A stretch of DNA of 64,000 nt. Origin: Corynebacterium hylobatis (GTDB taxonomy: Bacteria; Actinomycetota; Actinomycetes; Mycobacteriales; Mycobacteriaceae). Both the position numbers and the translations under genes were made by a program. Shown piece after piece: positions 1-64,000 of the stretch. The notes beneath the pieces are model-generated. The model saw nothing but the letters and a program-made list of their open reading frames with translations, was not told the DNA's origin and did no database searches. How positions within the stretch are numbered: the stretch's first letter is position 1; each line of letters begins with the position of its first letter. The stretch lies in the NCBI RefSeq assembly GCF_003955685.1, contig NZ_RXHJ01000008.1, positions 62,001 to 126,000 of the forward strand, given 5' to 3'.

Positions 1-421
1 CGACCTGGTCCAGCAGGCTGGCCGGCGGACCCAGCGGACCGGAGAACTGGCGCGCCAGGGCCTGACCCTTGTCGGCGAGTTCCCGGACCACATCAACGGG
101 GATGTTGCCCACCAGCATGAAACCCTCGGCGGGCGGCAGTGCGCCGGGCCAGTTCGGGTCACGGGCGGGCCCGATGGTCTCGGAGCCGTCGCGGAGGGCG
201 TCGAGAAGCTCCATCGCAGAGACCACCGCTCCGTCACGGGAGGCGGTGCCCTGGATGCGGCGTGAGGCGACAACCTGGAACGGGGTGGTGACGAACACGT
301 CCACCCACTCGCCCAGTTGACGGAACCTCACGGAGGCGGAGGCGTCGAGATCCACCGAGCGGCCGATCAGCGACTGCAGTCCCGGCGCGCCGTCGAGGAT
401 CCGCAGCGATTCGGTGATCAC
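1..421 (-). CDS. Conserved hypothetical protein, C-terminus beyond window
   Basis: The minus-strand frame opens at a GTG that overlaps the stop of the upstream thioesterase gene (GTGA overlap), so the two are almost certainly co-translated. About 140 residues are visible; the rest lies before base 1. The product starts VITESLRILDG and has no signal peptide or membrane segment in this part. I do not recognise a catalytic motif. Its tight coupling to an acyl-CoA thioesterase suggests a related role, which is inference only. Confidence 0.7.
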   Translation of the reverse strand, partial: MITESLRILDGAPGLQSLIGRSVDLDASASVRFRQLGEWVDVFVTTPFQVVASRRIQGTASRDGAVVSAMELLDALRDGSETIGPARDPNWPGALPPAEGFMLVGNIPVDVVRELADKGQALARQFSGPLGPPASLLDQV

Positions 422-867
422 TGCGCGGAGTCGCCGGCCTCGAGCTCATCCACGTCGGCGGCACGGGTGAGGATCTTGATCTCCTTCTGTGTGATCGACC
501 GCGGGCGCTCGGTGTTCATGTCGATGGCCACCTGCACGCACTCGACGATGCAGGCGACCCGGCCCTGACGGTCCTTGATCTCCTGGCGGGTGGTGAAGGA
601 GGTGTTGCCGATCTCCACGACCTGCGTCTCGATGAGCAGCTCAGTTGTGTCGGGCAGCACCGGACGCAGGTAATCGACGTCCAGGTGCCGGACGAAAACC
701 GCGAAGTCGTGGCCCCGGGCGGTGAACTCGTCCTCGGCGAACTGCAGACGCGCCTCCTGGGCGACCTCCACGTAGTTCGCGTTCATGATGTGGCCGTAAC
801 GGTCAAAATCGGACCATCGGACCGGCACGCTCGTGACGTGCAGGGCGGAGTTCTGGTCGGCGTTCAT
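418..867 (-). CDS. Acyl-CoA thioesterase, 4HBT hotdog fold
   Basis: The 149-residue product is a single hotdog domain of the 4-hydroxybenzoyl-CoA thioesterase/YbgC/FadM class. The family signature is near the N-terminus: WSDFDRYGHIMNANY (around residues 18-32), with the Asp and the following Asn-Tyr segment that bind and hydrolyse the acyl-CoA thioester. Length is normal for the family. It is likely cytosolic and releases fatty acids from CoA; the exact chain length cannot be read. It overlaps the next gene by four bases and forms a two-gene operon with it. Confidence 0.87.
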   Translation of the reverse strand: MNADQNSALHVTSVPVRWSDFDRYGHIMNANYVEVAQEARLQFAEDEFTARGHDFAVFVRHLDVDYLRPVLPDTTELLIETQVVEIGNTSFTTRQEIKDRQGRVACIVECVQVAIDMNTERPRSITQKEIKILTRAADVDELEAGDSAQ

Positions 868-1004
868 ACGGGGGAGGTTCCTCTTCCGGTATTGCTCTGG
901 GTCTCGCCCGGTCTCGCACGGCGGGCGCGTGTATTCCCATCCAATCTATACCGGATCAGTCCGAAGAGGGGTCCGGGGCGGCGGAGAGTCGGTGGACGGC
1001 GTTA

Positions 1005-1424
1005 TCAGCCCTCAAGTTCCGCGATGAGCTGCCGGACGCGGGCGTCGATGTCGTCACGCACCAGGCGCATGCGTTCGGCACCCTCGATGCCGCGCTCCGA
1101 CGGCTCGTCGGTCACCCAGCGCTCCAGTGTTCCGCGCGCGTCCGCCGGCAGCTCCAGTTCGGCGTCGGCACCGAGGATGATGGTGCGGTCAACCCGGCGC
1201 AGCAGCTCGGGGTCAACGCCCTTGGGGGTTCCCCGGGACATGTCGGCGCCGACCTCCGCGATCACCTCGATGGACTGGGCGTTGAGCCTGGTGCCCGGTT
1301 TCGTGCCGGCGGAGTGGATCTCCAGGCGACCACCGGCGTGCTGCTCGGCAAGTGCGGCAGCCATCTGGGACTTGCCGCCGTTGCCGACGCAGACGAACAG
1401 GACAGACGGGGTGGTGGCGGTCAT
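1005..1424 (-). CDS. arsC: Arsenate reductase, mycothiol-dependent type
   Basis: The 139-residue protein has the low-molecular-weight tyrosine phosphatase fold, with the anion loop [11 protein letters not shown] near residues 11-21. This differs from the CX5R loop of thioredoxin-coupled ArsC (Lys replaces Arg) and matches the C. glutamicum ArsC1/ArsC2 type, which forms an arseno-mycothiol adduct later reduced by mycoredoxin. No second or third redox cysteine is visible, in line with that mechanism. Its start overlaps the acr3 stop by four bases, so reduction of As(V) is coupled to As(III) export. Confidence 0.9.
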
Positions 1425-2545
1425 GATGCGACGGTTTCCTTTTCGGTGGCGGTGAGGGTCTGAATGGAGGCGGTCCTGCCGGCCGGCAGGGTGGGATCAT
1501 TGGGGAAGAGCTTCGGACCCAACCACAGCATGACGTAGACCAGCCCCACGAGCACGGGGATCTCGATGAGCGGGCCGATGGTGCCGGCCAGCGCCTGGGC
1601 CGAGGTCGCCCCGAAGGTGCCGATGGCCACCGCGATGGCCAGCTCGAAGTTGTTGCCTGCGGCGGTGAAGGACACCGACGCTGACTGGGCGTAGCCCATG
1701 CCCGAGGCCCTGGAGGCCGCAAGGGAGATGAAGAACATGCCGACGAAGTAGATCAGCAGTGGCACGGCCAGTCGCGCCACGGTCCAGGGCTGGGAGGTGA
1801 TCTGTTCGCCCTGCAGGGAAAACAGCAGGACGATCGTGTACAGCAGGCCGATCAGGGACAGCGGAGAGATGGCGGGGATGAACTTCGACTCGTACCAGGC
1901 CCGGCCCCTGATCTTTTCACCGATGATCCGGGAGAGGACACCGGCCAGCAGGGGGATGCCGAGGAAAACGAGGACGGCGGTGACGATGGCCCAGAAGGAG
2001 AAATCGGCGGAAGTGGTCTCCAGGCCCAGCCAGGAGGGCAGGACCTGCAGGTAGAACCAGCCGAGCACACCGAACATGAGCACCTGGAACACGGAGTTGA
2101 CCGCCACCAGCACGGCGGTGGCCTCCCGGTCACCGCAGGACATGTCGCTCCACACCAGCACCATGGCGATGCAGCGGGCCAGGCCGACGATGATCAGGCC
2201 GGTGCGCAGTTCCGGTTCGTCCGGCAGGAAGGTCCAGGCCAGGGCGAACATGAGGGCCGGGCCGACGATCCAGTTGAGGATGAGCGAGACGCTCATCAGG
2301 CGCTTGTCCGAGGTGATCTCACGGGTCTTGTCGTAGCGGACCTTGGCCAGCGGCGGATACATCATGACCAGCAGGCCCAGCGCGATCGGCAGCGAGATGC
2401 CGCCGACCTCCATGGAGCCGAGGAAGGGGGCCAGCCCGGGGATGCCGCGGCCCAGCAGGAGTCCGAGCGCCATCGCGAGGATGATCCAGACCGGAATATA
2501 TTTGTCGAGGAAGGAAATACGGGCGGGCCTGACTGGTGCGGTCAT
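1421..2545 (-). CDS. acr3: Arsenite efflux permease, ACR3 family
   Basis: About 374 residues with roughly ten hydrophobic segments; starts [19 protein letters not shown], typical of ACR3 carriers. It exports arsenite across the inner membrane using the proton motive force. The family's conserved cysteine is visible in the segment [14 protein letters not shown] chose the ATG at 2545 because AAAGG lies eight bases before it and the length then fits the family; an upstream in-frame ATG at 2611 would run into the divergent arsR promoter. It is followed by arsC in the same operon. Confidence 0.92.
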
Positions 2546-2625
2546 CGGCGACCTTTCGAGGTATTGACGTGTATCGATATCCAAACTACTTCCCTTATCG
2601 ATGGCCGTCAATATATGCTGGCCAC
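2546..2625. promoter_or_regulatory. Divergent ars promoter region with candidate ArsR site
   Basis: The 80-bp gap between acr3 and arsR is A+T-rich and holds two copies of ATCGAT about 20 bp apart (near 2573 and 2597), which could form an ArsR operator; this is inference. For arsR, TATGCT at 2614-2619 lies six bases before its ATG, so arsR mRNA is probably leaderless. Confidence 0.45.
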
Positions 2626-2973
2626 ATGACGGTCGTCCGAATTCTTCCCCTGTCCGACCTCTCCGAATGCTGTTCCCTGGGCAGCGGCCCGCTCAGCGAC
2701 GACGAGGCCACGCGCTACGCCGCCCTGTTCAAGGTGCTGGCCGAGCCTGCCCGGCTGCGGATCCTCTCGCAGCTGGCCGCCGGCGGCTGCGGGCCGGTCA
2801 GCGTCAACGAACTCACCGAGCGACTCGGACTGAGCCAGCCGACCGTCTCACACCACCTGAAGAAACTGACCGAGGCCGGCCTGCTGCACCGTTTCCGGGA
2901 GGGGCGCACGGTGATCCACTCGGTACGCCCTGAGCTGTTCGCCGAGCTGCGAACCGTCCTCCAGATGGACTGA
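2626..2973 (+). CDS. arsR: Arsenic-responsive repressor ArsR
   Basis: A 115-residue winged-helix ArsR/SmtB repressor. Cysteines fall at positions 15, 16 (ECCSLG) and 55 (GGCGPV), the same three that bind As(III) in C. glutamicum ArsR; this is a different site from the CVCDL site of the E. coli protein. The recognition helix region reads LSQPTVSHHLKKL. It is divergent from acr3-arsC and 42 bp upstream of the flavin monooxygenase gene, and presumably represses both directions until arsenite binds. Confidence 0.92.
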   Translation: MTVVRILPLSDLSECCSLGSGPLSDDEATRYAALFKVLAEPARLRILSQLAAGGCGPVSVNELTERLGLSQPTVSHHLKKLTEAGLLHRFREGRTVIHSVRPELFAELRTVLQMD

Positions 2974-3014
2974 CCCTCAGCCCTTGAAACGGAACAGGAG
3001 CCAAGGACATTCTC

Positions 3015-4004
3015 ATGAGAAATCCGCACGTCTTCGGAGCGATCATCATCGGGGGCGGACAATCGGGCCTGGCCACCGCCTACTACCTGCGCCGGGCCGG
3101 GGTGGACACCCTCATCCTCGACGACCAGGCCGCCCCCGGTGGAGCATGGCGGCATGTCTGGCCGTCCATGACGCTGTTCTCCACCGCCGACTTCTCCAAC
3201 CTGCCCGGCAGGCCGATGCCCGCCTTCGACGGTTTTCCCCCGGCCCGTCATGTCGTGGACTATCTGGCCGACTACGAGAAACGCTACGACTTCACCATTC
3301 ACCGCCCCGTCCGCGTCACCCGGGTGGATCATGACGAAGGGCTGTTCACCGTCCACTCCCCCGAGCAGTCCTGGCTGGCCAGAAACGTTGTCGCAGCCAC
3401 GGGAACCTGGTCGGCGCCCTTCGTCCCGGCGTACCCGGGCGCCTTCACCGGGACGCAGTGGCACTCGGCGAACTACCCCGGCGCCGAGCCCTTCCAGGGG
3501 CAGTCAGTGGCTGTGGTCGGGGCAGCGAACTCCGGCGCGCAGATCGCGGCAGAACTCAGCCAGGTCGCCCGAGTCACCTGGTACACCCGGCACGAACCAC
3601 GCTGGATGCCCGACGACGTCGACGGGCGCGTGCTGTTCCGGCGAAACCGGCAGCGAGCCCTGGCGATCCTGCGCGCTGAAACCGACCCCGGACCCGACTC
3701 CCAACTGGGCGATATCGTCATGCTCCCCCACGTCCGCGAGGCCCGGGATTCCGGACGACTGACACCCACCCGCATGTTCGACTCCCTCGATGAGGTGAAG
3801 TCCGACCACCTCATCTGGTGCACCGGTTTCCGACCCGCCCTCGGACCGGTCCGGGGGCTTCTCGACGGCCGCGTCCCGGCAATCCCCGGCCTGCACCTGG
3901 TCGGCTACGGCGACTGGACCGGCCCGGGATCAGCCACGATCACCGGGGTGGGCCCCTCCGCCAAGCAGGCGGCCCAGGAGATCAGTGCCGCTCTCGGCGC
4001 ATAA
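3015..4004 (+). CDS. arsO: ArsO-type flavin-dependent monooxygenase
   Basis: The 329-residue protein has an N-terminal FAD-binding GGGQSGLA motif (about residues 13-20) and an internal NAD(P)H-binding motif, VVGAANSGAQIA (about 167-178). This is the layout of class B flavin monooxygenases of the ArsO group often found in ars clusters. Substrate is uncertain; an oxidation linked to arsenic resistance is usually proposed. AGGAG precedes the start. It follows arsR on the same strand, so the same repressor should control it. Confidence 0.8.
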   Translation: MRNPHVFGAIIIGGGQSGLATAYYLRRAGVDTLILDDQAAPGGAWRHVWPSMTLFSTADFSNLPGRPMPAFDGFPPARHVVDYLADYEKRYDFTIHRPVRVTRVDHDEGLFTVHSPEQSWLARNVVAATGTWSAPFVPAYPGAFTGTQWHSANYPGAEPFQGQSVAVVGAANSGAQIAAELSQVARVTWYTRHEPRWMPDDVDGRVLFRRNRQRALAILRAETDPGPDSQLGDIVMLPHVREARDSGRLTPTRMFDSLDEVKSDHLIWCTGFRPALGPVRGLLDGRVPAIPGLHLVGYGDWTGPGSATITGVGPSAKQAAQEISAALGA

Positions 4005-4166
4005 GCCCGGATCCACCGATTGGGCTGCGGTTATTGCGGCGTGTTAAACGACGAGATGCCCCTGCGATCAGGATAAATGGGGCTTAGACAGTTCACTTTC
4101 CTACAGCTCCAGGAGCATCCCGCAGGTGCAAGAACAAGCCCTCTGCCAGGCAGAGCAGAACGGCCT
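4005..4166. other. Intergenic spacer without recognised gene
   Basis: About 160 bp between the convergent arsO and tetR genes. I see no ORF with homology, no tRNA and no strong terminator hairpin. Confidence 0.4.
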
Positions 4167-4784
4167 TTAACTGCCATTTCCATCGCCTGGCCTGAGCAGA
4201 GGCAGGCATATATCGTCAATGATCCGGTCAATCTCGCGGTCTCTCAGCGGCGCCGTATCGGGCCTTCCGGTGAAGAAGAGTTCATTTCGCATCAGGACGA
4301 TGGGCAGTTCGGCGACATGCTCGGGCAGTGGCCTGCTGCCGATCTCGCCCCGCTCACGCGCAGCGGCCAGAACCACGTGGAGTGCGTCACGGGCCCAGGA
4401 AGTCGTGGTCTCGGTGAGCTTCGGGATCTGCTCGGGCGGCAATTCGGCCAGGATGCCCCGCAATGTCTCGATGCCGATGCGGGAGAAGCGCTCGAAGACA
4501 GCTCGTGCGAGCAGCCTGAAGTCTTCGCGCAGGTCGCCCGTGCTGGTGGGTTCCGGGTCCGAAGGAGTGGGTCTGATCCAGGCGTCGACCACCATGAGCG
4601 CGCGCGATTCGTAGCGGCGGTAGATCACTGGCTTGGATGTCTGCGCGCGCCGGGCGACCCCCTCGAAGGTGAGTGCGGCGTATCCGTGCGCCTCAAGCTC
4701 GTCGCGCACGGCCTGACGGATCGCCTCATCCAGTTCCGCGCCACGGCGCCGCGTGGCTTTCGCAGGCGATTCTTGCGATGACAA
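4167..4784 (-). CDS. TetR-family transcriptional repressor
   Basis: The 205-residue protein has a TetR DNA-binding domain at residues 15-62 (recognition segment TSKPVIYRRYESR) and a C-terminal all-helical ligand domain. It is divergent from a membrane transporter, and both sides of the shared promoter carry the same 15-bp operator-like palindrome (4802-4816 and 4849-4863), so it very likely represses itself and the transporter. Downstream of the transporter is a CYP102 P450 remnant; CYP102A1 of Bacillus megaterium is controlled by the TetR-type BM3R1, which makes fatty-acid-like ligands a reasonable guess. Confidence 0.85.
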   Translation of the reverse strand: MSSQESPAKATRRRGAELDEAIRQAVRDELEAHGYAALTFEGVARRAQTSKPVIYRRYESRALMVVDAWIRPTPSDPEPTSTGDLREDFRLLARAVFERFSRIGIETLRGILAELPPEQIPKLTETTTSWARDALHVVLAAARERGEIGSRPLPEHVAELPIVLMRNELFFTGRPDTAPLRDREIDRIIDDICLPLLRPGDGNGS

Positions 4785-4801
4785 TGGGGCTCCTTGGTCA
4801 A

Positions 4802-4816
4802 GATACGTTGCGTTTC
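4802..4816. promoter_or_regulatory. Operator-like palindrome, tetR side
   Basis: GATACGTTGCGTTTC is an imperfect copy of the perfect palindrome at 4849-4863 (12 of 15 bases shared). It lies 18 bp before the tetR start, where a repressor would block tetR transcription. Confidence 0.65.
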
Positions 4817-4848
4817 TTGTTCCTCAAGCATACGCTATCGCCATGCAC

Positions 4849-4863
4849 GATACGCAGCGTATC
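4849..4863. promoter_or_regulatory. Perfect 15-bp palindromic operator, transporter side
   Basis: GATACGCAGCGTATC is a perfect inverted repeat (7+1+7), ending 19 bp before the transporter start and just before its AAGGAG ribosome site. Its centre is 47 bp from that of the second copy. Size and symmetry fit a TetR dimer site. Confidence 0.72.
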
Positions 4864-4882
4864 TTATTCAAAGGAGTTTCCC

Positions 4883-5983
4883 GTGACTGATCCCACTCAC
4901 CGAGCCGGATGGGGCCGCTGGTTTCGGCCCTTCATCGTCGTTCTGGTCGCCCTTGCAGCCGGGGTGCTGCTGGTCGCTCCGATGGTGACGATGGAACCGC
5001 GTGAGCTTCCGATCGCGGTCGTCGATCTCGATGCGGGCTTCGAGACCCCGCAGGGCACGCTCGCGGCCGGGGAACAGGTCGTCGGCACGGTCACTGCGAG
5101 CGGTGCCGACGGCATGCTCGCCTGGCAGAGCCTCGACTCCCAGGAGACGCTGGATGAGGCGCTGGAGAACAACGACATCTATGCGGCTCTCGTGGTCCCA
5201 TCGGATTTCAGCGAGTCTCAGGTGATGGCCCGACAGGGCGCGGGAGAGGTGTCACCGTTGACGTTGATCGTCAATGAGGGCAAGCATCCGATGGTGAGCG
5301 CTCAACTGTCCGGCTCGATCGATGAGCTGACCGCCGGCATCGATGTGCCGGTCGAGGTGGAAGCGTACAACGAGATCCCGGCTTCGTTGGGGTTGTCGGC
5401 CACGGTGCTGCCGATGCTGTTCATGATCCTCGTCTACCTCGCCAGCTACGTCGGCGGCATCGTGATCCGCTCTACCTTCCCCCTCTACGCCGGCGAGACG
5501 GCACAGACTCAAACCCCATCGAAGGGTCGAGGGGCAGCCACCCAGCTCGGACTCGCTGTCCTTACCGCGACGATCGTCGGAACCGTGTCTGCCGGCGTGC
5601 TCTCGGCGTTCGCACCGGATCTGGACTTCTCCTTCACCGGCGCAGCTGTGTTCCTCGCTATCGCATCGTTTGCCCTGATGACGCTCGTGATCGGCTCGAT
5701 CAACTGGCTCGGCATGGCGGGCATGATCGTGCCGGTCGCCGTCCTACTGCTGGGTCTGGGCACGGCGAACCTGCCCTACGAGTTCCTACCGAGCTTCTGG
5801 CAGGACTGGGTGTACCCGTGGAACCCGCTGCGCTTCCTCGCTGAAGGCTCTCGTGCATTGATGTTCCAGAGTGCTGGGTGGTGGAACCCCGCCACACTCG
5901 GACTGATCGTAACCGGGGTCGTGGGTGTCGCACTCGTGGGAACGTCGGTGCTGAAGCCCGCCAAGAAGGAGGTCAACCGATGA
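4883..5983 (+). CDS. ABC-2/YhgE-Pip-like membrane protein
   Basis: About 366 residues from the GTG at 4883, which has AAGGAG seven bases upstream; earlier in-frame starts lie within or beyond the operators. Topology: one N-terminal membrane helix (about residues 14-35), an extracytoplasmic domain of roughly 150 residues, then five to six helices toward the C-terminus. This one-plus-many layout is that of ABC-2/YhgE-Pip-type proteins linked to export of lipophilic compounds. No ATPase gene is adjacent. The stop overlaps the start of the P450 remnant (ATGA), so the two were once co-translated. Substrate unknown. Confidence 0.75.
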   Translation: MTDPTHRAGWGRWFRPFIVVLVALAAGVLLVAPMVTMEPRELPIAVVDLDAGFETPQGTLAAGEQVVGTVTASGADGMLAWQSLDSQETLDEALENNDIYAALVVPSDFSESQVMARQGAGEVSPLTLIVNEGKHPMVSAQLSGSIDELTAGIDVPVEVEAYNEIPASLGLSATVLPMLFMILVYLASYVGGIVIRSTFPLYAGETAQTQTPSKGRGAATQLGLAVLTATIVGTVSAGVLSAFAPDLDFSFTGAAVFLAIASFALMTLVIGSINWLGMAGMIVPVAVLLLGLGTANLPYEFLPSFWQDWVYPWNPLRFLAEGSRALMFQSAGWWNPATLGLIVTGVVGVALVGTSVLKPAKKEVNR

Positions 5984-6276
5984 CGCCCGATAGCACGCTC
6001 GTCCCGATTCCGCAGCCGAGAACCCTGCCTGTGGCGGGAACCTGCTCGAGGTGGATATTCATGGAGGCATTCTCGGGGTGATGGACAAGGTCGCCGAGTA
6101 CGGCCCGATCTTCCGCTTCCGACTCCCCGGCACCGAGATGGTGATGGTCGCCTCCCAGGAACTCGTACACGAGCTGTACGACGAATCCCGCTTCGACAAG
6201 AAGGTGCACGGCGCGCTGCAAGGCGTGCGGGACTTCGCCGGCGACGGCCTGTTCACCGCGACACCGAGGAGCCGAA
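5980..6276 (+). pseudogene. Decayed N-terminus of a CYP102-type cytochrome P450
   Basis: The fragment starts with an ATG overlapping the transporter stop and encodes VPIPQPRTLPV, then after a one-base loss near 6034-6038 continues in a new frame with GNLLEVDIHGGILGV, FRFRLPG, DESRFDKKVHGAL and VRDFAGDGLFTA. A second one-base loss near 6258-6261 shifts to DTEEP, after which similarity stops. These blocks are typical of the first ~100 residues of self-sufficient P450/reductase fusions (CYP102, P450-BM3 group). The haem-binding cysteine and the reductase are absent, so the gene is dead. Confidence 0.85.
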
Positions 6277-6324
6277 ATCAGATCAGAAACTCGACCCAAA
6301 GCTCATCGGTGGATCGAGGATAAG

Positions 6325-6362
6325 CCGAAGGCCTGCACCCTGTGCAGGGTGCAGGCCTTCGG
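6325..6362 (-). terminator. Terminator of ettA
   Basis: A perfect inverted repeat (arms 6325-6340 and 6347-6362, extendable almost to the centre) lies 28 bp after the ettA stop; minus-strand bases after the stem include a short T-containing run. Confidence 0.75.
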
Positions 6363-6389
6363 GAGTTGCGTCGTGCTGACCGATCAGGA

Positions 6390-8060
6390 CTAGCGGGTCA
6401 GGCGGCGGTGGGTGACACGCGAAGGACGTGCGGCGTCGGCGCCGAGGCGCTCGACCTTGTTCTTCTCGTAGTCGCCGAAGTTGCCCTCGAACCAGTACCA
6501 GCGGCCCTCCTCCACGTTGCCTTCCCAGGCGAGGATGTGGGTACAGGTGCGGTCCAGGAACCAGCGGTCGTGGGAGATGACCACGGCGCAGCCCGGGAAT
6601 TCGGTGAGCGCGTTCTCCAGGGAACCGAGTGTCTCCACGTCGAGGTCGTTTGTCGGCTCATCGAGCAGGATCAGGTTGCCGCCCTGCTTGAGGGTCAGCG
6701 CCAGGTTCAGCCGGTTGCGCTCACCACCCGAGAGCACCTTCGACGGCTTCTGCTGGTCCGCGCCCTTGAAACCGAAGGCGGACAGGTAGGCGCGCGAAGG
6801 CATCTCGTTCTGGCCGACGTGGATGTAGTCCAGGCCGTCGGAGACGACCTGCCACACGGTCTGCTCCGGGTCGATGTTCTCGCGGCCCTGGTCCACGTAG
6901 GACAGCTTGACGGTGTCGCCGACCTCGACGCTGCCGGCGTCCGGCTGCTCAAGGCCGACAATGGTCTTGAACAGGGTGGTCTTGCCCACGCCGTTCGGAC
7001 CGATGACGCCGACGATGCCGTTGCGCGGCAGGGTGAAGGAGAGGTCCTTGATCAGGGTGCGGCCGTCGAAGCCCTTCTCCAGGTCCTTGACCTCCACGAC
7101 CTTGTTGCCCAGGCGCGGCGGGGTCGGGATCTGGATCTCCTCGAAGTCCAGCTTCCTGTACTTCTCGGCCTCGGCGGCCATCTCCTCGTAGCGCTCCAGA
7201 CGGGCCTTGTTCTTGGCCTGACGTGCCTTCGGGGAGGAGCGCACCCAGGCGAGCTCGTCCTTCAGGCGCTTCTGCAGCTTCTGATCCTTCTTGCCGGAGA
7301 CCTCGAGGCGTTCGGCCTTCTTCTCCAGGTAGGTGGAGTAGTTGCCCTCGTAGGGGTGCAGCTGGCCGCGGTCGACCTCACAGATCCACTCCGCGACGTG
7401 GTCGAGGAAGTAACGGTCGTGGGTGACGGCCAGGACAGCGCCCTTGTAGTCGGCGAGGTGCTTCTCCAGCCACAGGACGGACTCGGCGTCCAGGTGGTTG
7501 GTGGGCTCATCGAGCAGCAGCAGGTCCGGCTCGGACAGCAGCAGCTTGGCAAGGGCAACGCGGCGGCGCTCACCACCGGAGAGGTGGGTGACCGGGGAAT
7601 CCGACGGCGGGCAGCGCAGTGCCTCCATGGCCTGTTCGATCTTGGAGTCGACCTCCCACGCGTCTGCGGCGTCGAGGGCCTCCTGCAGGACGCCCATCTC
7701 CTCCATCAGCTCATCGGTGTAGTTGGTCGCCATCTCCTCGGCGATCGCCTCGAAGCGCTGCTTCTTCTCGAAGATCTCGCCGAGACCCTCCTCCACGTTC
7801 TCGCGGACGGTCTTCTCCTCGTTCAGCGGCGGCTCCTGCAGCAGGATGCCGACGGTGGCACCCGGCTGGAGGAAGGCCTCGCCGTTGGAGGGCTGGTCAA
7901 TACCTGCCATGACCTTGAGGACGGAGGACTTGCCGGCACCGTTGGGTCCGACGACGCCGATCTTGGCGCCCGGGTAAAAGGCCATCGTGACGTTGTCAAG
8001 GATGACCTTGTCGCCGACGACCCTTCGCACATTCTTCATCGTGTAGATGAACTCGGCCAT
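6390..8060 (-). CDS. ettA: Energy-dependent translational throttle EttA (ABC-F)
   Basis: The 556-residue protein has two ABC ATPase domains and no membrane part. Domain 1 shows GPNGAGKSS, LSGGERRR and LLLLDEPTNHLD; domain 2 shows GPNGVGKTT, LSGGERNR and LILLDEPTNDLD. Length and the linker between domains fit EttA, which binds the ribosomal E site and gates the first elongation step by ATP/ADP ratio. It is a core housekeeping gene here, flanked by accessory genes on its downstream side. Confidence 0.95.
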   Translation of the reverse strand: MAEFIYTMKNVRRVVGDKVILDNVTMAFYPGAKIGVVGPNGAGKSSVLKVMAGIDQPSNGEAFLQPGATVGILLQEPPLNEEKTVRENVEEGLGEIFEKKQRFEAIAEEMATNYTDELMEEMGVLQEALDAADAWEVDSKIEQAMEALRCPPSDSPVTHLSGGERRRVALAKLLLSEPDLLLLDEPTNHLDAESVLWLEKHLADYKGAVLAVTHDRYFLDHVAEWICEVDRGQLHPYEGNYSTYLEKKAERLEVSGKKDQKLQKRLKDELAWVRSSPKARQAKNKARLERYEEMAAEAEKYRKLDFEEIQIPTPPRLGNKVVEVKDLEKGFDGRTLIKDLSFTLPRNGIVGVIGPNGVGKTTLFKTIVGLEQPDAGSVEVGDTVKLSYVDQGRENIDPEQTVWQVVSDGLDYIHVGQNEMPSRAYLSAFGFKGADQQKPSKVLSGGERNRLNLALTLKQGGNLILLDEPTNDLDVETLGSLENALTEFPGCAVVISHDRWFLDRTCTHILAWEGNVEEGRWYWFEGNFGDYEKNKVERLGADAARPSRVTHRRLTR

Positions 8061-8134
8061 TTCTCCCCTTGTGTGTGATGCGTTAAAGACACTCCACAGG
8101 GTACATGACCGGCGTGTATATACCCGAACGGCCG

Positions 8135-8674
8135 CTAGAAGGGCGCATCCGGCTGTCCGGCCGCCCCCACCGGCTGCCCCAGGGGTGACTCCGGCAGGTG
8201 CGAGACATCGGTGAAGGAGTCGGCGGGCTGTTGTTTGATCTCGAGCTTCTGGTCGTAGATGTCGGCCATGTCCTGCTCGGGAATCTGGATGCCCTCGATG
8301 CGGCGTTCGCTGGCGTCCATCTTCCGGGAGGCGGCGATGTAGTAGGTCAGGTCAAGGCCGATGCTGCTGGCCTTGAGGACGAGCTGGGTGCGCGGCTTCT
8401 CCTCCCCGGTCACCTGCCATTCGGTGGTGACCAGGTGGCCGGTCGCGATGACCGGCATGCCCTTGTCCAGCGAGACCCTGCAGTGCCGGGCCAGCGAGCC
8501 CCAGGCCTCGACGGTGATGTAGGCCGCGTCGCCGTCGATCCACTTGTCGTCCTTGAGTACGCGGCGGTTCACGGCCACCCGCATGCTGACCAGGTCAGAT
8601 TTGGACGGTTCGAACTGTTTGAGGACGGGTGTCCGGGTCAGGTTGCCGGTGATGGTGGTGGTTGATGTTGCCAC
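8135..8674 (-). CDS. ssb: Single-stranded DNA-binding protein, second copy type
   Basis: About 179 residues from the GTG at 8674, which has AGGGGG about six bases upstream. The N-terminal 110 residues form an OB fold (TITGNLTRTPVLK, then VAVNRR, then AYITVEAWGSLA). The C-terminal tail is acidic-poor and ends DAPF rather than the usual DDDIPF, so contact with the replication partners of the main SSB may be weak. It may serve recombination or competence; that is inference. Confidence 0.85.
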   Translation of the reverse strand: MATSTTTITGNLTRTPVLKQFEPSKSDLVSMRVAVNRRVLKDDKWIDGDAAYITVEAWGSLARHCRVSLDKGMPVIATGHLVTTEWQVTGEEKPRTQLVLKASSIGLDLTYYIAASRKMDASERRIEGIQIPEQDMADIYDQKLEIKQQPADSFTDVSHLPESPLGQPVGAAGQPDAPF

Positions 8675-8809
8675 GGTAGTTCCCCCTGGTGTCTGTGAAT
8701 GATGGTGACACCCCGCACCCTGCCACTGCGGTGGGGCGGTGACAACGAGGCGTCGATAAGCCTGTGGACAGACCCCCGCCATCCACAGGCACGGGTGCAC
8801 CGTGCGGGA

Positions 8810-10906
8810 TCAGGGCTTGCGGGGGAACTCATCCCCGTAGTAGTCAGGGCGCGTGGAACCACCCTCGGCCATGCGGGCGAGCATCTCGTTGTAGACCTCG
8901 TACTCGTCGCTCTCCCCTGCCTCGACCTTCTTGTCGTACTCCACCTCGGTGGCGCGGTCATCCCGGCGCCAGCCCAGGAACAGCAGGATGAACACCAGAC
9001 CCAGCGGGAAGGAACCCGAGGCCCAGCCGATGCCGCCACCGACCTTCTGATCCTCCAGCAGATTCAGCTCCCAGGGCAGACCCAGGCTGGTGTAGAAGTC
9101 CTCGCCCATCACCGTGGTCAGCTGCATGAGGTAGATGCCGGCGAAGAGGTGGAAGGGCATGGAACCGACCAGCCACGCCAGGCGGATCGCCGTGGGACGC
9201 TGCACCGGCAACGGGTCCGGGCCAACCAGCTCCCAGAAATACAGGTAACCGGAGAGCAGGAAGACCCAGTTCATGGACAGGTGCCCGGCGTGCTCGGAGA
9301 TCATCAGCTCGTAGAAGGGGATGAAGATGTAGAGCACGTAGAAGAAGAACAGAAACTGGGCGGTGTTCACCGCCGGATGGCTAATGATCTTCAGCAGCGG
9401 CGCCTTCGTGATCGCCACGACCCAGTCATGCGCCGAGGGCTGCCCCGGCGCGCCCGGCTCGTAGGCCGCCATGATCAGGGAGAGTGGCCCGCCGAGCACG
9501 AGGAAGAGCGGCACCACCATCGACAGGATCATGTGCACGATCATGTGCATCGAGTAGGTGGCCGGCATGTTCATGCCCAGGCCTGAGCTGGTGGTGACGA
9601 ACAAGGAGACCGTGCCGGTCAGCCACATCGCCGTGCGCAGCCACGGCCAGGTCCCACCCCTGCGGTGGACGCGCCACACGCCGTAGAGGTAGCCGGCGGT
9701 CATGAGGATGGCGATGGTGCCGAACATGACGTCAAACCGCCACATGGTGAACACGTTGGTCAGCGTCGGCTTCTCCACCAGGTCATAGCCCATCTGGATG
9801 GCCATCTGCGAGAGGTTCGGGTCCCGCGGCGGGGGCGGCGGGGTGCGGCCCATGGTGATGGCCACGCCCGTCACGGCGGCCATGACGACGGCCTCACCGA
9901 CCGCGAAACGCAGGAAGAGCCGCGGCCGGGTGTTGATCTGCGGGATGGTGATGCTGCGGTGGATCCAGCCGAGGAATCCCAGCACCAGCAGGCCCACGGT
10001 CTTGGTCACCAGGATGTAGCCGTAGGTGGTGGTGAACCAGTCGGACCACTCCACGCGGACCGCGGCGTTGACCAGGCCGGAGATGATCATCACCAGGATG
10101 GCGAACAGCGCGATCCGTGAATAACGGCGCAGCCCCAGCTCCATGTCCGGGCCCAGGCGGCGGCCGTGCGCGATCAGCGCCATGAGGCCACCGACCCAGA
10201 AGACCATGCCCAGCAGGTGCCACAGGTAGGAGTTGGTGCCGTAGTCGTGCGCGCCGCCTGCCGCGGCGTGACCCTCCATGCCCAGCGGCACGACCGTGAG
10301 AACAGCGCCGACCAGCAGCAGCGGCTGCGCGATCCACTTCCGGAAGATCAACCCCGCGATGCCGACGACCGCGGCGAAGGCGGCCACCACGGCCCAGGCC
10401 TGCGCCGTGGCGACCTGGCCGATGGCCACCGCCCACATGTCCGGGGCGAGGGTGTCCCGGAAGGGCGTGCCCGAGACATCGGAGAGCACCAGCGGGATCA
10501 TCAGCAGCGCGACGAGCGCGAAGCTCAGCGCCGAGAACGCACCGGTCCGCGCGGCGATGTCCCCGTCGACGGTGAGCGGGGCCTCCACCAGGCGCGAGTT
10601 GTCATTGTCCGGCACCTTCGGCGAGATGTAGAAGGCCGAGAACATGAAGGAACCCACCGACAGTGCGGCGAGCATCCAACCCACCGCCCGGAAGAAGGGC
10701 AGGCCCCAGGTGGTCACCGGCCCCGGGTCCGGGATGCCCAGCGCGATGAGTGAATCCGTGAGCAGCCCGAAGGAGATCGTCGCGCCCACGAGCCCCGCGA
10801 CGCCGAGGAAGAGCAGGTAGAGCGGCCAGGTAGGCCGCACCCTGCTCGTCCTGCTTATCGACGCCCTCTTCGTCCCGGCCTGCTCTTCTACCTGCGGTGC
10901 TGACAT
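8810..10906 (-). CDS. CopD-CtaG fusion membrane protein
   Basis: A 698-residue polytopic membrane protein with two parts. The N-terminal half (about 30-380) is CopD-like with histidines in membrane helices (HLLGMVFWVGGLMALI); the C-terminal half (about 390-660) is CtaG-like with MHMIVHMILSM and HLFAGIYLMQL. CopD is tied to copper uptake and CtaG (caa3_CtaG) to CuA/CuB assembly of cytochrome oxidase, so the fusion probably brings copper to the oxidase. Such bifunctional proteins are known in actinobacteria. Confidence 0.88.
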   Translation of the reverse strand: MSAPQVEEQAGTKRASISRTSRVRPTWPLYLLFLGVAGLVGATISFGLLTDSLIALGIPDPGPVTTWGLPFFRAVGWMLAALSVGSFMFSAFYISPKVPDNDNSRLVEAPLTVDGDIAARTGAFSALSFALVALLMIPLVLSDVSGTPFRDTLAPDMWAVAIGQVATAQAWAVVAAFAAVVGIAGLIFRKWIAQPLLLVGAVLTVVPLGMEGHAAAGGAHDYGTNSYLWHLLGMVFWVGGLMALIAHGRRLGPDMELGLRRYSRIALFAILVMIISGLVNAAVRVEWSDWFTTTYGYILVTKTVGLLVLGFLGWIHRSITIPQINTRPRLFLRFAVGEAVVMAAVTGVAITMGRTPPPPPRDPNLSQMAIQMGYDLVEKPTLTNVFTMWRFDVMFGTIAILMTAGYLYGVWRVHRRGGTWPWLRTAMWLTGTVSLFVTTSSGLGMNMPATYSMHMIVHMILSMVVPLFLVLGGPLSLIMAAYEPGAPGQPSAHDWVVAITKAPLLKIISHPAVNTAQFLFFFYVLYIFIPFYELMISEHAGHLSMNWVFLLSGYLYFWELVGPDPLPVQRPTAIRLAWLVGSMPFHLFAGIYLMQLTTVMGEDFYTSLGLPWELNLLEDQKVGGGIGWASGSFPLGLVFILLFLGWRRDDRATEVEYDKKVEAGESDEYEVYNEMLARMAEGGSTRPDYYGDEFPRKP

Positions 10907-10939
10907 GGCACCTACCCTAATGCCCGGCCGGTTTCCGAC

Positions 10940-12247
10940 CTAGCCGGTGGCGGGAGCCACCGTCCTCACCTCATCCTCGAGGAATTTCTTCCGCGTCATG
11001 AGGTAGGCACCACCGAGCATCAGCACTCCGGAAGCGGCGTAGAGGATCATCGCGGCCTCCCAGCCGCCGGTGGCGGAGAACAACCAGCCACCGGCCAGCG
11101 GGCCGAGGGTACCGACGAGATAACCCACACCCATGGCGAAACCGGAGATCACGGCGGAACCGGCTTCGGTCCGGGTGCGGCGGTTGAACATCGCGATGGC
11201 GAAGGGGAAGGCACCGCCGCCGAGACCCATGATGGTCACCCACAGGGCCGGGATCCCCGGCGCCAGCAGCAGGCCGGTGAAGCCGATCGCGTGCACGACA
11301 CTGAGTGCCGCCGCCAGGGGGAAGGGCTGCTCCATCTTTGCCGCGATGAGCGGCACGATCAGCGCCATCGGCAGCGTCATGAAGGTGTAGATGCTGAACA
11401 CACCGGCGGCCGCGCCCAGATCCAGTCCCCGGTCACCGAGGATGGTCGGCATCCACGCCAGCACCGCGTAGGTGTTGAACGATGCGGTGGCGTAGAACAG
11501 GGCCGTACCCACCGCCGTCGGGCTGCGCAGCAGGGAGCCGATCCCGAACGAAACGCCCGCCGACTCCTGTGCCCCGGCGGTCTCGCCCTGGGCCGTAGCG
11601 GGTGCGGAGTCCTTCCGGAACAGCTGGATGGCCCACGGGATGATCGCCAGGAAGGAGATCAGCGCCCAGGACGCCAGCGACCAGCGCCAGCCGGCGGCAT
11701 TCGAGATCGGCACCGCCGTGAAGGCGGGCAGGGTGGCGCCGGCCTGCATCAGCAGTGCGAAGGTGGTCAGCATGATCGCCTGCCGGTCGGGGAAGTACTT
11801 CTTCACCAGCGGTGCGCCCGCCACGTTGCCGAAGCCCATGCCCAGCAGCGAGACCGCCGACAGGACGATGAACAGGGTGGCATCGGTGGCCATCGCGCGG
11901 GCCACGGCACCGATGGTGGCCAACGTCATGCCGACGACCGCGACCAGCTCGGTCGAGGTCCGCCGCGCCAGCATCGGCGCCAGCAGGCCACCCGCACCGA
12001 ACATGAGCGTGGGCAGCATGCCGATGATGCTGGCACCGGTGACCCCGATGCCGAGCCCCTCCCGGACCACCGGGAGAAGCGGGGAGAGGCCCGTGACGGC
12101 ATAACGCAGGGAGATACCCAGCAGAATGATGCCGGCGATCAGCAGAATCCGGCCGCGCCACAGGCTCTGGCGCGGGGCTTCCGGGTCGGCGTCCGGGTCA
12201 GGTCCGGCCCCGCCGAGGGGCGCCGAACCCGTGGCAGGCTCCGTCAT
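10940..12247 (-). CDS. MFS transporter, CynX/NimT-like
   Basis: The 435-residue protein has about twelve membrane helices. The region around ISLRYAVTGLSPLLPVVREGLG and the overall spacing match the cyanate/nitroimidazole (CynX/NimT) subgroup of the major facilitator superfamily. It begins two bases after the stop of the SDR gene, so both share a transcript. Substrate cannot be read from the sequence. Confidence 0.8.
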   Translation of the reverse strand: MTEPATGSAPLGGAGPDPDADPEAPRQSLWRGRILLIAGIILLGISLRYAVTGLSPLLPVVREGLGIGVTGASIIGMLPTLMFGAGGLLAPMLARRTSTELVAVVGMTLATIGAVARAMATDATLFIVLSAVSLLGMGFGNVAGAPLVKKYFPDRQAIMLTTFALLMQAGATLPAFTAVPISNAAGWRWSLASWALISFLAIIPWAIQLFRKDSAPATAQGETAGAQESAGVSFGIGSLLRSPTAVGTALFYATASFNTYAVLAWMPTILGDRGLDLGAAAGVFSIYTFMTLPMALIVPLIAAKMEQPFPLAAALSVVHAIGFTGLLLAPGIPALWVTIMGLGGGAFPFAIAMFNRRTRTEAGSAVISGFAMGVGYLVGTLGPLAGGWLFSATGGWEAAMILYAASGVLMLGGAYLMTRKKFLEDEVRTVAPATG

Positions 12248-12249
12248 GG

Positions 12250-13011
12250 CTACACCGCCGCCTTCGAATCACCGTCGATGTTGAGCATCTGACCGGAGAT
12301 GGAGCGCGCGTGCGGGCCGGCGAGGAACAGCACCAGCTCGGCGATGTCCGCTGCGTCGACGAACTGCTGGACCGCCTGGTTGGCCAGGGCACTCTCCCGC
12401 TCCTCCTCCAGGGTGCGGCCGGAGATGTCGGCGCGGCCCTGCAGGACGTTCTCCATGCGCGGGCCGGCCACGGCACCCGGGTGGATGGTGTTGGAGGTGA
12501 TGCCGAACTCCCCCAACTCCCGGGCCAGGGTCTTGGCGAAACCAACCAGGGCGAATTTCGTGGTGGAGTAACCGATGCGGTTCGGGTAGCCGAAACGCCC
12601 CGCCAGCGAGGACATGGTGATGATGGAGGGGGCGTCGGATTCCTTCAGCAGCGGCACCGCCCGCTTGGTGACGTTGAACGTACCCCGCAGGTTCACGTTG
12701 ATCACCGCGTCGAAATCATCCTCGCCGTATTCGGTGATCGGCTTGGTCGGCCCGGCGATACCGGCGTTGTTGACCAGCACATCCAGACCCCCGAGGTGGC
12801 TGCGCACGTCCTCGAGGATCTGGTCCGCCGCCGCTGGGTCGGCGATGTCGCCCACCGTGCCGGTGACGTTCTCCAGCTCGCTGGTCACCTTCTCTACGGC
12901 CTCGGCATTGATGTCGGCGACATGTACCTTGGCCCCCTCACGGACGAAGGCCCGGGCGATCTCCAGGCCGATGCCGCCAGCTCCGGCGGTGATGAGAACT
13001 CGCTGTGCCAT
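12250..13011 (-). CDS. SDR family oxidoreductase
   Basis: About 253 residues from the ATG at 13011 (AAGGAG upstream). Classical short-chain dehydrogenase: cofactor motif TAGAGGIG (about 7-14), NNAG, catalytic Ser in TMSSLAG and YSTTK with the Tyr-Lys pair. A conserved Asp after the second strand (VADIN) predicts NAD(H) preference. Substrate unknown; the adjacent MFS carrier may import or export it. Confidence 0.85.
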   Translation of the reverse strand: MAQRVLITAGAGGIGLEIARAFVREGAKVHVADINAEAVEKVTSELENVTGTVGDIADPAAADQILEDVRSHLGGLDVLVNNAGIAGPTKPITEYGEDDFDAVINVNLRGTFNVTKRAVPLLKESDAPSIITMSSLAGRFGYPNRIGYSTTKFALVGFAKTLARELGEFGITSNTIHPGAVAGPRMENVLQGRADISGRTLEEERESALANQAVQQFVDAADIAELVLFLAGPHARSISGQMLNIDGDSKAAV

Positions 13012-13228
13012 GGTGGTGCTCCTTATTCGTCGCCCCGGACAATCCACCGGGGTCTGGTTGACTGATCGATCGCAACTAAGCGTGGTCCTGACACATCCGG
13101 CATCCAGGTGACGCCGGACACAACCCCGATGCTACATACCGCCCCCGGTTCATGGATTTTCACTGATAAGGGCCATTCAGCGAACTTTTCCGCTTCTGTC
13201 ACGCGGTGCGCTACTATTTAGCGCGCAT

Positions 13229-13302
13229 GCCTCCGTAGCTCAGTGGATTAGAGCAGTCGGCTTCTACCCGATTGGTCGCGGGTTCGAATCCTGCCGGGGG
13301 CG
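13229..13302 (+). tRNA. tRNA-Arg (TCT)
   Basis: Cloverleaf seen directly: acceptor GCCTCCG pairs with CGGGGGC, anticodon stem GTCGG/CCGAT encloses loop CTTCTAC with anticodon TCT, and the T loop is TTCGAAT. CCA is not encoded. Confidence 0.93.
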
Positions 13303-13308
13303 CGATGT

Positions 13309-13354
13309 GACGCCTCCCCGCCGCCCTTATCCAGGCGGCGGGGAGGCGTCTTTT
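13309..13354 (+). terminator. Terminator after tRNA-Arg
   Basis: A perfect 17-bp stem (13309-13325 with 13334-13350), 8-nt loop, followed by TTTT. Confidence 0.9.
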
Positions 13355-13465
13355 GAGCCGGGGGCAAGAAAAGTGGTGAACTTCGCCAATTCCAAGCGGC
13401 GATCCTCTGCGGAGGTCACCGGAAATCCCCGGTCACCCGATAGAAACTCCTCACCCGACAAAAGG

Positions 13466-13503
13466 AGAAGGACACCCGCGGGAGTCGGTGCGGGTGTCCT
13501 TCT
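13466..13503 (-). terminator. Terminator of the 2-HCT operon
   Basis: A 14-bp perfect stem (13466-13479 with 13490-13503) just past the stop of the 2-hydroxycarboxylate transporter; the minus strand continues with CTCCTTTTG. Confidence 0.8.
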
Positions 13504-13518
13504 CAGCTTGAGGGGCTT

Positions 13519-14970
13519 CTACAGGAAGCCGGCCAGGACGGAGGTGACGAAGAGGACGAGGACGCCTCCGACACGGTTGGTCAGCGCCGCGAAGGCCATG
13601 AGGTGGAGGCGGTTGGCCGCGGTGAGCACGGCGACGTCACCACTGCCACCGGTGTCGGCCATGACCAGGCCCGGGGTGATGGAGGACTCGATGAAGTTCA
13701 TCTTCACCAGCCAACCGACGATGCCGGAAGAGACGGTGGCGATGATGACGGTGATGACGATCAGGGGTATGAAGGTCGGGTTGGCCAGGGAGTCCAGGAC
13801 CTCACCGATGTCGATGTAGGTGATGGACACGCCGACCAGCAGGGCCGGGACCAGGTAGGACTGGATGTAGTCACCCCAGGAGGAGGCGGCCTCGGTCAGG
13901 TCCTTCGGGAAGAGGTTGGACAGGTTGAGCGCCAATGCGAGGAGGATGACCCAGGCGTAGGCGTGGAGGCCGGGGAACATCTCGCCGAGGACGGTGCCGG
14001 CGACGTAGAGGACAGCGGTGATGGCCAGGCCCTTGCCGAGTGCGACGAGGTTGCCGGATTCCTTCTTCTTGGGCATCGACAGGTCGCGGCCCTGCTTCTT
14101 CACACGCAGCAGGTCGCCGTAGCCGTTGAAACCGGGGAAGGGCTGCTTCTTCAGCTTGCCCATTGCGTTGTAGGCGCCGGCGATGAGGATGCAGACGATG
14201 TTGGCCAGGACCACGGCGGACATGAGGTCACCCATGAAGTCGCCGGACTCGCCGCCGAGGCGGGTGGCGTACATCTCGGACATCGGGACCGCGCCGACGC
14301 CCAGGCCACCGGCCATGATCGGGGCGGCGATGAACAGCACGGCCTCGAGACCGCCGAAGCCGGTGACGGTACCGAGGAGGAACAGGCCGCCGAAGGTGGC
14401 GGTCAGGGCGCCGATGAGCGGGACGACGAAGCGGGGGCCGGCCTGGATGAGCAGGTCACGGGGCATGCCGATGACACTGCCGACGATGACGGCGATGACG
14501 AAGAAGTCCAGGAAACCCTGCGCCGTCATGAAGTTGGTGACGACGTCGATGCCGTTCTGGGGGAAGACCGCGAAGTGGATGAGAATCGCCGGCATGAAGG
14601 TGCACAGCATCGTGGGCAGTCCGACCTCGCGGACATACGGGACGAGGTTGCCGATCCAGATGAGCAGGCCGCCGATGATGATGGTGATGGCGAAGCCGCC
14701 GAGCATGTTGTCAGGGACCACGCCCATGTTCATGGCTGCGATGACGATCGCGAAGAGGATGCCGAACCACAGGGGCGGGAAGCCTGCGATGCGGCGCCAC
14801 GGGGGTTCCTTGCTCACGGTGGTGCTGCCGACGGAGCCTTCCGGTGGGGTGAAGGTCTCGACGAGAACCTTGCGGGTCGGGTTGTCCCGATCGCCGATGC
14901 GGGGGAATTTGACGTCCTCGGGCCTGACGGGTGCTGGTTCGGTCATGGTGCGGGGGGTGTTCTCGGACAT
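13519..14970 (-). CDS. 2-hydroxycarboxylate transporter family permease
   Basis: The 483-residue membrane protein has a soluble N-terminus of about 55 residues, then eleven or so helices. The signature GGLGVGAVPMSEMYATRLGG is the family's conserved loop (CitS, MleP, MaeN). Members take up citrate, malate, lactate or related 2-hydroxy acids, often with sodium. It is the last gene of an operon with an HMG-CoA-lyase-like enzyme and a CoA transferase, so its substrate is probably a hydroxy-dicarboxylate that these enzymes degrade. Confidence 0.88.
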   Translation of the reverse strand: MSENTPRTMTEPAPVRPEDVKFPRIGDRDNPTRKVLVETFTPPEGSVGSTTVSKEPPWRRIAGFPPLWFGILFAIVIAAMNMGVVPDNMLGGFAITIIIGGLLIWIGNLVPYVREVGLPTMLCTFMPAILIHFAVFPQNGIDVVTNFMTAQGFLDFFVIAVIVGSVIGMPRDLLIQAGPRFVVPLIGALTATFGGLFLLGTVTGFGGLEAVLFIAAPIMAGGLGVGAVPMSEMYATRLGGESGDFMGDLMSAVVLANIVCILIAGAYNAMGKLKKQPFPGFNGYGDLLRVKKQGRDLSMPKKKESGNLVALGKGLAITAVLYVAGTVLGEMFPGLHAYAWVILLALALNLSNLFPKDLTEAASSWGDYIQSYLVPALLVGVSITYIDIGEVLDSLANPTFIPLIVITVIIATVSSGIVGWLVKMNFIESSITPGLVMADTGGSGDVAVLTAANRLHLMAFAALTNRVGGVLVLFVTSVLAGFL

Positions 14971-14984
14971 GGGAGGGTCTCCTG

Positions 14985-15854
14985 TCAGGCGAGTGCGGGG
15001 GCGGCAGCCACGAAGTCGGCTGCGTCTGCTGAGAGCTGGGTCAGTGCCGCAACATCAATGCCGGTGTCGACGCCGAGTGCATGCAGATGTTCAACGAGTT
15101 CGAGGGTGCTGAGATTTCCGGCCGCCCCAGGGGCGAAGGGGCAGCCGCCGAATCCACCGAGGGCGGAGTCGAAACGGGTAATGCCGAGTTCGAGAGCCGC
15201 GGTGACGGTCTCAAGTGCCCGGCCGTGGGCGTTGTGGAGGTGGAGGGACAGCGTCACCCCGGGGAAGGCCGCCTGGACGGCCTGGATGGAGTCGATGACC
15301 TGGGCGGGTTCGGCGTTACCCAGGGTGTCGGCCAGGCCGATGGTGGTGATGCCGAGTTCGGTGAAGGGGCGGACCACCTCGACGAGCCTGGCGGCTAGGA
15401 TCTCGCCCTCGAAGGGGCAGGTGAAGGCCGTGGAGATGCCGCCGATCACGGGGGTGCCCGCCTTCTGGGCCGCCTGGATGGCAGGGGCCTGGTTGGCCAG
15501 CATCTCGCGGGTGGTGCCGCCGGCGTTGGCGGAGCTGTGGGCGTCGGAGGCGGAGGCGACGACAGAGATCTCGCTGGCGCCGGCAGCCTCGGCCCGGGTG
15601 ACGCCGCGGGCATTGAGTGCCAGGGCGATCCAGCTCACCGCATCCACGGGCCGGGCGGCGAAGAGGTCGTCGGCGTCGGCCATCTGGGGCACGCGCTTCG
15701 GGTTGACGAAGGAGGCTACCTCGATGCGGGGGACGCCGACCTCCTGGAGACGGCGGGCGATCTCGAGCTTGCGTTCGGTGGGGACGATGACGGACTCGTC
15801 CTGGAGACCGTCACGGAGGAAGACGTCGGTGATTTCCACGTACATGCCGGTCAT
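14985..15854 (-). CDS. HMG-CoA lyase-like enzyme
   Basis: The 289-residue TIM-barrel protein is of the HMG-CoA lyase group: RDGLQDES at about 14-21, metal-binding HLHNAHG, and the cysteine loop GGFGGCPFAPGAAGN near 229-243. Such enzymes cleave 3-hydroxy-acyl-CoAs by a retro-aldol step, giving acetyl-CoA and a keto acid. Since a family III CoA transferase and a hydroxy acid carrier are in the same operon, the true substrate may be a citramalyl-CoA-like thioester rather than HMG-CoA. Overlaps the CoA transferase gene by four bases. Confidence 0.85.
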   Translation of the reverse strand: MTGMYVEITDVFLRDGLQDESVIVPTERKLEIARRLQEVGVPRIEVASFVNPKRVPQMADADDLFAARPVDAVSWIALALNARGVTRAEAAGASEISVVASASDAHSSANAGGTTREMLANQAPAIQAAQKAGTPVIGGISTAFTCPFEGEILAARLVEVVRPFTELGITTIGLADTLGNAEPAQVIDSIQAVQAAFPGVTLSLHLHNAHGRALETVTAALELGITRFDSALGGFGGCPFAPGAAGNLSTLELVEHLHALGVDTGIDVAALTQLSADAADFVAAAPALA

Positions 15855-17098
15855 CCCTTCACCAGTGCGTCAGTGGTGGAGTCGGCCAGAGCGCGGGCCG
15901 CGTCCTCGTCCAGACCGGCAACGTCACGCAGGACCTCGAGGGTGTGCTCGCCGAGCTCGGGGCCGAGCCAGCGGGTGGAGCCCTCCGCGCCCGGGATCTT
16001 GGGGACGACGCCGGGGAAGCGGACCGGGCGCGGCTCCGCGTCGGTCTCGACCTGGACGAGGTGCTCCTCGACCATGCCGCGGGCCTGGTAGTGCTCATCC
16101 TCGGCGATGCCGGGGGCGTCGTAGACGGGGCCGGCGGGGACGCCGGCGGCGTCGAGAAGCTTCTGTGCTTCCTTGAGCGGGACTGACCGGGTCCAGGCGG
16201 TGATGAGGTCATTGAGTTCCTCCTCCCGGGCCTGGCGGCCTTCCGCGGTGACCAGGGACTCATCCTCGGCGAGGTCTGGGCGACCGATGACGTTCATGAG
16301 GCGCTTGAACACGCTGGAGGCGTTACCGCCGATGACGATCTCAAGATCGTCGGAGCAGGGGTAGGCGCCCATGGGGACCACGCCGGGGAGTTTTCCGCCG
16401 GAGCGCTGGCGGACCATGCCGTAGGCATCGTATTCCGGCACGAGGGATTCCAGGAGGCTGAATACGCCCTCGTAGAGTCCGACGTCGACGACGCGGGCGT
16501 CGCTGTGGCGGCCGCGGGCGCGCTGCAGCATGAGCATGAGTGCGCCGAGTGCGCCGTAGAGTCCGGCAACGGTGTCGGCCATGCTGGCTGCGGCGCGGGC
16601 GGCCGGACGGTCAGCCTCGCCGGTGACGTAGCGCAGGCCACCGAAGGACTCGGCGGCGCTGCCGAAACCGGCGCGGTTGCGGTAGGGGCCGGTCTGTCCG
16701 TAACCGGAGATGCGGACGAGGACGGCGTCAGAGTTGAGTCCGGCGATGACGTCCGGGCCGATGCCCCACTTCTCGATGGTGCCGGGACGGAAGTTCTCGA
16801 TGATCACATCGGAGGCGGCGATGAGACGCTTGACAGCGTCGATGCCGGCGCCGGTGCGCAGATCAAGGACGACAGAGCGCTTGTTGCGTCCCACGGTGCG
16901 GAAGAGCATGGAGATGTCACCGACGGGGCGTCGCCAGTCACGCAGCTCATCGCCGCCGGGCTTCTCAATTTTGATGACGTCCGCCCCGAAGTCGCCGAAG
17001 ATGCGGGAGGCGAAGGGGGCTGCGATGTAGTTGCCGAGTTCCAGAACCCGGATTCCGTCGAGCGGCATATTACTGGTGTCCTGCTGATTCTGCGTCAT
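15851..17098 (-). CDS. CaiB/BaiF family III CoA transferase
   Basis: The 415-residue enzyme starts PLDGIRVLELGNYIAAPFA, the typical N-terminus of the family. IKIEKPGGDE, NKRSVVLDLR and IENFRPG are the CoA-binding blocks, and the catalytic aspartate is in SMADTVAGLYGALGAL near residue 183. It moves CoA between carboxylic acids, for example from succinyl-CoA. First gene of the operon, read away from the divergent ThDP enzyme. Confidence 0.9.
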   Translation of the reverse strand: MTQNQQDTSNMPLDGIRVLELGNYIAAPFASRIFGDFGADVIKIEKPGGDELRDWRRPVGDISMLFRTVGRNKRSVVLDLRTGAGIDAVKRLIAASDVIIENFRPGTIEKWGIGPDVIAGLNSDAVLVRISGYGQTGPYRNRAGFGSAAESFGGLRYVTGEADRPAARAAASMADTVAGLYGALGALMLMLQRARGRHSDARVVDVGLYEGVFSLLESLVPEYDAYGMVRQRSGGKLPGVVPMGAYPCSDDLEIVIGGNASSVFKRLMNVIGRPDLAEDESLVTAEGRQAREEELNDLITAWTRSVPLKEAQKLLDAAGVPAGPVYDAPGIAEDEHYQARGMVEEHLVQVETDAEPRPVRFPGVVPKIPGAEGSTRWLGPELGEHTLEVLRDVAGLDEDAARALADSTTDALVKG

Positions 17099-17425
17099 GA
17101 CTAGTTCCCATTCAGTGGTAGTTCACGTTCTACTGAGTGAGAGCCTAGGCATGTGATCCATTCTGCGCAAGAGCCAACTTGAGTCATGTCTCACACTTTT
17201 TGCAAATCCCCAGCACAGTCGAGGTGCAGATGTCAGAAAATTTATCCCACTGAATGAGACCTAATCTCCCACCTATTGAGCAAAGGGGAATGACGGTGCT
17301 AACTTGAACGTGTCAGAGGTCACTGGAGATCTCGGTGCCCGAAAAATGGGTACTACACCCTCCGGAGCGCAGCGTCCGGGTCAGACACATATGGACAAGC
17401 CACTCATTCATCACTGGAGGATCTG
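17099..17425. promoter_or_regulatory. Divergent promoter region of the hydroxy acid unit
   Basis: This 327-bp A+T-richer gap separates the CoA transferase operon from the ThDP gene. It contains ATTCAGTGG at 17110-17118 and its exact inverse CCACTGAAT at 17247-17255, and a related copy TACTGAGTGAGA at 17131 resembling CACTGAATGAGA at 17248. These are candidate sites for the nearby IclR regulator. No gene is seen. Confidence 0.4.
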
Positions 17426-19057
17426 ATGTACACCGTCTCCGAGGCCGTCGCCCGCACGCTGGCGTCCAACACTGACACTTTCTTCGGGCTCATGGGCAAC
17501 GGCAACGCCTGGCTCGTCGACGCGCTCGAACGTCTCGGCACCCCCATGGTCCCCGTCCGCCACGAGGTCGCCGCCGTGGCCTCCGCCGACTCGTACCACC
17601 GCGTGACCCGGAAGCTTGCCGTCGCGACCACCACCTACGGCCCTGGCTTCACCAACGTCATCACCGCGCTGACCGACGCCGCACTTTCCCACACTCCGCT
17701 GGTCTACGTCGTGGGGTCCGCCCCGGCCGCCGCACCGCGGGACTTCGACATCGACCAGGACGCAATGTCCACCGCCGCAGGTGCCCACGTCCTCACCGTC
17801 GGCCCCGACAACACCGCAGCCATCACCCAGCAGGCGGTGGACCTGGCACTGGAGACCCTGCGGCCGGTGGTCCTGTCCATCCCCTATGATCTGGCCGACC
17901 AGCCGGTCACCGAGGCCGGCGCGCAGGCACCTGCCCCCGCGCAGCCCGCGGTCCGCGCGGTACCGGTGGTGGACGCAGCCTTGGAGAAGCTCGTCGGCGC
18001 CACCCATCCACTCATCGTCGCCGGCCGCGGGGCCCGCGCCGCCGCTGCCGACCTGATCGCGTTGGCCGAGCTGCTGCGCGCTGACGTCGCCACCACCGCC
18101 CCCGCCCGCGGCACCTTCCCTACCGGTGAGCACCGTTACCGCGACCTTGGTATCAGCGGTGGCTTCGCCGCCGAGGGTGCTGCGCGAGAGATGCAGCGCG
18201 CGGACGTCGTGCTCGTCGTCGGCGCCGGACTCAACCAGTTCACCACCTCCTTCGGCAATGCCTACGGCGAGCACGCCACCATCATCCAGATCGACATCGC
18301 CGAAACCGCAACCAACCCGCGGGTGGATCTCTTCCTCTCCGGCAACGCCACCGACGTCATCCCCGCCCTTCTCGACGGCCTGCGTTCCCGCGAATACATC
18401 GCAGGAAAGCGGCAGCGACTGGAAACAGACCCCACCGCCCGCGCACTCGGCGAGGAACTCGCCCCCGACGGGCGCCTCGACCCACGCAGCCTCATGGTCC
18501 GCCTCAACCGGACCATCCCCGCCGACCGCCTCATCGTCTCCGACGGCGGACACTTCATCGGCTGGGCGAACATGTACTTCGACGTCCAGGGTCCTGACCA
18601 CCTCATAATGGTGGGCACCGCTTTCCAGTCCATCGGCCTGGGTTTCCCTTCCGCCCCGGGCGTGGCGACGGCCGCCGGCGAGCGCACCACCGTCCTGGTC
18701 ACCGGCGACGGCGGCGGACTGATGGGCATCGCGGATGCCGAGAGCTTCATCCGCACCGCCCACCGCGGCGTGGTCATCGTCGTCAACGACGCCGCCTACG
18801 GTGCTGAGATCCACCAGTACGGCGCGAACTCCAGGGGGCTAGCGGAGAAACCTATGCTGATCCCCGAGATCAACTTCGCGGGGATGCTCTCCCCCCTCGG
18901 CGCGCAGGGCACTGTTGTGCGCACCCTCGACGATCTGGCCGACTTCGAGGAGTGGATCGCCTCCGAGTCCACCGGCACCTATGTGCTGGACTGCCGGGTC
19001 TCCCGCAGCATCGTCGCCCCCTACATGAACAAGGCGCTGCAGAAGACCACCGTCTGA
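17426..19057 (+). CDS. Thiamine-diphosphate-dependent enzyme, acetolactate synthase-like
   Basis: The 543-residue protein has the three domains of the acetolactate synthase/benzoylformate decarboxylase superfamily. The catalytic Glu is in VRHEVAAVASADSY (about 44), and the ThDP-Mg motif starts VTGDGGGLMG near 430 and ends with NDAAYGAE, where Asp stands in place of the usual second Asn. GGAGG lies before the ATG. Together with the divergent CoA transferase and lyase it may process the 2-oxo acid released (pyruvate or glyoxylate), but the reaction is not determined. Confidence 0.82.
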   Translation: MYTVSEAVARTLASNTDTFFGLMGNGNAWLVDALERLGTPMVPVRHEVAAVASADSYHRVTRKLAVATTTYGPGFTNVITALTDAALSHTPLVYVVGSAPAAAPRDFDIDQDAMSTAAGAHVLTVGPDNTAAITQQAVDLALETLRPVVLSIPYDLADQPVTEAGAQAPAPAQPAVRAVPVVDAALEKLVGATHPLIVAGRGARAAAADLIALAELLRADVATTAPARGTFPTGEHRYRDLGISGGFAAEGAAREMQRADVVLVVGAGLNQFTTSFGNAYGEHATIIQIDIAETATNPRVDLFLSGNATDVIPALLDGLRSREYIAGKRQRLETDPTARALGEELAPDGRLDPRSLMVRLNRTIPADRLIVSDGGHFIGWANMYFDVQGPDHLIMVGTAFQSIGLGFPSAPGVATAAGERTTVLVTGDGGGLMGIADAESFIRTAHRGVVIVVNDAAYGAEIHQYGANSRGLAEKPMLIPEINFAGMLSPLGAQGTVVRTLDDLADFEEWIASESTGTYVLDCRVSRSIVAPYMNKALQKTTV

Positions 19058-19158
19058 GCCCCGCCGGGGCACTTCATTCCGGCCGCGGCGAGGTGCTAAA
19101 CAAGGGGTGACACCCCGGACCGCAGGTCCACCCCGGGGCCGGAACAAAGAGGAGAATC

Positions 19159-19797
19159 ATGGACGGCGACAAACCCGGAAACAGGATGCTCGAGCGGGTG
19201 GCCGCCATCCTGGATGCAGTGGAGGACGAACCACGGCTGGCCGCCGACATCGCCCGGACGACGGGACTGTCGCTGTCCACCACCCACCGCCTCGCCCTGT
19301 CGATGGCGGAACTGGATTTTCTCACCCGTTATCCAGACGGCACCTTCGGGCCGGGCACCCGGATCCTGCAGACCTACCGCGACGCGGTCAGCTACCAGCC
19401 CCTGTGGGAATTGGCCTCCCGGGCCCAGGAATCCGTCCAGCTGTGGGTGCGCTACCGCGATGAACGCGTGTGCCGCGTCTCCATCGACGCCCCCCACGAA
19501 CTCCGTGTCACCCTGCCGCAGGGTTCCCGGCTGCCCCTGCCAGCAGGTTCCGCCGGACAGATTCTGGCTGGAACCCCGGAGGCGGAGAAGCAGCTGAGCC
19601 AGCACAGCTGGGTCGAGTCCGAGGGCAACCGGGTCCCCGGCGTCGGTTCGGTCAGCGCCCCCGTCATTGTCGACGGGAAAATCGTCGGCGTCGTGTGCCT
19701 GGCTGCCCCCCTCAGCCGCGTGGTCCGCAGCATCGGGCAGGACTACGGGGATCTGGTGGCTGAGACAGCCGCGAAGATCTCCCGCCTGCTGGTGTAG
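19159..19797 (+). CDS. IclR-family transcriptional regulator
   Basis: The 212-residue protein has a winged helix (residues 7-60, TGLSLSTTHRLALSMAELDF) and an IclR effector domain with GSRLPLPAGSAGQIL. It is somewhat shorter than the usual 250. AGAGGAG precedes the start. It follows the ThDP gene by about 100 bp and most likely senses the substrate or an intermediate of this catabolic unit. Confidence 0.88.
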   Translation: MDGDKPGNRMLERVAAILDAVEDEPRLAADIARTTGLSLSTTHRLALSMAELDFLTRYPDGTFGPGTRILQTYRDAVSYQPLWELASRAQESVQLWVRYRDERVCRVSIDAPHELRVTLPQGSRLPLPAGSAGQILAGTPEAEKQLSQHSWVESEGNRVPGVGSVSAPVIVDGKIVGVVCLAAPLSRVVRSIGQDYGDLVAETAAKISRLLV

Positions 19798-19857
19798 TAG
19801 CGGCCGTCCCCCGCCGCTCCGCACGCTCCCAGGTGATCGGTTCGTGGGGGAACGTCC

Positions 19858-22800
19858 GGCCTGTCCCCGCCTGCGCGGGGAGAACTCGATGTTTCGGTGG
19901 GTGGTGCCGATCATGTAGGGGCCATCCCCGCCTGCGCGGGGAGAACCGCGCACCCCGGGTAACTGGTTGATGATCAGCGGACCATCCCCGCCTGCGCGGG
20001 GAGAACAACGAGGACACCTTCCTCATCGACAACACCACCGGACCATCCCCGCCTGCGCGGGGAGAACAGTGAGTTCCACCGCGTCATCAGGGGTGATGTG
20101 GGACCATCCCCGCCTGCGCGGGGAGAACGAGCCGTCACCCCGAAGTCGGTGGAGAAGATCGGGACCATCCCCGCCTGCGCGGGGAGAACGCACCCCATTT
20201 GATGGAGAACTCGGTTTCCCAGGGACCATCCCCGCCTGCGCGGGGAGAATGTGCTTCGGCCACGGTCATCATGCGGTCACTCAGGACCATCCCCGCCTGC
20301 GCGGGGAGAACCCAGGAAAGTTAGGGGCCGGTCATGGGGAAGGCGGACCATCCCCGCCTGCGCGGGGAGAACTTCACGAAGCCCCCACTGTCCGCGAACC
20401 AAAGGGGACCATCCCCGCCTGCGCGGGGAGAACCACAGCTCCGTCATCGAGTCAAAGATCAGCAGGGGACCATCCCCGCCTGCGCGGGGAGAACTAGCCG
20501 CTGCACTCAAAATGCGGTGTTTGCGGGGGACCATCCCCGCCTGCGCGGGGAGAACGTGGTGCGTCGCTGATGATGACGGCGCAGGCGGGGACCATCCCCG
20601 CCTGCGCGGGGAGAACTCGATGGCGTTGATGCCCCAGTCTTCGATCTCGGGACCATCCCCGCCTGCGCGGGGAGAACTTTTAGGAGTCATAGCTACCATT
20701 CCAGCTTTCAGGACCATCCCCGCCTGCGCGGGGAGAACGTGGTGACAGCACCGAACCCAGCGGATGCCTGGGGACCATCCCCGCCTGCGCGGGGAGAACC
20801 GTGGAAGGTGCTGGCAGATCACCCCGGAGAAGGGACCATCCCCGCCTGCGCGGGGAGAACGATCTTCGTCGGGGTGAGCCACAAGTTCTTTGCGGACCAT
20901 CCCCGCCTGCGCGGGGAGAACATTGTCCGCAGAAGATCCGCCACGGAGAAGTCGGGACCATCCCCGCCTGCGCGGGGAGAACGTTCCCCGGTTCATGGGG
21001 ACGGTCATGCACACGGGACCATCCCCGCCTGCGCGGGGAGAACGCTGATGGCTCGTTCTACTACGGCTACAAGACCGGACCATCCCCGCCTGCGCGGGGA
21101 GAACCTCCTCTCCTAGAACTGCAGGGCTGCAACACGAGGACCATCCCCGCCTGCGCGGGGAGAACCGTGTCGTCACACTCCGCGGCCGACTCCAACAGGG
21201 ACCATCCCCGCCTGCGCGGGGAGAACTCGCCTGGGTAATTCCCGGCGCGATCTTGGAAGGGACCATCCCCGCCTGCGCGGGGAGAACCGATGACGATGAC
21301 GACGACCCCAGCGCCCCCGGTGGACCATCCCCGCCTGCGCGGGGAGAACACCTCGTCAACATTCTCAGGCTGTCCGTTCTCGGGACCATCCCCGCCTGCG
21401 CGGGGAGAACGTCAGGCCGAAGGAGAAGCACTTCTGCGAGTTGGGACCATCCCCGCCTGCGCGGGGAGAACGGGACAGTCCAGGCCCTTAGAGGTCAGGG
21501 ACCGGGACCATCCCCGCCTGCGCGGGGAGAACACCTTCACACCGGTGCCGACAAGGGTCACGCCGGGACCATCCCCGCCTGCGCGGGGAGAACTGCCCTA
21601 CAATGGCTAACATCACTGACGAGCAGGGACCATCCCCGCCTGCGCGGGGAGAACGAGGCCCGTGCACGGCAGCAGTTGGAAGATGAGGGACCATCCCCGC
21701 CTGCGCGGGGAGAACATCGGGGTTGACAAAACCGAGCCGTACGCCAAGGGACCATCCCCGCCTGCGCGGGGAGAACTCAACGAGAACTACGACCTCCTGG
21801 CTGAAGCCGGGACCATCCCCGCCTGCGCGGGGAGAACAAGTAGTGGACCCCCTCGGAGTAGACGGTTCCGGGACCATCCCCGCCTGCGCGGGGAGAACTT
21901 GATGATGACCTTCGCGACGTGCGTCTTACCGGGACCATCCCCGCCTGCGCGGGGAGAACTCGGTCGACTTCGGAGGCTGCAGGGGGAAGGTGGGACCATC
22001 CCCGCCTGCGCGGGGAGAACCGGGTGTAGGAGGTGTTGTAGCAGGAGGTGCAGGGACCATCCCCGCCTGCGCGGGGAGAACGCCTGGCCAGTAGAGGAGT
22101 ATGCCTCGGAGAAGGGACCATCCCCGCCTGCGCGGGGAGAACTGGTGATCGTGGCCGATACAGCAAGGCTCCGGGGGACCATCCCCGCCTGCGCGGGGAG
22201 AACAGGCCGTATCACGGAAGATTCTGGGGCGCAACCTGGACCATCCCCGCCTGCGCGGGGAGAACCGGCCTCTGGCTCGCCCTCTTCCTCGGGATGTGGG
22301 ACCATCCCCGCCTGCGCGGGGAGAACGAGATTGCCCTCGCCCTGGGGGTTGACCCGAGGGGACCATCCCCGCCTGCGCGGGGAGAACTTCGATTCGAGAA
22401 CGTTTTGCCACGGCTCCTCCGGACCATCCCCGCCTGCGCGGGGAGAACGCAAGGTCCGGGGCGGCGGCAGCGAGACGCACGGGACCATCCCCGCCTGCGC
22501 GGGGAGAACGAGGCCCCGCATTCAAAATGCGGTAGTTCTCGGGGACCATCCCCGCCTGCGCGGGGAGAACTTTGGAGTCAGCGGCGGGCATCGAGGACGT
22601 CACGGACCATCCCCGCCTGCGCGGGGAGAACGGTCCCCCACCCACTCGGTGGAATCAATGACCCGGACCATCCCCGCCTGCGCGGGGAGAACATCATCGC
22701 CGTCATCGGCGTCGCCATCCACCGCGGACCATCCCCGCCTGCGCGGGGAGAACCAGGCCGAGCATATCGAACGGCTACAGGCAGCGGGACCATCCCCGCC

Positions 22801-23058
22801 TGCGCGGGGAGAACTGGAGGACGACAACGACGCTGCCCTGGCGACCGGGACCATCCCCGCCTGCGCGGGGAGAACCTGGTCCTGCACGACCATCTGGACG
22901 GACTTGCCGGACCATCCCCGCCTGCGCGGGGAGAACCGGGAGGTCAGCGGGGAGAGCACATCCGAGACCGGACCATCCCCGCCTGCGCGGGGAGAACAAG
23001 TCCTGGTAGCGGGTGGTCTTCTGCCACTCGGGACCATCCCCGCCTGCGCGGGGAGAAC
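19858..23058 (-). CRISPR. Type I-E CRISPR array, 53 repeats, 52 spacers
   Basis: A 28-bp repeat that reads GGACCATCCCCGCC on the plus strand, continuing TGCGCGGGGAGAAC, recurs every 61 bp from 19858 to 23031. Exceptions are one 60-bp and two 62-bp units (at 21260 and 22176). By homology with known I-E repeats the crRNA strand is the minus strand (starts GTTCTCCCCGCG, ends GATGGTCC). Repeats at 19858 and 19919 differ from consensus by three and one bases, marking the old (trailer) end; the repeat at 20223 ends in T instead of C. The new end at 23058 faces cas2. On the crRNA strand, the base after each repeat is C 36, G 11, T 3 and A 2 times, which suggests a PAM-derived position. Confidence 0.98.
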
Positions 23059-23102
23059 ACTAATTAACCAGGGAAAATAGTTGGTCCATGCGGAATTTTA
23101 CA
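23059..23102 (-). promoter_or_regulatory. CRISPR leader
   Basis: This 44-bp A+T-rich stretch separates the first repeat from the cas2 stop; it holds TTAATTAG next to the repeat and a -10-like TAAAAT (23095-23100, minus strand). The leader is short, so the promoter must extend into the 3' end of cas2. Confidence 0.65.
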
Positions 23103-23456
23103 TCACTTTGTTCGGCGTCGACGTGTGACTCGCTGTCGGGACGCCTGTGACCAGCCGGCTTTCATGGAACCCTTGGCGGTGGTGATCGGATGGCGCATGA
23201 GAGTAATCCCTTCGAAGTCGGTTGGCTCCCATTGGCTGCGATGAACCCGGACTTCGAAACCCTGCTCGTTGGAGCGGGTAGGGTAGGTCATGATCGCCCG
23301 CCCGTTGGTGAGTGTGCTGATTATCAGAGTCCATAGCTCATCACGTACTCGAGCACTGGGTTTGCCCACGTAGACCCCGGGGTTTATCTCCATTAACCAT
23401 CTGGTCAGATGGCCACTCAGCTTGGCGGGCGGAGAGGAGAGCACGATGGTGATCAT
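23103..23456 (-). CDS. cas2: CRISPR adaptation protein Cas2e
   Basis: The 117-residue protein is Cas2 of the I-E type: ferredoxin-like core starting MITIVLSSPPAKLSGHLTRW, followed by PGVYVGKPSARVRDELW. With Cas1 it forms the spacer integration complex. The C-terminus is strongly basic (RVTRRRRTK), a little longer than E. coli Cas2. Its start overlaps cas1 by four bases, and its stop is 44 bp from the array. Confidence 0.95.
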   Translation of the reverse strand: MITIVLSSPPAKLSGHLTRWLMEINPGVYVGKPSARVRDELWTLIISTLTNGRAIMTYPTRSNEQGFEVRVHRSQWEPTDFEGITLMRHPITTAKGSMKAGWSQASRQRVTRRRRTK

Positions 23457-24436
23457 TCCGAAGTGAACTCTCCTTGCTCATCAGATTGCTCGTAGTTGGT
23501 GCCGCCAGCGACTTGGCGATCACCGCCGTCCCACAATTGGATGATGTCAGCCCAGAAATCCTCGGTGGGGGAAGCGTCATCATCGATAAGCAGCGTCTTC
23601 AGGTCTTCTGCAACACGCTCTACTAGCCGGAGCTGCCTAAATTCGTCGCGCATTGCACGGCGGGTAATCGAAGCGACATCGGAAATCTCAGCGCGACCGG
23701 TTTTGTTGAGATCAGCTACGACCTGGAAAGCCAGGGGAATGGATGTTTCGGCTTTGTAGAGGTCGGCAATATCGTAAACGAAGGCGCGATCGTGACCGGT
23801 ATGGATGAAACCCAACCCTGGGCTGCAGCCGAGAGCTGCGATCACGGAGTGGCATAGTCCATAGAGGCAGGTGTGAGCAGCAGATAATGCCTGATTGATG
23901 GGGTCGCTGGCAAAAAAGTCATTTGGATCATAAATCCGTCGATGCCAATCGACTTTGTATTTTTCAGAGCTCTCACGATAAATCCGTCTGACTCTCGCGC
24001 CTTCTTTACCGCGGAGCTGCTGCATGTTCAGGCCAGCAGTATCTTCCCCTGGAAAACGCATGGCATACATCGCTCGCGCAACCGACATACGAGATTTCCT
24101 GTTACTTACCTTTTCAGCCTGTTTAACCAGGAGTTTGTCAGAGCGGGCGATGGAGCGGCCGTGGGCATAATAGCGAACCCCCTCTTCCCCGACCCACACC
24201 AGCGAACAGCCAGAATCGGCGACGACGGAGACCGCCTGGTGGGTGAGTCGGGTGCCGGGACCCAGAAACAGCACGCTCAGTGCGGCAACCGGCACATGGA
24301 CAACGCCTTGTTCATCTGTCGCGGTAAGCGCACCCCCGTCTCTGCCCAGAGTGCAGTGTTCCAGGTAGAGGAAGCTGACCCGGTTGTCGGCACGGTGCAG
24401 TTGTTGGGGTTTCGACGGGGGCATTCCTGTGTTCAT
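23453..24436 (-). CDS. cas1: CRISPR integrase Cas1e
   Basis: The 327-residue protein is a type I-E Cas1. The metal-binding residues are visible: Glu in LRGKEGARVR (about 142), and His and Asp in GFIHTGHDRAFVYDIADLYK (about 205-220). It cuts and inserts spacers at the leader-proximal repeat together with Cas2. Overlaps cas6e and cas2 by four bases each, at the end of the cas operon. Confidence 0.96.
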   Translation of the reverse strand: MNTGMPPSKPQQLHRADNRVSFLYLEHCTLGRDGGALTATDEQGVVHVPVAALSVLFLGPGTRLTHQAVSVVADSGCSLVWVGEEGVRYYAHGRSIARSDKLLVKQAEKVSNRKSRMSVARAMYAMRFPGEDTAGLNMQQLRGKEGARVRRIYRESSEKYKVDWHRRIYDPNDFFASDPINQALSAAHTCLYGLCHSVIAALGCSPGLGFIHTGHDRAFVYDIADLYKAETSIPLAFQVVADLNKTGRAEISDVASITRRAMRDEFRQLRLVERVAEDLKTLLIDDDASPTEDFWADIIQLWDGGDRQVAGGTNYEQSDEQGEFTSE

Positions 24437-25092
24437 GATGTTATTTTCAATGGTGCGAGGGTCAGCAGGCCACAGCCGTATCCACGAGCTTTTCCGAGCC
24501 CAGAAGTGAGAACCAAGCGAAGGGAATCAGCGGCGGTGACTTCAAGTACTCCATCGAAGGTCACCTGCTGGATAGTGACGCGTCGGCCGTTCCGGTTGAA
24601 CACCATCCGAGTTGAGCGGTTCACGGAAGCTGTTGGTTCCCCCGCATCATCTGCAATCCGAGCTCCCAGCTGCTCCTGCCGCTCAATCAGCCAGCGGAGC
24701 TGGTGTTCCGCGGTGATATGAGCGACGCGTCGCTTCTTTCCTTCTTCTGTCACGGTGTGCACCGGGTTTGCGGTCAGCCGGAAGGCATAGCGCTGCCCCT
24801 TGGTGATGCGGTTGAGCATCTGTGAGTAATCACTGGTCTGCCACGAAGGTTCCTGTGCCCACCCGGATTGTTCCTGCAGATGCTCAAAGGACGGGATAGA
24901 AGGACTGACCACATAAAGAGCGGTCTCTTCACGGGTCCGGTCGATTCTCCACAGCACTCGTCCTTCCTCGGTCTGCGCAGAAGAATCCGGAGGAAATGAC
25001 GATAGCACCGCAGCATGCATCATCTGCGGGTTTGCCAACAGTGCACGGGTCTGTCTCCGTTGATTGTTCAGATACATTCTTGACAGATACAT
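24433..25092 (-). CDS. cas6e: crRNA endonuclease Cas6e
   Basis: The 219-residue protein (CasE, Cse3) starts MYLSRMYLN and has the glycine-rich C-terminal loop GLGKARGYGCGLLTLAPL of Cas6e. It cuts the precursor at the base of the repeat hairpin and stays bound to the 3' end of the crRNA in Cascade. The gene begins immediately after the cas5e stop. Confidence 0.95.
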   Translation of the reverse strand: MYLSRMYLNNQRRQTRALLANPQMMHAAVLSSFPPDSSAQTEEGRVLWRIDRTREETALYVVSPSIPSFEHLQEQSGWAQEPSWQTSDYSQMLNRITKGQRYAFRLTANPVHTVTEEGKKRRVAHITAEHQLRWLIERQEQLGARIADDAGEPTASVNRSTRMVFNRNGRRVTIQQVTFDGVLEVTAADSLRLVLTSGLGKARGYGCGLLTLAPLKITS

Positions 25093-26912
<1,820 letters not shown>

Positions 26913-26934
26913 GGTGATGGGATCCTTTCAGATT

Positions 26935-27576
26935 TTAGGAGAGTGGGACTTCATCGGATTCGGTCTTGCGGGGTGCCGTGTAGAGCTGGCGGCCCCAGTT
27001 CAGCCGAACCTTGTCGCGGGAGTCGTAGTAGTGGAAGTCATGGATGTTGGCAGCCAGTTCCATGAAGTCCAGGTGAACCGATTCACCGCGAAGCTGGGTG
27101 ATCAGGCCGCGCAGATGCCAGAGCAGCTCATCGACGGAATCCGAGGTGGACAGCGCATTGAAGCGTCGAAGGATCGGGGATTCTTCATCGAATCCCTTCT
27201 GGGGATCCTTGCTCATGATGTACTGCCTGACCGCGGATCCGAGTCCTCGGCCCTGTCGGTGCATGAGTTCGCTCTTACCCTGCTGCTGGATGGCGAAGAG
27301 CGCGAGTGCGTTGTGCACTGCGGTCTCGCCTGCACTCGGGGCATCGGACTTGCCGATGAGGCGGGAGGGAAGATCTCCCAGGGTGATCCCCCAGACCTCC
27401 GGAACGGAGCCTGGAAATTCGTTCACCGCACGACGCAGACGCGCGAGGTGGGCCTTTGACGTGGATGTTCCTGATGCGACGCCGGCCCCGAGTACATGGA
27501 GTTTGGAAGCCACATGCGCTTTGACCGCCTGACGGTCAGTCTTGGGCTCAGGCGAACCACTGAGCAACTCAGTCAT
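26935..27576 (-). CDS. casB: Cascade small subunit Cse2
   Basis: About 213 residues, all-helical, belonging to Cse2/CasB, which stabilises the displaced strand of the R-loop. The ATG at 27576 has AAAGGA eight bases upstream and is preferred over an in-frame ATG at 27594. Its start overlaps the end of casA by eight bases. Confidence 0.92.
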   Translation of the reverse strand: MTELLSGSPEPKTDRQAVKAHVASKLHVLGAGVASGTSTSKAHLARLRRAVNEFPGSVPEVWGITLGDLPSRLIGKSDAPSAGETAVHNALALFAIQQQGKSELMHRQGRGLGSAVRQYIMSKDPQKGFDEESPILRRFNALSTSDSVDELLWHLRGLITQLRGESVHLDFMELAANIHDFHYYDSRDKVRLNWGRQLYTAPRKTESDEVPLS

Positions 27577-29248
27577 TATCAGTCCTTTCTTCATTGGTGT
27601 TCATGGAAGAGTCAGCCGGCCCGAGGATCTTGTGGAGCGCACCTCGCAGGCGGTTAATCGCCACCGGCCCGGTGATACGGGAGGAGTCCTTGATTCGTCC
27701 AGCCCACACGCTCGGCGGTTGGCTGGACAGGATCTGATCCGCGATCTCCAAGGTGCTTGAGCGCAGCTGCTGGTTCCAATCCTGAAGCAGTGCGTCAGGA
27801 TCAGGAGATTGTGAAAGCGCTGCAAGCCACTCGCGGAAGGGAAGGTCAACCGCGAAGTAGAAACGACTCTGGATCTCGTCTGAGTCCTTCGCGGCATCGC
27901 CGGAAACTGCGTAAGCGATGTTGCTGTTGAAGGTCCGCAGAGCGTAATCCACGTCCTCTGTGCGCCTGATGGCCATCCGTGCAATGGATCGCAGTACTTC
28001 CCCGTCCTCAGACATCAGCAGCGCCGAAACCTGCAGGGAATCGCTGATGATGTCGGCATAGCTAGAGCTCTGGGACCCGTAGAGCATGGAGACCATCCGC
28101 ATCTTGATCGGATGTTGTGGATCCAGATACCCGAGTGCTGTCAGGTAACCGATCCAATCCACAGTCAGTGCAGGCTTGGAGGTTGGCGCTCCGTCTGCAT
28201 ACTTGGACTTCGCTTTGACTGAATCTGCGTTGGGTAGCAGATTCGGCAGAGACCTCCACACCGCTCGGCCGGGTTGCGCCGACGACGGCATGTAGCGGAT
28301 GCTCTTAGCCTTTGTCGTCTGCGGATCACTGAAACGCCAGGGGGTCATGGTTTCGGTGTCATCCTGGATGGTGTACCCGAGCGCATCGCCGTTGGTGACC
28401 AGCACGCCGGTAACCACGTCGTCCTCCCAGCGCAGGCGGAGCCGACGCTGGGGCCAGGTGAGCAGTTCCACCGGACCGGCAGCACCGTTTTCAGCATTCA
28501 CCTCATATCCGGCTCGAGGCGCTGCCATCAGAGGTTCCTCCAGCTCCCACACTGGTACGTCGAACTCCGAACCAGCCTGTTCCCGCCACGGGCGGTAGTT
28601 GAGAAGCAGGGTCTCCTGGAGGTTGGCACCCTCCAACACGGTACCCCCTAGCCAGCCGGCCCATCCGATGCCGAGCGGGTAGCCCTTTCCACCCTTAACC
28701 CGCGGGTCCCTGACATCTCCGGATTTGATCCCGGAGAAGTCATAGGCATTGGCATGGATGAGGTAATTGGCGGCGGCACCCGGTGATAACGAGTCAATTT
28801 CTGTGCGCATGGTGAAAAGATCTCCGACGCCACCAGCATCCGGGATGAGAATGTCCAGGGCCTTCCACTCATTTTTTGAGGTGTGAAGATCAGCCACCTG
28901 CAGGAATGGTCGCTCTGGATGACGGAGATCAAAACGGTCATGCATCCGGTTCAGATAGTCCTGAACCTCGTCGTCATAGACACTCCCGGCATCCCACTTC
29001 TTCTGCCAGTGCTTGGATGCACGAGTCTGTCGCTGCCACTGCGGGGAGTCCCAGGAACGGTAAAGGATGGCCAGCAGCACGCGGAGAATCGCGAAATTCG
29101 TTGTCTCCAGGGGCGCAGCGATGCGCTGATAGTTCTGTGCATTGCTGAGTAGCTCGGTGATTGAGACCAGCTCGGGCAAGCCGTCGGCTGTAAGTATCTC
29201 GATCCAGGGTTGATCAAGCAGATTGAATCCCTGCGTTGGTTCACTCAT
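27569..29248 (-). CDS. casA: Cascade large subunit Cse1 (Cas8e)
   Basis: The 559-residue protein starts FNLLDQPWIEILTADG, the diagnostic Cse1 N-terminus, and contains the segment LFTMRTEIDSLSPGAAANYL expected around the L1 loop. It reads the PAM and recruits Cas3. It follows cas3 by 33 bp with no terminator, so the whole block is probably one transcript. Confidence 0.95.
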   Translation of the reverse strand: MSEPTQGFNLLDQPWIEILTADGLPELVSITELLSNAQNYQRIAAPLETTNFAILRVLLAILYRSWDSPQWQRQTRASKHWQKKWDAGSVYDDEVQDYLNRMHDRFDLRHPERPFLQVADLHTSKNEWKALDILIPDAGGVGDLFTMRTEIDSLSPGAAANYLIHANAYDFSGIKSGDVRDPRVKGGKGYPLGIGWAGWLGGTVLEGANLQETLLLNYRPWREQAGSEFDVPVWELEEPLMAAPRAGYEVNAENGAAGPVELLTWPQRRLRLRWEDDVVTGVLVTNGDALGYTIQDDTETMTPWRFSDPQTTKAKSIRYMPSSAQPGRAVWRSLPNLLPNADSVKAKSKYADGAPTSKPALTVDWIGYLTALGYLDPQHPIKMRMVSMLYGSQSSSYADIISDSLQVSALLMSEDGEVLRSIARMAIRRTEDVDYALRTFNSNIAYAVSGDAAKDSDEIQSRFYFAVDLPFREWLAALSQSPDPDALLQDWNQQLRSSTLEIADQILSSQPPSVWAGRIKDSSRITGPVAINRLRGALHKILGPADSSMNTNEERTDND

Positions 29249-29281
29249 GGTCGCCTCCTGTCTGTGTCATAGTTCTTTGGT

Positions 29282-32050
29282 TCACTCCTTCTCCTTCCTT
29301 TCCACCAGCAGGCCCAACTGTTCGTCATAGCGGAATACATAACGCTCCACCTCCCTCGATAAGGTTTCGTCCAGGACCAGCGGCAGCATGCCTTTGAGCC
29401 AACGGGATTGCTGCCAGGACTCCTGCCCGTCGGACTCAAGATCCCCGAGGTCATCGTCGCTGAGCGTCCAGCCCGGGAGCCGGACGGTACAGCGCGCGAG
29501 GTTTCTGGCAACGGAATAGTCGAGTTCCATGGTGCCGTCGACGGGCATACCGTCGAGTTCCCGCACGTGAGGTAGTGCGTAGAGTCTGCCGTTGACATTG
29601 CGTACCACGATGACCTCGAAGGACTCATCGGCGTCGCGGACCTGTCCGGCAGCTGCCTGCTCATCGGCAATCGACGGCTGTCTGCTCCACCCCGCCAGAT
29701 CCTCTGATTCCGGTTTCGGGATGCGGGCAAGCTCAGCGCGTTTGATCTGACTCTTTTCAAAGTCCATTTCATTTCTGTGCGCCTGCGCCCACTGCTCCAC
29801 CCACCCGGCTGGCGCAGCGCGTTCAGTGTCGTAGCTGACAGAAACGAGCTTCTCGACGTCCACCGGTGTGGTTATCCGCCCATAGGATTCCTGGAGATGG
29901 TCTGCCAGAACACTCAGGGACCGCAGGAGAGGTGCGCTGCGGTAGACCCTGACACTGCCTTTCTGCATCGATGGTGCCGGCCCTGTGGTGTCCGGGATCC
30001 CGGCACCGAAGATCGACAAGGTCGGCTTCTTCAAGGTTTCAGGACGGAGTTCATTTAGCACTGGGTGACGGTGGAGCCGCCCGATGCGCTGAATAATCAG
30101 GTCAGTGGGGGCGATGTCACTGATCATGGCGTCGAAATCCAGATCCAGGCCCTGCTCGATAATCTGGGTTGAGACCACGATCAGCTTTTTTGGGCGTGCA
30201 TCGCCAGCCTGGCGTCCAAGCTGGTGGACCAACGACCCTTCGAGATCAACCCGGTCCGAGGTGAGGAACCGCGCATGAAGTAGCACCGTCGCATCCTCCT
30301 GTGCAGAGATGAGACAGTACAGCTCCTGGGCCCGGCTGACGGTGGAGCAGATGATTCCGATACAACCACCGTCAGTAGACAGATCGAGGGCTTTGGCCGC
30401 CATCTCTGGCAGGTCGCCTTCTGAGAATATGACGTGGGTGGTGCGGTTGAGACCGTCGTGTTCCGGCGCGATGGTTTCGGTGGTGTGTCCGTCAGTCCAG
30501 GTGATACGAGGATAGACGGGGGAATCATCCAGTTTCGAGCCGGTTCCGTCATAGCCGGAAGCGCCACTGTAGTAGGCGTCGAGAAGCTCTTTGCGCATAG
30601 CTGGCGGCAGCGTCGCAGACAATGCGATCACCGGTACCCCGTACAGCCCCAACCACTCAAGCAGGCAAGTGGTGTAGACACGCATATAGGAATCGGCAGC
30701 ATGGATCTCATCAATGATGACGACCTTTCCCGCCAACCCCAGGTGACGCAGGACGTTGTGACGGGATTGGAGCGTAGCGAAGAGGATCTGATCGATGGTG
30801 CCTACCACCACAGAGGCCAGCAGTCCCGTCTTCCGACCCTGAAACCACTGGGTGGCCTCCAGTTGCGTCTGATCGGCTGGCACGTCGTCATCGTGGATGG
30901 ACGAGAAACCCGATGACGTCACTTCCCGGAACTCATCATTGAACTCGGACTTGCCGTGGGCGAGCACCGTGGACACAGATTCCGGCGAACCGGACTGCGA
31001 CAGCCACTGCGCCACTCTGCTGAAGATGGCATCCGATGTCACGCGGGTAGGCTGGGCGAAAAACAGACCGTTGAAACCGAACTTCGATGCGGTGATATCA
31101 GCCAGCGCCAGGGCCGCTTCTGTCTTCCCCGAACCGGTCTCATTCTCAATGATGGTGAACGACGGTCTGGTCTGCGCATTGCCCACCTCGATGACCGCCT
31201 GCTGCACATTACGCAACGCCGCCGATTTCGGCAGGGCAAAACGGGAGATGAACTCAGCACTGTCCACCGGAGACGGTTGCCACCGCCCACCGAGGTTGAT
31301 TCGAACCCTGGCATTGTCGAGTCGCTCCCCAGGATCCTGATACTGTCCGCTGATGAGAGGGAAATTCTCCGTCGAAGAGGCCACCCAGTCCGCAGCGATC
31401 AGGACACCAGTGGTCAGCGCCGCGACGGCATTCGGAATGATCTTGTCGTCGGCATCATTGAAGAGCGTGGCACAGCGTTGAATATCTTCCTCGCTGAGAC
31501 CGGCATCCCCGATCAGAACATCCAGCAGCTCAAATCGAGCCTCCTGCCACTGGGACGAGCGGCGCATCTCCTGGGCAAGATCATCCGAGGGCGACTTGAA
31601 AGGATTGAAGGTTCCATGGTGGCCAGCGATGACAGCGAACCAGAACTCCTTGGTTATCGGATCCAGTCGGTTCCCGGTGCGCTGCCCCAACCATGCAATC
31701 AGGGTGTGGGCGCTGATGATGGAATGCGGGTTGGCGGACATCTGGTTCGGCGTGACCGCACCGTCGAATCCGGCTGCGGCGACCCGCATGGAAAGCGTCG
31801 GATTCTTCTGCTGGAAGAACGGACTCGCCTTTCCGATGTCGTGAGCGCAAGCCGCAAGCTTCAGCACCACGTCCATCGGTACTTCCCCCATCATGTCAGA
31901 GAGAAACTTCCTGGTGGCTGGAGCGAGAAGGGAATCAGAGACATTCGTGATGATCCCGCTGATATCAAGGCTGTGTTGCAGCAGTGATAGATACTCCGAG
32001 GCACTGTAGTCAGAGGTTTTCGCCCAGAAGAGATTGAGATGCTTCGTCAT
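29282..32050 (-). CDS. cas3: CRISPR nuclease-helicase Cas3
   Basis: The 922-residue protein has an N-terminal HD nuclease (CAHDIGKASPFF, His-Asp at 70-71) and a superfamily 2 helicase with ETGSGKTEAAL (Walker A) and VIIDEIHAADSY (motif II). It degrades DNA after Cascade binding. It is the first gene of the cas operon; a core promoter sits just upstream (32063-32090). Only six to seven bases separate the predicted transcript start from the ATG. Confidence 0.96.
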   Translation of the reverse strand: MTKHLNLFWAKTSDYSASEYLSLLQHSLDISGIITNVSDSLLAPATRKFLSDMMGEVPMDVVLKLAACAHDIGKASPFFQQKNPTLSMRVAAAGFDGAVTPNQMSANPHSIISAHTLIAWLGQRTGNRLDPITKEFWFAVIAGHHGTFNPFKSPSDDLAQEMRRSSQWQEARFELLDVLIGDAGLSEEDIQRCATLFNDADDKIIPNAVAALTTGVLIAADWVASSTENFPLISGQYQDPGERLDNARVRINLGGRWQPSPVDSAEFISRFALPKSAALRNVQQAVIEVGNAQTRPSFTIIENETGSGKTEAALALADITASKFGFNGLFFAQPTRVTSDAIFSRVAQWLSQSGSPESVSTVLAHGKSEFNDEFREVTSSGFSSIHDDDVPADQTQLEATQWFQGRKTGLLASVVVGTIDQILFATLQSRHNVLRHLGLAGKVVIIDEIHAADSYMRVYTTCLLEWLGLYGVPVIALSATLPPAMRKELLDAYYSGASGYDGTGSKLDDSPVYPRITWTDGHTTETIAPEHDGLNRTTHVIFSEGDLPEMAAKALDLSTDGGCIGIICSTVSRAQELYCLISAQEDATVLLHARFLTSDRVDLEGSLVHQLGRQAGDARPKKLIVVSTQIIEQGLDLDFDAMISDIAPTDLIIQRIGRLHRHPVLNELRPETLKKPTLSIFGAGIPDTTGPAPSMQKGSVRVYRSAPLLRSLSVLADHLQESYGRITTPVDVEKLVSVSYDTERAAPAGWVEQWAQAHRNEMDFEKSQIKRAELARIPKPESEDLAGWSRQPSIADEQAAAGQVRDADESFEVIVVRNVNGRLYALPHVRELDGMPVDGTMELDYSVARNLARCTVRLPGWTLSDDDLGDLESDGQESWQQSRWLKGMLPLVLDETLSREVERYVFRYDEQLGLLVERKEKE

Positions 32051-32062
32051 GTTCCGCTCTTA

Positions 32063-32090
32063 TTTATAACAATAAACGTCTTAAGCACAA
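32063..32090 (-). promoter_or_regulatory. Core promoter of the cas operon
   Basis: On the minus strand, TTGTGC (32085-32090) and TATAAA (32063-32068) are 16 bp apart and stand 12 bp before the cas3 ATG. No other promoter-like element is seen before casA, so this probably drives all eight cas genes. Confidence 0.65.
32068..32085 (+). promoter_or_regulatory. Putative Cascade autorepression site in the cas3 promoter
   Basis: On the plus strand, AAC (32068-32070) is followed by AATAAACGTCTTA (32071-32083). The pseudo-spacer upstream gives the guide AATAATCGTCTGA: 11 of 13 bases agree and the two mismatches are positions 6 and 12, the bases that Cas7e flips out. The site lies between the -10 and -35 boxes, so bound Cascade would block RNA polymerase. 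The short match should be too weak for Cas3 cutting (inference from known seed rules). Confidence 0.65.
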
Positions 32091-32248
32091 CCTGATGGTA
32101 GCTGACATTCTTTCCTTGTGTAGGAAATCTTCCCAGCGGGGGTACACACGGTCGACACCCGTGCCAGATTGTCGAATGCGAAGATCCCTATAGGAAGAGC
32201 ACAGAACCCCTGCCCAACCGAAAATAAATTCGATTAAACAAGGGTACT

Positions 32249-32276
32249 GGATAGCCCCGCTGACTGCGGGGAGCAG
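32249..32276 (-). repeat. Degenerate CRISPR repeat 1 (downstream copy)
   Basis: Keeps TCTCCCCGC-like 5' arm (CTGCTCCCCGC) and the GCGGGG 3' arm with a five-base loop instead of four; the end reads CTATCC. Confidence 0.75.
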
Positions 32277-32297
32277 GATCATCTCAGACGATTATTC

Positions 32298-32326
32298 GGA
32301 TCATCCCCACGAGGATGGGGAGCCAG
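32298..32326 (-). repeat. Degenerate CRISPR repeat 2 (upstream copy)
   Basis: Its last 11 bases differ from the array repeat at one position, so the 5' handle of a derived crRNA would be almost normal. The stem is changed on both sides yet still pairs. Confidence 0.78.
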
Positions 32327-32341
32327 AAATGATCGACTCAC

Positions 32342-32370
32342 AGTCTACGGAGGGCCTGGCCGATTTTCAC
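32342..32370 (-). promoter_or_regulatory. Predicted promoter of the crRNA-like RNA
   Basis: GTGAAA and TAGACT with a 17-bp gap on the minus strand; TAGACT is the same -10 type seen before other genes in this window. Confidence 0.5.
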
Positions 32371-32422
32371 CAGCCCCTGCCCGCGCGACACAAAAAGAGC
32401 GACGTCGATTAGCCTTGACCCC

Positions 32423-33226
32423 ATGACTCTTCCCTCCCCCAGCCCGCAGGCTCATGCGCTCGTCACGGGCGCCAGCCAGGGCATCGGCATGGCCATGGCG
32501 CGTGATCTCGCGTCGATGGGCCACAATCTCATCATCGTCGCCCGGCGCGAGAATGTTCTCCGGGATTTCGCCGCGGAGCTTGAGTCCGCGCATGGTGTGG
32601 ACGTCGAGGTCTTCGCGGCTGATCTGAGCAGGCACGAGGACGTCGACCGCCTCATCGCGCACATGGCGGATCGTGAGATCTCCATCCTGATCAACTCGGC
32701 TGGCATCGCCACGTTCGGGCCGCTGGTCAGGCAGGACTGGGACCATGAGATGGCCCAGTTCAACCTCAATGCCACTGCCGTCTTCCGGCTCACGCGCGCG
32801 GTGCTGGACGGGATGCTGGAGCGGAAGTCGGGGGCGATCTGCAACGTGGGTTCCGCAGCGGGCAACGTGCCGATCCCGAACAACGCCACCTACGTGTTCA
32901 CCAAGGCGGGGGTCAACGCCTTCACCGAGGCCCTGCACTACGAGCTGAAGGGCACCGGTGTGACCTGCACGCTGCTGGCGCCGGGTCCGGTGCGTGATGC
33001 GGTGGTTCCGGATGCGGAGAAGTCGATCGTCGATAAGGTCGTCCCTGATTTCCTGTGGACCACCTACGAGTCCTGCTCCCGCGAGACGCTTGAGGCGATG
33101 GCGAAGAACCAGCGTCGCGTGGTGCCGGGTCCGCTGAGCAAGGCGATGAATGCCGTGTCCAAGATTGCACCGACGGGGCTGCTCGCGCCGGTGATCGGTA
33201 AGTTCTATTCGAAGATGGGTGACTAG
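32423..33226 (+). CDS. cmrA: Mycolate reductase CmrA-like SDR
   Basis: The 267-residue short-chain dehydrogenase has GASQGIG (about 15-21), NSAG and YVFTK (catalytic Tyr-Lys) motifs. Length, the C-terminal APTGLLAPVIGKFYSK segment and the following orn gene match C. glutamicum cmrA and M. tuberculosis Rv2509, which reduce the beta-keto intermediate in mycolic acid synthesis. TAGCCT lies seven bases before the ATG, so the mRNA is probably leaderless. The cas locus ends just upstream. Confidence 0.85.
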   Translation: MTLPSPSPQAHALVTGASQGIGMAMARDLASMGHNLIIVARRENVLRDFAAELESAHGVDVEVFAADLSRHEDVDRLIAHMADREISILINSAGIATFGPLVRQDWDHEMAQFNLNATAVFRLTRAVLDGMLERKSGAICNVGSAAGNVPIPNNATYVFTKAGVNAFTEALHYELKGTGVTCTLLAPGPVRDAVVPDAEKSIVDKVVPDFLWTTYESCSRETLEAMAKNQRRVVPGPLSKAMNAVSKIAPTGLLAPVIGKFYSKMGD

Positions 33227-33229
33227 CAA

Positions 33230-33868
33230 GTGATCGAGAACAACGTCGCACGGAAGAATGACCGCCTGGTGTGGGTTGACCTGGAGATGACCGGGCTGGA
33301 CTACGAACGCCACGTCATCGTGGAGATCGCCGCGCTGGTCACCGACGCAAACCTCCATATCCTCGGTGAGGGCGTGGATCTGGTCGTCCACGCCACCGAG
33401 GAGGAACTGGCGGAGATGGATGACTTCGTCACCAACATGCACGAGTCCTCCGGGTTGACCGAGCAGATCCGCCAGTCGACCGTGACCATGGCGGAGGCGG
33501 AGGACGCTGTCCTCGCGCTCATCGCCGAGCACTGCTCGCCTGAGCATCCCGCTCCCCTGGCCGGCAACTCGATCGCCACGGACCGGGCGTTCATCCACAA
33601 GCAGATGCCGCGTCTCGACGCCGCGCTGCACTACCGCATGGTCGACGTCTCCTCCATCAAGGAGCTCGCCCGCCGCTGGTTCCCCAAGGCCTATTTCAAC
33701 CAGCCGGAGAAGGGCCTGGCCCACCGCGCGCTGGCCGACATCATCGAGTCCATCCGCGAGCTCGACTACTACCGACGCACCGTCTTCGTCCCCACCCCGG
33801 GTCCGGAATCACCTGCAGCAGCCGAACAGTCGACCGCAGTTCAGGCCCACTACCAGCAGTTTTTGTAA
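33230..33868 (+). CDS. orn: Oligoribonuclease
   Basis: The 212-residue 3'-5' exonuclease is of the DEDDh class: [10 protein letters not shown] (Asp, Glu) at the N-terminus, [11 protein letters not shown] and HRALADI with the last His and Asp. It degrades di- to pentanucleotides at the end of RNA turnover and pGpG. GTG start, three bases after cmrA, so they form an operon. The C-terminal tail after residue 190 is not part of the fold. Confidence 0.95.
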
Positions 33869-33916
33869 ATTGCGCCGGATGGGTTAATCTGTAGTCCGCT
33901 GCGATCAAGCAGCGAT

Positions 33917-33990
33917 GGTGGCTGTAGTTCAGTTGGTAGAGCACCAGGTTGTGATCCTGGGTGTCGCGGGTTCGAGCCCCGTCAGCCACC
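33917..33990 (+). tRNA. tRNA-His (GTG)
   Basis: Anticodon stem CCAGG/CCTGG encloses TTGTGAT with anticodon GTG; the acceptor GTGGCTG pairs with CAGCCAC, and the extra 5' G at 33917 faces C at 33990, the hallmark of tRNA-His. Confidence 0.94.
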
Positions 33991-33998
33991 CCCACGAG

Positions 33999-34038
33999 GC
34001 AGGCCCCGGACTTTCATGGTCCGGGGCCTGCTGTTTTT
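33999..34038 (+). terminator. Terminator after tRNA-His
   Basis: Perfect 13-bp stem (33999-34011 with 34019-34031), seven-base loop, then TGTTTTT. Confidence 0.9.
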
Positions 34039-34104
34039 CTTCCTATACTGGGATTTTGTGCCCGGGCCACACGGGCCGGCACGGATCAGTCAAGGAGAAT
34101 CACG

Positions 34105-34476
34105 ATGACTTTCAGCATGGACAAGGGCAATGAGTTCGTCGAGGAGACGCAGAGCCCCGAGGGTGCGGCCACCTGGAAGCAGCAGCTGGATGAATTCGCC
34201 CCGGGTGCATCCGACTGGGTGGTCGGCGCCGTCTTCGGCGGGACCTACCAGCGCAAGGGCATCGACCTGAAGACGCGCCAGCTGCTCAACATCGCCGCAC
34301 TGGCGGCCATGGGTGGGGTGGAGCCGCAGCTGACCGGCCACATCAGGACCGCGATTGAGGTCGCAGGGATGAGCCGGGAGGAGGTCGGCGAGAGCATCGT
34401 CCACCTCATGCCCTACATCGGTGTGCCGAAGACGTTGGCCGCCATGCGCTGCATGAAGGCCGCAGTCGACGGGTAG
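34105..34476 (+). CDS. Carboxymuconolactone decarboxylase family protein
   Basis: About 123 residues from the ATG at 34105 with AAGGAG upstream. The AhpD-like/CMD helical core is visible in LLNIAALAAMGGVEPQLTGHIRTAIEVAG; no CXXC pair is present, so it is not an AhpD-type peroxidase. It resembles gamma-carboxymuconolactone decarboxylase-like proteins, with the substrate unknown. Confidence 0.82.
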   Translation: MTFSMDKGNEFVEETQSPEGAATWKQQLDEFAPGASDWVVGAVFGGTYQRKGIDLKTRQLLNIAALAAMGGVEPQLTGHIRTAIEVAGMSREEVGESIVHLMPYIGVPKTLAAMRCMKAAVDG

Positions 34477-34515
34477 CTCTTGACCGCCCCACCACCGGGG
34501 TGTTTCGTGGTGGTC

Positions 34516-34992
34516 ATGGCGATCAACAGCAGTCTGCGCGAGGCAATGAACCGGCTGGTGGGTACGTGGCGGACCGAGGGACGCATGCTCGACGGGGATG
34601 GCGACACCTGGTCCGGCCACGACATCTACGAATGGTTCCCCGGCGGGCAGCACATGGTGCACCGGGTGGACGTGGAAATCTTCGGTGCCCGCAAGGAGTC
34701 CATGGAGTTTCTCACGCCCCGTGAGGGTTCAGTGGACACGATCGACCAGGTCTCCTTCGATGCCGCCGGCACCGTGGAGACCTCCGTCGGTCACTTCGAC
34801 ATGGAGGGCCGCTACCTTATCGACGCCGGCGGGGCCCGGGCGGTACTGAGCTTCGACGGACCCGATGCGATGGGTGCGCACTGGCAGTACCGCGCAGCCG
34901 ACGGCACCTGGATCGACTGGATGCGGGTCAGCTTCACGCGGATCGCGGCCCCGCACATCGAGGTCCGGTCGAAACCGGGCCACGCAGACTGA
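34516..34992 (+). CDS. Small beta-barrel protein of unknown function (DUF1579-like)
   Basis: About 158 residues from the ATG at 34516; a TTG at 34480 and GTG codons at 34507-34510 are alternative starts. The repeated pattern (LVGTWRTEGRM, GHDIYEWFPGG, HFDMEGRYLID, WIDWMRVSFTRI) suggests a lipocalin-like barrel similar to DUF1579. An inverted repeat CCACCAC/GTGGTGG just before the ATG might hide the ribosome site. No catalytic residues recognised. Confidence 0.6.
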   Translation: MAINSSLREAMNRLVGTWRTEGRMLDGDGDTWSGHDIYEWFPGGQHMVHRVDVEIFGARKESMEFLTPREGSVDTIDQVSFDAAGTVETSVGHFDMEGRYLIDAGGARAVLSFDGPDAMGAHWQYRAADGTWIDWMRVSFTRIAAPHIEVRSKPGHAD

Positions 34993-35001
34993 CCCCCGCC
35001 C

Positions 35002-36279
35002 CTATTCCGCCAGGTGCCCCCGCAGCGTGGTCGCCGTGTATTCCGTGCGGAACAGGCCACGTTCCTGGAGCACGGGGATGACCAGGTCCACGAAGTCCTC
35101 GATACCCGCGGGCAGGGAGGGCGGCATGAGATTGAATCCGTCCGCTCCCCCACCGTCGACCCAGCGGGCCATCTCGTCGGCGATCTGTTCCGGGGTACCC
35201 ACGAAGGTGGCGTGCCCACCACCCGCGGCGAGGTAGCCGAGCAGTTCCCGCACGGTGGGCTGTTTCGATTCGATGATGCGCAGGATCGTGGCGTAGCGGC
35301 CCTTCGGCCCGGTGAACTCCTCAAGGGTGGGCAGCTGCGGCACCGGCGCATCGAGTTCCCAGCCGGAGGTGTCCTGGGCGATGAAATAGGACAGTCCCTT
35401 CAGCGCGTCCGCGACGGGCAGCAGCTCGTTGAGGGCACGCTGCTTCTCCCGGGCCTCTTCCTCGGTGCGTCCGACGTAGGTGACCAGGCCGGGCATGACG
35501 ATGAGCTCATCAGGGTCGCGGCCGGCCAGTTCAGCCCGGCGGCGCACGTCGAGGCGGTACTCGCGGGCCATCTGAAGGTCCCAGGCGACGGCGTAGACGC
35601 CTTCGGCGTATCTGGCCGCCAGGTCGCGGCCGGGTTCAGAGGCCCCCGCCTGGAAGAGGACCGGTCTCCCCTGCGGCGGGGCCGGGATGTTCAGCGGCCC
35701 GGCGACCACGAAATACTCACCGGAGTGCTCCAGCGACCGGAGGAGCGAAGCGTCGCCCCAGCCGAACGCGGGGTCGTTGCGCACCGCTTCGGCGGGGAAG
35801 GAATCCCAGAGGCGGTTGAGCACGGAGATGAACTCCTCGGCACGCGCGTAGCGTTCCGCGTGCGGCGGGAGGGCGGGCAGGCCGTGGTTGCGGGCCTCGG
35901 TGTCGTTCATCGAGGTCACCACGTTGATCCCGGCGCGCCCGCCAGAGATGTGGTCGAGGCTGGCGAGCTGGCGGGCGGCGTGGAAGGGGGACCAGAATGT
36001 CGATGAGATGGTGGTGACCAGGCCGATGTGTTCGGTGGCGCGCGCCAGGGCGGTCAGGGTGGTCACCGGTTCGAGGAACCACAGCGGCCCGGAGCCGACG
36101 CCGTCGAGGTCGGCGGACTGACCGTCGGCCAGGAACACCGCATCCAAGCGTCCCCGCTCGGCGATCTGCGCAAGCTCCTCCCAGTAGCTGATGTCGCCGA
36201 GTCGTCCGGCGGCGGAGTCCGGGGCGCGCCAGGCGGAGGTGTGGTGGCCGGCGGCGAAGGCGAAGAGGTTGAGGTGCAT
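35002..36279 (-). CDS. NtaA/SnaA/DszA-type FMN-dependent monooxygenase
   Basis: The 425-residue luciferase-like monooxygenase starts MHLNLFAFAAGHHTSAWR and has GRAGINVVTSMND and RNHGLP, typical of nitrilotriacetate monooxygenase component A relatives. These use FMNH2 from a separate reductase. It lies five bases after an SDR gene that is preceded by a TPP riboswitch, so it should respond to thiamine status. Target is probably a thiamine-related or sulfur/nitrogen heterocyclic compound; unproven. Confidence 0.85.
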   Translation of the reverse strand: MHLNLFAFAAGHHTSAWRAPDSAAGRLGDISYWEELAQIAERGRLDAVFLADGQSADLDGVGSGPLWFLEPVTTLTALARATEHIGLVTTISSTFWSPFHAARQLASLDHISGGRAGINVVTSMNDTEARNHGLPALPPHAERYARAEEFISVLNRLWDSFPAEAVRNDPAFGWGDASLLRSLEHSGEYFVVAGPLNIPAPPQGRPVLFQAGASEPGRDLAARYAEGVYAVAWDLQMAREYRLDVRRRAELAGRDPDELIVMPGLVTYVGRTEEEAREKQRALNELLPVADALKGLSYFIAQDTSGWELDAPVPQLPTLEEFTGPKGRYATILRIIESKQPTVRELLGYLAAGGGHATFVGTPEQIADEMARWVDGGGADGFNLMPPSLPAGIEDFVDLVIPVLQERGLFRTEYTATTLRGHLAE

Positions 36280-36283
36280 GTTT

Positions 36284-37060
36284 CTAGTCCTTGACCAGGC
36301 CGCCGTCGACGACGAGGTTCTGGCCGGTGACCGCGCGTGCCCAGGGGGAGGCGAAGAAGAGGATGGCGTCGGCGAATTCCTCCGGGGTGGTCACCGACTG
36401 CAGCGGGGTGGACGCTGCGATGAGGTCGAAGACCTCGTTCGGGGTGGCGGAGCTGGCGTCGGTGGTGCGCAGCAGTCCGCCGGAGAGCATGTTCACGGTG
36501 ACCTTCTTGGGCCCGAGGTCCGCAGCCAGGGTGCGGGTGAGTGAGAGCAGCGCGGCCTTGGCGGCGGTGTAGTCGTGGTACGGGACCACCGGGTACTGGA
36601 AGAGGTTGGTCCCGATGGTGATCACGCGTCCCGAACCGGCCTCCTCGAAACCGGGGAGGGCGGCCTGCACAGTGTTCAGGGTGCCCTGGACCGCTCCGGA
36701 GAACTGGGTCTCGAAGCGCTCGTAGGTGATCTCGTCGGCCTTGGGGCGGGCGTCACCGTCGAAGGAGAAGTCGATGAGCGCGTTGTTGACCACGGTGGTG
36801 ACGGGAGCGTCGAAGGCTGCGCGGGCGGTATCGACAAGCGCGTCCATCTGGGCGCGGTCGCGGACATCCGCCTGGATCGCGAGAGCCCGGCCGGGGTGCT
36901 TATCGACGATCGCGGCCGCCGCCGCAGCACTCGAGTGGTAGTTGATCACGACGCGGGCCCCCTCCCTGAGGAAAGCCTCCGTGATGGCCCGGCCGAGGCC
37001 GCGGGCCCCGCCGGTGACGAGCACGATCTGCTCGGGGATGGTTGGTGCAGTGGTGGTCAT
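36284..37060 (-). CDS. SDR oxidoreductase under TPP riboswitch
   Basis: The 258-residue protein has TGGARGLGRAI (about 15-25), NNAL instead of NNAG, and YTAAK catalytic residues. It looks like 3-oxoacyl-ACP reductase relatives but the context is that of thiamine-regulated metabolism. The ATG at 37060 follows AAAGG that lies inside a 7-bp hairpin (37066-37085). Confidence 0.83.
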   Translation of the reverse strand: MTTTAPTIPEQIVLVTGGARGLGRAITEAFLREGARVVINYHSSAAAAAAIVDKHPGRALAIQADVRDRAQMDALVDTARAAFDAPVTTVVNNALIDFSFDGDARPKADEITYERFETQFSGAVQGTLNTVQAALPGFEEAGSGRVITIGTNLFQYPVVPYHDYTAAKAALLSLTRTLAADLGPKKVTVNMLSGGLLRTTDASSATPNEVFDLIAASTPLQSVTTPEEFADAILFFASPWARAVTGQNLVVDGGLVKD

Positions 37061-37065
37061 GTGGA

Positions 37066-37085
37066 CGCCTTTCCGGGAAAAGGCG
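37066..37085 (-). promoter_or_regulatory. SD-sequestering hairpin
   Basis: Minus-strand arms CGCCTTT (37085-37079) and AAAGGCG (37072-37066) pair perfectly around a six-base loop; the AAAGG Shine-Dalgarno is in the second arm. It is a likely expression platform of the riboswitch. Confidence 0.6.
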
Positions 37086-37122
37086 AAGGTACCCCAGACG
37101 CCCCGGATGCACCGGAGCTGTG

Positions 37123-37200
37123 GACATTCCCTTCGCCAGTGCTAACTGGATCAGGTTCGACGGGTGTCATCTCAGCCGCTCGGTGGCGGCACCCCGTGTC
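37123..37200 (-). promoter_or_regulatory. TPP riboswitch (THI element)
   Basis: On the minus strand the conserved pieces occur in order: GGGGTGCC, GGCTGAGATGACACCC, GAACCTGATC, TTAGCACTGGCGAAGGGA. GACA (37200-37197) and TGTC (37126-37123) close the P1 stem. It precedes an SDR and a flavin monooxygenase, not a thiamine synthesis gene. Confidence 0.94.
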
Positions 37201-37291
37201 ACGTGCCCATCACTGTAGCAAGGGGGCGGCGCGCACCCACCCCGGTAGGTAACCTGGGCCACACATATTCCACGACTTATAGGAGTCCCCC

Positions 37292-38176
37292 GTGAGTGCC
37301 ATGAACGATCCCCGCACCCTCCACCCGAAGATCGATCCCCCGAAGCAGACGCAGCCCCACCCGGGACTGGATGCCAAGCTCGAGCCGCAGGCCGACCTGG
37401 GTATGGACAGCTACGAAGGGCACGGCCGTCTCCGGGGCCGCCGCGCCCTGATCACCGGCGGCGACTCCGGTATCGGTGCCGCCGTCGCCATCGCCTACGC
37501 CCGTGAAGGCGCGGATGTGGCCATCGCCTACCTTCCTGAGGAGGAACCCGACGCCGAGAAGATCATCGCCGCGATCGAGGCCGCCGGCCAGAAGGCACTG
37601 GCCCTGCCCGGTGACCTCTGCGAACTCGCCCATTGCGAGGAGATCGTGGCGAAGACCGTCGAGGCCTTCGGCGGTCTGGACATCCTTGTCAACAACGCCT
37701 CCCGCCAGATCTGGCACGACGGTATCGAGAACATTCCGGACGAGGATTTCGACGCCACCATGAAATCCAACATCTACAGCTCCTTCCGGGTGACCAAGGC
37801 CGCCCTGCCGCACCTGGAGCCCGGCTCGGCGATCATCTTCACTTCCTCGATCCAGGCCTACCAGCCCTCCTCCACCCTGCTGGACTACGCCATGACCAAG
37901 GCCGCCATGAACAACCTGGCCAAGGGCCTGGCCCAGCAGCTGGCCGGCGAGGGGATCCGCGTCAACGCCGTCGCCCCCGGCCCGATCTGGACGCCCCTGC
38001 AGCCCAGCCACGGCCAGCCCCAGGACAAGATCGAGGGCTTCGGCCAGCACTCCCCGCTGGGCCGGGCGGGCCAGCCGGCGGAGCTGGCCGGCGCCTTCGT
38101 GTTCCTGGCCTCCGACGAGGCCTCCTACGTCATGGGCGAGACCCTCGGAGTCACCGGCGGCACCCCGACCCCGTGA
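37292..38176 (+). CDS. SDR oxidoreductase, general-stress/YghA type
   Basis: The 294-residue protein has an N-terminal extension of about 45 residues rich in proline (HPKIDPPKQTQPHPGLDAK), then TGGDSGIGAAVAIAYA, NNAS and YAMTK. This extension and the RQIW/SSIQAYQP segments are typical of YghA/GsiB-neighbour glucose-dehydrogenase-like SDRs. GTG start after TAGGAG. Substrate unknown. Confidence 0.85.
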   Translation: MSAMNDPRTLHPKIDPPKQTQPHPGLDAKLEPQADLGMDSYEGHGRLRGRRALITGGDSGIGAAVAIAYAREGADVAIAYLPEEEPDAEKIIAAIEAAGQKALALPGDLCELAHCEEIVAKTVEAFGGLDILVNNASRQIWHDGIENIPDEDFDATMKSNIYSSFRVTKAALPHLEPGSAIIFTSSIQAYQPSSTLLDYAMTKAAMNNLAKGLAQQLAGEGIRVNAVAPGPIWTPLQPSHGQPQDKIEGFGQHSPLGRAGQPAELAGAFVFLASDEASYVMGETLGVTGGTPTP

Positions 38177-38177
38177 T

Positions 38178-39137
38178 CTAGGCAGACATCTCCGCGAGCA
38201 GCTCCTCGGAACGGGCGCGACCCGCCAGATCACTCATCCCGCTGGTGATGAGGATCTCCTCCGCCCCCGCGGCCCGCAGGAGCTCCCCGGCCCGCTCCGC
38301 CACCTGGGCAGGCGTGCCATAGAGGTCGGTCTGCAGGGTTTCCTCGATGCGGCGACGTTCCTGGGACCGCAGCGCCGACTCGTTCAAATCCGCCAACGGC
38401 TCCAGCCCCTCGAAGGAACCGGTGGTACGGGCCTTCGCCTGCGCCCAGGCCTCGGGGACGAGCAGGTCACGCGCCGCCGCCTCCGTGTCAGCGACGGCGA
38501 CGTTGCAGGAGAGGATGGCGTGCGGGGCATCGATAAGCCCGGGGCGGAAATTCTTCCGGTAGAGCTGCGCGGCATCAACCTGGTTGGGGCCACCGAGAAT
38601 GACCCCGAGGCCCAGTTCGGCGGCCAGCAGCGCGGAACGGAAACCCGCCAGCACGAAGACAGGGGTGGCGGAATCATTGAAGGGACGCGCCGTGACAGCA
38701 GCGCTGCCGTTCAGGAAACCGAGCAGTTCCCGCAGGTCATCGGGATAACGCTTCTTCAACTCCGCGACATCCCTCTGCCGCAGAGCCGCCCGCACCGGGG
38801 CGGTGAAACCCACGGAAGAACCGATTCCGGCGTCGATCCGCCCCGGATACAGGGCTTCCAGGGTGGCGATCTGCTCCGCCACGATCAACGGCTGATGAAC
38901 CGGCAACATGATGCCCGCCGTGCCGACGCGGATCGAGTCTGTCGCGGCCCCCACCGCCGTGGCCAGCATCCCCGGCTGCGAACCGGGCAGACCTGGCACC
39001 GCATGGTGCTCGGCAACGAAAAAACGCCGGAAACCGAGCGCTTCCGCCTGCCGGGCATGGTCTATCACACCCAGCAGAACCTCAGATTCACTCAGTCCGG
39101 CGATCCGGTTGGCACGGTCAAGTACGGAGAAGCGCAT
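38178..39137 (-). CDS. LLM class flavin-dependent oxidoreductase
   Basis: About 319 residues from the ATG at 39137. Luciferase-like features: RRFFVAEHHAVPGLPGSQPG near residue 40, VGTAGIMLPVHQPL and PGRIDAGIGSS. It belongs to the MsnO8-like group with one FMN-binding barrel. Convergent with the SDR at 37292, which ends two bases away. Confidence 0.85.
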   Translation of the reverse strand: MRFSVLDRANRIAGLSESEVLLGVIDHARQAEALGFRRFFVAEHHAVPGLPGSQPGMLATAVGAATDSIRVGTAGIMLPVHQPLIVAEQIATLEALYPGRIDAGIGSSVGFTAPVRAALRQRDVAELKKRYPDDLRELLGFLNGSAAVTARPFNDSATPVFVLAGFRSALLAAELGLGVILGGPNQVDAAQLYRKNFRPGLIDAPHAILSCNVAVADTEAAARDLLVPEAWAQAKARTTGSFEGLEPLADLNESALRSQERRRIEETLQTDLYGTPAQVAERAGELLRAAGAEEILITSGMSDLAGRARSEELLAEMSA

Positions 39138-39159
39138 ACCCCCACCATGCCAGGGCCAG

Positions 39160-40356
39160 CTACCAGGCGGAGGTCTCGTTGACGTTGCCCTTGCCCCAGG
39201 TCTCCCACGGGATGTTCCAGTCGCCCAGGCCGTCATAACCGGACAGCGTCGTGCCGACGGTATTCTGCACCACCACCGGATCACCCCGCTTGACCGTGTT
39301 CTGGAACCACTGGGCCGCCTCGGTGGTGACATTGATGCAGCCGTGCGAGACATTGCGGTAGCCCTGATCCCCCGCCGACCACGGGGCCGCGTGGACGTAG
39401 ATCCCGGAATAGGACATCTGCGTCGCGTAATCCACCTCAGTGCGGTATCCACCCTGGTCATAACCCAGACCGAAGGTGGCGGAATCCATCAGCAGGGAAG
39501 CGTGCTCATCACCGATGATGTAGGTGCCGTTCGGGGTGGCCCACTCCGCAGTGTCCCGGCCCAGGGATACCGGGATGGAACGCAGCACCTCACCGTTGCG
39601 GTAGACGGTCATGGTCTTGGTGGCGTCGTCGACGACAGTGCGCACGTCATCACCGATGGTGAAGCTCGCCGCGTTGTCCTTCGAGCCGTAGACTCCCCCG
39701 CCCAGATCAACACCGTAGAGGGCCACGTCGACGGAGACCTCCGTGCCGGGCGTCCAGTACTCCGCCGGACGCCAGCGCAGCTCCGAGTTGTTCAACCAGT
39801 AGAAACCACCATCGACCTCCGGGGAGGTGGTGATGGTGATGGCGTCCTGCGCCGCATGACGGTCCTCCACCGCGGTGCCGAAACGGAAGGCGATGGTCTG
39901 CGCAACCCCCACCGTCGAACCATCCAGCGGAGACAGGGCCACACCGGTCGTCGAGGCCGGGTTCGCAGTGCTGAAGCTCAGGGTCTTCGCCTGGCCTGCC
40001 CGGTCCTCGGCCTGCACCGTGTAGGTGCGGCCGTAACCCAGCACCTCAGCCGTCGACCACTGCCGTCCATCCGTGGACAGCTCCGATTCGACGATATTAC
40101 CGTCCTCGTTGGTCATGGTGACCTGCTTCAGGCCCTCCGCGGAGGTCACGGTCACCGGCTCGGCGGGGTTGATGTCGTCGGCGGCCTGGGCCACCGAGAA
40201 CTCCAGCGGGGCAGGTGCGGTGCTCTCGACCGCCTGGGCCCGGCTCTCACTCACCGACGTCCTGTCGATCGTGCACCCGGCCAGCGTTACCGCTGTCAGG
40301 GCCGCCACAACCACCACTGCACTGCCCCGCCTGAATAACGGGATGCTGACCTTCAC
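39160..40356 (-). CDS. L,D-transpeptidase lipoprotein (LdtMt2-like)
   Basis: About 398 residues from the GTG at 40356 (AGAGG upstream). A signal peptide ends in the lipobox VTLAGC, so it is anchored to the outer face of the membrane. Two Ig-like regions (about 50-240) precede the YkuD domain with the catalytic motif [20 protein letters not shown] followed by CINV. It forms 3-3 cross-links in peptidoglycan, replacing a penicillin-sensitive step, and resists most beta-lactams except carbapenems. Confidence 0.92.
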
Positions 40357-40562
40357 GAAAAACCTCTTGATCCGACCTGCGTCGTCATACGAAAACTGCC
40401 ATGAACAGCCCTCAGAGTAGTGCCCATGCAACATAGGGTCCAACAGATAGCGAAAAAACATGCTCTGACCAGCCGATTTTACTACCTGCAACTAAACCTG
40501 TTATATTTTTGTTCGTCGCCGAGACAGACCGGGAAACAACGGGTGGAACGGTAAAAATATCA

Positions 40563-40635
40563 GCGCCATTAGCTCAATTGGTAGAGCATCTGACTCTTAA
40601 TCAGAGGGTTCGGGGTTCGATTCCCTGATGGCGCA
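40563..40635 (+). tRNA. tRNA-Lys (CTT)
   Basis: Acceptor GCGCCAT/ATGGCGC, anticodon stem TCTGA/TCAGA around CTCTTAA with anticodon CTT, T loop TTCGATT. Confidence 0.94.
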
Positions 40636-40641
40636 CAATAA

Positions 40642-40688
40642 CCCCAGGTGGGAAGAGGTTTTACACTTCTTCCCACCTGGGGATTTTT
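40642..40688 (+). terminator. Terminator after tRNA-Lys
   Basis: 15-bp perfect stem (40642-40656 with 40668-40682), 11-base loop, then ATTTTT. Confidence 0.9.
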
Positions 40689-40746
40689 CGTTGAGTGGCA
40701 AAATAAAGGCTGAAATCAGCAGCGCTCACCCGAAATCCCCACCGTC

Positions 40747-41409
40747 TCACCTGGTGGCGGAATGCTCCTGCCACAGATCCCGGTTGAGACCGTCCTCAAG
40801 TTTGGCGATCTGGGCCGCGACGATCTGCTCCACCGCCTCCCCTGACATGCGTTGGGCGCCGGCGAGCACCCAGTGGTTGCCCACCTCCGCCTGGATGACG
40901 ATTGACTCGTGGATGCGGCCGTCACCGTCGTGGATGAGCACGCGCATGCCGGGGTACTCCGAGTCGAGGGGGTGGACGGAGTAGGTGACGTCATAGGTCG
41001 GGTCGTGGACGGGTTCCGCGCATTCGGTGAGAATGTCCCCGTAGATGGCTCGGACGTCGAGGTCCTCGGCCACGGAGAAGAGACCGAGTTCGAGGTGAAC
41101 CTGGCCGACGGTGTAGCCGGCACTGGAGGAGGCGTGGGGCAGGAAACGGGCATCCAGGCCGGCGTGCACGGCGTCCTCGCAGGGTCGGCCGATGTCGAGG
41201 GAGGGGATGGCCAGCGGGAGTTGGGTGGGCACGTTCTCGCCCTCATTCAGGGTGCGGGTGACGGTGCCGGGGATGCCGGTCTCCTCCGCGGTGAGAAGCA
41301 GTGGGGTGAGGTCGGCGGCGTCGAGAAGCGACGGGTCCCCGGTGCAGGAGACGAGGCCGCCGAGGGCGAGGCCCGCGATGAGGACTGCCGTTGCACGGTG
41401 TGAGAGCAT
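40747..41409 (-). CDS. Exported lipoprotein of unknown function
   Basis: The 220-residue protein begins with a signal peptide and a lipobox (GGLVSC, Cys22). The mature domain has two further cysteines (GRPCEDAV and LTECAEP) that may form a disulfide. It looks like a sensor- or substrate-binding type domain found in mycobacterial lipoproteins, but I cannot name a family. It stands alone between tRNA-Lys and glutaminase. Confidence 0.7.
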   Translation of the reverse strand: MLSHRATAVLIAGLALGGLVSCTGDPSLLDAADLTPLLLTAEETGIPGTVTRTLNEGENVPTQLPLAIPSLDIGRPCEDAVHAGLDARFLPHASSSAGYTVGQVHLELGLFSVAEDLDVRAIYGDILTECAEPVHDPTYDVTYSVHPLDSEYPGMRVLIHDGDGRIHESIVIQAEVGNHWVLAGAQRMSGEAVEQIVAAQIAKLEDGLNRDLWQEHSATR

Positions 41410-41462
41410 TCTGTGCGCCTCCCTGAGAAACTGTCTTATTCTCTCACCATAGTGCCAGGCAC

Positions 41463-42710
41463 CTATAACTCATTGACGGTATCGGCATAAGTGCCGTCGG
41501 CGAATTCCAGATCGCCCACCACATCCTCCGGGTCGTAGATGGCGCAGATGAAGCCGCTCTCCCGGAGCCTGCGCAACCCCTCCTTGACCATGCGGCGGCC
41601 CATGCGGTTGAAGGAGGTGACGCGGGAGACATCGAGGACCAGTTCCTCCCCACCCAGGTTATGGCTGGCCAGTTCGTGGAGGATGCTCTCAGCGGCGGTG
41701 AAGTTGATGGTGCCCTGCAGGCGGATGACGGTGGAGTCGCCGTCGCGGGTGACGGAGCGGACGCCGGGGACGGCGTGGTGGTCGGCGGACATGAGGTGCA
41801 GCCCCATGTCCCGGGAGAGTTTCCCGAAGATGCGGACGCCGCGGTAGGAGTTGCCCTGGGTGTCCAGACGCGGGGAGAGGGTGGCGATGCCCAGCTGGCC
41901 GGGCAGGGCGCCGATCAGCCCGCCGGAGACCCCGGATTTGGCGGGAATTCCCACGTCGGCCATCCACCGGCCCGCGCCGTCGTACATGCCGGCGGAACTC
42001 ATCACCGCCATGGTCAGCCGGCAGACCTCGGGGTGGAGGATCTTTTCACCGGTCAGGGGCTGCACCCCGCCGCTGGCGAGCGTGGCGGACATGACCGCCA
42101 GGTCGCGGGTGGTCACCAGGATGGAGCACTGCCGCGTGTAACTGAGGACGGCCGAGTGGGCGTCATCGCGGATGATGCCGTGGCTGCGCAGCAGGTGCGC
42201 GATGGCGAGGTTGCGGTCGGCTCCGGCCAGCTCGGACCGGCACAGCTGTTCGTCGATGACCAGCTCGCGTCCGGCGAGGCGGGAGAAGAGATCCCGGATC
42301 TTCTCCACCCGCTCGTCCACGTCGGAGCCCGCGCCGTTGATGAGCTGGTTCACCACGATGGCCCCGGCGTTGATCATGGGGTTGACCGGGCGGTTGTTGT
42401 TCTCGTCGAGGGAGAGTTCGTTGAAGGCCTCGCCGGAGGGTTCCACCCCCACGACGTCGGCGACGGCGTCCGGACCCAGTTCCTGGAGTGCCAAGGCATA
42501 GACGAAGGGTTTGGAGATGGACTGGATGGTGTATTCCTCGCCTGCGTCACCGGCGTCGTAGATGTGGCCGTCGGCGGTGCACAGGGCGAGGGCGAGGCGT
42601 TCCGGCGGGGCGTCGCGGAGTTCGTCGACGGTGTCGGCCATCCGGCCCCCGTCCTGGTCGCGCACCTGGTCGAGGATGGTGGCGAGATAGTCGGGGATGG
42701 GGGTCTTCAT
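41463..42710 (-). CDS. glsA: Glutaminase with C-terminal STAS domain
   Basis: About 415 residues from the ATG at 42710. The serine-dependent glutaminase domain (1-310) shows QSISKPFVYALAL (Ser-x-x-Lys), NNNRPVNPMINAGAI and GIPAKSGVSGG. Residues 325-410 form a STAS domain (LQGTINFTAAESIL, LVLDVSRVTSFN), as in long bacterial glutaminases. It turns glutamine to glutamate and ammonia. TAGGCT lies seven bases before the ATG, and pncA is divergent with the same box. Confidence 0.93.
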   Translation of the reverse strand: MKTPIPDYLATILDQVRDQDGGRMADTVDELRDAPPERLALALCTADGHIYDAGDAGEEYTIQSISKPFVYALALQELGPDAVADVVGVEPSGEAFNELSLDENNNRPVNPMINAGAIVVNQLINGAGSDVDERVEKIRDLFSRLAGRELVIDEQLCRSELAGADRNLAIAHLLRSHGIIRDDAHSAVLSYTRQCSILVTTRDLAVMSATLASGGVQPLTGEKILHPEVCRLTMAVMSSAGMYDGAGRWMADVGIPAKSGVSGGLIGALPGQLGIATLSPRLDTQGNSYRGVRIFGKLSRDMGLHLMSADHHAVPGVRSVTRDGDSTVIRLQGTINFTAAESILHELASHNLGGEELVLDVSRVTSFNRMGRRMVKEGLRRLRESGFICAIYDPEDVVGDLEFADGTYADTVNEL

Positions 42711-42815
42711 GCCGTCGAGCCTACCGAGGCCCGTCCCCCGCGACCGTTGAGTTTCTGACGCAATCATTCCCACCGCGCGTGACGACGACCGCAGGCCCCC
42801 GCTAGGCTGGCGGAC
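42711..42815. promoter_or_regulatory. Divergent leaderless promoters glsA/pncA
   Basis: TAGGCT occurs at 42718-42723 (minus) and 42803-42808 (plus), each exactly seven bases from the ATG, so both transcripts should start at the start codon. Confidence 0.65.
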
Positions 42816-43379
42816 ATGAGCACCCCGAAGACCGCACTCGTCATCGTCGATGTCCAGAACGACTTCTGCCCCGGCGGCTCTCTGGCCACCGAACGCGGCC
42901 ACGAGGTAGCGAAGTTGATCGGTGAGTACCAGGACAGCCACGGTGGACGCTACGCGCACATCATCGCCACCCAGGACTGGCACGTCGACCCGGGCGGGCA
43001 CTTCTCGGACACACCTGATTTCGTCGATTCCTGGCCCGTCCACTGCGTCGCCGGCACCGAGGGCGCGGACATGCACCCGCAGGTGCGCACCGATCTCATC
43101 GACGCCTACTTCCGCAAAGGCGAGCACACCGCCGCCTACTCCGGTTTCGAGGGGGCGGCGGAGGGCGTGGGCATGGCGGAGTGGCTGAAGGAGCGCGGCG
43201 TGGAGAAACTTGACGTCGTCGGGATCGCCACCGACCACTGCGTGCGGGCCACCGCCCTCGACGCACTGGAGGAGGGTTTCGAGGTGCGCGTGCTCACCGA
43301 CATGTGTTCCCCCGTGGACGAGGTGCGCGGCGAGGCTGCGCTGCAGGAGCTGGTGGGATCGGGTGCGCAGCTGAGCTGA
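42816..43379 (+). CDS. pncA: Nicotinamidase
   Basis: The 187-residue isochorismatase-fold hydrolase has the catalytic triad: Asp in IVDVQNDFCPGG, Lys in FRKGEHTAAYSGFEG and Cys in GIATDHCVRATA. Metal-binding DWHVDPGGHF is present. It converts nicotinamide to nicotinate for NAD salvage and would activate pyrazinamide. Leaderless start. Confidence 0.95.
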   Translation: MSTPKTALVIVDVQNDFCPGGSLATERGHEVAKLIGEYQDSHGGRYAHIIATQDWHVDPGGHFSDTPDFVDSWPVHCVAGTEGADMHPQVRTDLIDAYFRKGEHTAAYSGFEGAAEGVGMAEWLKERGVEKLDVVGIATDHCVRATALDALEEGFEVRVLTDMCSPVDEVRGEAALQELVGSGAQLS

Positions 43380-43439
43380 TCCCCCGGTAGTCAGCCGCAT
43401 TCACCAGCGGAGGCCCGGGGCGCTGGATAGGGTGGGGCC

Positions 43440-43952
43440 ATGCCTACCCACCATCGGCTTCTTGTCATGCGGCACTCCAAATCCTCCTGGTCCACCCCCT
43501 CCCCCGACCACCGACGTCCTCTGAACAAACGGGGCCAGCGCGACGGCCTGGCCGCCGGCGAATGGCTGGCGAAGAACATCGGCACCATCGACCACGTCCT
43601 CTGCTCCACCGCCACCCGCACCCGATTGAGCTGGGAACGGGCCAAGGCCGGCGGGGCGACCGCCCGTGGCATCAGCTTCCACGACGAGATGTACGAATCA
43701 GAGGTGGCCTCCTTCTGGCCGCTGCTGGCACAGCTGCCGGAGTCCATCGGAACCGCACTCTTCCTCGGCCACTGGCCCGGAGTCGAGGACCTCAGCCGCC
43801 GACTGGCCGAGCCTGATGACCACCCCGGCTGGGAGAGCATGGACGTGAAATTCCCCACCAGCGCCATCGCCGTGCTGGAGATCCCCGCGGCCTGGAAGGA
43901 ACTCTCCCCGGGCGCAGCGCGCCTGAGCGACTACGTCATCCCGCGGGGCTGA
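43440..43952 (+). CDS. sixA: Histidine phosphatase SixA-like
   Basis: The 170-residue protein has the phosphoglycerate-mutase-like signature MRHSKSSW at residue 10 and the second His in FLGHWPGVED. SixA removes phosphate from phospho-His on signalling or PTS proteins; actinobacterial members may have other targets. TAGGGT is six bases before its ATG. Confidence 0.87.
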   Translation: MPTHHRLLVMRHSKSSWSTPSPDHRRPLNKRGQRDGLAAGEWLAKNIGTIDHVLCSTATRTRLSWERAKAGGATARGISFHDEMYESEVASFWPLLAQLPESIGTALFLGHWPGVEDLSRRLAEPDDHPGWESMDVKFPTSAIAVLEIPAAWKELSPGAARLSDYVIPRG

Positions 43953-43978
43953 GCAGCCGGGGAACGGGGACGTCGAAA

Positions 43979-44009
43979 AGCGGGGTGGGGGCATTGCCCC
44001 CACCCCGCT
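43979..44009. terminator. Bidirectional terminator
   Basis: 14-bp G+C-rich stem (43979-43992 with 43996-44009) between convergent sixA and the DUF3618 gene; loop ATT. Confidence 0.7.
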
Positions 44010-44022
44010 GTCCGGTGACAGA

Positions 44023-44301
44023 TCAGGCGCGGCCGGCCAGCAGCTGCTTGATCTCCTTCAGCTCGTTGCTGCGCTTGCGGTTACGCAGGACAGCGAAGGC
44101 GATGATGCCGACCACGGCGACACCGACCCCGGCGAGCACCTTCTGCACCTGCGGGTCGCGGACCTTGGCGGTGGCCTCGCGCTTCGCGTCGTCCACCAGG
44201 TTCTTCGGCTTGGTGCGGGTGGCCAGCTCGTCGAGGGTGCTGGCCAGCTGGCGACGGGTGCGCTCGATGTCTCGCTGGATATCGTTGATGTCTCGTGCCA
44301 C
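44023..44301 (-). CDS. DUF3618 small membrane protein
   Basis: About 92 residues from the GTG at 44301 (GGGAG upstream). N-terminal coiled-coil helix IQRDIERTRRQLASTLDEL, the DUF3618 mark, and one membrane helix near 62-78 (AGVGVAVVGIIAFAVLR) with a basic flank. Function unknown; common in actinobacteria. Confidence 0.85.
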   Translation of the reverse strand: MARDINDIQRDIERTRRQLASTLDELATRTKPKNLVDDAKREATAKVRDPQVQKVLAGVGVAVVGIIAFAVLRNRKRSNELKEIKQLLAGRA

Positions 44302-44390
44302 GTGGGTCTCCCGGTTCAAGAAGTGAAGGTCTTTTCCTACTCAGAGTAGTGTAACGCGACCTGAGGGGGCAGGGCGGTATGGTGGAGGAC

Positions 44391-44867
44391 ATGACTGTTT
44401 CCTCACGTCTTGCCGAAGGCGATACCGCACCTGATTTCACCCTGTCCGACGACACCGGGCAGTCCGTGTCCCTCAAGGACTTCGCCGGCGAACGTGTACT
44501 TATCTACTTCTATCCGCGCGCGAACACCCCCGGCTGCACGAAGCAGGCCTGCGATTTCCGCGATTCCCTCGCCGAGCTCAATGACCTGGACGTCAAGGTC
44601 ATCGGCATCTCCCCGGACACCCCGGAGAAGCTGGCCAAATTCCGGGCGGACCACGACCTCAACTTCACCCTCCTGTCCGACCCGGACAAGGAGGTCATGA
44701 CGCGGTGGGGGGCTTTCGGGGAGAAGAAGAACTACGGCAAGATCGTCCAGGGCGTCATCCGGTCCACCCTGCTCGTCGAACCGGACGGCACCATCGGTCT
44801 CGCCCGCTACAACGTCCGCGCAACCGGCCACGTCGCCCGTATTCTGCGTGAGCTGACCGACGCCTGA
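44391..44867 (+). CDS. bcp: Thiol peroxidase Bcp (peroxiredoxin Q)
   Basis: About 158 residues. Peroxidatic and resolving cysteines are five apart in NTPGCTKQACDFRD, the atypical two-Cys Bcp type. It reduces peroxides in the cytosol. The ATG at 44391 is chosen since TATGGT ends seven bases before it, suggesting a leaderless mRNA; the ATG at 44379 lies inside that box. Confidence 0.93.
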   Translation: MTVSSRLAEGDTAPDFTLSDDTGQSVSLKDFAGERVLIYFYPRANTPGCTKQACDFRDSLAELNDLDVKVIGISPDTPEKLAKFRADHDLNFTLLSDPDKEVMTRWGAFGEKKNYGKIVQGVIRSTLLVEPDGTIGLARYNVRATGHVARILRELTDA

Positions 44868-45523
44868 TGACCACGGAAACCCCCGCGTCAGAGCTTGACG
44901 ACGGCATCCTCCTCCCCCGTCGCCGGCCCGCTCAGGCACGCAGTCGCGAGCGCTTCGACCGCATCCTCGCGGCCGCCCGCAGCGTGCTTGTCGACGTCGG
45001 ATTCGAGTCATTCACCTTCGACGAGGTCGCCCGCCGCGCGGGGGTGCCCATCGGCACGCTCTACCAGTTCTTCGCCAACAAATACGTCCTCATCTGCGAA
45101 CTCGACCGTGTGGACACCGCCGAGACAGTCGCCGAGCTGCAGAAGTTCTCCGGCCGGGTGCCCACCCCGCAGTGGCCCGACATCCTCGATGAGTTCATCG
45201 ACCACCTGGCACGCCTGTGGCGTGAGGACCCCTCCCGGCGCGCCGTATGGCACGCCGTCCAGTCCACCCCCGCGACCCGTGCGACCGCCGCGGCGACGGA
45301 GAAGCAGATGCTCGACATCATCTCCGCGGTCGTCGCGCCCCTGTCCCCGGATTCGGGTCCCGGGGAGCGTCTGCAGTTGGCGGGTCTGCTCATCCACACG
45401 GTCTCCTCCCTGCTCAACTACGCGATCCGTGACCTCGAGCGGGACGACGAGACCTTCGAGTCCATCGTCACCGAGATCAAGCGCATGCTCGTCGCATATC
45501 TCTTCGCAGTGGCGACCTCGTGA
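44867..45523 (+). CDS. TetR-family regulator
   Basis: The 218-residue protein has a TetR helix-turn-helix at about 26-70 (VARRAGVPIGTLYQFFANKY). It shares one base with bcp and is probably co-transcribed. Its ligand is unknown; oxidative or lipid signals are possible from context. A small inverted repeat TGACT/AGTCA lies right after its stop (45521-45532), over the -10 of the next gene. Confidence 0.87.
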   Translation: MTTETPASELDDGILLPRRRPAQARSRERFDRILAAARSVLVDVGFESFTFDEVARRAGVPIGTLYQFFANKYVLICELDRVDTAETVAELQKFSGRVPTPQWPDILDEFIDHLARLWREDPSRRAVWHAVQSTPATRATAAATEKQMLDIISAVVAPLSPDSGPGERLQLAGLLIHTVSSLLNYAIRDLERDDETFESIVTEIKRMLVAYLFAVATS

Positions 45524-45546
45524 CTCAAGTCACTAGACTCGGGGGC

Positions 45547-45720
45547 ATGAACACTGATCCGAGAAACCCAGACCAGCAGCCCGAACCGATCGCCGATTCC
45601 GACGGCCGGCCGGCCCAGCAGCCGACCGACGAGCCCCAGCCGGAGGATCAGCGTGACCGGGACACCTTCGACCACAAACGGCCGGTGAACCCGCCGCGGG
45701 ACGGGGAGAACCCCGCCTGA
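45547..45720 (+). CDS. Small hydrophilic protein, proline- and aspartate-rich
   Basis: 57 residues, likely unstructured, no recognised domain. TAGACT (45534-45539) stands seven bases before the ATG as in other leaderless genes here, which supports a real gene. It converges on the AI-2E gene with one base between stops. Confidence 0.5.
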   Translation: MNTDPRNPDQQPEPIADSDGRPAQQPTDEPQPEDQRDRDTFDHKRPVNPPRDGENPA

Positions 45721-45721
45721 T

Positions 45722-47059
45722 TCACTCCTCCGCTCGGGGCTGGGCCTTCCTCCCGGCTTTCCCCTCCTTCGCCGCGGTTTCACCGCCGCGTGCGATGTGC
45801 AGGGTGCGGCTGAGGCGTTCCTGGTAGCGCATCTGCTGGTACTTCCAGCGCTCTGCCATGGTCGATTTCGCCGCCACCCAGTCCTTCGGGTTGACCGGGT
45901 CCTCGCCGAGCACCGGGTCGTGTCCGACCTGGTAGGTGTCGGTCCACACCTGGATGACCGACCAGGCCACCGCTGTCAGCGGCACGGCGAGGATCGCGCC
46001 GAAGATGCCGCCGACGATGGTGCCCACCGACAGGGCGAGCAGCACGACGATGGCATGCAGGCTCAGCGTCCGCCCCATGACCACCGGCTGCAGCAGGTCC
46101 CCCTCCATCTGGTTGACCACCACAACCACGGCGATGACGATCAGGGCCACCACCAGGCCGTTGGTCACCAACGCCACCAGTGCGGCCAGGATGCCCGCGA
46201 TGGTGGCACCGATGATCGGCAGGAAGGCGCCGACGAAGACGATGACTGCCAGCGGCAGGGCCAGGGGCACCCCGAGCAGGGCGAGAGCCAGACCGATGAA
46301 CACCGCGTCAACCGCGGCGATGATGGCTGTGCCGCGGACGTAGCCGCCGAGGATCTGGATGGTGCGGTCCCCCGATTCCGCGAGACGCGCCCGGGTCTCG
46401 CCGTGGAACCACCGCAGCGCGAAGTTCCACATCTTCGGCCCGTCCTTGAGGAAGAAGAACAGAATGACGATCATGAGAACCACGCCGGCGATGAACTCCG
46501 TGGCCGCGGTGATGCCGGTCAGGGCGCTCCCGACAAAGGCCCCGCTGGTGGCCACCTCAGTGACCTGCTGAATCGCATTGTTGATTGCCGCCGTATCGAA
46601 AGGCAGCGGGCTGGCCCGGAAGAAGTTCTCCAGTTCTCGCCAGCCCTCCACCGCGGAGGACGAGAGGGAGTCCCATTCGTTGCGGACCGCGAAGACGATG
46701 CCGGTGATGATCCCGCCCAACAGAGCGAGGATGCCGATGAAGGCCGCAGCCGTGGCCAGCAGACTGGTCCAGCCCTTGCTTTTGAGCCACCGGACAACCG
46801 GGTATACGGCGGCCGCGAGGATGAGGGCCACCAGTGCCGCTATGACCACGACGGAGACCTTCACCAGGAGCCAGACAGTACCGGCGAAGACCGCGGCCAT
46901 CAGCAGAATCTGGGCGGAGCGGGTGGCGGCCCACCCCACGGTGTCGGACCAGAGGGTGGCGGGTTTCGGCGGGTCAGCCCCGGGGACCCGCCCCCCGCCG
47001 ATGATGATGTCGTCATCGGAGAGATGCGGATCCGGCAACGGGCCGGGATGCTCGGTCAT
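45722..47059 (-). CDS. AI-2E family transporter
   Basis: About 445 residues from the ATG at 47057-47059. Eight hydrophobic segments with the family motifs VGAFLPIIGATIAGILAAL and GGIFGAILAVPLTAV in the C-terminal half. AI-2E proteins include autoinducer-2 exporters and Na+/H+ antiporters. Third gene of an operon with a desaturase and a ferredoxin; its start overlaps the ferredoxin stop by four bases. Confidence 0.87.
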   Translation of the reverse strand: MTEHPGPLPDPHLSDDDIIIGGGRVPGADPPKPATLWSDTVGWAATRSAQILLMAAVFAGTVWLLVKVSVVVIAALVALILAAAVYPVVRWLKSKGWTSLLATAAAFIGILALLGGIITGIVFAVRNEWDSLSSSAVEGWRELENFFRASPLPFDTAAINNAIQQVTEVATSGAFVGSALTGITAATEFIAGVVLMIVILFFFLKDGPKMWNFALRWFHGETRARLAESGDRTIQILGGYVRGTAIIAAVDAVFIGLALALLGVPLALPLAVIVFVGAFLPIIGATIAGILAALVALVTNGLVVALIVIAVVVVVNQMEGDLLQPVVMGRTLSLHAIVVLLALSVGTIVGGIFGAILAVPLTAVAWSVIQVWTDTYQVGHDPVLGEDPVNPKDWVAAKSTMAERWKYQQMRYQERLSRTLHIARGGETAAKEGKAGRKAQPRAEE

Positions 47060-47280
47060 CGCGGTTCCCCTTCCGCCCGGGTGGTTTCGTCGAGGAAGAT
47101 CGTGCCGGAGGGGCACAACTGCTGCGCCTGCCGGACCGCCGGCCACTCCGCTGCCGGGGGATGGTCGGTGACCAGGCTGACGAATCCCTCGTGTTCCGCC
47201 AGGTTCCGAAAGACAGCCGGGGCAATGCGGCCGCAGTTTCCGGAGGCGACGCAGGTGTCGTAGTTGGCAAAAACCCTCAT
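47056..47280 (-). CDS. [3Fe-4S] ferredoxin
   Basis: A 74-residue ferredoxin with three cysteine ligands: Cys in YDTCVASGNCG (two) and Cys in QQLCPSG; a fourth ligand is missing, which predicts a 3Fe-4S cluster. These usually feed electrons to P450s or other oxygenases. Here it follows a fatty acid desaturase by 23 bp, so it probably gives it electrons. Confidence 0.88.
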   Translation of the reverse strand: MRVFANYDTCVASGNCGRIAPAVFRNLAEHEGFVSLVTDHPPAAEWPAVRQAQQLCPSGTIFLDETTRAEGEPR

Positions 47281-47303
47281 GTTCCTCTCATCCCCTCCTG
47301 AGT

Positions 47304-48377
47304 TCAGCCCCGGTACTGGAGTACCAGCGGGCAGGCGAACGGGTCACGGTTGCGCAGGCCGACCTGGTTGAGGTAGCCGATGATCACCTTGTAGGCCTCC
47401 CCCAGGGTCATCTCCGTGTAACGGATCCCCAGGGTTGAGCAGTGTTCGCGGACCAGTTTCTGCAGGGCCGGGAGGTTCGGGCGTGGGACCCTGGGAAACA
47501 GGTGGTGTTCGATCTGGTACTGCAGCCCGCCCATGAGGTAGCGCACCAGCAGGTTCCCGCGGATGTTGCGGGACATGTACACCTGGCGGCGCAGGAAATC
47601 GAGCTTCGCATCATGGGGCACCACCGGCATGCCGATGTGGCTGGCGGCAAAGGCACCACCGAGGAGCAGGCCGAACACGAGGGTCTGCACCACCAGAAAA
47701 GCCAGCGCCAGCCAGAAGGGCAGGGCGAGGAAGAGCAGGATCGGGATGCCCAGCAGCCGGAGGCCGACGAAGAGGATCTCCACCCACCGGAGTTTGACGT
47801 GACCGGGGCCGAGAATGTTCTTCACGGAGGTGACGTGCAGGGCGAATCCTTCGAAGGGCAGCAGGGGCAGGAAATACCACCCCTGGTAGCGGGCCAGTCT
47901 CGCGGACAGTCCGGTGCGGACGGCAGCACGTTCCGGGGTCAGGGACAGCACCCGAAGATCCAGGTCAGGGTCCGAGCCCTCCTTGTTGGGGTGGGCGTGA
48001 TGCCGACTGTGTTTGTTCATCCACCACCCGTAGCTCAGCCCGATGAACAGGCCGGCCAGGACCCGGGCGGTCCATTCGTTCCACCGGCGGTCCTCGAAGA
48101 TCTCCTGGTGGGCCGCCTCGTGGCTGAGGAAACCCAGGCGGGACATCGCCACCCCCAGCAGGGCGGCAAAGATGAGCTGGTACCAGCCGTCACCGGCCAG
48201 GACCACCGCGACGAGGAGGAGTACCATGCCGATCGTCCAGAACAGGATGCGCGGCCAGTAGAGACCGGGCCGGCGCCGCAGCAGACCCGCATCATGCACC
48301 CTGGCGGACAAGTCCAGGAATGATTCGACGTAGGGATTGGCGATCACCGGCACTCCCATCTCTGTGACCTGCAACAC
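47304..48377 (-). CDS. Membrane fatty acid desaturase
   Basis: The 357-residue integral membrane enzyme has all three di-iron histidine boxes: HEAAHQ (about 88), HSRHHAHPN (about 125-133) and QIEHHLFP (about 287). It fits acyl-lipid/acyl-CoA desaturases like DesA3 of mycobacteria. GTG start at 48377 (AGGGA before it); an ATG at 48359 is an alternative. It may set the oleate content of phospholipid or mycolic acids. Confidence 0.9.
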   Translation of the reverse strand: MLQVTEMGVPVIANPYVESFLDLSARVHDAGLLRRRPGLYWPRILFWTIGMVLLLVAVVLAGDGWYQLIFAALLGVAMSRLGFLSHEAAHQEIFEDRRWNEWTARVLAGLFIGLSYGWWMNKHSRHHAHPNKEGSDPDLDLRVLSLTPERAAVRTGLSARLARYQGWYFLPLLPFEGFALHVTSVKNILGPGHVKLRWVEILFVGLRLLGIPILLFLALPFWLALAFLVVQTLVFGLLLGGAFAASHIGMPVVPHDAKLDFLRRQVYMSRNIRGNLLVRYLMGGLQYQIEHHLFPRVPRPNLPALQKLVREHCSTLGIRYTEMTLGEAYKVIIGYLNQVGLRNRDPFACPLVLQYRG

Positions 48378-48436
48378 ATTCTTTCCCTTAATTCAATCAC
48401 GTGTCACGGACGCGCGGCAACAGGTTCCAGCCCCGT

Positions 48437-48847
48437 CTAAACCCCCGCGATCAGACAGGTCGCCACCGCGGTGCCGCCGTCATGGCTGATCGACAGGCTG
48501 GTGGTCACCTCCCCCAGGCTGGCCCGCAGGGCCTTCTTGATCTCCCCGCGGACGACCACCGCGACCCGCCCCCACCGGTCCGGCTGGATCTCGATCTCCC
48601 GGAAGTCCACCAGGTCCGGGGAGATGAGCGGGGGCCGGCCGTAGATCGCCTGCGACCACGCCTTGATGAAGGCCTCCTTCGCCGCCCAACGGCCCGCCAG
48701 GTGCAGGGCCCGGTCGGGCCGCTGCCCCGCCACCCGCAGCTCCAGGACGGTGAAGACCTCCTCGAAACGGGAGCCGGGCCGTTCCAGCTGCTCCCGGAAG
48801 CCGGGCACGTGGACGATGTCGACGCCGATGTGATGCATGCCTGTCAT
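48437..48847 (-). CDS. acpS: Holo-ACP synthase
   Basis: The 136-residue phosphopantetheinyl transferase has the two signatures GVDIVHVPGF (Asp binding Mg) and RWAAKEAFIKAW (Glu, Lys). It adds phosphopantetheine to the acyl-carrier part of the adjacent fatty acid synthase, which lacks its own transferase domain. It lies 88 bp downstream of fas with a terminator between. Confidence 0.94.
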   Translation of the reverse strand: MTGMHHIGVDIVHVPGFREQLERPGSRFEEVFTVLELRVAGQRPDRALHLAGRWAAKEAFIKAWSQAIYGRPPLISPDLVDFREIEIQPDRWGRVAVVVRGEIKKALRASLGEVTTSLSISHDGGTAVATCLIAGV

Positions 48848-48884
48848 TGTGCCCCAACCGGCGGCAACCTCCGGAAACGACGAG

Positions 48885-48918
48885 GGCCCGCACTCCCCCG
48901 GTCAGGGCAGTGCGGGCC
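48885..48918 (-). terminator. Terminator of fas
   Basis: Ten-bp stem GGCCCGCACT/AGTGCGGGCC (48885-48894 with 48909-48918) right after the fas stop; T-run is weak. Confidence 0.6.
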
Positions 48919-48935
48919 TTCAGGCATCCAGCGGG

Positions 48936-51900
48936 TTAGGCGCGGATCTCCGCACCCGTGCGCAGGACACCGTCGACGAGACGGGCGTCGTGGTCGAGCA
49001 GGACCGCTGCCTCGCGGGCCTTGACCACGTCGCCGGTGCCGCCGAGGTTACGGTCGGCGGGGCGCTCGTAGAGCGGGGCGCCGCCGTACATGGCGTCGAC
49101 GATACGGCGCAGGCCGGCCTCCTCACGGGCGGTGGCGGCCTTGGCCCAGGCTGCTGCGGCGTCCTGGCCGCGCTCCTGGCGCAGGGCCTCGAGGAACGCG
49201 CCCGGGTGGACGACGGCGACCAGGGCGGACACGTGGCCGAAGCCGAGCGAGGTGACCAGGCCGGCCTTCGGGGCCTTCGCGGACAGGTCGAGCGGCTTGC
49301 GCAGCCACACCAGGTGCTGGTGCTGGGCCAGGACCGGGTCGACGCAGTCGAGCGAGTTGTTGGCCGGCAGGAGGCCGGAACGCAGGACCTGGGTCAGACC
49401 GATCATCTGGAAGGCTGCGGCACCGCCCTTGGCGTGGCCGGTCAGCGACTTCTGGGAGATGACGTACAGCGGGTTGCCGTCGGCACGTCCCAGCGAGGCG
49501 GCGATGCGCTCGTGCAGGTCGGACTCGTTCGGGTCGTTGGCGTTGGTGGAGGTGTCGTGCTTGGAGATGATCGAGATCTCGTCGGCGGACACACCCACCT
49601 CGGCCAGCTGGTACGCCAGACGGGAGTCAGCGCCACCGCGGGCCGCGCCCAGGGCACCCAGTCCCGGGGCCGGGATGGAGGTGTGTGCACCGTCGGCGAA
49701 GGACTCGGCGAAGGCGACGACACCCAGGACCGGCAGGCCGAGGTCGGCGGCGACGGAACCGCGGGCCAGCAGCACGGTGCCGCCACCCTCGGATTCGATG
49801 AAGCCGCCGCGGCGACGGTCGTTGGCGCGGGAGAAGAAGCGGTGCTCGATGCCCTTGTTCTCCATCTCGGTGGAGTCGGCGGTGGCGGCCATGTCGCCGA
49901 AGCCGGTGATGCCCTCGATGGAGAGGTCATCCAGACCGCCGGCGACGACGAAGTCGGCCTTGCCCAGGGCGATCTTGTCGTAGCCCTCCTCGACGGAGAC
50001 GGCGGCGGTGGCGCAGGCGGCGACCGGGTGGATCATCTGGCCGTAGCCACCGACGTAGGACTGCATGACGTGGGCGGCGACGACGTTGGGCAGGGCCTCC
50101 TGCAGGATGTCGTTCGCGCGCGGCTCGGCGAGCAGGCCGTCGAGGTAGAGGGAGCGCATGGACTCGACGCCGCCCATGCCGGTGCCCTGGGTGGAGGACA
50201 CGCGTGCCGGGTGGACGTCGCGCAGCAGTTCCGCCGGGGTGAAGCCGGAGGAGAGGAACGCGTCGACGGTGCAGACGAGGTTCCACAGTGCCAGGCGGTC
50301 GAGGTTGTCGATCATGTCGGCGGGGATGCCGTACACGGCGGGGTCGAAGCCCTCCGGGATCTGGCCGCCGACGAAGCGCGACATGGTGGTGCGGCGCGGG
50401 ACGCGGACGGCGGAGCCGGTGTGGCGGACGACGGTCCACTCACCGGATTCCTCGTCGAAGAAGGCGGAGGTGTGGTCCGGCTCGGAGTCAACGAAGGTCT
50501 TGGCCTCCTCGCGGGAGGCGACGGAGAAGGAGAGGTCCTTGTCCAGGTAGACGGTGGTCAGTTCCGGCGCCAGGTTGTCGACCATGAAGAAGTCGTCGTG
50601 GTAGCGGCGGACACCGACCTTGCCCAGGACCTCGTCATGGAAGCGGCCGTAGATGTCCTCCTCGGCGATCTCCTGGTCCTCGGCGTCGTACCAGGCGTCA
50701 CCGTCACGGTGGATCAGACCCATGGTCCAGGCCAGCTCGATGACACCGGCGGCGGTGAGGTCGCCGGTGAGCTCGGCGTCGAAACGCGTACGGGCGGAGC
50801 CGTAGGGGCTCAGCTCGCCGGCGCCGACGATGACGATCATGTCGTCGAGCTTGCGGGTCACACCGGTGAACTCCGGTGCGGTCCACTCGAAGCGGCGGTA
50901 CGGGGTGGGCAGCGCGGTCAGGGTGCGCGGCTCCTCGATGTCCTGCTTCTCCGCGCCGGTCTGCTCCGCCTCTGCTGCCGCCTCGGCGGCCAGCTGGGAG
51001 ATGTTGACGTCGGATTCGCCCAGCCCACCGGTGAAGTCCACGGTGACCGGGGTCTTGGCGGCCTCGGCGCGGACATCTGCGGTGATCTGGGAGACGAGCA
51101 GCTCGGCCATCTCCTCGTTGGAGAAGGTCTGCACGCCCTTGGACTCGATGGTCTCGACGAGCGGATCATTGCCGCCCATGAGTCCGGTGCCGCGGACCCA
51201 GCCGATGAAGGCGTGGACGAGGCTGGTGCGCTCGCCCCAGACCTGCTCGGCGTTCCAGCGGGTGACCAGGGCGTCGAGGGAGGCCTTGGCCTCGCCGTAG
51301 GCGCCGTCACCACCGAAGCGGCCACGGTTCGGGGAGCCCGGCAGGACGACGTGGAGTCGCTTGCCCACCTGGGTGTCCACGCCGATGGCGGACAGGCCGG
51401 CGATGAGACGCTCGACGGCCCACAGCAGCAGGCGCATCTGGGACTCGGCGGCCGGGCCGGCGTCGAGAAGCGAGCCCATGACACGCGGTGCCGCGAACGG
51501 GAACAGCAGCGTCGGGACGAGGGCCTTCTTCAGGACCTTCTTCTGGCCGTTGACGGTGGCGGTCTGCTCGTTGCCGATCCAGTCGATGACGGCGTCGAGG
51601 TCCGCGTAGGAGCTCAGGTTCGCCGGGACGATCCACATGGCGGCGGTGCCGCGGGCGGAACGTGCGTAGAGCTCCTTGTAGTAGCCGAGGCGGGAGTGCG
51701 AGAGGCTGGAGGTGGTGACCACGACGGTGGCACCACCCTCGAGCAGCTCGGCGACGACGCCGGCGGCGATCGAGTTCGGGGAGGCACCGGTGACCACGGC
51801 GACGTCCGCGGCGAAGCGCAGGGTCTCCTCGTTGCGGGCCTGGGCGGCCAGCTCCGTCAGACCCAGGTACTCGGCCTGCTTCGCGACGTTCTCGCCGGCA

Positions 51901-54900
51901 CCCGTCAGATCCAGCTCAGCGGCGTCGAGCTCGCCGAGGGCGACGCGGGTGAGGTCCTCGCGAGCGGAGGCCCAGCGGTCGTCGAGAAGCACGGCCTCGT
52001 CGGCGGAGAAACGCGGCGCGACCTGGCGGGGCCAGTCGGAGCCGAGCTCGCGGGAGACGAGGTCGAACAGGGCGGCATTCTCGTCGCTCTCCTCCTCGAC
52101 ACTCTGGGACTCGACCTCGCTGATGCCCAGCTGGGCGAGGATGGTGCGGGCGGTCTCCGCCAGGACGCCTTCCCTGCCGGTGACCTGCTCGGCGAATGCA
52201 CCGAGGGCTGCGGAGTCCACGACCCCGCCGGAGGCACCACCGGCCGACGGCAGGCCGACGGCCACACCACGGCGGGCGGCGACGGCCTGGACGGCGGCGT
52301 CGATGAGCTGATCGAGTTCACCGGCGTTGGACGGGGCGGCCGGGGACAGGGTCGCCAGGTCACCGCCGCGCAGGGAGGCACCCTCGCGGGCACCGATGAC
52401 CACCTCAGCGACAACGTGGTCGGCCCAGCCCTGGCCCAGCTGCCAGGTGCCGGTGACGCGCTCGGAGATGTAGTTCGGCTTCTTGCCGGTCGGTCCGGTG
52501 ATGCGGCGCAGGGCGTCGGCGACGGAGTCACCGAGGACCGGGCCGAAGGCCTTGTACCCCTTGGCCATCTTGGTCACGGTGGCCTTGAGTGCGTCGAGCT
52601 CGGCGTCAGCGGCGCCGTCGATGGCACCCAGGCCGAACTCCACACCCAGGTCCAGCAGCAGCTGGTTACGGCGGGAGGAGACACCCTCGACGAGGGTCTC
52701 GATGGAGTCCGCCGAACCCATCTGATCCGGGCGGACCTTGGTCCACACGGCGACGAGCATCCCCGTGGCGTCAGCCGGGGTGAACTCGATGTCGTCCGGG
52801 GTGCCTGCGCCGGCGGCGGCGACCGGGGCCGGGGTGGCAGCCGGGACGGTGGCACCGGTCGGGGCGTTGGCGCTGACCGGTGCGGGGCCCGCGGTGGCGG
52901 ACTTCGCCGCCGGTGCGGTCTCCTCCGCCGGGGTCTCGGTGACGTCCTCGGTGACCTCGCGGGTGATCTCGTCGGAGGAGAACACGACCGGGCGGTCGCG
53001 CTCGACGTTGAGGACCTCGATCGGGGTGCCGGCGTACTGCGGCAGACGCAGGGTCTGACCCATCATGTTGGCCAGGGTCGGTGCGGAACCGACGCCGACC
53101 TCTACGAAACGCTCGATGCCCAGACCACCGTTGTCCTGGGAGCGCAGGATGAGGTCCTGCGTCTCGATCCAGCGGACCGGGGAGGCGAACTGCCAGGCCA
53201 GCAGCTCGATGAGCAGGGTGCGGCCGAGCTTCTGCGGGTCAGCGGCGGCGGTGTCGAAATCGGCGAGGATCTCATCGATGTACGGGGAGGAGACGACCTC
53301 GGTGATGGACTCGACGAACTCGCGGCTCAGCTCGAAGGGGCGGGCCACGAGGTTCGGGATGTAGCGGTCAACCAGGATGTCCAGGTTGATGGCCTCCGGG
53401 ATGAGCGAGCTGAGGTGCTCACGGAAATCGCCCACACCGTCGCGCAGGTGGCTGGAGTGGAAGGGCACGTCAATGCCCGGGATCATGATGAACGCGCGCT
53501 GGCCCGGTGCCTTCTCCTCGGCGTCGGCCTTGAGCGCGGCCAGCCCGGCGCGGGTGCCGGCGACGGCGTACTGGACGCCGGCGATGTTGTAGTTCACGAT
53601 CTCGAGGAACTCGCCGGTGCGCTCCGCCAGGTCCTGGACGTAGTCGAAGACGTTGGCGGCGGACAGGCCCATCTTGTTGGGGCGCAGGGCGGCGAGGCCG
53701 TAGTTGGAGTTGCCCTCCGCGTCGCGCTCGACCAGGCGGTGCATGGTCAGGCCACGGCGGTAGACGATCTCCACGACGGATTCGAGGGAGAGGACGCCGG
53801 AGTAGGCGGCCAGGGCGTTGTATTCACCGACGGAGTGGCCGGCGAACCAGGCGCGCTTGTTCAGGGCGCCTGCCTCACGCATCTCGGCGATCTGTGCGCA
53901 GCCGAGGGTGGCCATGGCCACCTGGGTGAACTGGGTGAGGAAGAGCACGCCGTCCGGGTGGTGGAAACGCTCGCCGGAGACGACGACCTCGGTCGGGTTG
54001 TTCTGGACGATCTCCAGGACGGAGAAGCCCAGCCTGGTGCGGGTGTGGCGGTCAGCGCGGTCCCAGACCTCACGCGCGGCGGCGGAGGAGGTACGCGAAT
54101 CCATGCCCATGCCCTGGGACTGGATGCCCTGTCCCGGGAAGCCGTAGAAGGTGCTCGGCGCGGACGTGACGGCGGTGGCGGTGAGCACCATGTTGCCGTT
54201 GACGGTCGCGGTGACGGAGCGGACCTCCCCGTGGCCGGGGCGGTTGTCCACGCCGGAGCGTTCGACGGTGAACTCGATGGTCTGGCCCGGCAGGACCGGG
54301 GCCAGCATGGTGGCGGTGTACTCGACGACGCGGGCCGGGGCGGTGGTGACACCGTCCTCGGTGAAGCCGGCGCCGGCGACGAGCTCACCGATGGCAGAGG
54401 TCCACATGCCGTGGACGATCACGCCCGGCAGGCCGGCGAGACCGGCGGCGGTGTCGGAGACGTGGATCGGGTTGCGGTCACCGGAGACGACGGCGAAGGG
54501 GTGCATGGACTCCGGTGCGACGACACGTGCGAAGGCACGGAAGGAACGCGGGGTGTCCACCACGGACGGCAGGGCCGAGGTGTTGGTGCGGGCGGTGGTC
54601 TTGCCGTTGCGGCCGCGGATGGCGAAACGCTCGGAGAGCTTGGCCAGCGGGGTGCCGTCGACGCTCAGCTCGGCGCGCACGACCACGAGGCGGCCGAGGT
54701 CGGTGTCGGCGACCTCGTCGGCGGTGGCGGTGACCCTGAGGTTGGCCGGGCCGGCGGAGACGTCCGGCAGCTCGGCGAGCATGGTCAGGTGGTGCTCGAG
54801 GTGGACCAGGGAGAGCATGCCCTCGACCACGGAGGCGGAGTCGGTGCCCGGGATGACGGCGGAACGCACGGCGGCGAAGACGGCCGGCCAGGCGCGGCCG

Positions 54901-57900
54901 ACGAGGAGGTCGGGTGCGGTGTTCTCGACGGTCAGGTTGTTCGGCAGGTAGCCGGCGGTGACGTTGTCGTAGTCGGCCAGGTGGCCGGCGTCGAGGGTAG
55001 TGGTCCACTCGGCGACACCTGCGGCGGAGACCTCGGCGAGTTCGCCGCCGGCTGCCACGCGGGTCAGCTCGGCCATGGCGGCCTCGGCGTCGGCCGCGGT
55101 GACCTGCGGGACGGCGGACAGCGGGGCCTCTGCCGGCAGGGTGAAACGGATGTTCAGGTCGGTGGTGGTGCCGGCAGCGGTGGAACCGGCCAGCGGGACG
55201 GTGAGCACGGCGTGCTCGGCGTCCTCGGCAGCCAGGCGGGCGCCGGTGGCGGCGTGTGCTGCAGAGGCACCGTCCTCGGCGATGGTCCACTGGTCGGTGT
55301 CACCGAGACGCTCGATGTAGGAGGCCTGGTGGCGGCCGGCCCAGTAGGTGCCGGAGGCGGTCAGGACGCGCTCGACGACGGACTTCTCCACCTCGACCGG
55401 CTGCTCGCCGGCGGCGGTCAGGGTGTCGATGGAGGCCTGGTTGAAGCGGTCGAGGAGATCGGCGACCGGCTCGTTGGCGCGGGTGATGCCGGCGACGGCG
55501 GCGGTACCCGGGATGATGCAGACCTGGTCGGCGTCGTAACGCTCGTCGTGGGCCTGCCACAGGGAGTCGGAACGCCACCAGCGGCGCACGTCACCGTCGA
55601 TGACGGGGACGAAGTTGGCCGGCTTGCCCGGGTTGAGCAGCAGCTTGGAGAACCAGGCCTGGTCGGCCGGGTGGATCAGGTCGCGGTCCGCGTAGGGGTA
55701 GAGCTCAGCGAGCTTCTCGACGGCCGCGCCCGGGTTGTCCACGTCCACGTCGACGCGGGCCTCGAACTGGCCGTGGTCGACGTCGGTGAGGCGGGCCTCG
55801 GTGCGCCCGACCATCTCGACGAAGCGGTTGAACCAGGAGACGTCGACCCACTCGCCCTTGTAGGGGCCGGAGATCTCGAGGTAGCGGTTCAGCCACTCGA
55901 TGTAGGTCATGGTCTCGACGTCGCCGAAGTAGGGCTTGGCGGTCTTGTTGATGGCCGCGATGATCTCCTCGCGGCGGGCGACCGCTGCGTCATCGTCGCC
56001 GGCGACCTCGTCGAGGAGGCGGCCGGCCTTGGCGAAGGAGTTCTCGATCTCGTAGAGGTCGGCGCCGAGCTGGGAGCGGCCGGAGGCCACACCACCCTGG
56101 GCGCGGCCGGCGCCTGCCCATTCGTCGGAACCGGGGGCGTCGACAAGCGCCTGCTTGACGGCCTCGGAGGCGGTGGACTCGAGGGTCGCCATGGTGGCGG
56201 TGCCGAGGAGGATGCCGTCGGTGGGCATGGCCGGCAGGTCGTACTTCTGGGACCAGGAACCGGTGATGTACTCGGCGGCCCGTTCCGGGGTGCCGATGCC
56301 GCCGCCGACCAGGAGGATGACATTGTCGTGCTCGCGGAGCTCACCGTAGGTGGCGATCAGCAGCTCGTCGAGATCCTCCCAGGAGTGGTGTCCACCGGCC
56401 TTGCCGCCCTCGACCTGGACGATGACCGGGATCTCCGGCACGTCGGCGGCGATCTTGAGTACCTGGCGGATGTGCTTGACGGCACCCGGCTTGAACACGA
56501 CCCACGGGAAGTGGGCGTCGCGCAGCTCGCGCACGAGGGCGACGGCCTCATCGTGCGGGGGCAGGCCGGCGGTGATGATGATGCCGTCGATCGGGGCGCC
56601 GTTGGCGCGGGCGCGCGGCACGAGACGCTTGCCCTCGACCTGCATGCGCCACAGGTAGGGGTTGAGGAACATGGAGTTGAACTGGGCGTTGACCCCCGGC
56701 TTCAGCAGGGAGTGCAGGCGCGCGATGTTCTCCTCGAGCATGGTCTCGGTGACCTGGCCGCCGCCGGCGAGCTCGGCCCAGTGGCCGGCGTTCGCGGCCG
56801 CCGCGACGATGGCGGGGTCGACGGTGGTGGGGGTCATGCCCGGCAGGGTCATCGGGGTGTAGCCGGTGACCTCGGTAAACTTCGTGACCAGGCGGACCTG
56901 GCCGTTGACCTTCTCCAGGCGCGGGGCGAACTCGGACCAGTCGCGCGGCAGCTCGGGGGCCAGGCCGGCGTCGAAGAGCTCGGCCTGGCCGTCGGTGCCG
57001 GAGACGTCGAGGGTACCGACGCCGCGGCCGGCGAGGATGCGGCGGGTCAGCGGCAGCATGCCACCGTCCGGGCCGACCTCGAGGATCCAGCGGGCACCGG
57101 CCTCGACGGCGGCGTTGAGCTCCGCCGGGAAGTCGACCGGGGCGGTCAGGACCAGCTCGGCGGCCTCACGGGCGATGTCCGTGTCCAGGCCGGCCTTGGC
57201 TGCCCAGGTGACGGTCTGCTCGACAGCGGAGGCCATGGCCGGGTGATGGAAGGCGGACTGGATGGACAGGGCGTCGAAACGCGGGTCGAAGGGGGCTCCG
57301 CCACGCTCCTTGTTCTCGATGGCCCGGGTATCCCTGGCCGCGAACTTGCCCAGCAGCTCCTGGACGACGGCGAGGTCCTGCGGACGGCCGACCAGGACGT
57401 AGGTGTCACGGGTGTTGCGCAGACCGATGGCCGGACGCAGCTCCTCCGGTACCTCGGCGCAGGCCTTGTCGATGGCCAGCTGCAGCTGCTCACGGGTGAT
57501 GCCGCGGACGGAGACCATCGGGGACAGCTCGCCCTGGCGGATGAGGCCGGTGATGCGGGCTGTGCGGGTCATGGCGGCGCCGATCAGCTGCGCGATGGCG
57601 AGCAGATCGTCGGACTCGGCGCGGCCTGCCATGAGCAGGGAGGCGAGCTTGCCCTGGGAGTGGCCGACGGCGGTGACGGCCTTGTCGAGCTCGAGGCCCT
57701 GACGGTCCAGGGACTCCAGGACGGCCAGCTGGGAGGTGAAGATACCCGGGACGCTGATGGCGGCCGTGGCGACGTCGAAGGCCGGGCCTTCCTCATCACG
57801 CGCCCAGGTGACGGGGTCGAAACCGTGCGGGCGGGTGCCCGCCAGCTCGTCCGCGACCGGCGCGAGCTTTGCGGATGCGCCGTCGACCAGGGAGGTGACG

Positions 57901-58043
57901 GCGGTGCCGACACCGGCGGCGACGGCCGCGCGCAGGGTCTTCAACCAGTCGAATCCCTGGCCGGAGAAGGCCAGGGCGTACGGCTCGCGGTCGAAGCGGT
58001 TGATCAGTCGATCCGTCCCGAAGGAGGTGCTGTATTCGGTCAC
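48936..58043 (-). CDS. fas: Type I fatty acid synthase
   Basis: About 3,035 residues from the GTG at 58043; an ATG at 58079 (MHKVGNTGA) and one at 58133 are other options. Domain order follows bacterial FAS I: acetyltransferase (GHSQGK near 128), enoyl reductase barrel (about 430-800), dehydratase hotdog (HGMWTSAIGEL near 1214), malonyl/palmitoyl transferase (FAGHSVGEYNAL near 1400), carrier site (GSADSIETL near 1776), ketoreductase (VVTGASPNS near 2084) and ketosynthase with Cys in VAACATAAVS (near 2676), His in KHDTSTNAND and KSLTGHAKGG. It makes the C16-C18 acyl-CoAs for lipids and mycolates. AcpS is separate and adjacent. Confidence 0.96.
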   Translation of the reverse strand: MTEYSTSFGTDRLINRFDREPYALAFSGQGFDWLKTLRAAVAAGVGTAVTSLVDGASAKLAPVADELAGTRPHGFDPVTWARDEEGPAFDVATAAISVPGIFTSQLAVLESLDRQGLELDKAVTAVGHSQGKLASLLMAGRAESDDLLAIAQLIGAAMTRTARITGLIRQGELSPMVSVRGITREQLQLAIDKACAEVPEELRPAIGLRNTRDTYVLVGRPQDLAVVQELLGKFAARDTRAIENKERGGAPFDPRFDALSIQSAFHHPAMASAVEQTVTWAAKAGLDTDIAREAAELVLTAPVDFPAELNAAVEAGARWILEVGPDGGMLPLTRRILAGRGVGTLDVSGTDGQAELFDAGLAPELPRDWSEFAPRLEKVNGQVRLVTKFTEVTGYTPMTLPGMTPTTVDPAIVAAAANAGHWAELAGGGQVTETMLEENIARLHSLLKPGVNAQFNSMFLNPYLWRMQVEGKRLVPRARANGAPIDGIIITAGLPPHDEAVALVRELRDAHFPWVVFKPGAVKHIRQVLKIAADVPEIPVIVQVEGGKAGGHHSWEDLDELLIATYGELREHDNVILLVGGGIGTPERAAEYITGSWSQKYDLPAMPTDGILLGTATMATLESTASEAVKQALVDAPGSDEWAGAGRAQGGVASGRSQLGADLYEIENSFAKAGRLLDEVAGDDDAAVARREEIIAAINKTAKPYFGDVETMTYIEWLNRYLEISGPYKGEWVDVSWFNRFVEMVGRTEARLTDVDHGQFEARVDVDVDNPGAAVEKLAELYPYADRDLIHPADQAWFSKLLLNPGKPANFVPVIDGDVRRWWRSDSLWQAHDERYDADQVCIIPGTAAVAGITRANEPVADLLDRFNQASIDTLTAAGEQPVEVEKSVVERVLTASGTYWAGRHQASYIERLGDTDQWTIAEDGASAAHAATGARLAAEDAEHAVLTVPLAGSTAAGTTTDLNIRFTLPAEAPLSAVPQVTAADAEAAMAELTRVAAGGELAEVSAAGVAEWTTTLDAGHLADYDNVTAGYLPNNLTVENTAPDLLVGRAWPAVFAAVRSAVIPGTDSASVVEGMLSLVHLEHHLTMLAELPDVSAGPANLRVTATADEVADTDLGRLVVVRAELSVDGTPLAKLSERFAIRGRNGKTTARTNTSALPSVVDTPRSFRAFARVVAPESMHPFAVVSGDRNPIHVSDTAAGLAGLPGVIVHGMWTSAIGELVAGAGFTEDGVTTAPARVVEYTATMLAPVLPGQTIEFTVERSGVDNRPGHGEVRSVTATVNGNMVLTATAVTSAPSTFYGFPGQGIQSQGMGMDSRTSSAAAREVWDRADRHTRTRLGFSVLEIVQNNPTEVVVSGERFHHPDGVLFLTQFTQVAMATLGCAQIAEMREAGALNKRAWFAGHSVGEYNALAAYSGVLSLESVVEIVYRRGLTMHRLVERDAEGNSNYGLAALRPNKMGLSAANVFDYVQDLAERTGEFLEIVNYNIAGVQYAVAGTRAGLAALKADAEEKAPGQRAFIMIPGIDVPFHSSHLRDGVGDFREHLSSLIPEAINLDILVDRYIPNLVARPFELSREFVESITEVVSSPYIDEILADFDTAAADPQKLGRTLLIELLAWQFASPVRWIETQDLILRSQDNGGLGIERFVEVGVGSAPTLANMMGQTLRLPQYAGTPIEVLNVERDRPVVFSSDEITREVTEDVTETPAEETAPAAKSATAGPAPVSANAPTGATVPAATPAPVAAAGAGTPDDIEFTPADATGMLVAVWTKVRPDQMGSADSIETLVEGVSSRRNQLLLDLGVEFGLGAIDGAADAELDALKATVTKMAKGYKAFGPVLGDSVADALRRITGPTGKKPNYISERVTGTWQLGQGWADHVVAEVVIGAREGASLRGGDLATLSPAAPSNAGELDQLIDAAVQAVAARRGVAVGLPSAGGASGGVVDSAALGAFAEQVTGREGVLAETARTILAQLGISEVESQSVEEESDENAALFDLVSRELGSDWPRQVAPRFSADEAVLLDDRWASAREDLTRVALGELDAAELDLTGAGENVAKQAEYLGLTELAAQARNEETLRFAADVAVVTGASPNSIAAGVVAELLEGGATVVVTTSSLSHSRLGYYKELYARSARGTAAMWIVPANLSSYADLDAVIDWIGNEQTATVNGQKKVLKKALVPTLLFPFAAPRVMGSLLDAGPAAESQMRLLLWAVERLIAGLSAIGVDTQVGKRLHVVLPGSPNRGRFGGDGAYGEAKASLDALVTRWNAEQVWGERTSLVHAFIGWVRGTGLMGGNDPLVETIESKGVQTFSNEEMAELLVSQITADVRAEAAKTPVTVDFTGGLGESDVNISQLAAEAAAEAEQTGAEKQDIEEPRTLTALPTPYRRFEWTAPEFTGVTRKLDDMIVIVGAGELSPYGSARTRFDAELTGDLTAAGVIELAWTMGLIHRDGDAWYDAEDQEIAEEDIYGRFHDEVLGKVGVRRYHDDFFMVDNLAPELTTVYLDKDLSFSVASREEAKTFVDSEPDHTSAFFDEESGEWTVVRHTGSAVRVPRRTTMSRFVGGQIPEGFDPAVYGIPADMIDNLDRLALWNLVCTVDAFLSSGFTPAELLRDVHPARVSSTQGTGMGGVESMRSLYLDGLLAEPRANDILQEALPNVVAAHVMQSYVGGYGQMIHPVAACATAAVSVEEGYDKIALGKADFVVAGGLDDLSIEGITGFGDMAATADSTEMENKGIEHRFFSRANDRRRGGFIESEGGGTVLLARGSVAADLGLPVLGVVAFAESFADGAHTSIPAPGLGALGAARGGADSRLAYQLAEVGVSADEISIISKHDTSTNANDPNESDLHERIAASLGRADGNPLYVISQKSLTGHAKGGAAAFQMIGLTQVLRSGLLPANNSLDCVDPVLAQHQHLVWLRKPLDLSAKAPKAGLVTSLGFGHVSALVAVVHPGAFLEALRQERGQDAAAAWAKAATAREEAGLRRIVDAMYGGAPLYERPADRNLGGTGDVVKAREAAVLLDHDARLVDGVLRTGAEIRA

Positions 58044-58570
58044 GTGAGAACTCGCTCCTGTGTTTCCTACTTTGTGCATGGCGAAACTGAGGACACAGGT
58101 GTGCCCACAAGTTTTGAAAGCCAAATATGCCATAGAAACCTGAGGAAAGCGTCATCTTTGAGGCGGGTGTCGGAACGGGACGCCCTCCTGCGGGACCAGA
58201 ATGGGCTACGCTCGGGTAGGTTGCTAAACCTCGTCTCCCCCGCAAAACCATGTCTGGTCTGCGAGGGGGCGGTTTCACTCCCCACCTCCCACCGTCATAA
58301 AAGTGGGCGCTTATGTGATTCTCACTACAGGACGCGTTTGTCGAGATGATGGACACAGCCCCGGGGACGACAGTGCGGCGCTGGGGCTGCACGGCTGGGA
58401 TGGGCCACCGATTTCGCATCCTCGACCAACGGCTGCGCCCTATCCTCCACCGCGGAGGCCGCCTGCTGGCCGGCGGCGGATGGTACCCGGCGCCTCACGG
58501 ACCGCCTCCCCCACCCCAGAAAAGGCGGGAAGGGCCTCCCACCGCCAGCGATGGAAAGCCCTGAAAAGTG
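58044..58570. other. Promoter region of fas; otherwise no gene seen
   Basis: About 525 bp separate fas from tRNA-Leu. The part nearest fas must hold its promoter and probably a regulator site (FasR-like in Corynebacterium), but I see no certain motif. No coding signal is convincing. Confidence 0.4.
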
Positions 58571-58652
58571 TGCGCCCGGGGGGAATCGAACCCCCACGTC
58601 CTAGGACACTGGAACCTAAATCCAGCGCGTCTGCCAGTTCCGCCACGGGCGC
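58571..58652 (-). tRNA. tRNA-Leu (TAG)
   Basis: Acceptor GCGCCCG/CGGGCGC on the minus strand, anticodon stem CTGGA/TCCAG enclosing TTTAGGT with anticodon TAG, and a long variable arm as expected for leucine. Confidence 0.94.
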
Positions 58653-58739
58653 CTGCCGGACAATGATACCCACACGTGCAGCCTGGGCAGAAATGACCGA
58701 ACTCCACCTTTTGGTGGATGCGGGGTAATCTAGATGGCT

Positions 58740-59174
58740 GTGAGCGACAACAATGGACAACGACGACAGCAGAAGAAGGTGCGCGCGTCGCACATCATCT
58801 TCCTCGCGATCGCCGTGGCCGGGACCCTGGCGCTGGCCTGGTGGCAGTGGACCCGCTTCCAGGCCGGGTCGGGTACGTTCCAGAACCTCGGCTACGCCCT
58901 GCAGTGGCCCCTGTTCGGCCTCTTCTTCATCTTCGCCTACCGCAAGTACATGCAGTACGAGAACGAGATGATCGAGGCCGCCAACAACGCCGAGGACCCC
59001 GACTTCCTGTACGAGGCCGACGCGAAACTGTTCGAGGACCAGGTGACCGAGATCAACGAGGACTTCCTGCCCGAACGCCCGACCATCGACGTCGACACCT
59101 TCAACGAGCTGAACACGCCCCGGCGGGGGCGTCGACAAGCAGACACTGACCTGACTGGAGACAGCGACACATGA
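58740..59174 (+). CDS. Small two-helix membrane protein, actinobacterial
   Basis: About 144 residues with two membrane helices (around 18-36 and 50-66) and an acidic C-terminal tail. TAATCT (58726-58731) ends eight bases before the GTG at 58740, so I chose it; an ATG at 58734 is also in frame. Overlaps the DUF3817 gene by four bases. Function unknown. Confidence 0.75.
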   Translation: MSDNNGQRRQQKKVRASHIIFLAIAVAGTLALAWWQWTRFQAGSGTFQNLGYALQWPLFGLFFIFAYRKYMQYENEMIEAANNAEDPDFLYEADAKLFEDQVTEINEDFLPERPTIDVDTFNELNTPRRGRRQADTDLTGDSDT

Positions 59175-59533
59175 CCACCACCTCGACCGCCCCGAAGATC
59201 CACCCCGAACGCCAGAAGCGGGTGCAGTCCGCGCTGAGCATCTTCTCGGTCTCAGCGTGGATCACCGGCGTGTTCCTCATCCTGCTGGTCATCCGCATGG
59301 TGATGGAGTACGTGCTCAACATGGCGATGCCCACCTGGTCCACCTGGGTGGCAATCCTCCACGGCTGGGCCTACATGATCTACCTGCTGGCCACCCTCAA
59401 CCTCGGCCTGAAGGCCCGCTGGAAGCCCGCCGTGTGGTTCACCACCGCCATCTCCGGCGTCGTACCCTTCCTCTCCTTCATCGTCGAGGCGAACCGACGC
59501 CGCGAGGTGAAGGAGAAGTTCCGCCTGGTCTGA
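59171..59533 (+). CDS. DUF3817 membrane protein
   Basis: The 120-residue protein has three membrane helices and the DUF3817 pattern IFSVSAWITGVFLILLVIRM followed by HGWAYMIYLL. Co-translated with the upstream two-helix protein. Function unknown; common next to other actinobacterial membrane proteins. Confidence 0.85.
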   Translation: MTTTSTAPKIHPERQKRVQSALSIFSVSAWITGVFLILLVIRMVMEYVLNMAMPTWSTWVAILHGWAYMIYLLATLNLGLKARWKPAVWFTTAISGVVPFLSFIVEANRRREVKEKFRLV

Positions 59534-59546
59534 CGGGTTGACGCAG

Positions 59547-59587
59547 AAAGGGGCGCAGTTCAGTGCTTGGAACTGCGCCCCTTTTTT
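59547..59587. terminator. Bidirectional terminator
   Basis: 15-bp perfect stem (59547-59561 with 59570-59584) with A-run and T-run on the two sides, between convergent DUF3817 and purU genes. Confidence 0.9.
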
Positions 59588-59596
59588 CTGTGCAGG

Positions 59597-60514
59597 TCAG
59601 TCGAAGACCACCGTGCGGTTGCCGTAGACCAGCACCCGGTCCTCCAGGTGCCAGCGCAGACCGCGGGCGAGGACGTTCTTCTCCGCGTCCCGACCCAGGC
59701 GCTGCATCTCCTCCGGAGTGTCCTTGTGCGTCACCCGGATGACATCCTGCTCGATGATGGGGCCGTCATCCAGGTCCGAGGTGGCAAAATGACACGTCGC
59801 ACCGATGAGCTTCACGCCACGCTGATGCGCCTGATGGTAGGGGCGCGCCCCCATGAAAGACGGCAGGAAGCTGTGGTGGATGTTGAGCACCTTTCCGGAC
59901 CACATCTCGCAGAAATCCGGCGGCAGGATCTGCATGAACCGGGCCAGGACGATGGCGTCGGGAGTGTAGGAGTTCACGATCTCCCCGACCTCCTCGAAGG
60001 CCCTCCGCTTGCCGACGGCGTCCTTCGGGAACGGCACATGATAGAACGGCACCCCGTGGTTGTCCGCAATATAGGAGAGGTTGTCGTGGTTACCCACCAC
60101 GGCCACGACCTCCATCGGATAGTCATTCTCCGCCACCCGTCCGAGCAGGTCATGCAGGCAGTGCCCCTCCCGGGAGACCAGGATGACGACCTTCTTCAGC
60201 TCCGCGGTGTCCCACAGGCGCCACTGCGCCTTCGGACCGAATTCCTCCGCCACGGGGGCGAATGCCTCCCGCAGCTCCTCAATGTCCATGTCCACCGAAT
60301 CCGCACGGATGGCCTGCCGGGTGAAAAACCAGTTGTTCTCCGGATCCGTGAAATAGGCGGCTTCCGTGATCCAACCACCCTTCTCCGCGAGGAAGGTGGA
60401 CAGGCGGGCCACGATGCCGGTGCCGTCAGGGCAGCCGAGAGTGAGAACGTACTGGCGCTCCGTGGTCAGCCCACTCGGGCGATTCCGGGGATCGTCGATG
60501 TTGTGCGGGGTCAT
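59597..60514 (-). CDS. purU: Formyltetrahydrofolate deformylase
   Basis: The 305-residue enzyme has an N-terminal ACT-like domain (YVLTLGCPDGTGIVARLSTF) and a formyltransferase fold with LNIHHSFLPSFMGARPYHQA and ATCHFATSDLDDGPIIEQD (catalytic Asn-His-Asp set). It releases formate from 10-formyl-THF to balance one-carbon units. Confidence 0.95.
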   Translation of the reverse strand: MTPHNIDDPRNRPSGLTTERQYVLTLGCPDGTGIVARLSTFLAEKGGWITEAAYFTDPENNWFFTRQAIRADSVDMDIEELREAFAPVAEEFGPKAQWRLWDTAELKKVVILVSREGHCLHDLLGRVAENDYPMEVVAVVGNHDNLSYIADNHGVPFYHVPFPKDAVGKRRAFEEVGEIVNSYTPDAIVLARFMQILPPDFCEMWSGKVLNIHHSFLPSFMGARPYHQAHQRGVKLIGATCHFATSDLDDGPIIEQDVIRVTHKDTPEEMQRLGRDAEKNVLARGLRWHLEDRVLVYGNRTVVFD

Positions 60515-60690
60515 TTCTGGAAGCCTAGCCGACGCGGGTGGGGGCCTCAGAGCCGAGGTTAGGGCCTGTCGGCCGACAGGTGTTCCTACTGTTCGGGGGT
60601 GATCGAACGGGCGTTTGCCAGTTGGGCCTTGACGCCTGCAGTGAGAGCACTACTGTCGAATATGAAAGCGAACAGACTGGGGGGATAAAC

Positions 60691-62154
60691 GTGGACGTGG
60701 ACCACCTCGCCACACTCATCAGACGAATCAACAGCAGCTACCTGGAACTCTCCGCCCTCATGACCGACCCTGCCGGAATGGATTTCGACCGGATCCGGCC
60801 CGAATTTGAACGCCTCGAGGAGGCGGCTGCCCACAGGGGCTATATTGATGCTGCCTTCGCCTACGCCGCCGACCGTGCCGGGGCGGGGAAGTATGTCGGT
60901 GCGGTGCATTCTCTTGAGTATCTGATGCGCGCGCTGGGACTGTCGCGTTCGGAGGCCCGCTCCCGCCTCCAACGCGGGGAGGCGTTGTTCGCCCCACCCA
61001 AGCCCCCACCGCCGGAGCCGGAGGGACCGGCCCGGGATGAGGCCGAGGAACAGCGTCGGCGCGAGGCCGAGGCTGAGCGTCTGCGCCGCCAGGAGGAGGC
61101 CCAGCGCCAGGCCCGTGACGCCGCCCGCGAGGCGGCCTCCGCAGAGAAACAGGCGATGATCTCCCGCGAGCTGGAGCACCTCAACGCCCACTCCGAACCC
61201 AGCTACCAGCAGCTGCTCGCCCTGGCCCTGGCCGAGGCGCAGCACCGTGGGCTGGAGGATCTGCGCATCTGGCTGCGCGGGCGCATCCGGGAGGCCAACC
61301 GGCGCGGGCGGACCCCGCAGAGCAGGAAGGATCCTTTCGCCGCGGCCCGCAAACGCCGGCTGAGTATCGGGGCGCAGGATGCGGATGGTGGTGCGCAGGT
61401 GTCGATGTACCTCGATGCCGCCGGCCTGGCCATGCTCCAGGCCGCTCTGACCCCGGGGCGGCGTCCCGGGGTCAATGCCTCGGTGCCGGCGGAGGAGGAT
61501 GCCCGTCCCATGGCCGTACGTCTGGTGGATCAGCTCATGGCTGTCGTGGCGGCCTACCTGGCCGCAGACTCGGCCCACACCCGCCAGGGGGTGGGTTCGG
61601 TGGCGGTGTCGATGACGGCGGCTGAACTGGAGGGGGTGGCGGGTGGGGACCGGTTCCCGAGCAGTACCGGTCATCTGCTCGGCCCGGCCGATATCCTGCG
61701 CCTGGGGGCGGCGCGGTATGACCTGGGGGTGCTCCACGATGACCGGGGTGCGGTGCTGGACCTGGGGCGCACGCAGCGGTCAGCGAGTCTGGCTCAGCGG
61801 TTGGCGTTGTTCGCCCGGGAGTTGTGCTGCACCCGACCCGGGTGCACGGTGGGGGTGGGGGAGGCGGATATCCATCACATCCGGTCGTGGTTGGCCGGGG
61901 GTGGCACCGACATCGAGAATCTGACCGTTCTGTGCCGCAGTCATCACAGTGCCAACCGTGATCAGCGTGATGGTGCCGGGGGGTTGGGTCATATGGACAC
62001 AGATCCCGGGTCCGGGCGGGTGGGGTGGTGCCCACCCGACGGTGGGCTACTGCAGTTCAATGACACTGAATTCCAGCAGCACTCCGCCGGAGCGAAGATA
62101 CGGCGCCAAAGCGGAAAGGAGGATCCGGTCAGCGGGCGGCCAGGTGGCGGATGA
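60691..62154 (+). CDS. DUF222/HNH endonuclease domain protein (13E12 type)
   Basis: About 487 residues from the GTG at 60691, with GGGGG upstream. The DUF222 region (about 5-330) contains an Arg/Glu-rich helix (about 110-165) and the C-terminal HNH motif is seen in CTRPGCTVGVGEADIHHIRS followed by ENLTVLCRSHH. Such proteins are found in many copies in actinobacteria (13E12 repeat family). Its 3' end overlaps rdgB by 26 bp on the other strand. Confidence 0.87.
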   Translation: MDVDHLATLIRRINSSYLELSALMTDPAGMDFDRIRPEFERLEEAAAHRGYIDAAFAYAADRAGAGKYVGAVHSLEYLMRALGLSRSEARSRLQRGEALFAPPKPPPPEPEGPARDEAEEQRRREAEAERLRRQEEAQRQARDAAREAASAEKQAMISRELEHLNAHSEPSYQQLLALALAEAQHRGLEDLRIWLRGRIREANRRGRTPQSRKDPFAAARKRRLSIGAQDADGGAQVSMYLDAAGLAMLQAALTPGRRPGVNASVPAEEDARPMAVRLVDQLMAVVAAYLAADSAHTRQGVGSVAVSMTAAELEGVAGGDRFPSSTGHLLGPADILRLGAARYDLGVLHDDRGAVLDLGRTQRSASLAQRLALFARELCCTRPGCTVGVGEADIHHIRSWLAGGGTDIENLTVLCRSHHSANRDQRDGAGGLGHMDTDPGSGRVGWCPPDGGLLQFNDTEFQQHSAGAKIRRQSGKEDPVSGRPGGG

Positions 62155-62743
62155 CCTCCACCAGCTGCGCCAGCGCCTTGCCGCGGTGTGACAGGGAGTT
62201 CTTCTCCTCCGGTGTCAGCTGTGCGGAGGAACGCCCCGCTGCGATCTCATCGGCGGGCAGGAAGAGGGGGTCATAGCCGAAGCCGTTCTCCCCCACCGGC
62301 TCGCGCAGCAGGGTGCCCTCCCACCGGCCCTCGGCGACATGTTCCTCCCCCTCCGGGGTGACCAGTGCGCACACCGAGACGAAAGCGCAGGCACGCCGCC
62401 CGTCGGGAACATGTGCCATCTGCCCGAGCAGAAGGGCGTTGTTAGCCTCGTCATCACCGTGGCGGCCCGACCACCGGGCAGAGAGGACGCCGGGCATGCC
62501 GTTGAGTTCCTCCACCGACAGACCCGAGTCATCGGCGATGCACACCAGGCCGGTGGCCCGTGCACCCGCGCGGGCCTTGATCAGCGCGTTGTCGGCGAAG
62601 GTACGGCCGTCCTCGACAGGTTCCCCGTAGGCCGGGGCCTGGCTGAGGGGGAGCAGCTCGATACCGGCGACATCGGCCCCGGCAAGGATGCGCTCCAGCT
62701 CGCCGAGTTTCTTGGCGTTGTTCGAGGCGACGAGGATCTGCAT
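62129..62743 (-). CDS. rdgB: dITP/XTP pyrophosphatase
   Basis: The 204-residue Ham1-type enzyme has VASNNAKKLGELERIL at the N-terminus, DDSGLSVEELNGMPGV and GFGYDPLFLP. It removes deaminated purine nucleotides. It overlaps the rph stop by one base; rph-rdgB is a conserved pair. Confidence 0.95.
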   Translation of the reverse strand: MQILVASNNAKKLGELERILAGADVAGIELLPLSQAPAYGEPVEDGRTFADNALIKARAGARATGLVCIADDSGLSVEELNGMPGVLSARWSGRHGDDEANNALLLGQMAHVPDGRRACAFVSVCALVTPEGEEHVAEGRWEGTLLREPVGENGFGYDPLFLPADEIAAGRSSAQLTPEEKNSLSHRGKALAQLVEVIRHLAAR

Positions 62744-63474
62744 CAGATCCCCAGGGCGGCGCGCTGGGCGGCGATGAGCTCATGGCAGCCCTTCTCCGCG
62801 GAGTCCAGCATGAGGCCGAGCTGTTCCCTGCTGAAGTCACCGTTCTCACCGGTGCCCTGGATCTCCACGAAGTTGCCCCTCTCCGTCATGACGACGTTGA
62901 GGTCGACCTCTGCGCGGGAGTCCTCCTCGTAGGGCAGGTCTAGGCAGACGTTGCCGTCGACCAGGCCGACGGAGACGGCGGCGACTGGCGGGAGGAGCGG
63001 CTCGCCGGGGACCACGCCCTCCGCCTTCAGGACGGCGATGGCGTCGGCCAGGGCGACGTAGGCGCCGGTGATGGAGGCGGTACGGGTGCCGCCGTCGGCC
63101 TGCAGGACGTCGCAGTCGATGTTGATGGTGTTCTCGCCGAGCTGGCTGAGGTCGACGGCGGCGCGCAGGGAGCGGCCGATGAGGCGGGAGATCTCGTGGG
63201 TGCGGCCCTTGACCTTGCCGCGCATGGATTCGCGCGGCATACGGTCGTGGGTGGCTGCGGGCAGCATGGCGTATTCGGCGGTGAGCCAACCTTCGCCGGA
63301 GTCGCGCTTGAAGCGGGGGACGCCGTGTTCGACGCTGGCAGTGCACATGACCCGGGTGTTGCCGAACTCCACGAGGACGGAGCCGGCGGGGTTGGAGGTG
63401 AAACCGCGGGTGATGCGGACGGTACGCAGCTGGTCGAGGGCGCGGCCGTCGGCACGCTGGAAGTCAGAAGTCAT
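62743..63474 (-). CDS. rph: Ribonuclease PH
   Basis: The 243-residue phosphorolytic exonuclease has [39 protein letters not shown] and [20 protein letters not shown]. It trims tRNA 3' ends. Operon: MBL hydrolase, rph, rdgB. Confidence 0.96.
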
Positions 63475-63498
63475 GTCCTACAGGCTACCTGCGGACCC

Positions 63499-64000
63499 TC
63501 AGACCTCCAGGACGAGTCCCTGGCTGCCGATCTCGATGGGGCCGTCGAACTCGGAGCGGGCGGCTTCGAGGGTGGCGTCGACATCACCCCACGGCGGGAT
63601 GTGCACGAGGACGAGCTTCTTCACCCCGGCCAGGCGGGCCGCTCGGCCGGCCTGGTGGCCGGTGAGGTGCATGCTGGGCGGGAAGTCCTCGCCGCCGCAC
63701 CAGGTGGCCTCGCAGAGGAAGAGGTCGGCACCGCGGGCGCATTCGATGAGCTCGTCGGTCCAGCCGGTGTCCCCGGAGTAGGCGAGGGTCCTGCCGGAGG
63801 TGTGTTCGGTGAGCCGCAGGCTGTATGACTCGACGGGGTGCACCGCTTCAAAGGGTTCGATGGAGATTCGGTCGAGGATGTGTTGCTCGCCGATCTGCCA
63901 GGGGGCGAAGGCGAAGGTGTCGGACATGTCGTCGATCTCACCGGGGCCGTCGGCGGAGAGCCGGCCCAGGTGGGTGAGCGTCTTGGAGGGTCCGAAGCAC
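63499..64000 (-). CDS. MBL-fold metallo-hydrolase, N-terminus beyond window
   Basis: The C-terminal 166 residues are visible, ending at 63499. ESYSLRLTE, LAYSGDTGWTDELIE (metal-binding Asp) and SMHLTGHQAGRAARLAGVK followed by HIPPW match RNase Z-like metallo-beta-lactamase enzymes. The HXHXDH motif is expected past the end of the window. It lies 24 bp upstream of rph. Confidence 0.88.
   Translation of the reverse strand, partial: CFGPSKTLTHLGRLSADGPGEIDDMSDTFAFAPWQIGEQHILDRISIEPFEAVHPVESYSLRLTEHTSGRTLAYSGDTGWTDELIECARGADLFLCEATWCGGEDFPPSMHLTGHQAGRAARLAGVKKLVLVHIPPWGDVDATLEAARSEFDGPIEIGSQGLVLEV

What the first reader, a model, noticed from the sequence alone, without database searches (positions are those of the whole stretch)
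32063..32370. CreR-like crRNA-like RNA predicted to make Cascade repress its own cas operon
Upstream of cas3, on the same strand, two degenerate CRISPR repeats (32249-32276 and 32298-32326) flank a 21-nt pseudo-spacer instead of the 33 nt in the array. Taking the usual 29-nt repeat register, the guide begins AATAATCGTCTGA. The cas3 promoter contains AATAAACGTCTTA at 32071-32083: 11 of 13 bases match and the only mismatches are positions 6 and 12, exactly the guide bases that Cas7e flips out. The target is preceded by 5'-AAC, a plausible I-E PAM, and lies between the -10 (TATAAA) and -35 (TTGTGC) boxes. The pseudo-array has its own promoter-like boxes, placing the start nine bases before the first pseudo-repeat. 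Ten fixed matches in about 400 possible sites would occur by chance at well below 1 in 1,000 for equal base use. CreR/CreA RNAs are known from archaea and some bacteria; I know of no described case in Corynebacterium, but could not search.
Basis: partly seen in the sequence, partly recalled or inferred. Interest (0 to 1): 0.96.

Follow-up and report, generated by a model that had tools for sequence, protein, structure and literature searches.

The report
Mini-CRISPR RNA likely silencing cas genes
Next to its cas3 gene this bacterium (likely a Corynebacterium) carries a tiny, decayed CRISPR unit whose guide matches the DNA just upstream of cas3, and 66 of 93 cas3 loci examined in its genus carry such a unit; it is predicted to make the CRISPR machinery turn down its own production, a known kind of control.

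Summary
Two degenerate I-E repeats flank a 21-nt pseudo-spacer whose guide matches a site upstream of cas3 (11 of 13, mismatches only at 6 and 12, PAM AAC), the only such site in the 3.07-Mb genome. The decisive evidence is comparative. Of 93 cas3 loci of the genus, 66 hold such a mini-array. In 62 of 66 the own guide finds an AAN-flanked site with at least 9 of 10 seed matches; foreign guides do so in 9 of 3804 trials, shuffled guides in 15 of 6600. Mismatches pile up at guide positions 6 and 12, the bases that Cas7 flips out, and guide and target change together. In five loci the site lies before casA instead. Pseudo-spacers are 20-22 or 32-33 nt, none between. This is a CreR-type RNA, a kind already reported for I-B, I-E and V-A (review passage): a new, genus-wide member with unusually clear evolutionary support. 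Expression, processing and repression are untested.

The parts
32298..32325 (-). pseudo-repeat 1: degenerate I-E repeat with hairpin and 5' handle (ATGATCC, base 29 = G at 32297)
   Evidence: 18 of 28 identical to the array repeat, 6 of 6 stem pairs, 6 of 7 handle bases; only match to the hairpin+handle pattern outside the array in the genome
32277..32297 (-). 21-nt pseudo-spacer (base 29 plus 20-nt guide); guide seed AATAATCGTCT at 32286-32296
   Evidence: sequence; 21 nt is the commonest length in the genus, 38 of 66
32249..32276 (-). pseudo-repeat 2 (CCCCGC-AGTCA-GCGGGG hairpin)
   Evidence: sequence; fold of 32240-32336, z-score -2.8
32071..32083 (+). target protospacer, PAM-proximal 13 bases (a 20-nt guide would reach 32090)
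   Evidence: 11 of 13 matches, mismatches at 6 and 12; unique in the genome
32068..32070 (+). PAM AAC
   Evidence: sequence; AAN at 51 of 51 genus targets scored without using the PAM
32063..32068 (-). likely cas3 -10 box TATAAA, overlapping the PAM
   Evidence: by eye; not found by the consensus scan
32085..32090 (-). possible cas3 -35 box TTGTGC, 16 nt from the -10
   Evidence: by eye; not found by the consensus scan
29282..32050 (-). cas3, first gene behind the target promoter
   Evidence: ORF, NCBIfam TIGR01587 and TIGR01596
23103..29248 (-). casA, casB, casC, casD, casE, cas1, cas2; casA starts 33 nt behind cas3
   Evidence: NCBIfam, ORFs, gap
19979..23058 (-). canonical CRISPR array, 50 exact 28-nt repeats

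Best explanation
The degenerate mini-array is predicted to be transcribed and cut by Cas6e into a crRNA-like guide RNA (a CreR) that would load into Cascade and bind the likely cas3 promoter at an AAC PAM through about 11-13 bases, blocking RNA polymerase and so turning down cas3 and the cas genes behind it. Shown: the sequence, the match, its uniqueness in the genome, the AAN PAM and the co-variation across the genus. Pairing that ends after 11-16 bases should allow binding without Cas3 attack on the chromosome. When ordinary crRNAs compete for Cascade, or an anti-CRISPR disables it, repression should lift; this step is taken from the CreR literature and untested here.
For: Unique target and unique stray repeat in the genome. 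66 of 93 cas3 loci of the genus have a mini-array found without looking at the target (the window added by hand). Own guides reach >=9/10 at AAN sites in 62 of 66, foreign 9 of 3804, shuffled 15 of 6600. PAM AAN at 51 of 51 sites scored without it. Mismatches in 56 distinct pairs: position 6 in 38, position 12 in 43, the ten other positions of 1-11 in 18 of 560, as expected from a review's account of Cas7 (passages). In 21 pairs with cas3 at least 60% identical, 47 of 53 seed changes in the guide are matched in the target, against 1 of 17 at positions 6/12 and 4 of 60 at 17-28. Five apparent exceptions target the stretch before casA. CreA is said to repress by an 11-bp seed match (passage).
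Against: No transcript, processing or repression data. No consensus promoter or terminator in 32000-32480. 27 of 93 loci had no accepted mini-array (one, L093, gave a candidate later), so it is dispensable. First-repeat stems next to the handle are only 2-3 pairs long in 11 of 66 loci, so Cas6e cutting there is doubtful. Short spacers alone need not stop cleavage in I-E: a reference title in PMC10989794 says that E. [quoted passage not shown] The targets used for the co-variation count were themselves picked by seed match, so part of the seed agreement is built in; the controls measure how little chance adds.
Confidence: 0.88

Rival explanations
1. A decayed leftover of a CRISPR array whose spacer resembles the cas3 upstream region by chance.
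For: The repeats are degenerate and 27 of 93 loci had no accepted mini-array.
Against: Chance match 1 in 20,000 for the window alone, unique site in the genome, 62 of 66 loci of the genus match their own promoter region, co-variation.
Confidence: 0.02
2. The small RNA acts as an ordinary antisense RNA on the cas3 mRNA leader, without Cascade.
For: In the window the guide is complementary to the cas3 sense strand, so pairing with a longer leader is conceivable.
Against: In 57 of 66 loci the target is on the cas sense strand, so the guide equals the mRNA and cannot pair with it. The AAN PAM and the freedom at positions 6 and 12 have no meaning for RNA-RNA pairing.
Confidence: 0.03
3. A CreA-type antitoxin guide that holds down a toxin gene (CreTA) rather than cas genes.
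For: CreA RNAs have the same build: degenerate repeats and an 11-bp seed match (passages).
Against: The target ends about 20 nt upstream of the cas3 start, with no gene between, and in relatives it is upstream of cas3 or casA.
Confidence: 0.02
4. Cascade binds the site but activates or insulates the promoter, or uses it for priming, instead of repressing.
For: In many loci with plus-strand targets the site looks to lie upstream of the likely -35 (by eye). Shortened-spacer I-E Cascade is said to be capable of primed adaptation (reference title).
Against: Minus-strand targets, the window's included, sit beside a -10-like box (by eye). In the I-B system of Haloarcula hispanica 24-bp spacers repress while interference and priming are lost (abstract). 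Reviews describe CreRs as repressors.
Confidence: 0.05

Closest known systems
CreR (cas-regulating, crRNA-like RNA; Liu et al. 2023, not held, known here through review passages)
   Same: crRNA-like RNA beside the cas genes; partial match to the cas promoter; no toxin gene; reported for I-B, I-E and V-A
   Different: Here followed across a genus: guide and target co-vary in dozens of loci, the target is before casA in five of them, and pseudo-spacer lengths fall into two classes 12 nt apart. Whether the 2023 paper already covers Corynebacterium could not be checked.
CreA of CreTA / CrePA modules
   Same: degenerate mini-array; Cascade guided by a short seed match (11 bp for CreA, passage)
   Different: CreA represses a toxin gene; here the only gene behind the target is cas3, or casA in five relatives
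Natural long tracrRNA that makes Cas9 repress its own promoter (type II; recalled, and one sentence on Cas9 auto-repression)
   Same: an effector guided to its own promoter by a natural RNA with limited pairing
   Different: type II, different RNA and effector; not homologous
Racrs, phage RNA anti-CRISPRs that mimic repeats (PMC10651486, abstract start in listing)
   Same: solitary repeat-like units outside arrays
   Different: phage-encoded inhibitors; this unit is chromosomal and has a guide for the cas promoter region

Membership tests
CreR | degenerate mini-array near the cas genes that could yield a crRNA-like RNA | tested here: met
   window; 66 of 93 loci
CreR | guide partly complementary to the promoter region of a cas operon, beside a PAM | tested here: met
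   the promoter itself is predicted by eye only
CreR | RNA is made and processed by Cas6 | not testable with these tools
   needs small-RNA sequencing; stem length before the handle varies
CreR | loads into Cascade and represses cas transcription | not testable with these tools
   only indirect: PAM and position 6/12 pattern
CreR | not coupled to a toxin gene | tested here: met
   no gene between target and cas3
CreTA | the target promoter drives a toxin | tested here: not met
   target lies about 20 nt upstream of the cas3 start
Canonical CRISPR array | matching repeats with 33-nt spacers | tested here: not met
   first repeat 18 of 28 identical to the array repeat and a 21-nt spacer; array spacers are 33 nt in 3680 counted cases, next commonest 34 in 149

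The most novel reading that the evidence does not exclude
Most Corynebacterium I-E systems build two sizes of Cascade from one gene set: a full complex that destroys invaders, and a repressor complex two Cas7 subunits shorter (33 minus 12 = 21-nt spacer) that reads only about 11-13 bases and works as a self-sensing thermostat. Its guide and target drift together, so each species owns a private key, and the lock can move from the cas3 to the casA promoter.
Probability: 0.45. Interest if true: 0.75.

Novelty: new member of a known kind. Interest (0 to 1): 0.62.

Why it matters
It turns a one-locus prediction into a natural experiment: 56 distinct guide/target pairs show, from evolution alone, which bases a type I-E Cascade seems to need to control a gene (1-5 and 7-11 kept, fading by 16; 6 and 12 free) and which PAM it uses in this genus (mostly AAC). 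If the repression is real, cas expression in a genus with industrial and medical species is set by a small RNA that would monitor crRNA load and anti-CRISPRs, and the short guides show how the native Cascade could be used for gene silencing.

Tried and rejected
A cas3 scan of genome contigs with the single protein found no relative. Phage matches to the array, wanted as an independent PAM test, were absent; plasmid hits (114 records, 103 Streptomyces) look like repeat matches to other arrays and were not followed. Diversifying selection on the guide was considered after seeing L115/L117 and dropped: over 11 close pairs (one further pair skipped for different architecture) the guide seed differs at 12 of 110 positions, like the intergenic DNA around it (243 of 2195). 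Phage-borne copies of three guide patterns: 0, 1 and 0 hits, the one hit inside an ORF without a repeat beside it. Rfam gave nothing for 31900-32700. Dropped before counting: detector hits in L035 (24-nt gap) and L093 (18-nt gap), judged spurious; L093 gave another candidate in a looser scan and is not in the 66. The window was added to the 66 by hand because its second hairpin has a 5-nt loop that the detector's rule excludes. The casA region was added to the target search only after the whole-locus scan; the nulls include it. That scan covered the 5 exceptions, L078, L081 and two controls, not all 66 loci. Three further 9/10 AAN sites turned up in it, away from casA (one in L044, two in L049), and none for L078 and L081.

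Full report
What is there. The window holds a type I-E cas set on the minus strand (cas3, casA-E, cas1, cas2; NCBIfam) followed by an array whose 28-nt repeat reads GTTCTCCCCGCGCAGGCGGGGATGGTCC. cas3 starts at 32050 and casA begins 33 nt behind cas3. Between cas3 and the divergent mycolate-reductase gene (32423) lie two repeat-like hairpins, 21 nt apart, on the cas3 strand. The organism is taken to be a Corynebacterium because several relatives of its Cas3 bear that name; the genome itself is unnamed.

The match. In the usual register (8-nt handle, guide from base 30) the guide AATAATCGTCTGA matches AATAAACGTCTTA at 32071-32083 with mismatches at 6 and 12 only, next to AAC. In the genome held (3.07 Mb, 45 contigs) AAN-AATAANCGTCT occurs once, here, and the hairpin+handle pattern occurs once outside the array, here. 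Of 20,000 shuffled guides one did as well.

Genus-wide test. A protein search found cas3 in 93 of 242 genomes of the genus, and all 93 loci were read (window, L005, L032-L122; some are cut by contig ends). A detector that knows repeat and handle but not the target reported 67 loci. I dropped two (L035, L093) and added the window by hand (5-nt loop), giving 66. Scoring an unbroken run of matches with positions 6 and 12 skipped and no PAM asked for, 51 of 66 guides reach 8 or more near cas3; foreign guides do so in 42 of 4126 pairs, shuffled guides in 29 of 3300, reversed guides in 0 of 66. The PAM, not used, is AAN at all 51 (AAC 42, AAT 5, AAG 3, AAA 1). With AAN required and the stretch before casA included, 62 of 66 reach 9/10 or 10/10 and the other 4 reach 8/10; foreign guides reach 9/10 or more in 9 of 3804, shuffled ones in 15 of 6600. 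At 8/10 or more the figures for foreign and shuffled guides are 104 of 3804 and 247 of 6600, so the 4 weakest loci prove nothing singly.

Fingerprint of Cascade. Targets chosen near cas3 with the first 14 positions weighted equally (at least 10 of 14, AA at the PAM; 59 of 66 loci, 56 distinct pairs) show mismatches at position 6 in 38, at 12 in 43, and at the ten other positions of 1-11 in 18 of 560; they rise from 13 to 16 and look random from 17 on. A review states that Cas7 flips out crRNA bases 6, 12, 18, 24 and 30 and that the seed is 1-5 and 7-8 (PMC5965380, passages). I considered no other model that explains this pattern.

Co-variation. Pairing each locus with its nearest unused relative by cas3 gives 33 pairs. 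Of 123 seed positions that differ between the guides, 111 differ in the targets too with pairing kept, against 1 of 35 at positions 6/12 and 8 of 150 at 17-28. For the 21 pairs with cas3 at least 60% identical the figures are 47 of 53, 1 of 17 and 4 of 60. Targets had been picked by seed match, so some of the seed agreement is built in; the nulls show that chance adds little. The window against its closest relatives L032 and L033: 4 of 4 and 3 of 3 differing seed positions are matched. The guide seeds fall into 29 clusters. Seeds change about as fast as the intergenic DNA around them in close pairs (12 of 110 against 243 of 2195), so there is no sign of faster than background change.

Retargeting. 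Five loci (L041, L044, L047, L048, L049) have a good mini-array upstream of cas3 but no site there. A scan of their 16.5-kb loci gave sites between the cas3 stop and casA: 10 of 10 matches four times and 9 of 10 once (L041), PAM AAC four times and AAT once; three further 9/10 sites lie elsewhere in L044 and L049. The guide may follow the promoter that matters, although gaps of that size between cas3 and casA also occur in loci that target cas3.

Geometry. In 14 of 66 loci the mini-array is on the cas3 strand, in 52 on the other. Targets are on the minus strand relative to cas in 9 loci, the window included, with the PAM close to a -10-like box (GT-TATAAA in the window), and on the plus strand in 57, often at or upstream of a -35-like TTG (boxes judged by eye, not scored). 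In those 57 the guide equals the sense strand, which excludes antisense pairing with the cas mRNA.

Lengths and ends. Pseudo-spacers measure 20 (3), 21 (38), 22 (2), 32 (12) and 33 nt (11), none from 23 to 31 although the detector allowed 18-37; the two dropped hits measured 24 and 18. Array spacers in the same count are 33 nt. That the 12-nt step equals two Cas7 subunits is inferred from the six-base period. In H. hispanica I-B, 24-bp spacers repress while interference and priming vanish (PMC10989794, abstract); in a I-F1 system truncated R-loops form but are not cleaved, while the same abstract calls I-E less restricted (PMC7296934), and a cited title says that shortened-spacer E. coli Cascade is capable of interference and priming. 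In I-E it is therefore the short pairing, more than the short spacer, that should protect the chromosome. Terminator-like hairpins lie at or just behind the second repeat in 36 of 66 mini-arrays against 28 of 660 random windows; in 28 the second repeat itself is the hairpin, which the detector had asked for, so only the T-run is new information there. The window's own is weak. Stems of at least 6 pairs end right before the handle in 32 of 66 first repeats against 280 of 3300 shuffles, but 11 of 66 have only 2-3 pairs.

Beyond the genus. Of 46 genomes of the order outside the genus with a cas3 match, 26 loci were read, with a generic repeat and 1.5 kb upstream only; 2 show the same arrangement with AAC (L125 10/10, L138 9/10).

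Mechanism and status. The most likely reading is a CreR: Cas6e makes a crRNA-like RNA, Cascade takes it to the cas3 promoter, the short pairing allows binding but not Cas3 attack, and the cas operon is held down until crRNAs or an anti-CRISPR draw Cascade away. Sequence, uniqueness, PAM, fingerprint and co-variation are shown; transcription, processing, binding, repression and release are inferred. CreRs are already reported for I-B, I-E and V-A (passage), so this is a new, unusually well evidenced member. Liu et al. 2023 is not held. Among the listed results of searches I saw none that describes a CreR in Corynebacterium, and the term CreR does not occur in the text of an actinomycete CRISPR review (PMC12231136); this speaks for this library only.

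Noticed in passing
window 32423-33226 (+): The gene divergent from the cas operon is a mycolate reductase (NF040690); the 372-nt gap to cas3 holds the mini-array.
   Followed up: no
L115 and L117, upstream of cas3: cas3 is 99% identical over the part compared and the pseudo-repeats are nearly identical, yet 5 of 10 guide seed positions differ and the target has changed with them.
   Followed up: partly
L049, 299 to 189 nt upstream of cas3: Three pseudo-repeats; the second and third are followed by guides with no >=9/10 AAN site in the 16.5-kb locus.
   Followed up: partly
L057, L060, L061, L067, L071, L074, L082, L083, L086, L090, L093, L103, L111, L112, upstream of cas3: In these 14 loci a canonical array lies upstream of cas3 on the opposite strand, beyond the mini-array where there is one.
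   Followed up: no
L042 (genome G005), cas3: cas3 reads through one TGA and the target has an AAT PAM and a mismatch at position 9, unlike its relatives L043 and L045: possible decay together.
   Followed up: no
arrays of 83 loci of the genus: The base after the 28-nt repeat is mostly C in 69 arrays and mostly G in 13, hinting at two PAM preferences (AAC, AAG).
   Followed up: no
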